34,084 nucleotides of DNA from a virus, in IMG/VR virus record IMGVR_UViG_3300045999_002229, positions 1-34,084 of that record, one strand, 5' to 3'. Positions 1-34,084 of the stretch are shown here, piece by piece (the first letter of the stretch is position 1; the number at the start of each line of letters is the position of its first letter). The translations under genes and the position numbers were made by a program. The notes beneath the pieces are model-generated. The model was given only the letters and a program-made list of their open reading frames with translations. It was not told the DNA's origin and did no database searches.

Positions 1-321
1 AGCCGCACGCATAGCGATGCACAAGTGGCACAAATCGCAGCCAGCATAAAAGAGTTCGGCTGGACAAACCCAATCCTAGTTTCAGGCGATGATACAATCA
101 TTGCAGGGCATGGGCGTTTACTGGCAGCACGAAAGCTTGCGTTAGTAGAAGTGCCAGTGATTGTCCTAGATCACCTAAGCAAGTCACAGCAACGCGCCCT
201 AGTGATAGCAGATAACCAACTCGCCCTAAACGCAGGGTGGAACATGGATATGCTAAAGGCGGAGATTGAAGACCTGCAGCTAGATGACTTCGACCTAAAC
301 ATCCTTGGCTTTGACGATAAG
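1..321. repeat. Left copy of divergent terminal direct repeat
   Basis: These bases align without gaps to 33764-34084. The first 137 bases are identical, and about 27 mismatches then accumulate toward the right end. The repeat lies inside the ParB/methyltransferase gene. Early changes are mostly third-position and synonymous, while the last 25 codons also carry amino-acid changes. This looks like the overlap of a circular genome assembled from two strain variants rather than an exact packaging repeat. Confidence 0.9.
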
Positions 322-1161
322 TTCCTTGATGGATTGCTGGAGCCAGAACCAACAGCAGGACTGACCGACGAAGACGCTGTTCCTGAAGTTCCTGAAACAC
401 CAAAGACCGTGCTGGGTGACGTTTGGGTGCTGGGCAATCATAGGTTGATGTGCGGAGATAGCACCAGCGTTGATGCTTTAGAAAAGCTAATGGAAGGACA
501 GAATGCCGACATGGTGTTCACAGACCCTCCATATGGCATTGATTATAGCGGTGGACGCACTCAGGTTGTGGCTACAAAAACATATGGCAAGCTAAAAAAT
601 GATGACCTTAAAGGTGATGATTTAGGCAATTTGATATGCAACGTGTTTACCAACGCAAAGCCAGAGGCAGACGCTTACATCTGTGTGTCTCCAATTATGC
701 AAAAGCCATTCTTAGATTGGCTTGAGGCTGCTGGCAAAAAGATTGGCGCAGTTATTGTTTGGGACAAGAAGCAGCCTGGTCTTGGCTATATGCACTACCG
801 CAGGCAAACTGAATTTATATTATTTGTCCCAGGCCGTCAGTTTAAAAAAGGCGACAAGTCTGATTTTGATTTGTGGGCAATAAGCCGCGACAACGGAAGT
901 GATTATCAGCATGGGACGCAAAAGCCTGTAGCGCTCCCAAGCCGTGCTATTGAGAACAGCAGTAAGTCCGGTGACATGGTTCTTGATTTATTCGGTGGCT
1001 CTGGTTCGACCTTAATTGCCTGTGAGAAAACAGGACGCTCCAATCGCAGCATGGAACTAGACCCAAAATACTGTGACGTAATCGTTAAGCGTTGGCAGGA
1101 GTTCACTGGTAAGGAAGCAGTCCACGCAGAGACGGGAGAGACATTCAATGGCTCACGTTAA
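1..1161 (+). CDS. ParB-like domain fused to beta-class DNA methyltransferase (5' end cut by window)
   Basis: The reading frame is open from base 1. The first in-window start is GTG 25, but the copy at 33707 shows that the real protein begins 27 residues earlier, giving about 405 aa. Numbered from GTG 25, a ParB/sulfiredoxin-type N-terminal domain has the GHGR signature at 28-31. The methyltransferase part has DPPY (motif IV) at 167-170, a HGTQKP box near 296-301 and the SAM-binding FGGSG (motif I) at 323-327. Motif IV before motif I is the order of beta-class amino-methyltransferases, which make N6-methyladenine or N4-methylcytosine. No restriction partner is adjacent. The stop overlaps the small terminase start, so the two are probably co-translated. 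Likely role: modification of phage DNA before packaging, against host restriction. The family is clear; target sequence and base are unknown. Confidence 0.92.
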   Translation, partial: SRTHSDAQVAQIAASIKEFGWTNPILVSGDDTIIAGHGRLLAARKLALVEVPVIVLDHLSKSQQRALVIADNQLALNAGWNMDMLKAEIEDLQLDDFDLNILGFDDKFLDGLLEPEPTAGLTDEDAVPEVPETPKTVLGDVWVLGNHRLMCGDSTSVDALEKLMEGQNADMVFTDPPYGIDYSGGRTQVVATKTYGKLKNDDLKGDDLGNLICNVFTNAKPEADAYICVSPIMQKPFLDWLEAAGKKIGAVIVWDKKQPGLGYMHYRRQTEFILFVPGRQFKKGDKSDFDLWAISRDNGSDYQHGTQKPVALPSRAIENSSKSGDMVLDLFGGSGSTLIACEKTGRSNRSMELDPKYCDVIVKRWQEFTGKEAVHAETGETFNGSR

Positions 1162-1549
1162 ACTGACAGCAAAGCAGGAAGCATTCTGCCAAGGCATCGC
1201 TGATGGACTAGGGCAAGCGGATTCATATCGCGCTGCTTATGACGCTGAAGGGATGAAGGATAACGTCATCTATGCTCGCGCATCGGAGTTGATGAAAAAC
1301 GGTAAGGTAGCGGATAGGATTAAAGAGCTGCGTTCTGAGGTGCAGGAGAAGCAGCTTTGGTCGCGTGAAATGTCCGTTAAGGCACTGGTGCAAGCGTATC
1401 GTGAAGGCTCTGGCGCAGTAAAGGTATCAGCAGTCAAAGAGCTTAACGCAATGCACGGTTATAACGAGCCAGCTAAGGTCAACATCAGTGGCAGCATGAT
1501 ACAGCGCATTCAACGCCAGGTGATTGATGGCGCAGACGCTAACGATTAA
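1148..1549 (+). CDS. Terminase small subunit
   Basis: This 133-aa protein has the usual length and layout of a phage small terminase. An N-terminal helix-turn-helix segment (LTAKQEAFCQGIADG, then a region rich in Y, R and A ending KVADRIKEL, about residues 6-62) matches the Terminase_2 type. A helical oligomerisation region follows. It would bind phage DNA at the packaging site and hand it to the large subunit. ATG 1148 overlaps the end of the methyltransferase gene by 14 bases, and its 3' end overlaps the large terminase start. Position directly before TerL supports the call; the sequence alone is only moderately distinctive. Confidence 0.85.
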   Translation: MAHVKLTAKQEAFCQGIADGLGQADSYRAAYDAEGMKDNVIYARASELMKNGKVADRIKELRSEVQEKQLWSREMSVKALVQAYREGSGAVKVSAVKELNAMHGYNEPAKVNISGSMIQRIQRQVIDGADAND

Positions 1550-2753
1550 AACACCGCGCTGGTTCAAGCCATTCCTAAAGCCCAGCCGCTATAAAGGCGC
1601 ACACGGAGGACGGGGAAGCGGCAAGAGCCATGCCTTTGCGGAAATGGTTATAGAATCTCATGTGATCGACCCAAAGCGCCGCACAGTCTGCGTGCGTGAA
1701 ATACAGAAGTCGTTAAGCCAATCAGTCAAGCGTTTGCTGGAGCTAAAGATTGAGCAGCTTGGTGTGCAGGACTATTTTGAGGTTCAGGAGTTCCAGATTA
1801 AGTCACGCCACGGCGACGGCCTAATTATATTCCAGGGGATGCAAAACCATACAAGCGATTCCATTAAGTCGCTCGAAGGCTATGATTGTGCGTGGGTGGA
1901 AGAAGCGCAGAGCTTATCGCAACGCTCGCTCGACCTACTGCGACCGACAATCCGTAAGCCAGAGTCCGAGTTATGGTTCACATGGAACCCCAGCAAAGAC
2001 ACAGACCCCATTGACCTGTTGCTTCGTGGTGAGAACCCGCCACCAGATGCAATCGTTCAAGAGGTAAACTACAGAGACAATCCTTGGTTCCCTGATGTCC
2101 TACGCGCTGAGATGGAATATGATCGACAGCGTGACCCTGACAAATACCAGCACGTTTGGCTAGGCGGCTATCTTTCCAACAGTGAAGCACGAGTGTTCCG
2201 CAACTGGAAGGTGGAGGACTTTGAATCGCCAGATGACGCAACGCACCGCTTCGGCGCTGACTGGGGATTTGCATCTGACCCGACTGTCCTGATCCGCTGT
2301 CATGTGATCGGCAGAACAATCTATGTCGATCACGAAGCGTATCAAGTCGGCTGCGAGATTATGGACACGCCATCGCTGTTCCTCACTGTCCCAGAGTCGG
2401 AGAAGTGGCCCATAATAGCTGACAGCGCCCGTCCTGAAACAATCAGCCACATGAAGAAGAATGGCTTTCCGAAGATAATGTCGGCAGTCAAAGGGCCAAA
2501 GTCTGTTGAGGAAGGCATTGAATGGCTCAAGTCTCATGACATTGTTGTGCATCCGCGCTGCGTTCACACGATTGACGAACTAAGCTGCTACAGTTATAAA
2601 ACTGACCCCTTGACAGGCGCAGTCTTGCCAATACTTGCGGATCGTGATAATCACCTTATAGACGCACTTAGGTATGCGTGTGAAGCAAGCCGTCGGGCAG
2701 CGCCAAAAGCGCCTATTGATGTAATGCCTCTAGCAACTGTGAACAGGTGGTAA
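1527..2753 (+). CDS. Terminase large subunit (ATPase-nuclease)
   Basis: The packaging motor, 408 aa from ATG 1527. A TTG three bases earlier is less likely. Walker A is GGRGSGKS at 27-34 and Walker B is CAWVEEAQ at about 121-128, typical of the PBSX/Terminase_3 group. The C-terminal RNase H-like nuclease has its acidic residues in GADWGFASDP (about 243-252), IIADSARPE (Asp near 299) and DNHLIDALRY (Asp near 379). The protein translocates DNA into the prohead through the portal and cuts the concatemer. It overlaps the small-subunit gene by 23 bases and is followed directly by the portal gene. All key residues are present. The cutting mode (headful or site-specific) cannot be read from the protein alone. 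Confidence 0.95.
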   Translation: MAQTLTIKTPRWFKPFLKPSRYKGAHGGRGSGKSHAFAEMVIESHVIDPKRRTVCVREIQKSLSQSVKRLLELKIEQLGVQDYFEVQEFQIKSRHGDGLIIFQGMQNHTSDSIKSLEGYDCAWVEEAQSLSQRSLDLLRPTIRKPESELWFTWNPSKDTDPIDLLLRGENPPPDAIVQEVNYRDNPWFPDVLRAEMEYDRQRDPDKYQHVWLGGYLSNSEARVFRNWKVEDFESPDDATHRFGADWGFASDPTVLIRCHVIGRTIYVDHEAYQVGCEIMDTPSLFLTVPESEKWPIIADSARPETISHMKKNGFPKIMSAVKGPKSVEEGIEWLKSHDIVVHPRCVHTIDELSCYSYKTDPLTGAVLPILADRDNHLIDALRYACEASRRAAPKAPIDVMPLATVNRW

Positions 2754-4832
2754 ATGGCGCGATTGAATAAAGAGCAACGGCTAAACAACGTGCATCAAAA
2801 CGCGCTGAACGAGTTTGATCGTTGCCAATCTTCCATGCGTGATGAACGCTTGCAGTGTCTCCAAGACCGCAGATTCTATTCTATCTCTGGCGCACAATGG
2901 GAAGGCCCCATCGGTGAGCAGTTCGAGAACAAGCCTCGCTTCGAGGTAAACAAAATCCACCTTAGCGTCATTCGTATCATTAACGAATACCGTAACAACC
3001 GCATCGGCGTTGACTTCGTATCTAAGGACGGAAGCCCTGACGATGGCTTGGCTGAGACTTGCAATGGTCTTTACCGCGCTGACGAACAAGACAGTGTTGC
3101 AGATGAGGCTTTCGACAATGCTTTTGAAGAAGGTGTTGGCGGTGGCTTTGGCGCATGGCGTTTACGCACTACCTATGAAGACGATGAAGATGATGAGAAC
3201 GAAAAGCAGCGCATTCGGTTCGAGCCGATATACGATGCTGACAGCTCGGTATTCTTCGACCTAGACGCAAAGAAGCAGGACAAGTCGGACGCTAAGTATT
3301 GCTTCGTTCTGTATTCCATGACCCGTGACGCTTACAGAGCCGAATGGAATGATGACCCATCGACATGGCCCAAGGAAATCCACCAGTACGAATATGACTG
3401 GGATACGCCTGACGTTGTTTATGTGGCAGAGTATTACCGCGTTGAAGAAGTGCGTGAGACCATCCGCATATTCGCTACCATCGACGGTGAAGAAGAACGC
3501 TACACGCAGGCTGACTTCGACGCAGACGAAACACTAGAAGAAACCTTGATGGCTGTTGGCACTGTTGAAGTGCGCCAGAAGCGAGTTAAGCGCCGCAGGG
3601 TTCACAAGTACATCATGAGCGGTGGCGGCATCCTTGAGGACTCTGGCTACATCGCTGGTAAGAACATCCCAATCGTTCCTTACTATGGAAAGCGTTGGTT
3701 CGTCGATAACGTCGAGCGTTGCATGGGCCATGTTCGACTAGCCAAAGACCCGCAGCGCCTGAAGAATATGCAGCTATCTAAGCTGGGTGAAATCAGTGCG
3801 CTTTCATCTGTTGAAAAGCCAATCCTTGTTCCTGAGCAAGTCATTGGTCACCAGGCGATGTGGGCAGAGGATAACATCCGCAACTATCCATATCTGTTGG
3901 TCAACCCAATCACTGGCCCGAATGGTGAGATGCAAGCTGCTGGCCCTGTTGCCTACACGAAGTCATCTGACATTCCTCCTGCCATGGCTGCGCTCTTGCA
4001 GTTGACAGAGCAGGACATGGCGGAGATTCTGGGCAACAACCAGCAAGCCGACAAGATGGTAAGCAACATCAGCGGCAAGGCTGTAGAGCTTATCCAGACG
4101 CGCTTGGATATGCAGTCGTTCATCTACATGACCAACATGGCGAAGGCTATGCGTCGTTGCGGTGAGATATGGCTGTCAATGGCTAAAGACGTTTATGTCG
4201 AAGAAGGCCGCAAGATGAAGTCGCTTGACCAGATGGATCAGGTTGGCACGGTCGAGCTTATGAAGCCAGTCATTGACTCCGAAACTGGCGAGTTGGTTTA
4301 TGACAACGATTTGAGCAAGGCGACGTTCGACGTATCTGTTGACGTAGGCCCATCCTTCACCAGCCGCCGCGAAGCTACTGTCCGCGCTCTCACTGGCATG
4401 ATGCAAGTAACTACCGACCCTGAAACGCAAATGATTCTCCAGTCGATGGCAATCATGAACATGGATGGCGAAGGCATTGGCGACATCAAGGACTTCTTCA
4501 GAACGAAACTTGTACAGCTTGGCGTTGTTAAGCCCACAGAAGAAGAACAGCAGCAGATGATGGAAGCGGCTATGGCTCAAGGCCAGCAGCCTGATCCGCA
4601 ATCTATGTACTTGATGGCAGAGTCCGCTAAGGCTGAAGCTTTGGCATTGAAGGCTCAAGCCGACACAGAATACAGCATTGCACGCACGGAAGAAACGCGT
4701 GCTAAAACGGCTGAGACCATTTCAAACATTGACATTGACCAGCGCAAGTCAGCGATTGAAACGGCTGAAAAGATTGGGGCTGCACTACAGCCGCAAACGA
4801 ATGTGGTTCCACCCACCACGCAATTTGGGTGA
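2754..4832 (+). CDS. Portal protein, P22 gp1-like
   Basis: At 692 aa it is close in size to the P22 portal (725 aa) and sits between the large terminase and a scaffold gene, as in P22. The N-terminal part contains RDERLQCLQDRRFYSISGAQW and KPRFEVNKIHLSVIRIINEYRNN, segments typical of P22-type portals. From about residue 590 the protein becomes rich in Gln, Met, Ala and Lys and is predicted to form long helices, consistent with the portal barrel. Twelve copies would form the ring through which DNA enters and leaves and to which tail factors bind. The start codon follows the terminase stop with no gap (TAAATG). Confidence 0.93.
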   Translation: MARLNKEQRLNNVHQNALNEFDRCQSSMRDERLQCLQDRRFYSISGAQWEGPIGEQFENKPRFEVNKIHLSVIRIINEYRNNRIGVDFVSKDGSPDDGLAETCNGLYRADEQDSVADEAFDNAFEEGVGGGFGAWRLRTTYEDDEDDENEKQRIRFEPIYDADSSVFFDLDAKKQDKSDAKYCFVLYSMTRDAYRAEWNDDPSTWPKEIHQYEYDWDTPDVVYVAEYYRVEEVRETIRIFATIDGEEERYTQADFDADETLEETLMAVGTVEVRQKRVKRRRVHKYIMSGGGILEDSGYIAGKNIPIVPYYGKRWFVDNVERCMGHVRLAKDPQRLKNMQLSKLGEISALSSVEKPILVPEQVIGHQAMWAEDNIRNYPYLLVNPITGPNGEMQAAGPVAYTKSSDIPPAMAALLQLTEQDMAEILGNNQQADKMVSNISGKAVELIQTRLDMQSFIYMTNMAKAMRRCGEIWLSMAKDVYVEEGRKMKSLDQMDQVGTVELMKPVIDSETGELVYDNDLSKATFDVSVDVGPSFTSRREATVRALTGMMQVTTDPETQMILQSMAIMNMDGEGIGDIKDFFRTKLVQLGVVKPTEEEQQQMMEAAMAQGQQPDPQSMYLMAESAKAEALALKAQADTEYSIARTEETRAKTAETISNIDIDQRKSAIETAEKIGAALQPQTNVVPPTTQFG

Positions 4833-4848
4833 GCTTACGGGGTAAAAT

Positions 4849-5697
4849 ATGAAAACGGCAGAACTGGAGAATGACGACGCTTTTGAATTAGCTGAACTTG
4901 ATACTGAATCCGATACTGATGATGAGAACCTTGCCACATCAGCAGACGATGAAGATGAAGATGATGATGAGGATGAAGTTGTTATTTCGATAGGTGAGGA
5001 ATCGCCACCTCAAGAGGAAGAAGCTCGCGCTCCTGCATGGGTTCGTGAGTTGCGTAAAGCAAATCGGGAAAAAGAACGTGAAATCCGCGAACTGAAAGCC
5101 AAGCTAACTGCTACAGCAACTGAGACCAAGCCAGTTGAACTGAAAGCAAAGCCAACGCTTGAAAGTTGTGATTACGATTCTGACGAATATGAAAACAAGC
5201 TGGCTGAATGGTACGAGCATAAACGCGAGTATGATGCAGTCGAATCCAATGCTGCGGCCCAGCGAGATGCTGAAGCCAAAGAATGGCAGGACAAGCTTGA
5301 TTCCTATGCGAAGGCTCGTGCCTCGCTAAAGGTGCGGGATTACGAAGATGCCGAAGCGTTCGCGCTAGACACCTTCAACGTCACGCAACAGGGAATTGTT
5401 CTTCAGGGTTCTGAAAATCCTGCACACCTGATTTACGCCCTTGGTAAGAGCCAAAAGCGTGCCAAGGAATTAGCCTCAATCAATGACCCCGTGAAGTTTG
5501 CCTTCGCGGTAGCTAAACTGGAGACTCAGTTGAAAGTAACTAATCGCAAGGCAGCAACAGCGCCTGAACGCACAATCACTAGTGGTGGTGGTCGCATTTC
5601 TGGTTCTGTAGACTCAACACTTGATCGCTTACGTGAAGAAGCCGTGAAGACCGGAGACTTGTCAAAGGTCATGGCTTATAAGCGTGGCAAGAAATAA
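4849..5697 (+). CDS. Scaffolding protein, P22 gp8-like
   Basis: This 282-aa protein compares with 303 aa for P22 gp8. The N-terminal 60 residues are extremely acidic, with a run of Asp and Glu at about 33-45, and a charged coiled coil follows (KANREKEREIRELKAKL). The C-terminus is a short basic helical segment ending YKRGKK. In P22 the coat-binding site is a basic helix-turn-helix at the same end. Position between portal and coat genes strongly supports the role. It would guide assembly of the procapsid and leave before DNA entry. Primary sequence is weakly conserved in this family, so the call rests on composition and gene order. Confidence 0.85.
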   Translation: MKTAELENDDAFELAELDTESDTDDENLATSADDEDEDDDEDEVVISIGEESPPQEEEARAPAWVRELRKANREKEREIRELKAKLTATATETKPVELKAKPTLESCDYDSDEYENKLAEWYEHKREYDAVESNAAAQRDAEAKEWQDKLDSYAKARASLKVRDYEDAEAFALDTFNVTQQGIVLQGSENPAHLIYALGKSQKRAKELASINDPVKFAFAVAKLETQLKVTNRKAATAPERTITSGGGRISGSVDSTLDRLREEAVKTGDLSKVMAYKRGKK

Positions 5698-5726
5698 ACC
5701 TAATATTTTAATTTGGAGTTAATATA

Positions 5727-7004
5727 ATGGCTAACGCTTTTTCGAAAGAAGAAATTGTTGCTTTTGAGGACATCCTCGAAGGCTTCAACGATGCTTTGAT
5801 CCTGTCAAAGAACATCAACGTATATAACACCAACGGCGTAACAATGGAACGCGCTCGTGACACCATCTGGCGTCCACAACCTTACATCGCTCAGTCATTC
5901 GACCGCGTTGTAGGCACATCGATTGCTGGCGACGTTTCGACGATGACTCAGCTTTCGGTTCCATCGACTCTCGGTTTCAACAAGTGCTCTGCTTGGCAGA
6001 TGAACGCCTTGGAACTGCGTGATGCGTTGCAAGAAGGTCGCTTGGGCGATTCCGCAAAGCAAAAGCTGGCTTCGGACATCAACCTTTCCGTTATGGATTT
6101 GGCTGCTGCTCAAGGTACGCTTGTTGTTGACGTAGCTACCGCCGCTGGCGATTATGATGACATCGCGCTTTGCGACAGCATCATGAACGAACAGGGTGTT
6201 ATGGCTGGTGATCGTTACCTCGCTTTGTCGAGCCGCGATTATAACGGCATGGCTGGCAACTTGGCAGTAGCGACTCGCTCGTTCACTGGTAACAAGTCGG
6301 CTAACGCATATGAGCGTTCGTTCGTTGGTGAAGTCGCAAGCTTCCAGACCTACAAGCTCGACTATGCTAACCGTTGCGCTGCTAACGCTGCAACTGTCAC
6401 CATCAACACAACTGGCGCTCAAGCTCAGTATGTGCCACAGGCGACAACGACCAGCACTGGCGGCATCCTGAACGTTGATAACCGTTACCAGACTGTAACT
6501 GTTTCATCGTCGGCTGGCGTTGTTGCTGGTGACGCGTTCACCATCGACGGCATCGAAGCAGTCCACCACATCACGAAGCGTTCGACTGGCGAACTGAAGA
6601 CCTTCCGCGTAATTGACGTCCCTGCTGGCGGCACTACGTTGGTAATCAGCCCTCCAATCATCGCAGCAACTGCTCCAGCAACTGATGCTGAATTGCAGTA
6701 CAAGAACGTTGAATTGGTTGCAGCCGCTTCGTCTGCTCCACTGAACTTCTTGAACGTTGCTGCTTCGAACATCAACCCATTCTGGCGCAAGGATTCGATT
6801 GAACTCCTCCCAGGTCGCTATGCTGTTCCAGATGGCGCAGGCGTTGACGTTCTTCGTGCATCGACGGATCAGGGTATCGAATTGGTCATGACCAAGAAGT
6901 TCGACCCACTGACCTTCCAGACGCTTTACACGCTGGACACACTGTATGGTGTGGTCATGACGAATCCGGAAATGGCTGGGATTTTGTTGTTCAATCAAAC
7001 TTAA
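5727..7004 (+). CDS. Major coat protein, P22 gp5-like
   Basis: At 425 aa it nearly matches P22 coat (430 aa). The N-terminus, with EEIVAFEDILEGFNDALILS and then MERARDTIWRPQPYI, is typical of the P22 coat family (HK97-type fold). A GGAG ribosome site lies 8 bases before ATG 5727, stronger than for most neighbours, as expected for the most abundant virion protein. A hairpin terminator follows the stop. An inserted beta domain is plausible in the middle third (about 210-310), where Thr, Val and Gly are frequent, as in the P22 I-domain; this is inference. Confidence 0.93.
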   Translation: MANAFSKEEIVAFEDILEGFNDALILSKNINVYNTNGVTMERARDTIWRPQPYIAQSFDRVVGTSIAGDVSTMTQLSVPSTLGFNKCSAWQMNALELRDALQEGRLGDSAKQKLASDINLSVMDLAAAQGTLVVDVATAAGDYDDIALCDSIMNEQGVMAGDRYLALSSRDYNGMAGNLAVATRSFTGNKSANAYERSFVGEVASFQTYKLDYANRCAANAATVTINTTGAQAQYVPQATTTSTGGILNVDNRYQTVTVSSSAGVVAGDAFTIDGIEAVHHITKRSTGELKTFRVIDVPAGGTTLVISPPIIAATAPATDAELQYKNVELVAAASSAPLNFLNVAASNINPFWRKDSIELLPGRYAVPDGAGVDVLRASTDQGIELVMTKKFDPLTFQTLYTLDTLYGVVMTNPEMAGILLFNQT

Positions 7005-7011
7005 TAGGGAT

Positions 7012-7040
7012 GGGGGGAGCTTCGGCTTCCCCCTCTTTCT
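7012..7040 (+). terminator. Hairpin terminator after the coat gene
   Basis: A nine-pair GC-rich stem (7012-7020 with 7025-7033, one G-U pair) is closed by a UUCG tetraloop and followed by a pyrimidine-rich tail (TCTTTCTTCT). It lies 7 bases after the coat stop codon. It is probably a partial terminator or an mRNA stabiliser that sets coat expression above that of downstream genes. Confidence 0.8.
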
Positions 7041-7055
7041 TCTAGGAGTGAGCCA

Positions 7056-7229
7056 ATGCCATTGAAAAAAGGTTACAGCCGGTCAAGCATCGGTAAGAAT
7101 ATCAAGATGGAAGAAAAGTCTGGTCGCCCTAAGAAGCAGGCCATCGCTATTGCGCTTAATGTCGCACGCGATGCAGCAATGAAAGCTGGCAAGCCATCCA
7201 AAGCTCCAAAGCGGAAAGCAAAGAAATGA
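7056..7229 (+). CDS. Small basic phage protein (57 aa)
   Basis: The ORF runs from ATG 7056, preceded by an AGGAG site at 7043-7047, to TGA 7229. The protein starts MPLKKGYSRSSIGKNIK and contains KKQAIAIALNVARDA, a pattern seen in many small phage proteins of unknown function. It ends in a Lys/Arg-rich tail. Net charge is strongly positive, so nucleic-acid or capsid-interior contact is plausible, but no function is established. It overlaps the next gene by 4 bases (ATGA), and translation is probably coupled. Confidence 0.75.
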   Translation: MPLKKGYSRSSIGKNIKMEEKSGRPKKQAIAIALNVARDAAMKAGKPSKAPKRKAKK

Positions 7230-7558
7230 CAGACTTCCCAACCATAGTTTATCGCACACCTGGCCCACACAAGAAGCCTCGTGGCAAGACCTATGCCTAC
7301 CGGAGTGCTGCGGATCAGGAAGCATTTGACGCATTGATCGCTAAAGGATGGTCTGCGTCTTATGAAGAAGCCGTAGCTGAAAAGCGTGCGGATGCAATCA
7401 TCGCAAAGGCTGAAGCATTCGAAGATGCTATTGATGACGTATCCGAACCAACCCGCGATGAACTAGAGGCGAAGGCAAAAGAACTAAATGTCTCGTTTAA
7501 TGCTCGCACTTCTGATAAGAAGCTTGCTGAGCGCATTGCGGAAAAACTGGAGGATTGA
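7226..7558 (+). CDS. Protein with C-terminal HeH/SAP-like helical domain
   Basis: A 110-aa protein. The N-terminal half (PTIVYRTPGPHKKPRGKTYAY, then DQEAFDALIAKGW) resembles small head-associated proteins in which a residue string describes a short beta motif plus a helix. The C-terminal segment from about residue 75 (TRDELEAKAKELNVSF, then TSDKKLAERIAEKL) looks like the HeH/LEM or SAP-like helix-extended-loop-helix domain found in several phage head and DNA-packaging proteins. Location between coat and gp4-like genes fits a head-completion accessory. The exact role is unknown. Confidence 0.7.
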   Translation: MTDFPTIVYRTPGPHKKPRGKTYAYRSAADQEAFDALIAKGWSASYEEAVAEKRADAIIAKAEAFEDAIDDVSEPTRDELEAKAKELNVSFNARTSDKKLAERIAEKLED

Positions 7559-7560
7559 TC

Positions 7561-8040
7561 GTGGGATATACCAAGAGACAATTCGTAACGTCAGCCTTTG
7601 AAGAAATAGGCTTGGCAGATTACGTGTTCGACCTTCAGCCAGAACAGCTTGAAGGCGCTCTACGTCGCTTGGATGCCATGATGATGGAATGGAACGCGCA
7701 GGGCATTCGCCTTGGTTATCCAATCTCCAACAGCCCACAGCAAGCCGATCTGGACACAGATACCAACACGCCTGACAGCGCATGGGAAGCGGTTATAACT
7801 AACCTCGCTGTTCGCATTGCGCCTGGATATGGTAAGGCTGTATCTCCTGAGACCAAGGTCACAGCAAAGAACGCTTATAACGTGCTAATGCAGCGTGCAG
7901 CGTTCCCGCTCGAAAAACAACTTCCAGAAACAATGCCTATTGGTCAGGGCAACAAGCCTTGGCGCTGGGATAATCCTTACGTCTATCCGCCTATCGACCC
8001 TGTTGACGCTGGGCCGGATGGCCCCATTGAGTGGAGTTAA
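7561..8040 (+). CDS. Head-completion / tail accessory factor, P22 gp4-like
   Basis: The protein is 159 aa from GTG 7561; P22 gp4 has 166 aa. A GGAGG site at 7549-7553 with a 7-base gap favours GTG 7561 over TTG 7555. The N-terminus (YTKRQFVTSAFEEIGLADY, then ALRRLDAMMMEWNAQGIRLGY) is characteristic of the gp4 family, whose members plug the portal and form the adaptor to the tail hub. P22 gp4 also has a reported peptidoglycan-hydrolase activity; nothing here tests that. The family call is good from sequence pattern, size and synteny. Confidence 0.87.
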   Translation: MGYTKRQFVTSAFEEIGLADYVFDLQPEQLEGALRRLDAMMMEWNAQGIRLGYPISNSPQQADLDTDTNTPDSAWEAVITNLAVRIAPGYGKAVSPETKVTAKNAYNVLMQRAAFPLEKQLPETMPIGQGNKPWRWDNPYVYPPIDPVDAGPDGPIEWS

Positions 8041-8043
8041 TCA

Positions 8044-8370
8044 ATGCCTACTATCAATTTCCTTCCGCTGATTACGCAAATATCAGGCGGTGACAATGTT
8101 GTTTTATGGGTTCCCAATCAAGGGGACAGCCGTCGTGCATCCGTTACAACGCTTATCGACTACATTCAGGTAAACTTTGGCGCTGTTACCTGTTCGTCAG
8201 TTCAGACAACGCCTGTTCGCTTTGACCAGTTGCCTAACGCTGTTGGCAATGCTGGTGCGCGTGCATTCATCACTAACTGCAACACGACAACGTTTAACGC
8301 TGCCGCTGCTGGTGGTGGTTCAAACCAAGTCCCAGTGTTCAGCGACGGCATTATCTGGCGCGTTGGATAA
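8044..8370 (+). CDS. Small putative virion protein (108 aa)
   Basis: The ORF starts at ATG 8044, 9 bases after a GGAG site. The first 45 residues (NFLPLITQISGGDNVVLWVPNQ, then a segment ending TLIDYIQ) resemble the short leader found at the start of several phage tail or decoration proteins. The rest is rich in Thr, Asn, Ala and Gly and ends SDGIIWRVG, typical of small all-beta virion proteins. It is placed between the gp4-like and gp10-like genes, where P22 has none. Function is not recognised; decoration or fibre attachment is possible. Confidence 0.7.
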   Translation: MPTINFLPLITQISGGDNVVLWVPNQGDSRRASVTTLIDYIQVNFGAVTCSSVQTTPVRFDQLPNAVGNAGARAFITNCNTTTFNAAAAGGGSNQVPVFSDGIIWRVG

Positions 8371-8398
8371 AGTTAAACCTAGTTAATGGAGAATTGAT

Positions 8399-8518
8399 AT
8401 GAAAATGGGTGGCGGAAAAATGAGCTACGGTTCAAAAGGTATGGCGATGGCAAAGAAGGCCGCTGGTAAAGCTGCCAAGCCAATGATGATGACCAAAGCC
8501 AAGAAGAAAAAGAAGTAA
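8399..8518 (+). CDS. Lys/Met-rich micro-protein (39 aa)
   Basis: A GGAG site precedes ATG 8399, and the 39-residue product holds 13 Lys and 8 Met with almost no acidic or large hydrophobic residues. It ends in five consecutive Lys. Such tiny basic proteins could neutralise packaged DNA or line the capsid interior, as protamine-like peptides do in other viruses, but this is inference from composition only. Its good ribosome site and tight packing between structural genes argue that it is translated. Confidence 0.6.
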   Translation: MKMGGGKMSYGSKGMAMAKKAAGKAAKPMMMTKAKKKKK

Positions 8519-8526
8519 GCTTTCGG

Positions 8527-8808
8527 ATGAAAAAGGATTCGCGCCTTACTCGTGCTGGTGTCGCTGGTTATAACAAACCCAAGCGCACACCATCGCATCC
8601 GAAGAAGTCGCACGTTGTTGTCGCCAAAGAAGGTGATAAGATCAAGACGATCCGCTTCGGACAGCAGGGCGTAATGGGTTCACCCGCCACTAAAGGTGAA
8701 AGCGAATCCAACAAGAAGCGCCGCGCATCGTTCAAGGCTAGGCATTCAAAGAATATAGCTAAGGGTAAAATGAGCGCGGCGTTTTGGGCCGACAAGGTTA
8801 AGTGGTAA
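8527..8808 (+). CDS. Small basic conserved-type protein (93 aa)
   Basis: The ORF begins at ATG 8527, 8 bases after the preceding stop. The product is strongly basic. A central segment (KIKTIRFGQQGVMGSP) is followed by RRASFKARHSKNIAKGKMSAAFWADKVKW. Phage and virus proteins ending in a similar SFxARH...SAxYW...KW pattern are common, but their function has not been settled as far as I know. A nucleic-acid-binding or capsid-interior role is plausible. No metal-binding Cys cluster remains in this version of the motif. Confidence 0.7.
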   Translation: MKKDSRLTRAGVAGYNKPKRTPSHPKKSHVVVAKEGDKIKTIRFGQQGVMGSPATKGESESNKKRRASFKARHSKNIAKGKMSAAFWADKVKW

Positions 8809-8820
8809 AGGAATTGAGCT

Positions 8821-9123
8821 ATGAATAATATCGAAACATTTGCGCCAGCTTACGGACAAGCTATTGTCGTAACCCCTGGCAACACAAGTGCTAACTCCGT
8901 TCTGGGTAAGAACGTGACATCGCTGTGCATCACCAGCCGCAATTCGGTTGAGTGCTTTGTGCGCGTTGGCACGGGCGCTGGCCTTGCTGCAACGACTGCT
9001 GACTATCTGGTTCCGCCAAACGGTCAGGTAAGCATCAGCAAGTTCTTGGATTATGACCGGATTGCATACATCGCTCCTGCTGGCGGTGGTTCGCTCCACA
9101 TCATGCCAGGTGAAGGCTTCTAA
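8821..9123 (+). CDS. Small putative virion protein (100 aa)
   Basis: The ORF starts at ATG 8821 after a GGAATTGAG ribosome-site-like stretch. The protein has no Lys-rich part and reads as a compact beta sandwich: alternating Val, Ile, Thr and Gly, with segments such as QAIVVTPGNTSAN and SLCITSRNSVECFVRVGTG, ending in SLHIMPGEGF. This resembles small decoration or tail-attached proteins. Its stop overlaps the next ATG by one base (TAATG). No family name can be assigned from the sequence alone. Confidence 0.65.
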   Translation: MNNIETFAPAYGQAIVVTPGNTSANSVLGKNVTSLCITSRNSVECFVRVGTGAGLAATTADYLVPPNGQVSISKFLDYDRIAYIAPAGGGSLHIMPGEGF

Positions 9124-9257
9124 TGTTTCTGCTAACGCGCCTTCGGAATCGCTTGCGTTATTACAACGCAGACGGTGGCCCCGTTCTTGGTGCGCTTCTT
9201 CTAGAGAATGGTGATTTCCTGACTCTTGAAGATGGCGGATTCATCTTACTGGAATAA
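9123..9257 (+). CDS. Micro-protein with repeated LLLENGD-like units (44 aa)
   Basis: The ATG overlaps the previous stop by one base. The product opens with a short basic segment (RLRNRLRYY). It ends with three imperfect repeats of a Leu-Glu-Asp-Gly unit (LLENGDF, TLEDGGF, ILLE), which could form a small beta-roll. Tight coupling to both neighbours supports translation. Function unknown. Confidence 0.55.
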   Translation: MFLLTRLRNRLRYYNADGGPVLGALLLENGDFLTLEDGGFILLE

Positions 9258-9265
9258 ACATATCC

Positions 9266-10678
9266 ATGACACAGATTCCAATCCTGAGCGGCATATACAC
9301 AGACAACGGGCCGGACTTTAGAACGTCCTATCCCGTAAACTTTGTGCCTGTGCCAAAGGCGAACGGAATCAGCAATGGATATTTGCGACCCGCTGAAGGC
9401 ATTGTCGGCAACGGCACTGGCCCTGGCATTGATCGCGGTGGCATAAACTACAACGGCGTTTGCTACCGCGTCATGGGTTCTAAGTTCGTATCAGTTGCCA
9501 GCAACGGCGCTGTGACAATCTTGGGCGATGTCGGCAATGATGGCGATTACGTTACGCTAGACTACAGCTTTGAATATATCGGCATTGCGTCGAACAACAA
9601 TCTATTCCTATGGGATATAAACACGCAAGTGCTGGCTCAGAACACCGACCCTGATCTTGGCGTGGTTCTAGATACAGTGTGGGTTGATGGCTACTGGATG
9701 ACCACTGATGGCGAGTTCCTTGTTGTCACAGACCTAAGCAATCCGTTCGCAGTGAACCCTCTGAAATATGGTTCGTCAGAAGTTGACCCCGACCCAGTGG
9801 TTGCCCTGCTAAAGCTACGCAATGAAGTCTATGCGCTCAACCGTCACACCATCGAAGTGTTCGACAACAGAGGCGGAGACCTATTCCCGTTCGAGCGCAT
9901 CGAAGGCGCACAGATTGAAAAGGGCGTTGTCGGAACGCACGCTTGCTGCGTATTCCTTGAGAACATCGCATTCCTTGGCAGCGGATTTAATGAAGCCCCA
10001 GGGATATATCTTGGCGCGAACGCAACTGCCAACAAGGTCAGCACGCAAGAGATTGACGAACTGCTGGCCACATTCACTGAAGCGCAGTTGGCTGGGGTAA
10101 AGCTAGAGGCACGGAACGATAGAGCGCATCAGCATCTATATATCCACCTTCCCGATCGCACGGTTGTTTTCGACGCAGCGGCAACGCAAGAACTTGGTCA
10201 GCCTGTATGGTTCACATTGACGAGCAGCCTTGTGGACTTTGCTCCATATCGCGCTCAGAACTTCGTGTGGTGCTATGACAAGTGGTTGCTAGGCGACCCT
10301 ACCAGCAATGCCATTGGGTATCTGGTAAAGGATATATCGACGCACTGGGGGCAGAAGGTACGCTGGGAGTTTGGCACAACCATTCTGTACAACGAAGGTC
10401 GAGGTGCGATATTGCAGAACCTTGAGCTTGTTGGGCTTACAGGCTCAGTTGTGTTTGGCTTAGACCCAACGATTAACACCAGCTATTCGATTGACGGGCA
10501 GACATGGAGCCAGCAGAAGTTCATCAAGGCTGGTAAGACCGGACAGCGTGCAAAGCGTCTTGTATGGTTCCACCAAGGCTGGATGCGTAACTGGCGCGTT
10601 CAACGCTTCCAAGGCACATCAGATGCCCATATGTCGTTTGCTCGGCTGGAAGCAGCCATAGAGCCATTGGCCTACTGA
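9266..10678 (+). CDS. Packaged-DNA stabilisation protein, P22 gp10-like
   Basis: At 470 aa it matches P22 gp10 (472 aa) in length. The N-terminus (PILSGIYTDNGPDFRTSYPVNF) and the later segments ALNRHTIEVFDNRGG and EKGVVGTHACCVFLENIAFLG are typical of the Phage_stabilise family. In P22 this protein forms the tail hub below gp4 and prevents leakage of packaged DNA. The predicted fold is mostly beta, consistent with the propeller-like gp10 hub. It overlaps the next gene by one base (TGATG). The ribosome site before ATG 9266 is weak. Confidence 0.9.
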   Translation: MTQIPILSGIYTDNGPDFRTSYPVNFVPVPKANGISNGYLRPAEGIVGNGTGPGIDRGGINYNGVCYRVMGSKFVSVASNGAVTILGDVGNDGDYVTLDYSFEYIGIASNNNLFLWDINTQVLAQNTDPDLGVVLDTVWVDGYWMTTDGEFLVVTDLSNPFAVNPLKYGSSEVDPDPVVALLKLRNEVYALNRHTIEVFDNRGGDLFPFERIEGAQIEKGVVGTHACCVFLENIAFLGSGFNEAPGIYLGANATANKVSTQEIDELLATFTEAQLAGVKLEARNDRAHQHLYIHLPDRTVVFDAAATQELGQPVWFTLTSSLVDFAPYRAQNFVWCYDKWLLGDPTSNAIGYLVKDISTHWGQKVRWEFGTTILYNEGRGAILQNLELVGLTGSVVFGLDPTINTSYSIDGQTWSQQKFIKAGKTGQRAKRLVWFHQGWMRNWRVQRFQGTSDAHMSFARLEAAIEPLAY

Positions 10679-11946
10679 TGGCTGTAGCTCCAAGAAAGCT
10701 CGGTCTGACACGAGATCAGTTTGCCTCGTTCCTTCAGGATTTCGAGCAGATTAAGCAATTCGAAAATCTATTTGCTGCTGTTGATACCATTGCCAACGTC
10801 GAGCTTAACGATATTAACATTGCTGCTGGCAACGCTAACGCTGCTGCCAATGAAGCAAATGACGGCATTCAAAGGCTTCTGGATGCGCTAGACCGACAGC
10901 CAAGCGACCAATCATCTGAGCTTCTGGCAGCAATCAATCAACTGCGCCAAGAGCTTGAAACGATTCCAAGGAATGAACTTGGAACGATGGCGGCACTTCA
11001 GCAAGCGAACGTCCCTTGGTTTACGTTCAACACTGCTCCAACGCCAACACCTACCGACATAGGAAGCCTCTACTGGAATGGCGGCACAACCCTAAATATG
11101 CAGATGACGGCTAACGTCGTTCAACGAATAGGCGAGAACCTTTACTATTACATCAAGGCTTCGGCGGCTATCACCAAAGGCCAAGTCATTATGTTTGATG
11201 GCGCTGTCGGTGCGTCTGGCGTACTCAAAGGCAAGCCAGCTACTGGCGTGACCAACGGCGCATTTATTATGGGCATAGCGGCGGAAACCATAGCCAATAA
11301 CGGCTTTGGCCTTGTGCAGATCAACGGCCCATTGCAAGGCATCAACACCTCAACATTCCTAGATGGCGATGTGCTTTGGTACGACACGGCTGTAACTGGT
11401 GGGCTAACCAAAACAGAACCGCTTGCGCCAAACGTAAAGGTTCAAGTCGCAGCGGTAGCAAGGGCGGCTAACAACGGAACTATAGTCGTTCGCATTACCG
11501 CTGGCTCTATCCTTGGCGGAACAGATAGCAACGTGCAGTTTGGCACGCTATCGAATGGTGACCTGATTCAATACGACGGCACTCTACAGTATTGGAAGAA
11601 CGTCAGCGCAGCATCCGTGATTGCTGGCACTGCTAGTACGCCAGTTACCAAGACTGCAAACTTTACAGTCGGTATTGGCGAAACATGGATTATCAACAAC
11701 AAGTCAGGATCGACTTGCACTGTTACACTACCATCCGCTGCGACCAATAGTGGGCGCGTCATTACGTTCCAGAACAACCAAGACCAGAGCCTTATTTCCG
11801 CGTCGAGCAACGTCGTACCGCAGGGCGGAGGCAGCGCAGGAACTGCAATCCTAGAGAATGTTTCTGGTAATTGGGCTACCCTAGTGTCAAACGGCACAAA
11901 TTGGGTTATTATGCAAGCAGCTTCGTTTAATAACTTACTATTCTAA
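10678..11946 (+). CDS. Tail needle or fibre-like protein at the gp26 position
   Basis: This 422-aa protein follows gp10 directly, where P22 encodes the gp26 needle. Residues about 15-105 are helical and coiled-coil-like, with repeated Leu/Ile spacing in FLQDFEQIKQFENLF and SSELLAAINQLRQELETI. A Thr/Pro-rich hinge follows (TAPTPTPTDIG). The remaining 300 residues are all-beta with tail-fibre-like texture (GSLYWNGG, YYYIKASAAITKGQVIMFDG, TNGTNWVIM type). P22 gp26 is shorter (233 aa) and mostly coiled coil. A trimeric needle or fibre with a distal beta domain is the best reading; homology to gp26 itself is not shown. Confidence 0.7.
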   Translation: MAVAPRKLGLTRDQFASFLQDFEQIKQFENLFAAVDTIANVELNDINIAAGNANAAANEANDGIQRLLDALDRQPSDQSSELLAAINQLRQELETIPRNELGTMAALQQANVPWFTFNTAPTPTPTDIGSLYWNGGTTLNMQMTANVVQRIGENLYYYIKASAAITKGQVIMFDGAVGASGVLKGKPATGVTNGAFIMGIAAETIANNGFGLVQINGPLQGINTSTFLDGDVLWYDTAVTGGLTKTEPLAPNVKVQVAAVARAANNGTIVVRITAGSILGGTDSNVQFGTLSNGDLIQYDGTLQYWKNVSAASVIAGTASTPVTKTANFTVGIGETWIINNKSGSTCTVTLPSAATNSGRVITFQNNQDQSLISASSNVVPQGGGSAGTAILENVSGNWATLVSNGTNWVIMQAASFNNLLF

Positions 11947-11956
11947 GGGACGAATT

Positions 11957-12295
11957 ATGGCCGTAACAATCAGTAATATCATCCCCGCTAAGACGGCGGA
12001 AAACACGCAGACAACGCAATATACGTCTACGAATGTGCAGACTATCATAGATAAGTTCACTGCAACGAACTATAGCGCATCCGCTGCAACGATTAGCGTG
12101 AACCTTGTCGCAACAAGTGGATCGGCTGGCAATGACAACCTGATCGTCAAGACTAAGGCTCTACAGCCAGCGGAAACATATACGTTCCCTGAATTGGTTG
12201 GTCAGGTATTGCCTAATGGATCGTTTATCAGCACAATCGCTGGTACTGCATCAGCAATCAACATCCGCGCTTCAGGGAGGCTCGTAACACAATGA
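11957..12295 (+). CDS. Small beta-rich putative virion protein (112 aa)
   Basis: The protein begins MAVTISNIIPAKTAENTQTT and has alternating hydrophobic residues throughout (AATISVNLVATSG, TYTFPELVGQVLPNGSFIST), suggesting a beta sandwich. The family is not recognised, but similar small proteins lie beside fibre genes in many podophages. It starts 10 bases after the fibre-like gene and overlaps the following gene by 4 bases. A structural role in the tail is inferred from this position. Confidence 0.65.
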   Translation: MAVTISNIIPAKTAENTQTTQYTSTNVQTIIDKFTATNYSASAATISVNLVATSGSAGNDNLIVKTKALQPAETYTFPELVGQVLPNGSFISTIAGTASAINIRASGRLVTQ

Positions 12296-12693
12296 AAAAG
12301 CCAATGATGATTATTGAAGGCTTTGCTGGTCTGCGTGAAAGCGAGCCATTCATCACAGCCGCTGAGAACAAGAAGAACACCAAAATCGTAATCGACGATT
12401 GGATGCTTGGCCCTGAAAACCCAAGCAATGAGCGTGGCGCTAATCCTGAATACTGGATTGCTCTTGGCAAGGCGATGCAAGTCGATGAAGCAGAAGCCCG
12501 TCGCCGCCGCTGTTCACTGTGCGAGTACTACGACAATAGCACTATGACGCAAGCCAAGATGGATAAAATCCCTTGGAACTCATGGGACGTTGACGCTGGA
12601 TTCCGTGGCTATTGCACGAAATTCGACTTCATCTGTCATGATTTGCGCTCTTGTCAAGCGTTTGAAGAACGAGAGTTTGAATTTGAAGATTGA
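12292..12693 (+). CDS. Cysteine-cluster protein (133 aa), putative metal-binding
   Basis: The C-terminal half carries C74-x2-C77, then C108, C115, H116 and C121, preceded by four consecutive Arg. This spacing suggests a small zinc- or iron-binding domain. The N-terminal part (IIEGFAGLRESEPFI, NPEYWIALGKAMQVDEAEARRRR) is of a type I associate with podophage proteins placed between tail and ejection genes; function is not known. It overlaps the preceding gene by 4 bases (ATGA). In P22 this interval holds gp14, an assembly factor for ejection proteins. An equivalent chaperone role is possible but unproven. Confidence 0.72.
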   Translation: MKKPMMIIEGFAGLRESEPFITAAENKKNTKIVIDDWMLGPENPSNERGANPEYWIALGKAMQVDEAEARRRRCSLCEYYDNSTMTQAKMDKIPWNSWDVDAGFRGYCTKFDFICHDLRSCQAFEEREFEFED

Positions 12694-12758
12694 TTGTGAT
12701 AAGGCTGATACACCGAGCGTTTACGAGCAGCCGGTGGCTCAGTAGCAGAAAGCCTACT

Positions 12759-13220
12759 ATGCTTAAAAGCGGAACGCCTGAATACTGGTTGCGTCGGAAC
12801 TTTGTGGAAGTCTTGGACTTGCCCGAAGACGCTGTGGAATGGCTTATTGCTTTATGGCAAGTTGTCCAGCTTTTCGATGACATTGTTGATGGCGACAAAA
12901 TAGATCGTGACGAAGCTGACATGGCAATCTGGAACGCATTGGTCGGCTTGCCAGCTAATACGTTCTATCAAACGCACATGGTTGTATTACTTCCGCTTGT
13001 TAGCACTGCGATTCTAAAGTGGAAGGCATCTGATACGGCTGAACTGGCTGGCGATGCTTGCGCTACTAGCTTTGTCTGGCGTGCTGGATATTATGATATT
13101 GTTCTGGCAACTGTGCAACTTGTTCACGGCACGCAGGCTGCTATGGAAATAGGTCATGTTGTGTTAAAGCTTTATGGCGAAAGCCTTGATGAGTATATGA
13201 AGGAAATGTCTAATGCCTGA
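12759..13220 (+). CDS. Helical phage protein with DDIVDGD motif (153 aa)
   Basis: The frame is open from 12690 (TTG), but ATG 12759 gives the start MLKSGTPEYWLRRNF, which reads as a natural N-terminus. The upstream 23 codons are Arg/Ser-rich and unlike the rest. The ribosome site before ATG 12759 is weak, so this start is provisional. The protein is mainly helical. The segment LWQVVQLFDDIVDGD contains a DDxxD pattern seen in class I isoprenoid synthases, but no second metal motif is clear. It precedes the gp7-like gene with an 8-base overlap. Function unknown. Confidence 0.72.
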   Translation: MLKSGTPEYWLRRNFVEVLDLPEDAVEWLIALWQVVQLFDDIVDGDKIDRDEADMAIWNALVGLPANTFYQTHMVVLLPLVSTAILKWKASDTAELAGDACATSFVWRAGYYDIVLATVQLVHGTQAAMEIGHVVLKLYGESLDEYMKEMSNA

Positions 13221-13824
13221 TCCAGTAACTGGTATTGCTGCTGCTACCAGCATCGGCGGCTCGCTAATAAAGGGAAGCGCGGCTAAGAAAGCCTCTAACA
13301 TTGAGGCTGCATCGCTCCAAGCTGGCGTTGATGAGACCCGTGCTGCACGCGAAGAACTGCGGACATTGCTGCAACCATACACTGAAGCTGGTGGCCCCGC
13401 CTTACAAGCGCAGATGGCCGCCCTAGGGCTTTATGGCCCACAGATGCAGCAAGAATATTTTACTGAGCAAGAGAAAAGCCCAATCTTTCAAGGGTTAGCA
13501 CAACAGGGTGAAGAAGCTATATTACAGCAAGCATCTGCAACTGGTGGGCTTCGCGGCGGCAACGTTCAAGGCGCATTGGCGCAGTTCCGTCCCCAGTTGT
13601 TGAATCAGTTCCTTGAGCAGCAGTATGGTCGCTTGGGTGGCATGACACAGCTTGGTCAACGATCTGCGGCTGGCGTTGGTGCTGCTGGAATGGATGCGGC
13701 TGGTAGCATTGCAGAGCTTCTTGGCAAGCGTGGCGAAGCGCAGGCTGGTGGAGCTTTGGCGCGTGGAAAGATGTTCAGCGACATACTTGGTGAAGTTGGC
13801 GGCATAGGCAAGGGATTATTTTAA
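13213..13824 (+). CDS. Ejection (internal virion) protein, P22 gp7-like
   Basis: At 203 aa it is close to P22 gp7 (229 aa). The N-terminus contains a glycine-rich hydrophobic stretch (TGIAAATSIGGSLIKG). A long Ala/Gln/Glu-rich helix follows (LQAGVDETRAAREELRTLL), then Gly- and Ala-rich repeats (ATGGLRGGNVQGALAQFRP, LEQQYGRLGGMTQLGQ). This composition is typical of proteins carried in the capsid and injected with DNA to form a channel across the envelope. Gene order (before two further ejection-type proteins) matches P22 7-20-16. Confidence 0.8.
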   Translation: MPDPVTGIAAATSIGGSLIKGSAAKKASNIEAASLQAGVDETRAAREELRTLLQPYTEAGGPALQAQMAALGLYGPQMQQEYFTEQEKSPIFQGLAQQGEEAILQQASATGGLRGGNVQGALAQFRPQLLNQFLEQQYGRLGGMTQLGQRSAAGVGAAGMDAAGSIAELLGKRGEAQAGGALARGKMFSDILGEVGGIGKGLF

Positions 13825-14663
13825 TGGCTAGAGATTACTCTATTGCCTCCGATCCAAGGCAGATGTTCTTGCAGTCTGTTGCCTTGCAGCGTGCCGAGCA
13901 AGATCGTCGTGTAAAGCTTGAGAGACAGAAAAGCCTTCAAACGGATTTGGCTGCGCTTATGGAAAAGCCAGACACGCAATCTTTTGCGAACTTCTATCTG
14001 AAGTATCCAGAGGCGAAAGAGCAAGTCGAAGGCTATCGCAAGACAATGGGCGAAGGTGACCAGAAAGCGATTCTTGAAGCTTCGCAGACCGCCTTTATTC
14101 TCAACAGAGAGAACCGTCCAGAAGATGTAAATAAGCTGTTTGATGAGCGCATTGAGGCGCTCAAGAACTCTAATCGCTCAGGCTTAGCGCAGACATTCGA
14201 GCGAGCCAAATCCACTTATAATACGACCACAGACCCTAAAGCGCGGGAAGCTGTGCTATCGACCATCATCTACAATTATGGTGGCGGTGAAGCGCATGAG
14301 AAGATTTTTGGTTCCAATGTTCAAATGGATACTCCATTCATTAAGGAACTATATGCGGAGGGCAAAAGGCCTGGAACCCAAGAATGGGAAGATGCACTAC
14401 GCGCAAAGCGTGAAGGTGATCCGTGGGTAGCAGTTCCTAACGTTGGTCTATTCCTGAAAAGGGATTTGCAGGCAGCTATCAATAATGGTCAACAAGCGGT
14501 TACTCCACAAATACCACAAAACGCAGTTAATTTGCTGAGACAGAATCCTTCTTTAGCGGCAGACTTTGACAAAAAATATGGAACGCCAAGCAATCCAAAT
14601 CCTTCAACTCGTATTATAGGAGGTCAGACGGGCGCACCGTCTGGTAACTTTCGCAAACGGTAA
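13824..14663 (+). CDS. Internal virion protein, P22 gp20-position
   Basis: A 279-aa protein starting at ATG 13824, which overlaps the previous stop by one base. It is largely helical and charged (LQRAEQDRRVKLERQKSLQT near residues 20-40) with no membrane segment. The last 30 residues become Asn/Pro/Gly-rich (NPNPSTRIIGGQTGAPSG), like a linker. The next ORF, an M15-type peptidase, begins 4 bases downstream in the +1 frame. The two may therefore form one functional unit or derive from a split gene. Role in DNA ejection is inferred from position. Confidence 0.78.
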   Translation: MARDYSIASDPRQMFLQSVALQRAEQDRRVKLERQKSLQTDLAALMEKPDTQSFANFYLKYPEAKEQVEGYRKTMGEGDQKAILEASQTAFILNRENRPEDVNKLFDERIEALKNSNRSGLAQTFERAKSTYNTTTDPKAREAVLSTIIYNYGGGEAHEKIFGSNVQMDTPFIKELYAEGKRPGTQEWEDALRAKREGDPWVAVPNVGLFLKRDLQAAINNGQQAVTPQIPQNAVNLLRQNPSLAADFDKKYGTPSNPNPSTRIIGGQTGAPSGNFRKR

Positions 14664-14667
14664 AAAG

Positions 14668-14931
14668 GTGATAAGTGAGCTATTCCCACAAGCTAACATT
14701 ACCTCTGGGTATCGTGGGCCTAGTCATCCGTTATCAAAGAAGAATCCTAAGTCGTTTCATGCAAGTTCTATTGGCGCAGTTGATGTTGCCCCGATTCCTG
14801 GCATTACGTTTGAGCAGTATGTTAATCAGATTCGAAATGCTGGATACCGCATTATTGAATCGCGTGACGAAGTAAAAAATCCATCTAAGAACGCTACTGG
14901 CCCACATTGGCACGTAGTGATTGGGAAATAA
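14668..14931 (+). CDS. M15-type peptidoglycan peptidase domain (87 aa)
   Basis: Almost the whole protein is one domain: TSGYRGPSHPLS, then SFHASSIGAVDVAP and finally GPHWHVVIG. This matches the SxH...D...HxH zinc pattern of M15/D-Ala-D-Ala carboxypeptidase-like enzymes. Such a domain in an ejection cassette usually cuts peptidoglycan cross-links during DNA entry. The start used is GTG 14668, 4 bases after the previous stop, with almost no separate ribosome site. Translation would need reinitiation or a +1 frameshift from the preceding gene. The stop lies 4 bases before the next ATG. The catalytic residues look complete; the mode of translation is uncertain. Confidence 0.8.
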   Translation: MISELFPQANITSGYRGPSHPLSKKNPKSFHASSIGAVDVAPIPGITFEQYVNQIRNAGYRIIESRDEVKNPSKNATGPHWHVVIGK

Positions 14932-14935
14932 AGCA

Positions 14936-17764
14936 ATGGCAAAAAATCCTTTTGATCAGTTTGATAAAGAAGATGTGGCTTCTGTTCCTATTTCGTCAAT
15001 CCAGCCAATTGTTGCTGCTCCCAAAGAAGCTGAAAAGCCTGAAAAGCCTACGGAAACATTTTCCATAGCCACACCAGAGCAAAAGGCTGCTGCTGGCCTT
15101 GATCCTAATCGCGTTTATCAAGTTAGCTCAGTAACCGGAGAGTTTAAGGATGTTGGTGGACAGCCAACCGCCAAAGCTGTTGCAGAAAAAGATACCAATC
15201 GTCTTCCACAGCTTTATACTGGCATTTCTGCTGTTAGGGATTTGCGGAAGCTTTCCGATAAATTTCTGTCACTAGGAAAGCAGGCTGGTGGCATTAGCGA
15301 AACGCCTGTTCTTGGTTCTCTACTTGGACAGAATCGTGCTGACCTTGAGGGATCAATTGAAATCCTTAAAGGTATTATTATTCAGGATCAGCTTGCGCGA
15401 CTAGCGAAGATTAACCCTGCTGGTGTAGCTAGTCTTGCAAATACTCCAGGTGAGCAGGAACGATTTGTTTCCTCTATTGCAAACCTGAATCCTAATCAAA
15501 GCCCAGAGCAATTTGCAATAGGATTAAAACGCGCTGAAGATTATCTCAACCGACAATTAAAAGAATCTGGAGGAGAGCCTGTTGGTGAAAGAGGAGCTCC
15601 TGTAGCTGGTTTGACTGCGGCACTTCCTGGCGATCGTGTTGTTGCGGAAATTGACCTTAAAAATGCAAGGGATTTGCAGGCTGCGTGGCAAAGCGGTAAA
15701 TCTATTGAGGAACTAAGTGCCATTTCCATAGCGAATGTCGGCTCACCATTAACGCCTGAATCTATCGCCGCACTTACCGCAGACACTAATCGTCAATTAC
15801 AGTTCCAGCCATACCTTGCCCCAATGGAAGATGTCACTGAAGACATGGGCATCGTTGAAGGCGCGATTGAGACTGTAACTGGTTCGGAGCGCAGTACGCC
15901 TGAAATCGAGGCTACTGCTGACTGGACAACCATGCCTGAGCTTAACGAACTGTCCATTGCTGGTGCGCGTACAGGTATTGGTACAATGTTCACAAGCCCA
16001 GAAGAATCCGTCCAAATCATTCAAGCCAACTATCCTGGCGTTCAAGTGCGGCAGGACGAAAAGGGCAATTACATTCTTCGGTCGCAAGATGGCAAGGATT
16101 ATGGAATCAAACCTGGCTTCCGTTGGAGCGATGTTCCTCGTGCCGTTGGTGGTATATTGGCGTTTACTCCTGCTGGACGAGCAGCAACATTTACTGGTGC
16201 GGCGCTTAAATCTGGAGCAACGCAAGCTGCCATTGAAGGCACTGAGTTTGCGGCTGGTGGAGAGTTCAACGCACAGCCTATCCTTATGGCTACAGCGGCT
16301 GGCCCTGCCGAGAAAATTATTGGAGATGTTCTGTCTACGGCACTTCCAGCAGTAACTTCGAAAATTAAGCAATTAACTGGACGCCCTGAAGTTCCATTAG
16401 GAGGCGCTCCTGAAGCTCCTGCTGGAATGGCGATGCCGCCTGCGGCAACGATGGCTCCTGAAGCACCAATACCAGGCGCTGTAGTCTCGCCTGCGCCAAC
16501 AGTTAGCGCCCCTGCATCAAGGCCAGCAGGCGGGGCTATGTCCACCAGCGAAGAAGCTATACGGGTTCAACGTGCGGCTGAGCTTCCAGTGCCTATTGAA
16601 CTTGCACGATTCCAACGGACGCGTGACTTTACAGAGCAACAACGCGCACGCGAACTTGCCAAAGACAATGAAGTTGGTGGCCCTATTCGTGATCGAATGG
16701 CACGCCAGCAGGACGAACTACGTCAGAACTTTGAGCGGTTTATTGAAGGCACTGGTTCTGAAGTATGGAACAATCCATATGAGCAGGGCGGTGTTATTGC
16801 TGATGCGCTTTCAACCCTTGCAAGGCGTGAGCGTACACGCACCAGTGCGCTTTATAAACGTGCCGAAAAAGCTGGTGAGATGCGCGAACCTGTTAGCTAT
16901 CAGGAATTAAGCGACTTCATTGCACAGCAAACGCCAACCACCCGCGAAAAATTAGCTCCAGTTCTAAAGACTGTTGAGGAGCAGATATTAGCTAACGATC
17001 CAAATAAAACAGGGATGATGGCCCTGAATCAAATGGAAGATATTCGTAAGCTTATCAACAAGGTTGCAAGCCCAGGTACTGCGGACGCTACCTTTGGCCG
17101 TGATATGCGTATTATCATTGACAACGCAACCAAGGACGCTGGCGGCGATGTATATAAGCAGGCGCGTGCATCTCGCACCAAGTATGCCAGAGATTTTGAA
17201 GACATCGATCTTGTTGAGAAAGTCTTTGCCAATAAGCCTGGAAGCACCGATCGCTTTGTTGCTCTTGAGAAGGTAACAGATAAGATCACTGGAGATAACA
17301 CACCGCTTGATAGCGTAAAGCATCTTCTTGGCTTATTAGATCGTGCTGGCCCTCGCGGTGTTCGTGCAAAGCGCGAATTGCAAGGCTCTGTTATGGAGAA
17401 GATTAGGGATCAAGCATATCGCGGAATCACATCAGATGAATCTGGACAAACGGTTATTCAGCCTGCTGCGCTGAACAAAATCATTACAAGCCTAGAGAAG
17501 AACGGCAAACTTGATGTGATTTTTGATAAGAAAACGGCAGAGCTTTTAAGCACAATTAACGATGTGACCAAAGACATCATTACATCGCCACCAGGCAGCA
17601 TTAATGCCTCTGGAACATCAAGCGCAATTATGAACGCAGTTGATACTCTTGGCACTTTTGGCATAACAGGATTGCCTGTTCCGGCAGCGAAACTTCTTAA
17701 TGATTTCCGCAAAGCTATGGCCGCACGGGGAATGCGTAAAGAAGTGAAAAGGCTTCTCGATTAA
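14936..17764 (+). CDS. Large ejection protein (942 aa), P22 gp16-position
   Basis: ATG 14936 gives MAKNPFDQFDKED; a TTG five codons earlier is also possible. The protein has an N-terminal helical region, a central hydrophobic Gly/Ala stretch (about 400-440: VGGILAFTPAGRAATFTG) that may enter a membrane, and a Pro/Ala-rich linker (about 485-540). A long helical C-terminal half follows, with Arg/Glu repeats (RARELAKDNEVGGPIRDRMA). P22 gp16 is 609 aa, so this one is much larger, in the range of other podophage internal proteins. Position after gp7- and gp20-like genes supports a role in the trans-envelope channel. No enzymatic motif was recognised in it. Confidence 0.8.
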   Translation: MAKNPFDQFDKEDVASVPISSIQPIVAAPKEAEKPEKPTETFSIATPEQKAAAGLDPNRVYQVSSVTGEFKDVGGQPTAKAVAEKDTNRLPQLYTGISAVRDLRKLSDKFLSLGKQAGGISETPVLGSLLGQNRADLEGSIEILKGIIIQDQLARLAKINPAGVASLANTPGEQERFVSSIANLNPNQSPEQFAIGLKRAEDYLNRQLKESGGEPVGERGAPVAGLTAALPGDRVVAEIDLKNARDLQAAWQSGKSIEELSAISIANVGSPLTPESIAALTADTNRQLQFQPYLAPMEDVTEDMGIVEGAIETVTGSERSTPEIEATADWTTMPELNELSIAGARTGIGTMFTSPEESVQIIQANYPGVQVRQDEKGNYILRSQDGKDYGIKPGFRWSDVPRAVGGILAFTPAGRAATFTGAALKSGATQAAIEGTEFAAGGEFNAQPILMATAAGPAEKIIGDVLSTALPAVTSKIKQLTGRPEVPLGGAPEAPAGMAMPPAATMAPEAPIPGAVVSPAPTVSAPASRPAGGAMSTSEEAIRVQRAAELPVPIELARFQRTRDFTEQQRARELAKDNEVGGPIRDRMARQQDELRQNFERFIEGTGSEVWNNPYEQGGVIADALSTLARRERTRTSALYKRAEKAGEMREPVSYQELSDFIAQQTPTTREKLAPVLKTVEEQILANDPNKTGMMALNQMEDIRKLINKVASPGTADATFGRDMRIIIDNATKDAGGDVYKQARASRTKYARDFEDIDLVEKVFANKPGSTDRFVALEKVTDKITGDNTPLDSVKHLLGLLDRAGPRGVRAKRELQGSVMEKIRDQAYRGITSDESGQTVIQPAALNKIITSLEKNGKLDVIFDKKTAELLSTINDVTKDIITSPPGSINASGTSSAIMNAVDTLGTFGITGLPVPAAKLLNDFRKAMAARGMRKEVKRLLD

Positions 17765-17825
17765 TGACCTTTCGCAGTAACATAATTTCGGCTATAAGCC
17801 CAAAGACGCAAGGGATTAAGTTCTA

Positions 17826-20087
17826 ATGGCACTTACTCAGGTTACAGGCCCTTACCCAATATTTACCGATCTAGACGGCACGCCTCTGGATGATGGATAC
17901 CTGTATATAGGTGCTATCAACCAAGACCCTGAACAGAATCCGATTCAGGTCTATTGGGACGCCAACCTTACAATCCAAGCCACTCAGCCAATCCGCACAA
18001 GCAATGGCTACGCTTATCGTAACGGCACGCCAGCCTTGCTTTACACTGCTGGCGAGTTCTCGATCACAATCCGCAACAAGCGCGAGGAGTTCGTTCTCTA
18101 CAGTCCTGTAGGCTATGGCTTCGATCCTGCCGCTGTATCTGCTTCTGTTGTCAAGAACGACTTTACGGGTAACGGCGTTCAAGTGGCCTTCGTGCTGTCA
18201 GCATCTCCATCCACAAAGCTTGCCACGAACGTATTCATTAATGGCGTCTATCAGGAAAAAGACAGCTATAGCATTTCCGGCAACACGCTGACGTTTACAG
18301 TTGCTCCGCCGTTGAGTTCCAGCATTGAGGTAATGACGAACGAAACGGGCATTATTAACTCCGGCAACGCAACTGCTATTTCGTACACTGCTGGCTTCCC
18401 TGGAGCAACACTGCAAACCGTTCAAACCAAGTTAGAGCAATATGTTTCGGTCAAAGACTTTGGTGCTGTTGGCGATGGCGTGACTGATGACACGGCTGCT
18501 ATAGAAGCCGCTTTAGGTTTAGGTGGCCATGTAACATTCCCCGTGGGGACATACAAAGTTTCCACTGTGCTGATTGAGAACGTGAATAACCTGACCGTCG
18601 ATGCGCGGTCGGCTACGTTTACAAGCCAGTATGGTAACGTATTGGTCTTTAAACAGTGCGACAATTTTTCTTGGGAAGGCGGCGTAATTAACGCAGGTAC
18701 AGGGGCTAACCCTGCATACCCTTCAGGCGCCGAGTCCATACCGCAAAACTTTTTGCTCTATAACGCTAACGTAGCATCTGTTAGCGGCCTGACCGTCAAC
18801 AACAATATTGCTAACGTGGCTGCTTGCATAACCGCATGGAACATGGGCCAAGTCCAGATTAACAACAACCAAGTTTATTATGGCGGCGACAACTCCATTT
18901 GGTGCTTTGGATGCTTTGATGTGACCGCTGCAAACAACATTGTGTCGGCACAAGAGCGTGGGCGTGGTATTTGTTTCCAGCAAGTCAATCAAGGCGCAAT
19001 GGTTGGTAACGTAGTAAAAGACGGTAAAGGCGATGCGCTAAACGTGCATGGTTCAGCCAACGTAGCTATTACCGGAAACAGCGTCTATAATATGCTAGTG
19101 GACGCCGTGATCCTTGGGCTATCGTCTGGCGTAAGTATCGAATGGGACGAAAATGCAACTGCGCCACAAATTGCCGCCGCTGTAGCTAACACACAACTAT
19201 ATAACGGCGTATTTTGCCGCAACATTACGGTATCAGGAAATACGCTTGTTAAAGCTGAATACGGTGTTCGTATCGGTAACAACCAAGGCATCAGCGGCGA
19301 CAACTACGGCAACCAAGGCCAAGTTATCGTTACGGGCAACAATATTTTTAGCGCGTCTACTGGGATTGACGTCGGCACTTCCCGTCAAATCCGTATTTCA
19401 GGCAACATGATAAGCACCTGCAATCAGGCTTGTATTGAGTTTGATATGGGTACAGATACAGGTGGGTATTCACCTGAAAACATCCATGTTTCTGACAATC
19501 GGTTTACGGTGTTTAACCTGACAAACCTTAGCTATAACGCTGTTCAGTTTCAAGGTGGAAGCCCTGTTGCCGCTGATCTGATTACGCTAACCAATAACGA
19601 GTGGGATAGCGGACAGAACTCCGCTGGGTTTTCTAACGTGTCTGGTTCGACTTTGGCGGTTATCGAAACCGGAACAGCTAACGCCAATGGATTAGCTATC
19701 TCATCCACTAAAGCGGCGCTTACTATTCAAAAGCAATTTTCCGACCAGACCGGATCGTCATTGCTTTCGCCAGTAGTTGTAAACAAGGCATCTAACGAAT
19801 TTACGCAATCAGGTGCGGTTGGCGACTCGTTTACAACTGTTCTGGCAATCCCTTCCAATGCATCTATTGCGGCTCAAATTCAGATTGGCATTAACGACCG
19901 CGTATCGTGTTTTGGGACGATCTACGCGCACAACGGAACAACGCCTGCTCTGACCTTTACTGGCACTGGCGGGACTTTTGTTCAGCTATCGGGCAGCAAT
20001 TTGCAGATTAGGGGCAACACAACTGGCGGTACAGTATCTTATGGCGGCATTTACTCCATAAAATACACTCTGCTGAATCCAACGTAA
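17826..20087 (+). CDS. Tailspike with P22-type head-binding domain and beta-helix
   Basis: The 753-aa protein has three parts. Residues 1-108 match the P22 tailspike head-binding domain (PYPIFTDLDGTPLDDGYLYIG, then GEFSITIRNKREEFVLYSPV). Residues about 110-178 form a fibre-type beta module (DFTGNGVQVAFVLS, VFINGVYQEKDSYSISG). From about 207, VSVKDFGAVGDGVTDDTAAI opens a pectate-lyase-like right-handed beta-helix, followed by many Asn/Val/Gly repeat turns. Such spikes bind and usually cut host surface polysaccharide. The substrate and active-site carboxylates cannot be fixed by eye. A 61-base gap without strong signals separates it from the ejection genes. Confidence 0.9.
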   Translation: MALTQVTGPYPIFTDLDGTPLDDGYLYIGAINQDPEQNPIQVYWDANLTIQATQPIRTSNGYAYRNGTPALLYTAGEFSITIRNKREEFVLYSPVGYGFDPAAVSASVVKNDFTGNGVQVAFVLSASPSTKLATNVFINGVYQEKDSYSISGNTLTFTVAPPLSSSIEVMTNETGIINSGNATAISYTAGFPGATLQTVQTKLEQYVSVKDFGAVGDGVTDDTAAIEAALGLGGHVTFPVGTYKVSTVLIENVNNLTVDARSATFTSQYGNVLVFKQCDNFSWEGGVINAGTGANPAYPSGAESIPQNFLLYNANVASVSGLTVNNNIANVAACITAWNMGQVQINNNQVYYGGDNSIWCFGCFDVTAANNIVSAQERGRGICFQQVNQGAMVGNVVKDGKGDALNVHGSANVAITGNSVYNMLVDAVILGLSSGVSIEWDENATAPQIAAAVANTQLYNGVFCRNITVSGNTLVKAEYGVRIGNNQGISGDNYGNQGQVIVTGNNIFSASTGIDVGTSRQIRISGNMISTCNQACIEFDMGTDTGGYSPENIHVSDNRFTVFNLTNLSYNAVQFQGGSPVAADLITLTNNEWDSGQNSAGFSNVSGSTLAVIETGTANANGLAISSTKAALTIQKQFSDQTGSSLLSPVVVNKASNEFTQSGAVGDSFTTVLAIPSNASIAAQIQIGINDRVSCFGTIYAHNGTTPALTFTGTGGTFVQLSGSNLQIRGNTTGGTVSYGGIYSIKYTLLNPT

Positions 20088-20099
20088 GGAACTAGGGCG

Positions 20100-20963
20100 A
20101 TGGCCGATAAGAAAATTTCTGCTTTAACTGGCGCTACCACACCGCTTGCCGGAACCGAAGTACTGCCTATTGTTCAGGGTGGCAGCACAGTAAAAGTTAG
20201 CGTAGCCGATCTGACGGCTGGCCGTACTGTTACAGTCTCTGCGCTAGGTGTCGGAACTGCGTCGCCGCTTACTACGTTTAACGTAGAGGGCGGAACTTTT
20301 CTTCTTCGCGGCGGCCCTATGGATATTGGTCCGACCTCCGGCGCAACCGGCGCGGCTCGTATTTCGTCTAGTCTGACAAATGGGGTTGAGGGAAAGCTGA
20401 TTTTCAGCACATCAAACTCATCTGCTGCGATTACGGAAGCCATGAATATCGACAAAGACGGCAACGTCACTAATACCATTGGCAACGTCGTAATCGGCAC
20501 TGCTGGCAAAGGCATCGACTTCAGCGCGAACACGCACGCGGCAGGCATGACCAGCGAATTGCTGAATGACTATGAGGAAGGCACTTGGACGCCCGTTGTG
20601 CGCGGGTCTGGCGCTGCCGGTACTTACGAATTAGCATCTTCAGCAGCTTATTATACCGCAATCGGGCGTCTAGTGACTTTGCATATGACACTAACCACCG
20701 CAGGATCGGTTACAGGCGGCGGTACTGGTTACCTACAAATTACTGGCGTTCCGTTTGCCAACGCTGCTTTTGCAACCGGCACTGTATATCTACAAGGTGT
20801 AGATTTTACTGCCGATTATGTTGTGTGCAACTTTACTTCAGCCTCCGGCAGTTCAATTTTATATTTTGAGGAGGTGAGGGACGCCGCATCTTCTGGCGAT
20901 TTACCTGTTTCCGCTATCGCAACTAACGATACTATTCGTTTAACGATCCAGTACATTCGTTGA
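20100..20963 (+). CDS. Putative tail fibre protein (287 aa)
   Basis: The N-terminus (MADKKISALTGATTPLAGTE, then VLPIVQGGSTVKVSVADLTAG) is a widespread phage leader that probably attaches a fibre to the tail. Residues about 125-150 (MNIDKDGNVTNTIGNVVIG) resemble fibre shaft segments. From LLNDYEEGTWTPVVRG onward (about 158) the C-terminal part resembles a receptor-binding or chaperone-like fibre tip. ATG 20100 follows an AGGG site. Placed between two beta-helix proteins, it belongs to the host-recognition cluster. Exact receptor unknown. Confidence 0.8.
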   Translation: MADKKISALTGATTPLAGTEVLPIVQGGSTVKVSVADLTAGRTVTVSALGVGTASPLTTFNVEGGTFLLRGGPMDIGPTSGATGAARISSSLTNGVEGKLIFSTSNSSAAITEAMNIDKDGNVTNTIGNVVIGTAGKGIDFSANTHAAGMTSELLNDYEEGTWTPVVRGSGAAGTYELASSAAYYTAIGRLVTLHMTLTTAGSVTGGGTGYLQITGVPFANAAFATGTVYLQGVDFTADYVVCNFTSASGSSILYFEEVRDAASSGDLPVSAIATNDTIRLTIQYIR

Positions 20964-20973
20964 TTAGGAAATT

Positions 20974-22539
20974 ATGATGTCACTTACCAAAGCAACATAC
21001 TCAATGATCCAAGGCGCTCCAGCAAACGTGCTGGATTTCGGCGCTGATCCTACGGGCGTTGCTGATAGTGCCGCAGCGTTTCAGGCAGCGTTAGACAGCG
21101 GTGCGGATAGCGTATGGGTTCCTGTAGGGACATATCGTCTTAATAGCCCTATCACGATCACCAACTCAGGCCAAACGCTTGAAGGTGAAAGTGATTACGA
21201 CACTCGGCTAATTGCATATGGCGCAGGCTTGATAAACATTGGTGACGCATCATACAACATTGTAGAACATGTAACTCTGCGTAATTTCGCATATTACGGA
21301 ATGCCTTCATTTTCCGGTGTGTCTTACATCAACGTCAGATTGGCCTTCCAAACATATTTTGAGCGGCTGCGTTACAAGTTTAGCCAAAAAGTCCCCACGG
21401 CGGCGGTTGTGCTACTGAACAATAATGACGGCACGTTGGAAAACCCGACTCGCGTTACGTTTCGTGACTGCTATTTTGACGGCGACGATTACAAACCTGT
21501 ACCCGCAGGCGTACCAACGCCTGTGTGCATTTGGAACACTTCAGGTATTCAGGTTATTATTGACAACACGCACATTCAAGATTGCGAAATTGGCGTTAAA
21601 TTAGGCGTAAATCCTGCTGTCGATACAGATTACTATAATCCTGCATTTCCTAACGATCATGATTTTAACGACTTTTATTTTCTTAATAACTCCCGCGTTC
21701 AAATTGGTGACCGCGGGTATGTCACAACAGATGGCCGCTGCTTTGATGTTTGGGAAGGCGGTAATATTACAATAGAAAGTTCGACTTTCTATTTGAACAA
21801 CAACGGGCCATCACCTGCATTAGCTAATCAACGCGTCATATTGTTTAACAGCCCAACTTTTGCTGCGTGTACGTTCACCAACAATCTGGTAAACGCCAAC
21901 TCGCGCGCAGATTATCCATTTGAGTTGGCCGCCAATGCAGTCGTCGGAAAATTTAATATCTCAGGTAACTCTTTTGTTGCGCTAGTCGCGTCAAAAAACT
22001 TGATTGAGTTTAGCTCCGGCGCAAGCTGCAAGGCGGTGATTACTGCGGGAAATTATTTTAGTAACCCTTCGAACTATGGGCCGACTTACTACCAAGCAAA
22101 CGGCTCTGTTTCACCTTTCCCTTTAGGGTTTGCAAACAACATTACATATGAAAATGACGATGGCGTAGCCCGATCATTTTCAGCATTTGAAAACGGCTCA
22201 ATCGGCGTAACGTATGTAATACGGTTTAAAGTTTCTAGCGGTTCAATTACACTGGTGCCGTCGGCGGCTAACGCGACCAGCGGGATAATAGTTGATGGGA
22301 TTTTTCCTACTAACATCACATTACAAACGGGCGATGTTTTAATCGTTAACCGCGCACCTGATCCGGCAAATGAATATTATTACGCAACCCTTGTTAGAGG
22401 TGGAATTAAGACTATGACCACCAGTCTGTTTTTCCCGTCTTCTGCGGTTGTGTCCCCTACCGCGGGGCAAGTGTATTACGATACAGGTACAAATAAGTTG
22501 CGCTGCTACAACGGAAGCACTTGGAACGACTTATTTTAA
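20974..22539 (+). CDS. Second beta-helix tailspike-like protein (521 aa)
   Basis: The protein starts SLTKATYSMIQGAPANVLDF, and GADPTGVADSAAAFQAAL follows, the typical opening of a pectate-lyase-type beta-helix. No head-binding domain precedes it, so it probably attaches through another fibre or through its short N-terminus. The middle contains repeated turns (FRDCYFDGDDYKP, GNITIESSTFYLNNNG). The C-terminal 40 residues (SAVVSPTAGQVYYDTGTNKLRCYNGSTWNDLF type) form a small fibre tip common in phage proteins. It is probably a depolymerase or receptor-binding spike. ATG 20974 or 20977 may be used; AGGAA lies upstream. Confidence 0.85.
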   Translation: MMSLTKATYSMIQGAPANVLDFGADPTGVADSAAAFQAALDSGADSVWVPVGTYRLNSPITITNSGQTLEGESDYDTRLIAYGAGLINIGDASYNIVEHVTLRNFAYYGMPSFSGVSYINVRLAFQTYFERLRYKFSQKVPTAAVVLLNNNDGTLENPTRVTFRDCYFDGDDYKPVPAGVPTPVCIWNTSGIQVIIDNTHIQDCEIGVKLGVNPAVDTDYYNPAFPNDHDFNDFYFLNNSRVQIGDRGYVTTDGRCFDVWEGGNITIESSTFYLNNNGPSPALANQRVILFNSPTFAACTFTNNLVNANSRADYPFELAANAVVGKFNISGNSFVALVASKNLIEFSSGASCKAVITAGNYFSNPSNYGPTYYQANGSVSPFPLGFANNITYENDDGVARSFSAFENGSIGVTYVIRFKVSSGSITLVPSAANATSGIIVDGIFPTNITLQTGDVLIVNRAPDPANEYYYATLVRGGIKTMTTSLFFPSSAVVSPTAGQVYYDTGTNKLRCYNGSTWNDLF

Positions 22540-22576
22540 CACAGATTGCCAGACTGCATCAAATGAGTGAGACAAC

Positions 22577-22759
22577 ATGAACACGATTGACGCAACACAA
22601 GCACAGCTTAACACGCATGAAGAAGTCTGTGCATTTAGATATGAAAGTATCTGCGCCAGGATGAAGCGGATCGAAAGCCTTGGTATATCTGCTTGCGGAA
22701 CCATCATCGTGTTGCTGATAGGCATACTAGTAAGCGTGCTGCAAAAGGGTGCTGTGTGA
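22577..22759 (+). CDS. Small single-span membrane protein (60 aa), lysis-cassette type
   Basis: The first 33 residues are polar and helical (ATQAQLNTHEEVCAFRYESI), and residues about 35-55 form one hydrophobic segment (SACGTIIVLLIGILVSVL). The layout, a cytoplasmic coiled-coil-like head and one membrane span, resembles XhlA-type lysis accessory proteins. It lies directly before the endolysin and its last codons overlap the endolysin GTG start by 4 bases. It may be a holin partner or antiholin; the family is not certain. Confidence 0.7.
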   Translation: MNTIDATQAQLNTHEEVCAFRYESICARMKRIESLGISACGTIIVLLIGILVSVLQKGAV

Positions 22760-23244
22760 GCATTGCGATTCCAGAGTGGATGCAGACAGCTAATTGTTGG
22801 ATTGGATTGCGCGAAGTTATCGGGCCTGGTCACAACAAGATTATACTTGGATGGCTTGAAAAGCTAAATGCTTGGTGGCGCAATGATGAAACACCTTGGT
22901 GCGGTGTATTTGTCGCTCACTGTATAAAAGAAGCTGGGTTGCCTTATCCTAAATATTATATGCGTGCAAAGGCGTGGTCTGATTATGGATCATTGCTGCG
23001 CCGCGATAGACTAGCGCCAGGTGCTATCTTGGTCTTTGATCGCGCTGGTGGTGGGCACGTTGGATTCTATGTTGGCGAGGACGCTGGTCATTATTTTGTT
23101 CTTGGCGGAAATCAAGGTAACGCTGTCAACGTGATGAAGCTGGGCAAGTCCCGTCTTGTTGCATCACGCTGGCCTAAAGGTGAGCCTGTCATTGGCAAGC
23201 CAGTTTATATGAATGGTGGTTCTGTTTCCACCAATGAAGCGTAA
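22756..23244 (+). CDS. Endolysin, TIGR02594/CHAP-like amidase or peptidase
   Basis: GTG 22756 follows an AAAAGGG site with a 7-base gap and gives 162 aa. The frame is open further upstream (22693), but that part overlaps the previous gene and reads as shadow. The protein has the NlpC/P60-CHAP arrangement of the TIGR02594 family: Cys49 in TPWCGVFVA, His101 in GGGHVGFYV and a polar third residue near Asn119 in LGGNQGN. It cleaves peptide bonds in peptidoglycan at the end of infection. There is no signal peptide or signal-anchor segment, so it needs the holin for release. Confidence 0.88.
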   Translation: MSIAIPEWMQTANCWIGLREVIGPGHNKIILGWLEKLNAWWRNDETPWCGVFVAHCIKEAGLPYPKYYMRAKAWSDYGSLLRRDRLAPGAILVFDRAGGGHVGFYVGEDAGHYFVLGGNQGNAVNVMKLGKSRLVASRWPKGEPVIGKPVYMNGGSVSTNEA

Positions 23245-23255
23245 AGGAAAAAGAC

Positions 23256-23438
23256 ATGAAGAAGGAACAATTATTTGGACTTGTTCGTACTGTGGCTGCG
23301 GCTGGCTTTGGCTATCTGGCAGGAAAAGGTCTTATCGACGGTGCGACGGTTGACCTGTTGGCTGGTGCGGTAGCAACCATCGGCGTGGCTATCTGGTCGT
23401 TTGTCAGCAAGCAGCCTATCACTGAGTCCGCTGAGTAA
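23256..23438 (+). CDS. Holin (60 aa, two membrane spans)
   Basis: The protein has two hydrophobic segments (about 9-27, RTVAAAGFGYLAGKG, and about 33-50, LLAGAVATIGVAIWSFV) separated by a short charged turn. This fits class II holins and in particular the small Pam3-gp28-like family. It would form lesions in the inner membrane that release the endolysin. It lies between the endolysin and the spanin genes. Its stop overlaps the Rz-like start by one base (TAATG). Confidence 0.85.
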   Translation: MKKEQLFGLVRTVAAAGFGYLAGKGLIDGATVDLLAGAVATIGVAIWSFVSKQPITESAE

Positions 23439-23650
23439 TGAAGTTTCTGACGCTCTTGCTGGGTGTTTTGGACAAGCTGTTGGGAGCTTGGGCAGAACAT
23501 CGTTGGAAGCGGCAAGGGCGTCAGGAAACCATTAAGGAAATAAACGAGGCCATCAATGAGCAAATTGCACTGGGCGAAGCTGCCATTGTTATTCCTGATC
23601 CTGAGCGCACTGAGCGGCTGCGCAACCGTTTCGACCGTTCCCGTAAATAG
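23438..23650 (+). CDS. Inner-membrane spanin, Rz-like (70 aa)
   Basis: A short N-terminal hydrophobic segment (about 1-18, KFLTLLLGVLDKLLGAW) is followed by a charged helix (RWKRQGRQETIKEINEAINEQ) and an Arg-rich end. It is shorter than lambda Rz (153 aa), but the layout and the Rz1 ORF nested in its 3' end make the spanin call likely. It would sit in the inner membrane and span the periplasm to join Rz1 for outer-membrane disruption. Confidence 0.75.
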   Translation: MKFLTLLLGVLDKLLGAWAEHRWKRQGRQETIKEINEAINEQIALGEAAIVIPDPERTERLRNRFDRSRK

Positions 23651-23780
23651 CTATTGCGCTATTGCGAAACCCATCAGCTATGACGCAAAGCAAGACACGC
23701 CTGAAACTGTGGCGGAGATAGAGCTACACAACGGCGTCTTTGTTTGTCTATGCGAGGATGATTGTCCGAAAGGCAAGTAA
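23556..23780 (+). CDS. Outer-membrane lipoprotein spanin, Rz1-like (74 aa)
   Basis: The start lies inside the Rz-like gene in another frame, with 95 bases of overlap, the classic Rz/Rz1 arrangement. The N-terminus is a signal peptide with a lipobox: a hydrophobic stretch PLLFLILSALSGC with Cys22 as the lipidation site. The mature part is short and has several Cys residues (NSYCAIA, VCLCEDDC). It would anchor in the outer membrane and complete lysis of the Gram-negative envelope. Its presence supports a host with an outer membrane. Confidence 0.85.
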   Translation: MSKLHWAKLPLLFLILSALSGCATVSTVPVNSYCAIAKPISYDAKQDTPETVAEIELHNGVFVCLCEDDCPKGK

Positions 23781-24959
23781 ATGCCATCGACCATAACGAT
23801 AGACGAGGAATTGTATAAATACTGCACGCCTCGTCAGAAACAAGTTCTCGAAGCTATAGAGCGCCTTGGAAGTGCTAGGGCAGCAGCCACTGAATTAGGC
23901 ATGAACATTGGCGGCGCAAGTGAGACTTATGTTGCTGTAAAGCGCAAGGCTGCAAAATTTGGCTATGCGCCTGAGCATGACTTCACTCGACCTGTTCCTG
24001 ATGGCTATGTAGCCAAGGGCGTCAGCACCTATTATAATTCTGAAGGCAAACCAGCAGGACAATGGGTAAAGGCATCACTTAGCCATGAGGCTCTTGTGGA
24101 TGCCATGAGAGAGGCGGTTGAGGGCTTTAAGGACGAGATACCGCCTGTGGTATCAATCGTTGCTCCAGCGGCTTCTGAGGAGCATCTGTGCAACCTTTAT
24201 ACCTTCACTGATTACCACCTTGGGATGCTGGCATGGCATAAAGAAGGCGGCAGCGATTGGAACATATCTATCGCAGAGCGCACCATTATTGCTGCACTGC
24301 AACAAATGATAGAACAAAGCCCAAAGGCTCACACGGCAGTTATTAACATCCAGGGCGACTTTCTGCATACAGACGGCAAGACGCCAGTAACGCCAGCGTC
24401 AAAGCACGTTCTGGATGCTGACAGCCGATTCCCCAAGATACGGCGCTCCGCGATTCGCATCATTCGATCACTGGTAACCATGTCTTTGCAGCGCCATCAG
24501 GAAGTGCATCTGATTATCGCTGAAGGCAACCACGATGAAGAAAGCGCCGGATGGCTGGCTGACCTGTTCTCCGTGCATTACGAGGAGGAGCCTCGCGTAA
24601 CTGTCAATGACAGCGTGCTTCCATTCTATGTGCTGGAATGGGGCAATACGATGCTAGGCATTCATCACGGTCACAAGGTGAAGAACGAAAGCCTACCGCT
24701 GCTGTTTGCGGCACAGTTCCCGCAAGAATGGGGACGCACTACCCGCCGCGAGATACACTGCGGACATCGCCACCACAGGGACGAAAAAGAGTATAATGGC
24801 GTGACGGTGGTTCAACATCCAACATTAGCTGCGCGTGATGCCTATGCTGCTCGTGGCGGCTGGATTGCGGATCGAGCAGCCTGGGCAATAACGTACCATA
24901 AAAAGTATGGCGCTGTTGGCCGTGTTATGGTAACTACAGAAATGTTGGATATAAGCTAA
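23781..24959 (+). CDS. Winged-HTH plus calcineurin-like metallophosphoesterase (392 aa)
   Basis: The N-terminal 60 residues are helical with a helix-turn-helix look (TPRQKQVLEAIERLGSARAA). The metallophosphoesterase core carries every expected metal motif: TDYH at 143-146, GDFLH at 192-196, GNHDE at 249-253, HHGH at 295-298 and CGHRHH at 327-332. It likely binds two divalent metals and cleaves a phosphodiester or phosphomonoester; the substrate is unknown. It abuts Rz1 with no gap and is the last gene of the late operon. The HTH suggests DNA contact, so a DNA-end or nucleotide substrate is conceivable. Similar proteins occur in many phages without known function. Confidence 0.88.
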   Translation: MPSTITIDEELYKYCTPRQKQVLEAIERLGSARAAATELGMNIGGASETYVAVKRKAAKFGYAPEHDFTRPVPDGYVAKGVSTYYNSEGKPAGQWVKASLSHEALVDAMREAVEGFKDEIPPVVSIVAPAASEEHLCNLYTFTDYHLGMLAWHKEGGSDWNISIAERTIIAALQQMIEQSPKAHTAVINIQGDFLHTDGKTPVTPASKHVLDADSRFPKIRRSAIRIIRSLVTMSLQRHQEVHLIIAEGNHDEESAGWLADLFSVHYEEEPRVTVNDSVLPFYVLEWGNTMLGIHHGHKVKNESLPLLFAAQFPQEWGRTTRREIHCGHRHHRDEKEYNGVTVVQHPTLAARDAYAARGGWIADRAAWAITYHKKYGAVGRVMVTTEMLDIS

Positions 24960-24962
24960 TCC

Positions 24963-25007
24963 CCACCATCGCTGCGGCGGTGATCCCCGTCACCTTCGGG
25001 TGGCGGG
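24963..25007. terminator. Paired hairpins between converging operons
   Basis: Two stem-loops lie between the late-gene stop (24959) and the end of the minus-strand operon (25014). The second is strong: nine pairs (24986-24994 with 24999-25007, one G-U) closed by a UUCG loop. The first (24963-24981) is imperfect. There is no long U-tract, so termination efficiency is uncertain. A bidirectional role is likely from position. Confidence 0.65.
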
Positions 25008-25013
25008 ACTTTA

Positions 25014-25205
25014 CTAAACGAATTGCAAGCCAAATGTCCGCAAGGTATCTTGCCCACGCTCAAAATCTTCTTCTTCATAATATGGGCCACCACAGCAGTC
25101 TGGATCGCTACATGAGTTGTCGCCCAAATAGCCAAGCATATCAGAGCAAGCCTGATGAAGCTCACTTAATTGGTCAATATTAATATTTCGCCATTCGTCT
25201 GTCAT
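25014..25205 (-). CDS. Small acidic protein with Cys motif (63 aa)
   Basis: This is the last gene of the minus-strand operon; its start overlaps the stop of the upstream gene by 4 bases (ATGA). The middle has CSDPDCCGGPYYEEEDFERG, with two close cysteine groups that could bind a metal. The rest is acidic and helical. No family is recognised. Coupled translation and good ORF packing support a real gene. Confidence 0.6.
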   Translation of the reverse strand: MTDEWRNINIDQLSELHQACSDMLGYLGDNSCSDPDCCGGPYYEEEDFERGQDTLRTFGLQFV

Positions 25206-25513
25206 TTGCTTTGCTCCTGTAGTGCTGCGCGGACAATATCAACGGCATCACGCGCAATGTTGTGCGTCTGGCTGCCCTGTCCCCACTCCACACCAACAGC
25301 TTTGCACCACTTGTTCATTTTTGTAAGCACCGCATCGCTCTGTGTGGGCTGGCGGACAGTCTTAACGGCAATCTCTGCCAACTTTTCAGCCAAGTCCTCA
25401 CCTATGGTGTGCCCATTTTCATGCAGCTCGACTTCAAGCAGGGCAGACAGGTGGCCGATTGCGTATTCGTCTGATTTATCCGCAAGCACTGCGCTGTCTT
25501 TATCATTGGTCAT
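25202..25513 (-). CDS. Hypothetical helical protein (103 aa)
   Basis: The product is acidic and helical (LSALLEVELHENGHTIGEDL, AEKLAEIAVKTVRQ) and ends in a segment with Asn, Trp and Asp residues (TKMNKWCKAVGVEWGQ). Its start overlaps the upstream gene by 11 bases and its stop overlaps the downstream one by 4. No domain can be named. It belongs to a run of small accessory genes downstream of the recombination cluster, which often hold host-takeover or anti-defence proteins; that role is only a guess from position. Confidence 0.6.
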   Translation of the reverse strand: MTNDKDSAVLADKSDEYAIGHLSALLEVELHENGHTIGEDLAEKLAEIAVKTVRQPTQSDAVLTKMNKWCKAVGVEWGQGSQTHNIARDAVDIVRAALQEQSK

Positions 25514-25793
25514 CGTTCTTTTCCCTTATCTCAAAGCCAAGCGCGTCCAGTGCGGCGCGGAGTGATGGTTCAGCGTTATAGATGTCCCTGTCGGACCATC
25601 CAGCCTTTTTCATCGCCTCCAACAGCGGGTCAGGCTTGGGCTTGGGGATGATGAAGCGCTCAAGAGCCGGAAACTCCACCTCATGCTTGAACACCTCGAC
25701 AACAACCTCCACCGCATCGCTCACCTCTTGCCGGAAGTCGTGCAGCTTCTGCTCGGTGGCTTCGCAGTTGGGGCAGTGTTGTGTCTTAATCAT
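25503..25793 (-). CDS. Hypothetical protein with N-terminal CxxC (96 aa)
   Basis: The protein starts MIKTQHCPNCEATEQKLHDF, giving one CxxC pair that could be half of a zinc site, followed by a helix (VSDAVEVVVEVFKHEVEF). A Pro/Lys linker and a C-terminal segment LLEAMKKAGWSDRDIYNAEP follow. No second Cys pair is present, so metal binding would need dimerisation. The ATG overlaps the stop of the preceding gene by 4 bases. Function unknown. Confidence 0.6.
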   Translation of the reverse strand: MIKTQHCPNCEATEQKLHDFRQEVSDAVEVVVEVFKHEVEFPALERFIIPKPKPDPLLEAMKKAGWSDRDIYNAEPSLRAALDALGFEIREKNDDQ

Positions 25794-25921
25794 TTACCCT
25801 GCTCCTGCTCTTTGCGGCGCTCTGCGAACGTCTTGCCGTCTGCTCCACGAAGCGGCCATGCGCTATCGGATGAAACTCTGTGCTTCTTGCCCATAGGGGC
25901 TGCTTGTGCTGGCTTGATCAT
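25790..25921 (-). CDS. Small basic hypothetical protein (43 aa)
   Basis: The frame is open back to 25972, but the ATG at 25921 overlaps the stop of an upstream membrane-peptide ORF by 4 bases (ATGA) and gives MIKPAQAAPMGKKHRVSSDS as a natural start. The C-terminus is charged (KTFAERRKEQEQGK). No family recognised. The chain of ATGA overlaps on both sides is the main support. Confidence 0.5.
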   Translation of the reverse strand: MIKPAQAAPMGKKHRVSSDSAWPLRGADGKTFAERRKEQEQGK

Positions 25922-26013
25922 GACCACACCGGATTTTCTGTAAGAAACATAGTTATGACAATAACTAGCCATATTGTGACCAGCCAGAATTGTGTTTTTG
26001 ATACCTTTTGCAT
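25918..26013 (-). CDS. Tiny single-span membrane peptide (31 aa)
   Basis: ATG 26013 has AGGAA upstream. The product consists of a short polar start (MQKVSKTQ), one strongly hydrophobic span (FWLVTIWLVIVITMFL) and a short tail. Its stop overlaps the next ATG by 4 bases, as elsewhere in this operon. It could be an inhibitor acting at the inner membrane; function unknown. Confidence 0.5.
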   Translation of the reverse strand: MQKVSKTQFWLVTIWLVIVITMFLTENPVWS

Positions 26014-26083
26014 TTTAAGTTCCTTATTTGGCGGGGCATGGCCCCTGGTTGGTTTTCATTCTATAAACGCGATAAATAATAAA

Positions 26084-26097
26084 TAAAAGCGTTTTTT
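26084..26097. repeat. 14-base repeat TAAAAGCGTTTTTT, copy 1
   Basis: The identical 14-mer also occurs at 29155-29168 inside the divergent promoter region. Both sit in AT-rich intergenic DNA upstream of minus-strand genes. The AAAA-GCG-TTTT core is a short dyad. It may be an operator or part of a promoter shared by the two transcription starts. This copy lies in the 135-base gap 26014-26148, which otherwise holds the terminator of the upstream gene. Confidence 0.6.
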
Positions 26098-26108
26098 GCA
26101 TTACGCAT

Positions 26109-26150
26109 AAAAAAGACGGGCCGCATAATGCAAACCCGCCCTTTTCCGTC
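26109..26150 (-). terminator. Intrinsic terminator on the minus strand
   Basis: Read on the minus strand, GACGG (26150-26146) pairs with CCGTC (26119-26115), and a run of six T follows (26114-26109). The stem begins inside the stop codon of the gene ending at 26149. The loop is long (26 bases) with inner GC-rich pairing possible. The small genes downstream would then need their own promoter in 26014-26108. Confidence 0.55.
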
Positions 26151-26376
26151 ACAAAAGCAATCTTTGTGGTATCTGTAAAATCCAGCCATGTTGCTTGGCA
26201 ACCTGAACAAAACGCTTCTTATCCAGTGTATGCTGCCCAGCAAGAAGCTGTGCCTTTAGCAACGCTCGACTGGCTTCCGCTGTGCTGTCAGTATATCGCT
26301 TGCTGATCCATTCCATTTGAACAAATGCCTTGTGGCTTTTTCTATGTTCAAAGTTGAATTTAGGATTACGCTCCAT
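26149..26376 (-). CDS. Hypothetical basic protein (75 aa)
   Basis: The protein starts MERNPKFNFEHRKSHKAF and contains SKRYTDSTAEASRALLKAQL and a C-terminal RFVQVAKQHGWILQI. It is basic and probably helical. AGGAAATAAC precedes the ATG at a good distance. It lies directly downstream of the SSB gene. A DNA-associated role is possible from charge and position, but no family is recognised. Confidence 0.65.
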   Translation of the reverse strand: MERNPKFNFEHRKSHKAFVQMEWISKRYTDSTAEASRALLKAQLLAGQHTLDKKRFVQVAKQHGWILQIPQRLLL

Positions 26377-26390
26377 GTTATTTCCTTATT

Positions 26391-26759
26391 CTAAAACGGC
26401 ACGGAATCGTCAAGATCATCATCAAACGTAGTATGCTGGTTCTGGCTTACTGGTGTTGATGCTCCAGCTTGAGCGCGTGGCCCTGTGTCGATGCTACCGA
26501 CCCGCACGTTGAACTGTGGCTTGCCTTCATATTCGTCATGCGTCAATTCGCCAGAAATAAAGACCTTGGTTCCCTTGGTAAGACCGCCAGCAAATGCTTC
26601 TGCTGCCTTGCCCCATAAGCTGCACCGATACCAAACGCTGCCAGCATCTTTGCCGAATCCGTTCTTGACGCCAACGTTGAAGCTTAGAACCTTGCTATCG
26701 CGTGTATCGCGCAACTCAGCATCTTTGCCAATGTTACCTGAAATTGTGATTAACTGCAT
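26391..26759 (-). CDS. ssb: Single-stranded DNA-binding protein (SSB)
   Basis: The 122-aa protein shows the OB-fold pattern of bacterial-type SSB: LITISGNIGKDAELRDT at the N-terminus, VLSFNVGVKNGFGKD, WYRCSLWGKAAEA, and GTKVFISGELTHDEYEGKP. It ends in the acidic tip DDSVPF, close to the bacterial DDDIPF consensus through which SSB recruits partners such as RecO, exonucleases and primase. AGGAGA precedes the ATG by 8 bases. It works with ERF and YqaJ encoded upstream in the same operon. Confidence 0.93.
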   Translation of the reverse strand: MQLITISGNIGKDAELRDTRDSKVLSFNVGVKNGFGKDAGSVWYRCSLWGKAAEAFAGGLTKGTKVFISGELTHDEYEGKPQFNVRVGSIDTGPRAQAGASTPVSQNQHTTFDDDLDDSVPF

Positions 26760-26769
26760 AAATATTCTC

Positions 26770-27003
26770 CTATAGTCCTAAAGCGGTCATGTATGTGTCG
26801 AGTATCGCTTGATATTCTGCGCGGTCATGGTCTTTCATTGCCCGTAGGCGAATAACTGGGCGCATGATTTTAGTATCATAACCCATAGCTTTTGCTTCAT
26901 TAAAGACATCACGAATATCATCGCTGATGCCCTTTTTTTCCTCGTTCAAGCGTTCGATCCGCTCAATAAAAAGCCGAAGTTGGTCGCTGTTTGCTTCACT
27001 CAT
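26770..27003 (-). CDS. GapR/DUF2312-like nucleoid-associated protein (77 aa)
   Basis: ATG 27003 is chosen because GGAG lies 9 bases upstream; a GTG three codons earlier is possible. The sequence [20 protein letters not shown], with the later segments [12 protein letters not shown] and [19 protein letters not shown], is the full pattern of the DUF2312/GapR family. Cellular GapR of alphaproteobacteria binds overtwisted, AT-rich DNA ahead of replication and transcription and stimulates topoisomerases. The phage copy has nearly the entire domain, so DNA binding is likely preserved. It overlaps the NinB gene by 8 bases. It is the best host-class clue in the window. Confidence 0.9.
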
Positions 27004-27376
27004 ATTCTTCACTCCATTTCACATCATTTTGCGCCCCATACGCATAGATAAATTCAATCAGGTCGGACATCTGAGTCTTTGTTAGCTTCGATGTCTTAAA
27101 GCCTACTGGGAAAGGCTGATTGTTTAGGCCCATTGTGAACATCACTTCATGCCCTAATGCTGCCATAAATATACACTTCCAAATTTCTGGTATGTGATGC
27201 CTATCCTCTGGTGCTGCCCGACTAATGTCCGAAAGCATGGCCCACATTTTTGAGTTCTGATCGTCACTGCGCTTGGCTGCGCTGATCTTAACGACTGCAT
27301 CCTGTGGAGCCTTGTCGATTAACTGGTGAGCCAATCGCCTTTGATATTCACCACGAAGCCAGACTGTCTGCGTCAC
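26996..27376 (-). CDS. NinB-like recombination protein (126 aa)
   Basis: The start is GTG 27376, overlapping the upstream stop by 4 bases. The central segment [19 protein letters not shown] matches the NinB (lambda Orf) family signature RxxxQNxxMWxxLxDIS, and the C-terminal [18 protein letters not shown] also fits. Lambda Orf is a RecFOR-like mediator that loads recombinase or annealing protein on SSB-coated DNA. Here it is flanked by SSB, nuclease and annealing-protein genes, exactly the right company. Confidence 0.88.
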
Positions 27377-27705
27377 TTGTCTTGTGCCTCTTTAATCTCA
27401 CGCGCCTTTGGGCTGGCTTTGCAAAAGGCTTCAATCAAAGCCTCAATGTCAACACCTTTCCAAAAGGTCTGCTCACCAACTGTGTGCTGCTCGCTGTGAT
27501 GTTCGCGGCATAATGGGACTACTCGCCAATCGTCTGGCTTTTGCCCCATCCCTGCACCGCTGCCATAACGAACGTGAGCGCATTCGATTGGCATCCCCTG
27601 GCAACCATCCTTGGCACAATGGAACGAACGAATGAAGTTCAAATGTCCCTGTGAGCGCCACCGCGCTGTCCGCTTTGGCTTCTTGGCGATGCGATTAGGC
27701 AGCAT
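27373..27705 (-). CDS. HNH-type nuclease (110 aa)
   Basis: ATG 27705 overlaps the upstream gene by 11 bases; the longer frame to 27846 would overlap that gene heavily and is rejected. Zinc and catalytic residues are C30, C35, C42, H44, C66, H69, H70 and H74 in HCAKDGCQGMP, ECAHVRYG and PLCREHHSEQH, ending with GEQTFW. This resembles the DUF968/YbcO-like nucleases found beside NinB in lambdoid phages. It probably cuts recombination intermediates or single strands. Exact substrate unknown. Confidence 0.85.
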   Translation of the reverse strand: MLPNRIAKKPKRTARWRSQGHLNFIRSFHCAKDGCQGMPIECAHVRYGSGAGMGQKPDDWRVVPLCREHHSEQHTVGEQTFWKGVDIEALIEAFCKASPKAREIKEAQDK

Positions 27706-27916
27706 CTTCAAGTTCCAGGCTATACTCAGCAACGTAGGATGATTCGCCCCAGCGATTGACCACCTCAATCTTTTTGGTTTTAATTTTATGCCCAGCCTTT
27801 CGCAGATCGTTAATGCGCGATGCAAGTCGATAGATGCCAAGGTCATTCAATGCTGTCATTGGTCTGATTGGCCCAACAGTAAGCAAGTGATCGAAAACTC
27901 TTTCATTCTGTGTCAT
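27695..27916 (-). CDS. Helix-turn-helix protein, HTH_39-like (73 aa)
   Basis: The segment TVGPIRPMTALNDLGIYRLAS, followed by RINDLRKAGHKIKTKKIEV, is the typical winged HTH of small phage proteins in which an Arg-rich recognition helix precedes a beta wing. It ends with SYVAEYSLEL. The gene overlaps neighbours by 4 and 11 bases. It may regulate the operon or assist the recombination proteins by binding DNA. The fold call is good; the target is unknown. Confidence 0.8.
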   Translation of the reverse strand: MTQNERVFDHLLTVGPIRPMTALNDLGIYRLASRINDLRKAGHKIKTKKIEVVNRWGESSYVAEYSLELEDAA

Positions 27917-28545
27917 GATTGCTCTCCTAGTTTTGATAACGCTTTTACGTCTTCATCGACTTCTACAAGAAATTCGGCAACCTCTGATTCCAGAATCGCC
28001 AGCATATCGTTGTCACGCTGCACCCGCTGGATGTAAAGCATAAGATGGTCTGGCATTCGTGGATCGAAGCTTACGAAATCGCACCATTGACGATCGGCGC
28101 AAGCCATCTGCCATTGCATCTGGAGTATATATTTGTGCGCGATTTGATTAGTTTTGAGCACTTCTATGTGTGTGCTGCTGTTGGGACATTTTATTTCCAG
28201 GCAGCCATCGTCGCCCACAAGCCCGTCAGGGCTGGCGTGAGAGCCGATAATGGTCGGGTGCTTATACAACCCCACCTCAGTAACATCGTGGCCTGTGACG
28301 AAGCTGTAGGCGATTCTAGCCTCATCTTCCTTCTCCTGTCCCCAGATCATAGCGGAGCTTGCAAATCCTTCCTCCTGCTGGCCTGTGAGCCGTTCGACCA
28401 CAAGCTTGGCGCGAAGGTTAGCGCGTGATGCTCCCCAGCCTGATTTGGTCTTGGCTAGTGCGTCTGCCAGTTGGGAAGCGCCAAGGCTCCCACAACGTGC
28501 TGCAAACCACTCTGGGCTGCGCTGGATAATAGCTGCGTCTGTCAT
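27913..28545 (-). CDS. YqaJ-family exonuclease (lambda exonuclease-like)
   Basis: The 210-aa protein shows the full PD-(D/E)XK exonuclease pattern: RSPEWFAARCGSLGAS at 9-24, GQEKEDEAR at 69-77, SPDG at 105-108 (Asp107), LEIKCP at 116-121 (Glu117, Lys119) and a YILQMQWQM helix at about 139-147. Lambda Exo-type enzymes resect 5' ends of double-stranded DNA. They act as a pair with a single-strand annealing protein, here the ERF protein encoded immediately upstream with a 4-base overlap. All catalytic residues are present. Confidence 0.93.
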   Translation of the reverse strand: MTDAAIIQRSPEWFAARCGSLGASQLADALAKTKSGWGASRANLRAKLVVERLTGQQEEGFASSAMIWGQEKEDEARIAYSFVTGHDVTEVGLYKHPTIIGSHASPDGLVGDDGCLEIKCPNSSTHIEVLKTNQIAHKYILQMQWQMACADRQWCDFVSFDPRMPDHLMLYIQRVQRDNDMLAILESEVAEFLVEVDEDVKALSKLGEQS

Positions 28546-29102
28546 GCCAGCTTCTTTTCTAATGCAGCCTTAACCGCATCGAAGCGGGTTTCCTGCAATT
28601 CCTTGAGGGCGGTGATTTTGTAATGCTTGCAGAGCAAAGCCAAGTCGGTCTTGGTTGCGTCTACTAAGCCCTGCAATTCAGCAAACTGTTCGTCGCTGAT
28701 AAACTTAGCCCGTGGCGCTGGTTCGCTCTTGCCTGTCGTGGCATCCAATGCGTCATGCTCGACGATGCAAAGGGCTGCTGTCCAAAGGTAGCGGGTGGAA
28801 TAGGTCTCGCAAGCGCCAATGTTCTGAATCTCGTGACAGCCTTTAAGATTGGCTGAACCCATTGGGCTGTGAATGATAACCTGTGAACCATCTTCAACAT
28901 CGACAATGTGCATTGACGCTGTGGTTTCCGAAAAGCTGATGATCGCGCAAAGCCCAACATCGTTAAAGATGCGAAGGGCTGGAATCACAAAGTCAGAAAG
29001 CTCGAAATATTTGTATCCAGCAAACGTGTTATGACCGGACTTTTTGAGCGGTAATGCGTGGAAGGCAATCCGCGCTTCGTTAATCTTTTTATGTACTGGC
29101 AT
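28542..29102 (-). CDS. erf: ERF-family single-strand annealing protein (186 aa)
   Basis: The N-terminal domain has the ERF signature: KINEARIAFHALPLKKSGHN, then YKYFELSDFVIPALR, later GSANLKGCHEIQNIGACETY and STRYLWTAAL. The C-terminal third, after a charged linker (about 125 on), is helical and more variable, as in other ERF proteins. P22 Erf anneals single strands and circularises the infecting genome. It is the first gene of the minus-strand operon. AAGGAGAT lies upstream of ATG, the strongest ribosome site of the operon. Confidence 0.92.
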   Translation of the reverse strand: MPVHKKINEARIAFHALPLKKSGHNTFAGYKYFELSDFVIPALRIFNDVGLCAIISFSETTASMHIVDVEDGSQVIIHSPMGSANLKGCHEIQNIGACETYSTRYLWTAALCIVEHDALDATTGKSEPAPRAKFISDEQFAELQGLVDATKTDLALLCKHYKITALKELQETRFDAVKAALEKKLA

Positions 29103-29139
29103 TGCGGTATCTCCTTTTATTTGCCAAACCCCTTGTAAC

Positions 29140-29148
29140 TAATTCACA
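29140..29148 (+). promoter_or_regulatory. DnaA-box-like 9-mer
   Basis: TAATTCACA differs from the bacterial DnaA-box consensus TTATNCACA at one position. It overlaps the -10/start region of the minus-strand promoter. The phage encodes a DnaA domain IV protein (32774-33067), so regulation at this point is plausible. One near-match of 9 bases can occur by chance. Confidence 0.35.
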
Positions 29149-29173
29149 GGATATTAAAAGCGTTTTTTATTAT
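29143..29173 (+). promoter_or_regulatory. Candidate plus-strand early promoter
   Basis: TTCACA (29143-29148) and TATTAT (29168-29173) are each one base from the sigma-70 consensus, but the spacer is 19 bases, longer than ideal. Transcription would start near 29180, just before the HTH gene at 29194. It overlaps the minus-strand promoter. Confidence 0.4.
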
Positions 29174-29176
29174 CAA
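29148..29176 (-). promoter_or_regulatory. Minus-strand early promoter for the recombination operon
   Basis: On the minus strand TTGATA (29176-29171) and TATCCT (29153-29148) are separated by an ideal 17 bases. The predicted start is near 29141, about 40 bases before the ERF start codon. The spacer contains the second copy of the 14-base repeat. This is the best sigma-70 promoter candidate in the window. Confidence 0.6.
29155..29168. repeat. 14-base repeat TAAAAGCGTTTTTT, copy 2
   Basis: It is identical to 26084-26097. This copy lies exactly between the -35 and -10 boxes of the minus-strand promoter, where a bound protein could block or bend the DNA. It supports a shared operator read by a phage HTH protein. 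Confidence 0.6.
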
Positions 29177-29193
29177 CCGAAAGAAAGTTTAAT

Positions 29194-29400
29194 ATGACCA
29201 GTGCAGAGCAAGCTATTGCGGACTTTTTCAGCATCGCAAAGACGCATAAAATCAGGGCTTACCAGATAGCAAATGAAGCTGGCATAACTCGTGTCACGCT
29301 TTCTAATTGGAAAAGCAATCGCACCGATCCGCAACTAGGCATATGGCTTGCGGCTAATGAAGCGCTGAATCGCCTGGTGCAGCAGAAACTTAACACATGA
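29194..29400 (+). CDS. Small HTH regulator, XRE/Cro-like (68 aa)
   Basis: The first gene of the plus-strand early operon. Residues about 20-50 contain an HTH (IRAYQIANEAGITRVTLSNW) in the style of Cro-type proteins, preceded and followed by helices. Its start is in the divergent control region, so it may regulate both promoters, including the 14-base repeat sites. The stop overlaps the next gene by 4 bases (ATGA). No cleavage domain like that of CI is present. Confidence 0.8.
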   Translation: MTSAEQAIADFFSIAKTHKIRAYQIANEAGITRVTLSNWKSNRTDPQLGIWLAANEALNRLVQQKLNT

Positions 29401-29741
29401 GGCATTTCGGCAAATATCGTGCCGTCAAGTCGCAGTGCAATGCTGGCCACACCCATGACAGCAAACGTGAAGCTATCAGATGCAATGAGCTTCACGATCT
29501 GCAAGCGGCTGGCGCTATCAGTGACCTAATCACACACCCGCAATACTGGTTCGTCATCAACGGCAAACAGCTAAAGCATCCAAACGGCAGGCGCGTTGGC
29601 TATTTATCAGACTTCGAATATATCGAGAATGGTATGGTAGTGACCGAGGATGTGAAGGGAGTCGTTGTTAGGGATTGGCCTTTACGCCGAGCTGTCTTTA
29701 AGGCTCTATTCCCTAATCACGTTTTCCGCGAGACCAAATAA
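29397..29741 (+). CDS. DUF1064-like predicted nuclease (114 aa)
   Basis: The pattern HFGKYRAVKSQC, then HDSKREAIRCNELHDLQAAG with ISDLITHPQYWFV, and later GYLSDFEYIENGMVVTEDVK, matches DUF1064 phage proteins, which have a restriction-endonuclease-like fold. The likely catalytic acidic and Lys residues lie in SDFEY (Asp) and EDVKG (Glu/Asp and Lys). It may act on branched DNA like a resolvase; this is a suggestion from the family, not shown. It follows the HTH gene with a 4-base overlap. Confidence 0.82.
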   Translation: MRHFGKYRAVKSQCNAGHTHDSKREAIRCNELHDLQAAGAISDLITHPQYWFVINGKQLKHPNGRRVGYLSDFEYIENGMVVTEDVKGVVVRDWPLRRAVFKALFPNHVFRETK

Positions 29742-29745
29742 AAAA

Positions 29746-29941
29746 ACGGGCAGTGCGACCGAGAAAGCCCAATCCAAACACTGCCCAGTCCGTTGGTAAG
29801 GAGGCACCAATCCGCGCAAGATACTCTGATAGCGTATTGCTGGTCAATCACTCGCAAAAATTATCTTTTACAAATGCGTGTTTTGAGTTATGTAAGAGCG
29901 AGCGGGGAGTGCTAAGAGAGGAAAGGCACTCGACCCGCTCT
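29746..29941 (+). ncRNA. Intergenic segment rich in inverted repeats (possible leader RNA)
   Basis: This gap of about 230 bases holds no convincing gene. Three inverted repeats lie in it: 29748-29755 with 29779-29786 (8 pairs, 23-base loop), 29816-29824 with 29834-29840 (7 pairs, 2-base bulge), and 29900-29912 with 29926-29940 (13 pairs, 2-base bulge, 13-base loop). The last is strong. It lies 30 bases before a nuclease gene that has a GGAGG site. It could be a terminator/attenuator region, a leader RNA or a small RNA. Also, AGGAGGCAC occurs twice (near 29799 and just before 29971). Expression is not shown. Confidence 0.4.
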
Positions 29942-29970
29942 AACAACGCCTAGTCACAGGAGGCACTGCT

Positions 29971-30537
29971 ATGTCGAGTAATACACGCCACAAAACCATT
30001 ACGCAAGAGTTTGCGTCATGCCCTAAAGTCAACAAAATCATAAACGACTGCATAAATCAGCAGGCTGTTCAGTTGTTAGAAGATTTTGAATATTACGACA
30101 GATTTTGTGAAAGCCCAATTGAGCAACTGCTTCTTGCTGCGTTATACGCTCAATCATTGCAGACAGATTTTTTCCAGATAGAAATGATGGGCACATCAGG
30201 ATTAGCAAAAAATCCAGATCAAGAAACTATTTATGTTCACCAGCAGATGCAGGTAGGCCAGTATCGCGTTGATTTTTTGATTTTTGATTGCTCCTGCCCT
30301 TTTGAAATTGCCGACCCAACAATTATTGTTGTTGAATGTGATGGGCACGATTTTCACGAAAAAACAAAAGAACAAGCTGCACGCGATAAAAAGCGTGATC
30401 GATTTTTTCAGGGTTTGGGTTTTAAAGTTTTGCGCTTTACTGGTAGCGAAATATGGGCAGATGCACACGCTTGCGTTGAGGAAATAATTTTTAATTTAAA
30501 TACGAATAATGATATGCGTCTAGGTCTTGCACAATGA
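29971..30537 (+). CDS. DUF559/Vsr-like predicted endonuclease (188 aa)
   Basis: A PD-(D/E)XK-type nuclease pattern is seen: ESPIEQLLLAAL at 47-58, YRVDFLIF at 98-105 (Asp101), VVECDGHDFH at 120-129 (Glu122) and then KVLRFTGSEIW at about 152-162. This is the typical DUF559 order, related to the very-short-patch repair endonuclease Vsr. A long ARDKKRDRFFQGLG helix separates the last motifs. GGAGG lies 8 bases before ATG 29971. Base use is more AT-rich than the neighbours, which suggests separate acquisition. Possible jobs are host DNA degradation, superinfection exclusion or repair; unknown. Confidence 0.82.
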   Translation: MSSNTRHKTITQEFASCPKVNKIINDCINQQAVQLLEDFEYYDRFCESPIEQLLLAALYAQSLQTDFFQIEMMGTSGLAKNPDQETIYVHQQMQVGQYRVDFLIFDCSCPFEIADPTIIVVECDGHDFHEKTKEQAARDKKRDRFFQGLGFKVLRFTGSEIWADAHACVEEIIFNLNTNNDMRLGLAQ

Positions 30538-31190
30538 GTGTGCGCGTCATGACAGATGTCTGGTCAATTGACCTACCTGATAGCCAAAAGATTGTGCTTC
30601 TTGCTTTGGCGGATTCCGCTAATGATGAAGGGCATTGCTGGCCTTCTATGGCAACGCTGGCAAAGAAATGCAGCAAGGGTGAGCGTACCATTCAAGGCGT
30701 CATAAAGCAGCTTGTTGATGCTGGGCATTTGACACGTAAAGAGGTGCGGGGAAAGGGCTGTAACTATTATGTTCACCCCAGAACAGATTGCGCCCCCGCA
30801 GATACTGCGCCCCCGCAGAGAACTGCAAAGACCCCCGCAGCCGCTGCGGACAAACCATCAATAACCATCATTAAGAAAAATATAAGCGCACATGAGATGC
30901 CAGATGATTGGCAGCCAATGAGTTTTAAGGTTGGTAGCGCAAGCCGCGATATTGTTGATAGTTGGCCTCCAGGAATATACGTTACAACCTTGGAATCGTT
31001 TGTTGCCTACCATCGATCAAGAGGCAATAAGTTCAAAAATTGGCAGGACGCTTGGTCTACTTGGGTTTTAAACAGCAGGAAATTTAAAAATGGCACATCA
31101 AATCGGACAACTGGTCAGCCTAGAAACCAAAACGGCTTTGCCGCAGCACTTCGATACGTCGCGGATGGACGATCTGATGAGCCGTTCTGA
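30534..31190 (+). CDS. HTH replication protein, O/DnaD-like (218 aa)
   Basis: The N-terminal domain (MTDVWSIDLPDSQKIVLLAL, ADSANDEGHCWPSMATLAKK, TIQGVIKQLVDAGHLTRKEV) is the HTH_36 winged helix found in phage replication-origin proteins. A Pro/Ala-rich linker follows (near 85-105). The C-terminal part (ESFVAYHRSRGNKFKNWQDA, then WSTWVLNSRKF) is the DnaT/primosomal-type segment seen in O-like proteins. It likely binds the phage origin and recruits the loader encoded next. ATG 30534 overlaps the nuclease stop by 4 bases. Confidence 0.83.
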   Translation: MSVRVMTDVWSIDLPDSQKIVLLALADSANDEGHCWPSMATLAKKCSKGERTIQGVIKQLVDAGHLTRKEVRGKGCNYYVHPRTDCAPADTAPPQRTAKTPAAAADKPSITIIKKNISAHEMPDDWQPMSFKVGSASRDIVDSWPPGIYVTTLESFVAYHRSRGNKFKNWQDAWSTWVLNSRKFKNGTSNRTTGQPRNQNGFAAALRYVADGRSDEPF

Positions 31191-31671
31191 ACTCACAGTA
31201 GCGGAATGCGATGAACTACGATCGATTGCGCTGGCGATGCCTGTTGAGAATATTCCAGTGGAAACCAAAGAGCTTGCCAAGCAACTGCAATTTATCGAAG
31301 CAACCCTGCCAAGCAAGAACACCGACGAGCAAAGCGGACAGATGCGAACAGCAGTCTACGCACGGATTCTTGGCGGCTACACGAAAGAAGCCCTTAGCTA
31401 CATGACTGAGCGCGTCTGCAAGGAGCTTGATTGGTTCCCCACGCCTCGCCAGTGCCTCGCCATACTGGAAGGATACACTCCGCGAACCACTAAGAAAGAT
31501 AAGGCGCTACGAATCTGTTTGAATAACACGCAGGCAAGGTTTGAGGAATTTATTATGTCACTGCGCTGTGGTGAGCCTGTTGATTTGACAGACAAGCCAG
31601 AGCGTTGGTTACGCATCGCAGAAGATCGCGGCTACCTTCGGATTGTGGATGGGGAATATCTCGTCAGGTGA
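31090..31671 (+). CDS. Replication partner protein (193 aa), candidate helicase loader
   Basis: The start ATG 31090 lies 101 bases inside the O-like gene, in another frame, with AGGAA 8 bases upstream. The segments TAVYARILGGYTKEALSYMT and ELDWFPTPRQCLAILEGY fit a family found after O-like proteins in alphaproteobacterial phages. By position it resembles the P-type loader of lambda, but no AAA or DnaC motif is visible. Helical throughout, ending in a short beta segment. The function is inferred only. Confidence 0.7.
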   Translation: MAHQIGQLVSLETKTALPQHFDTSRMDDLMSRSELTVAECDELRSIALAMPVENIPVETKELAKQLQFIEATLPSKNTDEQSGQMRTAVYARILGGYTKEALSYMTERVCKELDWFPTPRQCLAILEGYTPRTTKKDKALRICLNNTQARFEEFIMSLRCGEPVDLTDKPERWLRIAEDRGYLRIVDGEYLVR

Positions 31672-31832
31672 CAAAGAGCGCAGCCACTGACTTAATGTGC
31701 GACCTAGCTAAATATGACCTTGGAAGCATATCACTGGATGATATACGAAAGAACTGGGCTAAGGGGAGATACAAAGGCGCACCCGAAGCCTGGGCGATTG
31801 CCGCGATTGAACACGCAAAACGACAAAAATGA
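31668..31832 (+). CDS. Small hypothetical protein (54 aa)
   Basis: GTG 31668 overlaps the stop of the previous gene by 4 bases (GTGA); the longer frame from 31605 is read as shadow. The product (TKSAATDLMCDLAKYDLGSI, then RYKGAPEAWAIAAIEHAKRQ) is helical with a basic end. No family is recognised. Position after the replication genes and tight coupling support it. Confidence 0.55.
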   Translation: MTKSAATDLMCDLAKYDLGSISLDDIRKNWAKGRYKGAPEAWAIAAIEHAKRQK

Positions 31833-31852
31833 TATTTTATTGAATAATGCGC

Positions 31853-31881
31853 TTTACATATAAATCTATCAAGATTATGAG
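31853..31881 (+). promoter_or_regulatory. Candidate sigma-70 promoter
   Basis: TTTACA (31853-31858) and TATGAG (31876-31881) are separated by 17 bases in an AT-rich gap (31833-31925). A small GGGGATATTCCCC dyad (31895-31907) lies just downstream and could act as an operator or mRNA hairpin. It would drive the gene run 31926-33664. Confidence 0.45.
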
Positions 31882-31925
31882 AGGGCATCAGCTAGGGGAT
31901 ATTCCCCGCCAACAAGGAGACTGAT

Positions 31926-32171
31926 ATGACAATTACACTAGCCGCCTTCGAACGCATCGACGGGCTTTTAACAAAGCAGATTCGCGCTGGACAATTTGAA
32001 ACGTGCGCTGATCCCCGCCAATACATTATCACAAGCAACATACTTCTGGATGCCTGTGCTGAAGCTATGGGCCGTGAATTTACAGAACGCTACGCAAGCG
32101 CAGAAGATTGCGCTGCCGCCATCGTCACACAGGCATTGCTATGCCCTGACTTTGTTGGAGATGACGCATGA
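31926..32171 (+). CDS. Hypothetical protein (81 aa)
   Basis: AAGGAG precedes ATG 31926 with ideal spacing. The protein is helical with Cys residues (QFETCADPRQYIITSN, ILLDACAEAMG, AEDCAAAIVTQALLC). No domain recognised. It starts the second part of the plus-strand early operon and overlaps the next gene by 4 bases. Confidence 0.65.
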   Translation: MTITLAAFERIDGLLTKQIRAGQFETCADPRQYIITSNILLDACAEAMGREFTERYASAEDCAAAIVTQALLCPDFVGDDA

Positions 32172-32470
32172 CCAAGAGCCTCACACAACTAGCGCAAGAA
32201 GCCATCGACGCACTTAAGGCTTACAACGCAGAGTATAAAAATCAGCAACGCTTGTGGGATGCGTCACGCTACGGCAAGAGCTTTGCCTACAACAGCGCCT
32301 ACATTAGCGATGAGCAGCATATTGAACTGCTGACAGAGATTGTTGAATATGACGAAGACCCTGCTGGCACATTGCAGGAACTCGCATTTCAATTTGAAGA
32401 TGACGCTGGCGCAAACGAAGCGGACTATCGCTACGAAGAAATGCGCTCTCGTGAATTGTTGGAAGGCTAA
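32168..32470 (+). CDS. Hypothetical acidic protein (100 aa)
   Basis: The protein is helical and acidic, with aromatic residues (QEAIDALKAYNAEYKNQQRL, DEQHIELLTEIVEYDED, EADYRYEEMRSRELLEG). No family recognised. ATG 32168 overlaps the previous stop by 4 bases. Small acidic proteins in phage early regions often bind host enzymes or mimic DNA; here this is only a possibility. Confidence 0.65.
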   Translation: MTKSLTQLAQEAIDALKAYNAEYKNQQRLWDASRYGKSFAYNSAYISDEQHIELLTEIVEYDEDPAGTLQELAFQFEDDAGANEADYRYEEMRSRELLEG

Positions 32471-32480
32471 GGAGATGAAA

Positions 32481-32774
32481 ATGTTTTACGCAGATTTAAT
32501 TCGCCAATGGGCTAAAGACCGCAACCTGATCGAAGGCAGCGACCTAAAAAGCCAATTTGTCAAACTGATCGAAGAAGCTGGAGAGCTGGCTAACGCTATC
32601 GCTAAAAAGAACGACATAGAGTTTGCAGACGCAATCGGAGATATATTCGTTGTTCTGACTATCCTGGCAGCGCAAAACGGCATGGACATAGAAGACTGCA
32701 TCGCTAACTCATATTATGAGATTAAAGACCGTAAGGGCAAGATGCTCGACGGAATTTTCGTAAAGGAAGCATAA
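32481..32774 (+). CDS. MazG-like nucleotide pyrophosphohydrolase (97 aa)
   Basis: ATG 32481 is preferred because AAGGAG lies 6 bases upstream; ATG 32475 overlaps that site. The all-alpha NTP-pyrophosphatase motifs are EEAGE at 31-35 and DAIGD at 50-54 in EEAGELANAIAKK and EFADAIGDIFVVLTILA. MazG enzymes hydrolyse (d)NTPs and in some cases affect ppGpp levels, so a phage copy may clean nucleotide pools or delay starvation signalling. Which substrate this copy prefers is not known. Its stop overlaps the next ATG by one base. Confidence 0.85.
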   Translation: MFYADLIRQWAKDRNLIEGSDLKSQFVKLIEEAGELANAIAKKNDIEFADAIGDIFVVLTILAAQNGMDIEDCIANSYYEIKDRKGKMLDGIFVKEA

Positions 32775-33067
32775 TGTTTGATGATGAAGTGATGTGGGAA
32801 GAAGAAGAAATAGAGCTTGTTGACAAACTTGGCATGACGCCAAAGCAAGCTAATTTGATAGAGATTGAAGCCATCGCCAAGAAATATGGTTTTACCGCAG
32901 AAGATATTTTAGGGAAAAAACGATATAAAATGTTGGTAAAAGTAAGGCGCAAATGTGTCGTAATGTTGCGTGAGAAAGGTTACTCCACCACAGAGATAGG
33001 CAGGATTATGCAGCGCGATCACAGCACCATCGTTCACTCGCTGCAAAAGAGCAAGGTAGAGGCATGA
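32774..33067 (+). CDS. Stand-alone DnaA domain IV-like DNA-binding protein (97 aa)
   Basis: The second half reads VRRKCVVMLREKGYSTTEIG, RIMQRDHSTIVHSLQK, the characteristic DnaA domain IV helices, with the RDHSTIVH loop at 81-88. In DnaA this is the signature that contacts the DnaA box. The ATPase domain is absent, so the protein can bind DnaA boxes but cannot form an initiation filament. The first 45 residues (acidic EEEEIELV, then an Ile/Glu-rich helix) are not DnaA-like. Possible roles: phage origin factor, transcription factor or competitor of host DnaA. Confidence 0.86.
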   Translation: MFDDEVMWEEEEIELVDKLGMTPKQANLIEIEAIAKKYGFTAEDILGKKRYKMLVKVRRKCVVMLREKGYSTTEIGRIMQRDHSTIVHSLQKSKVEA

Positions 33068-33294
33068 AACCTGACAAGCTAAAGCTGGCCCGTCACCGCA
33101 TGGGCTACAGCGTAAACGAAATGGCAGATGCACTGCGCTTGTCGCCAGCAAACGGCGGCACAACTGTTCGCAAGATGGAAGCTGGTAAGGTTCGCATCAC
33201 TGGGCCAATCATGGTTGCAGTCGATGCTATGCTAAAGGGTTACGATCCGTTTTGCTATTTAGACGAGGAGGAGGAAGATGAAGACTTCGAATAG
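33064..33294 (+). CDS. HTH protein (76 aa)
   Basis: Residues about 5-50 hold an XRE-like HTH (KLARHRMGYSVNEMADALRL, then TTVRKMEAGKVRITG) and the rest ends in a very acidic tail (EEEEDEDFE). It lies between the DnaA-domain and DUF3310 genes, overlapping them by 4 and 17 bases. A transcription-regulator role is likely; its operator is not identified. Confidence 0.75.
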   Translation: MKPDKLKLARHRMGYSVNEMADALRLSPANGGTTVRKMEAGKVRITGPIMVAVDAMLKGYDPFCYLDEEEEDEDFE

Positions 33295-33664
33295 CTATCA
33301 GGTAGGCGGAGACCACTACGCATCAAAGACCGTGCAGCCCTGGGAGGCAATGGAATCATGGATGAGCCACGAAGCGTTTGCTGGATACCTACTAGGGAAT
33401 TGCCTTAAATATCTCGCACGATATAGAGATAAGAACGGCACGCAGGATTTAGAAAAGTGCCAGCACTATCTTGCCAAGCTTATTGAGATAGAGGGCAATG
33501 TACAGCTCGAGGTCATTGACAGGCATCAATACGAAGCTGGAAGGCAGTCCGCTATAAATGGTGGACAGATCAACAATGCGTTCAGAGCAACGATGCACAA
33601 AGATTGGCTTAAGGGCTATGACCAGGTGAAATATGAAACTGATGATGATAGACAAGACGATTAA
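33278..33664 (+). CDS. DUF3310-family phage protein (128 aa)
   Basis: The segment NSYQVGGDHYASKTVQPWEA, then WMSHEAFAGYLLGNCLKYLA and TQDLEKCQHYLAKLIE, is the DUF3310 pattern, widespread in phages and sometimes labelled nucleotide-kinase-like. The remaining C-terminal part ends in YETDDDRQDD. GGAGGAAG precedes ATG 33278. It overlaps the previous gene by 17 bases and is followed by the methyltransferase gene after 42 bases. Its biochemical function is unsettled. Confidence 0.85.
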   Translation: MKTSNSYQVGGDHYASKTVQPWEAMESWMSHEAFAGYLLGNCLKYLARYRDKNGTQDLEKCQHYLAKLIEIEGNVQLEVIDRHQYEAGRQSAINGGQINNAFRATMHKDWLKGYDQVKYETDDDRQDD

Positions 33665-33706
33665 GATATTCTAAAAGGTTTTCACCAGACCTTATTGGAA
33701 GCTGAG

Positions 33707-34084
33707 ATGACACCAAAGATTGAAACGCGCTTAGTCGCAGACCTTATCCCTTATGCCGCCAACAGCCGCACGCATAGCGATGCACAAGTGGCACAAATCG
33801 CAGCCAGCATAAAAGAGTTCGGCTGGACAAACCCAATCCTAGTTTCAGGCGATGATACAATCATTGCAGGGCATGGGCGTTTACTGGCAGCACGAAAGCT
33901 GGCGTTAGTAGAAGTGCCAGTGATTGTCCTTGACCACCTAAGCAAGTCACAACAACGCGCCCTAGTAATAGCCGATAACCAACTCGCCCTAAACGCAGGG
34001 TGGGACATGGATATGCTGAAGGCAGAGATTGAAGACTTAAGCCTAGAGGACTTTAACCTAGAGCTATTAGGCTTTGATGATGAT
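33707..34084 (+). CDS. ParB-like/DNA methyltransferase, second copy (3' end cut by window)
   Basis: ATG 33707 gives the natural N-terminus MTPKIETRLVADLIPYAANS missing from the copy at base 1. The 126 codons seen cover the ParB-like domain, with the IIAGHGRLLAARKL segment intact. Compared with the other copy, later residues differ (for example DLSLEDFNLELLGFDDD against DLQLDDFDLNILGFDDK). If the molecule is circular, this is the true start of the gene that begins the window; if not, it is a second tandem gene. A weak GGAAG site lies upstream. Confidence 0.88.
   Translation, partial: MTPKIETRLVADLIPYAANSRTHSDAQVAQIAASIKEFGWTNPILVSGDDTIIAGHGRLLAARKLALVEVPVIVLDHLSKSQQRALVIADNQLALNAGWDMDMLKAEIEDLSLEDFNLELLGFDDD
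33764..34084. repeat. Right copy of divergent terminal direct repeat
   Basis: It aligns gap-free to bases 1-321 as described for the left copy: identical over its first 137 bases, then progressively different to the end of the window. Divergence rising toward the contig end is what a switch between closely related strain variants in a mixed sample would produce. Confidence 0.9.

Follow-up and report, generated by a model that had tools for sequence, protein, structure and literature searches.

The 229-base segment between a DUF1064 gene and a DUF559 nuclease gene in an environmental phage is a real and previously undescribed regulatory region, absent from Rfam and from annotated phage records. 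We think it probable (about 0.6) that this segment is a bidirectional control region heading the replication operon in environmental phages with a P22-type portal. Its two-module anatomy, a minus-strand small-RNA unit (module A) followed by plus-strand promoter-like boxes and a bulged hairpin (module B), is well supported, and we hold it with good confidence. We infer more tentatively, at somewhat less than even odds, that the leftward unit acts in the manner of OOP RNA.

The segment and its relatives

The window, a stretch of 34,084 nucleotides, is the whole linear 34 kb virus record IMGVR_UViG_3300045999_002229. The portal is of the P22 type and is 67% identical to that of an environmental Manatee Spring phage. 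The minus strand carries genes for Erf, YqaJ, NinB and SSB; the plus strand carries a small HTH gene, DUF1064, DUF559, an O-like initiator and a DnaA-C domain protein. There is no match to integrase (PF00589) anywhere in the record, which is possibly incomplete. An earlier note drew attention to a non-coding gap with three inverted repeats, the last a 13-pair stem, ahead of an AT-rich nuclease gene, and this description is accurate. The gap extends from the DUF1064 stop at 29741 to an ATG at 29971. The first two inverted repeats are GGGCAGTG/CACTGCCC (29748-29755 / 29779-29786) and TTGGT/ACCAA (29793-29797 / 29806-29810). The third is a stem (29900-29940) of 13 Watson-Crick pairs and one U-G pair, interrupted by a 2-nt bulge. 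The nuclease gene has a GC content of 38.8%, against 49.0% for the window; the gap, at 50.2%, is near the phage value and unlike the nuclease gene. The same note described the genome as having almost no gaps, but the ORF list contains 12 gaps of more than 60 bases, five others being 221-536 bases long.

Relatives were gathered from IMG/VR phages by scans with DUF1064, DUF559 and HTH, which yielded 51 distinct versions of the sequence that follows DUF1064, four of them beginning with an HNH-like ORF. More than 40 distinct versions retain the segment, irrespective of the gene that follows, usually a replication initiator. An 18-base piece of the element, used as a fixed query, matches 77 IMG/VR stretches; a pattern of terminator plus 5' hairpin has 47 matches there. 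The gap sequence has no match among 50,697 annotated phage records, and no Rfam family matches above its gathering threshold anywhere in the window; a lax Rfam search returned only mir-3192 at E 3.5, which is meaningless. Module B is absent from relatives L019 and L116 and module A from L112 and L113, so neither module is indispensable. In L019 and L116, after DUF1064, GGTAAGGAG of module A is the ribosome binding site (RBS) for another short leader ORF, which overlaps its downstream neighbor by ATGA in the way described below. This arrangement is possibly an ancestral or a deleted state.

Because the element occurs in dozens of phages without DUF559, its distribution contradicts the proposal that it serves this nuclease in particular, be it as leader, attenuator or partner RNA, and was acquired with it as one unit. 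The segment does lie directly upstream of the nuclease, which has a low GC content and takes its RBS and leader start from the segment. However, DUF559 is found at this position in the window and L044 only, the gap sequence is nonetheless present in most other relatives, and the GC content of the gap matches the phage and not the nuclease. We therefore regard a DUF559-specific RNA as very improbable. The earlier note had suggested an attenuator, leader or small RNA working with the nuclease, and an acquired cargo unit. A regulatory RNA of this kind still fits the data; the link to the nuclease does not, since the segment is kept without DUF559. Likewise, the nuclease looks acquired (low GC, presence in the window and L044 only, fusion to the leader), but the segment does not belong to the cargo. 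From sequence comparison, DUF559 is a later arrival behind a pre-existing regulatory region and not its partner.

The gap also holds a GTG ORF of 66 amino acids (29753-29953). We rejected it as a conserved protein: it has no family match, and the relatives show many length differences across it.

The predicted leftward small RNA

The whole 229 nt, folded as a single plus-strand RNA, is not unusual relative to shuffled sequences (z -1.1). Its parts behave differently by strand: 29742-29814 has a z of -3.0 on the minus strand and -1.3 on the plus strand, and the 3' hairpin has a z of -2.7 (plus) and -3.0 (minus). The hairpin parts are clearly non-random, because they are conserved and show compensatory changes across relatives.

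We predict with confidence, from the sequence features, that module A is a leftward small RNA gene of about 70 nt. A consensus scan, together with conservation, points to a minus-strand promoter with a -35 box TTGACC (29842..29847) and a -10 box TATCTT (29818..29823) separated by an 18-nt spacer. Across 40 distinct versions, TTGAC and TAT never vary and lie mostly 17-18 nt apart, and mean pairwise identity is 94.9% for the TTGACC box versus 48.5% for the spacer. The predicted RNA spans 29742..29811 on the minus strand, its start estimated at 7 nt past the -10 box and its end set at the T-run; promoter, hairpin and terminator are all conserved, and the minus-strand fold is consistent with this reading. 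Near its 5' end, folds and alignment indicate a hairpin on the second inverted repeat (29793..29810, minus strand) with CUCCUU, anti-Shine-Dalgarno letters, in the loop.

The reading that best fits the first inverted repeat is that of a minus-strand terminator. On that strand, at 29740..29786, the GGGCAGTG...CACTGCCC stem with a nested inner hairpin is followed by a T-run, which is found on the minus strand only and overlaps the DUF1064 stop codon. Stem and T-run are present in 40 of 40 distinct versions, most relatives having a short form, GGGTGGCTTCGGTCACCC plus T-run, mostly with a TTCG loop. Three terminator pairs are changed on both sides among relatives, and minus-strand folds of relatives give z values of -4.0 (L007), -3.6 (L004) and -4.2 (L028).

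Two smaller observations concern the variable parts of module A. A single GCGACCGAGAAAGCCCAATCC unit is nested in the terminator hairpin of the window (29764-29779); L011 and L039 have two each, and most relatives none. It has the look of a small palindrome that is either mobile or amplified. The promoter spacer (29818-29842) often contains an inverted repeat, ATACGCT-ATC-AGCGTAT, or GCATTGTACAATGC in L080, that differs among phages, as expected of an operator with changing specificity.

The loop of the 5' hairpin raises the possibility that the RNA acts in trans, with CUCCUU(A) pairing to the RBSs of phage or host genes (for example, those of the leader and erf) and silencing them. The loop has the letters of the 3' tail of 16S rRNA; of 43 module A rows, 40 retain CTCCTTA and 42 retain CTCCTT. 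In the window, its pairing with the leader/DUF559 RBS extends over about 10 positions and ranks second among 46 genes by duplex energy, and in some phages the loop region and the erf RBS are identical over up to 12 nt. However, the loop does not co-vary with the erf RBS, which is near constant while the loop varies; the leader RBS variant GGAAAGG pairs poorly with the loop; and the strongest duplex over the 46 window genes is with a gene unrelated to the region. Moreover, the letters may survive merely as a former plus-strand RBS, as in L019 and L116. Thus, neither co-variation nor duplex energy identified a target, and we consider an anti-Shine-Dalgarno RNA unlikely. The more specific idea, that the loop copies the 16S anti-Shine-Dalgarno tail (CUCCUUA) to make a mobile RBS blocker at the replication switch, seems to us slightly less likely still.

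Module B, the leader ORF and nuclease fusions

The plus-strand half of the control region includes a weak promoter-like pair, TTTACA-16-TATGTA (29867..29894), made up of conserved blocks around a variable spacer. Identity is 98.3% in the TTTTA block and 80.3% in the TTAT block, and 54.9% in the spacer between them; the consensus promoter scan did not call the pair of the window. A AAAAnnCGCTTTTA-like stretch, seen by eye, is common to module B (29853-29875) and the erf/HTH divergent promoter region (29103-29193), and is most evident in L112 and L113. It is a possible site of one regulator for both regions.

Downstream of the boxes is the hairpin at 29900..29940 (GAGCGGG-GAGTGCT ... GGCACTC-GA-CCCGCTC, plus strand), with a purine-rich loop and a 2-nt bulge that is purine-A, on the 3' side, in nearly all relatives. 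Covariation across relatives, proposed by the earlier note as a check, is present in this hairpin. There are three unrelated lower-stem types (GAGCGGG/CCCGCTC, GGACGGG/CCCGTCC and GGGCTGGA/TCCAGCCC), and Watson-Crick pairs fill 80 of the 84 cells of 7 distinct stem cores. Shuffled stems averaged 57.4 (sd 3.0), and 0 of 2000 had as many; the shuffles ignore relatedness, so this figure is a strong result and not a probability. The remaining four cells are G-U if the minus strand is read and A-C if the plus strand is read. These odd cells would pair on the minus strand only and so do not speak for a plus-strand 5' UTR; they hint that a minus-strand RNA, or the DNA itself, is what matters.

The hairpin could be a DNA-level element and not an RNA, either belonging to a replication origin or forming an inverted repeat to which a protein binds. 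It lies directly ahead of initiator genes, and the hairpin data leave the strand of action undecided. Nevertheless, one element precedes several different initiator types, and the minus-strand promoter and terminator fit an RNA, so we judge a DNA-level element improbable and favor the bidirectional control region. We also rejected the hairpin as an antitermination partner with a second copy: it is single in the window, and there are never two per locus examined. The sites put of HK022 and nut of lambda, by comparison, occur once per early operon.

The leader ORF follows. Sequence and alignment place its RBS, AGGAGGC, at 29959..29965 (plus strand); relatives have AGGAGG or variants, including GGAAAGG. 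The leader codons, MSSNTRHKTITQEFAS (29971..30018, plus strand), form a separate ORF of 15-16 codons in relatives, with the consensus MSNTRHRTIxQ... Of 74 pattern loci, which include some near-duplicates, 66 have a short leader ORF with a -4 (ATGA) overlap with the next gene. Variation affects first, second and third codon positions (18, 23 and 20), with no signal of selection at the level of the peptide. The gene behind the leader is, by N-terminal sequence, one of several initiator types. Two of these have no Pfam match, so for them the label of initiator rests on position and on a C-terminus in common with the O-like gene. Translationally coupled short upstream ORFs have their own RBS and a stop that overlaps the next start. 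The leader is like these in its RBS and ATGA overlap, with coupling predicted, and unlike them in its recurrent in-frame extension by nucleases.

In the window, the extension is the DUF559/MTES_1575 nuclease ORF (29971..30537, plus strand; Pfam PF18741 E 3.4e-13, PF04480 E 1.5e-10), the end of which overlaps by ATGA the start of the O-like replication initiator (30534..31190, plus strand; HTH_36 E 1e-17, phrog_1032 E 7.1e-25). The leader continues in frame into DUF559 in the window and in L044, and HNH nucleases are joined in frame to it in L005 (4558-4977), L129 (8759-9226) and L155 (3898-4365). The far-end -4 overlap is kept in the three fusions that were traced (window, L044 and L005). Since both DUF559 and HNH ORFs are fused there, the leader acts like an insertion site that receives endonuclease ORFs. 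A second insertion point lies between DUF1064 and the module A terminator, where L042 has an HNH ORF (422-868); by reading, similar HNH-type ORFs follow DUF1064 in L089, L109/L110 and L114. Small nuclease ORFs at one spot in related phages are reminiscent of free-standing phage homing endonucleases of the HNH and EDxHD types (PMC3943268), but here the nucleases are joined to a leader ORF of the phage. The DUF559 motif ECDGHD, judged by eye, recalls the EDxHD enzymes, typified by I-Bth0305I; the only PDB sequence match is to 3hrl and is weak (E 0.0048).

Comparison with OOP and possible roles

In lambda, pO adjoins O, makes oop and lowers transcription from pR, and oop RNA itself is thought to be of little importance for replication (PMC3985674). 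In common with lambda OOP/pO and the antisense RNAs of P22 and other lambdoid phages, module A would be a short leftward RNA gene beside an initiator (PMC3985674, PMC12197685). Like lambda OOP, it would have its own promoter and intrinsic terminator and would adjoin the upstream gene of a rightward operon, here as predictions. The predicted leftward promoter is just upstream of the initiator gene in the sense that an initiator is downstream in most relatives, and the intrinsic terminator at the end is evident from the sequence. In contrast to lambda OOP, which overlaps the coding end of cII, the predicted RNA ends at the DUF1064 stop, overlapping the stop codon region only, and there is no cII. 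RNase III-dependent decay of the overlapped mRNA is a further property of lambda OOP. It also differs in lacking an Rfam sequence match and in having a rightward promoter-hairpin-leader module next to the small-RNA unit. Thus, the unit is OOP-like by position and signals, yet the lack of cII overlap indicates that it is not a member of the OOP family.

We postulate that the minus-strand unit makes an OOP-like RNA of about 70 nt that would be antisense to any read-through HTH-DUF1064 mRNA. The leftward promoter could also oppose rightward read-through from the HTH promoter, in which case the replication genes would depend mainly on the local rightward promoter, their mRNA most likely starting with a structured leader. 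Given that lambda pO lowers pR activity and that oop RNA seems to carry little weight in replication, promoter interference may outweigh the RNA. The bulged hairpin might protect or regulate the mRNA of the replication genes, and the leader ORF might couple translation to the initiator. The inserted DUF559 ORF would then have taken over the start signals of the leader.

With this segment, a sizeable group of uncultured phages gains a defined early control region. The region stays the same even as different initiators take their place behind it, and it sets a predicted leftward RNA, in the position of OOP, opposite the leader of the replication genes. It also marks a recurrent route by which endonuclease genes settle in a phage, through in-frame fusion to the same 15-codon leader. 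Since the traced fusions keep the ATGA coupling, we predict that the nucleases gain expression without breaking the replication operon.
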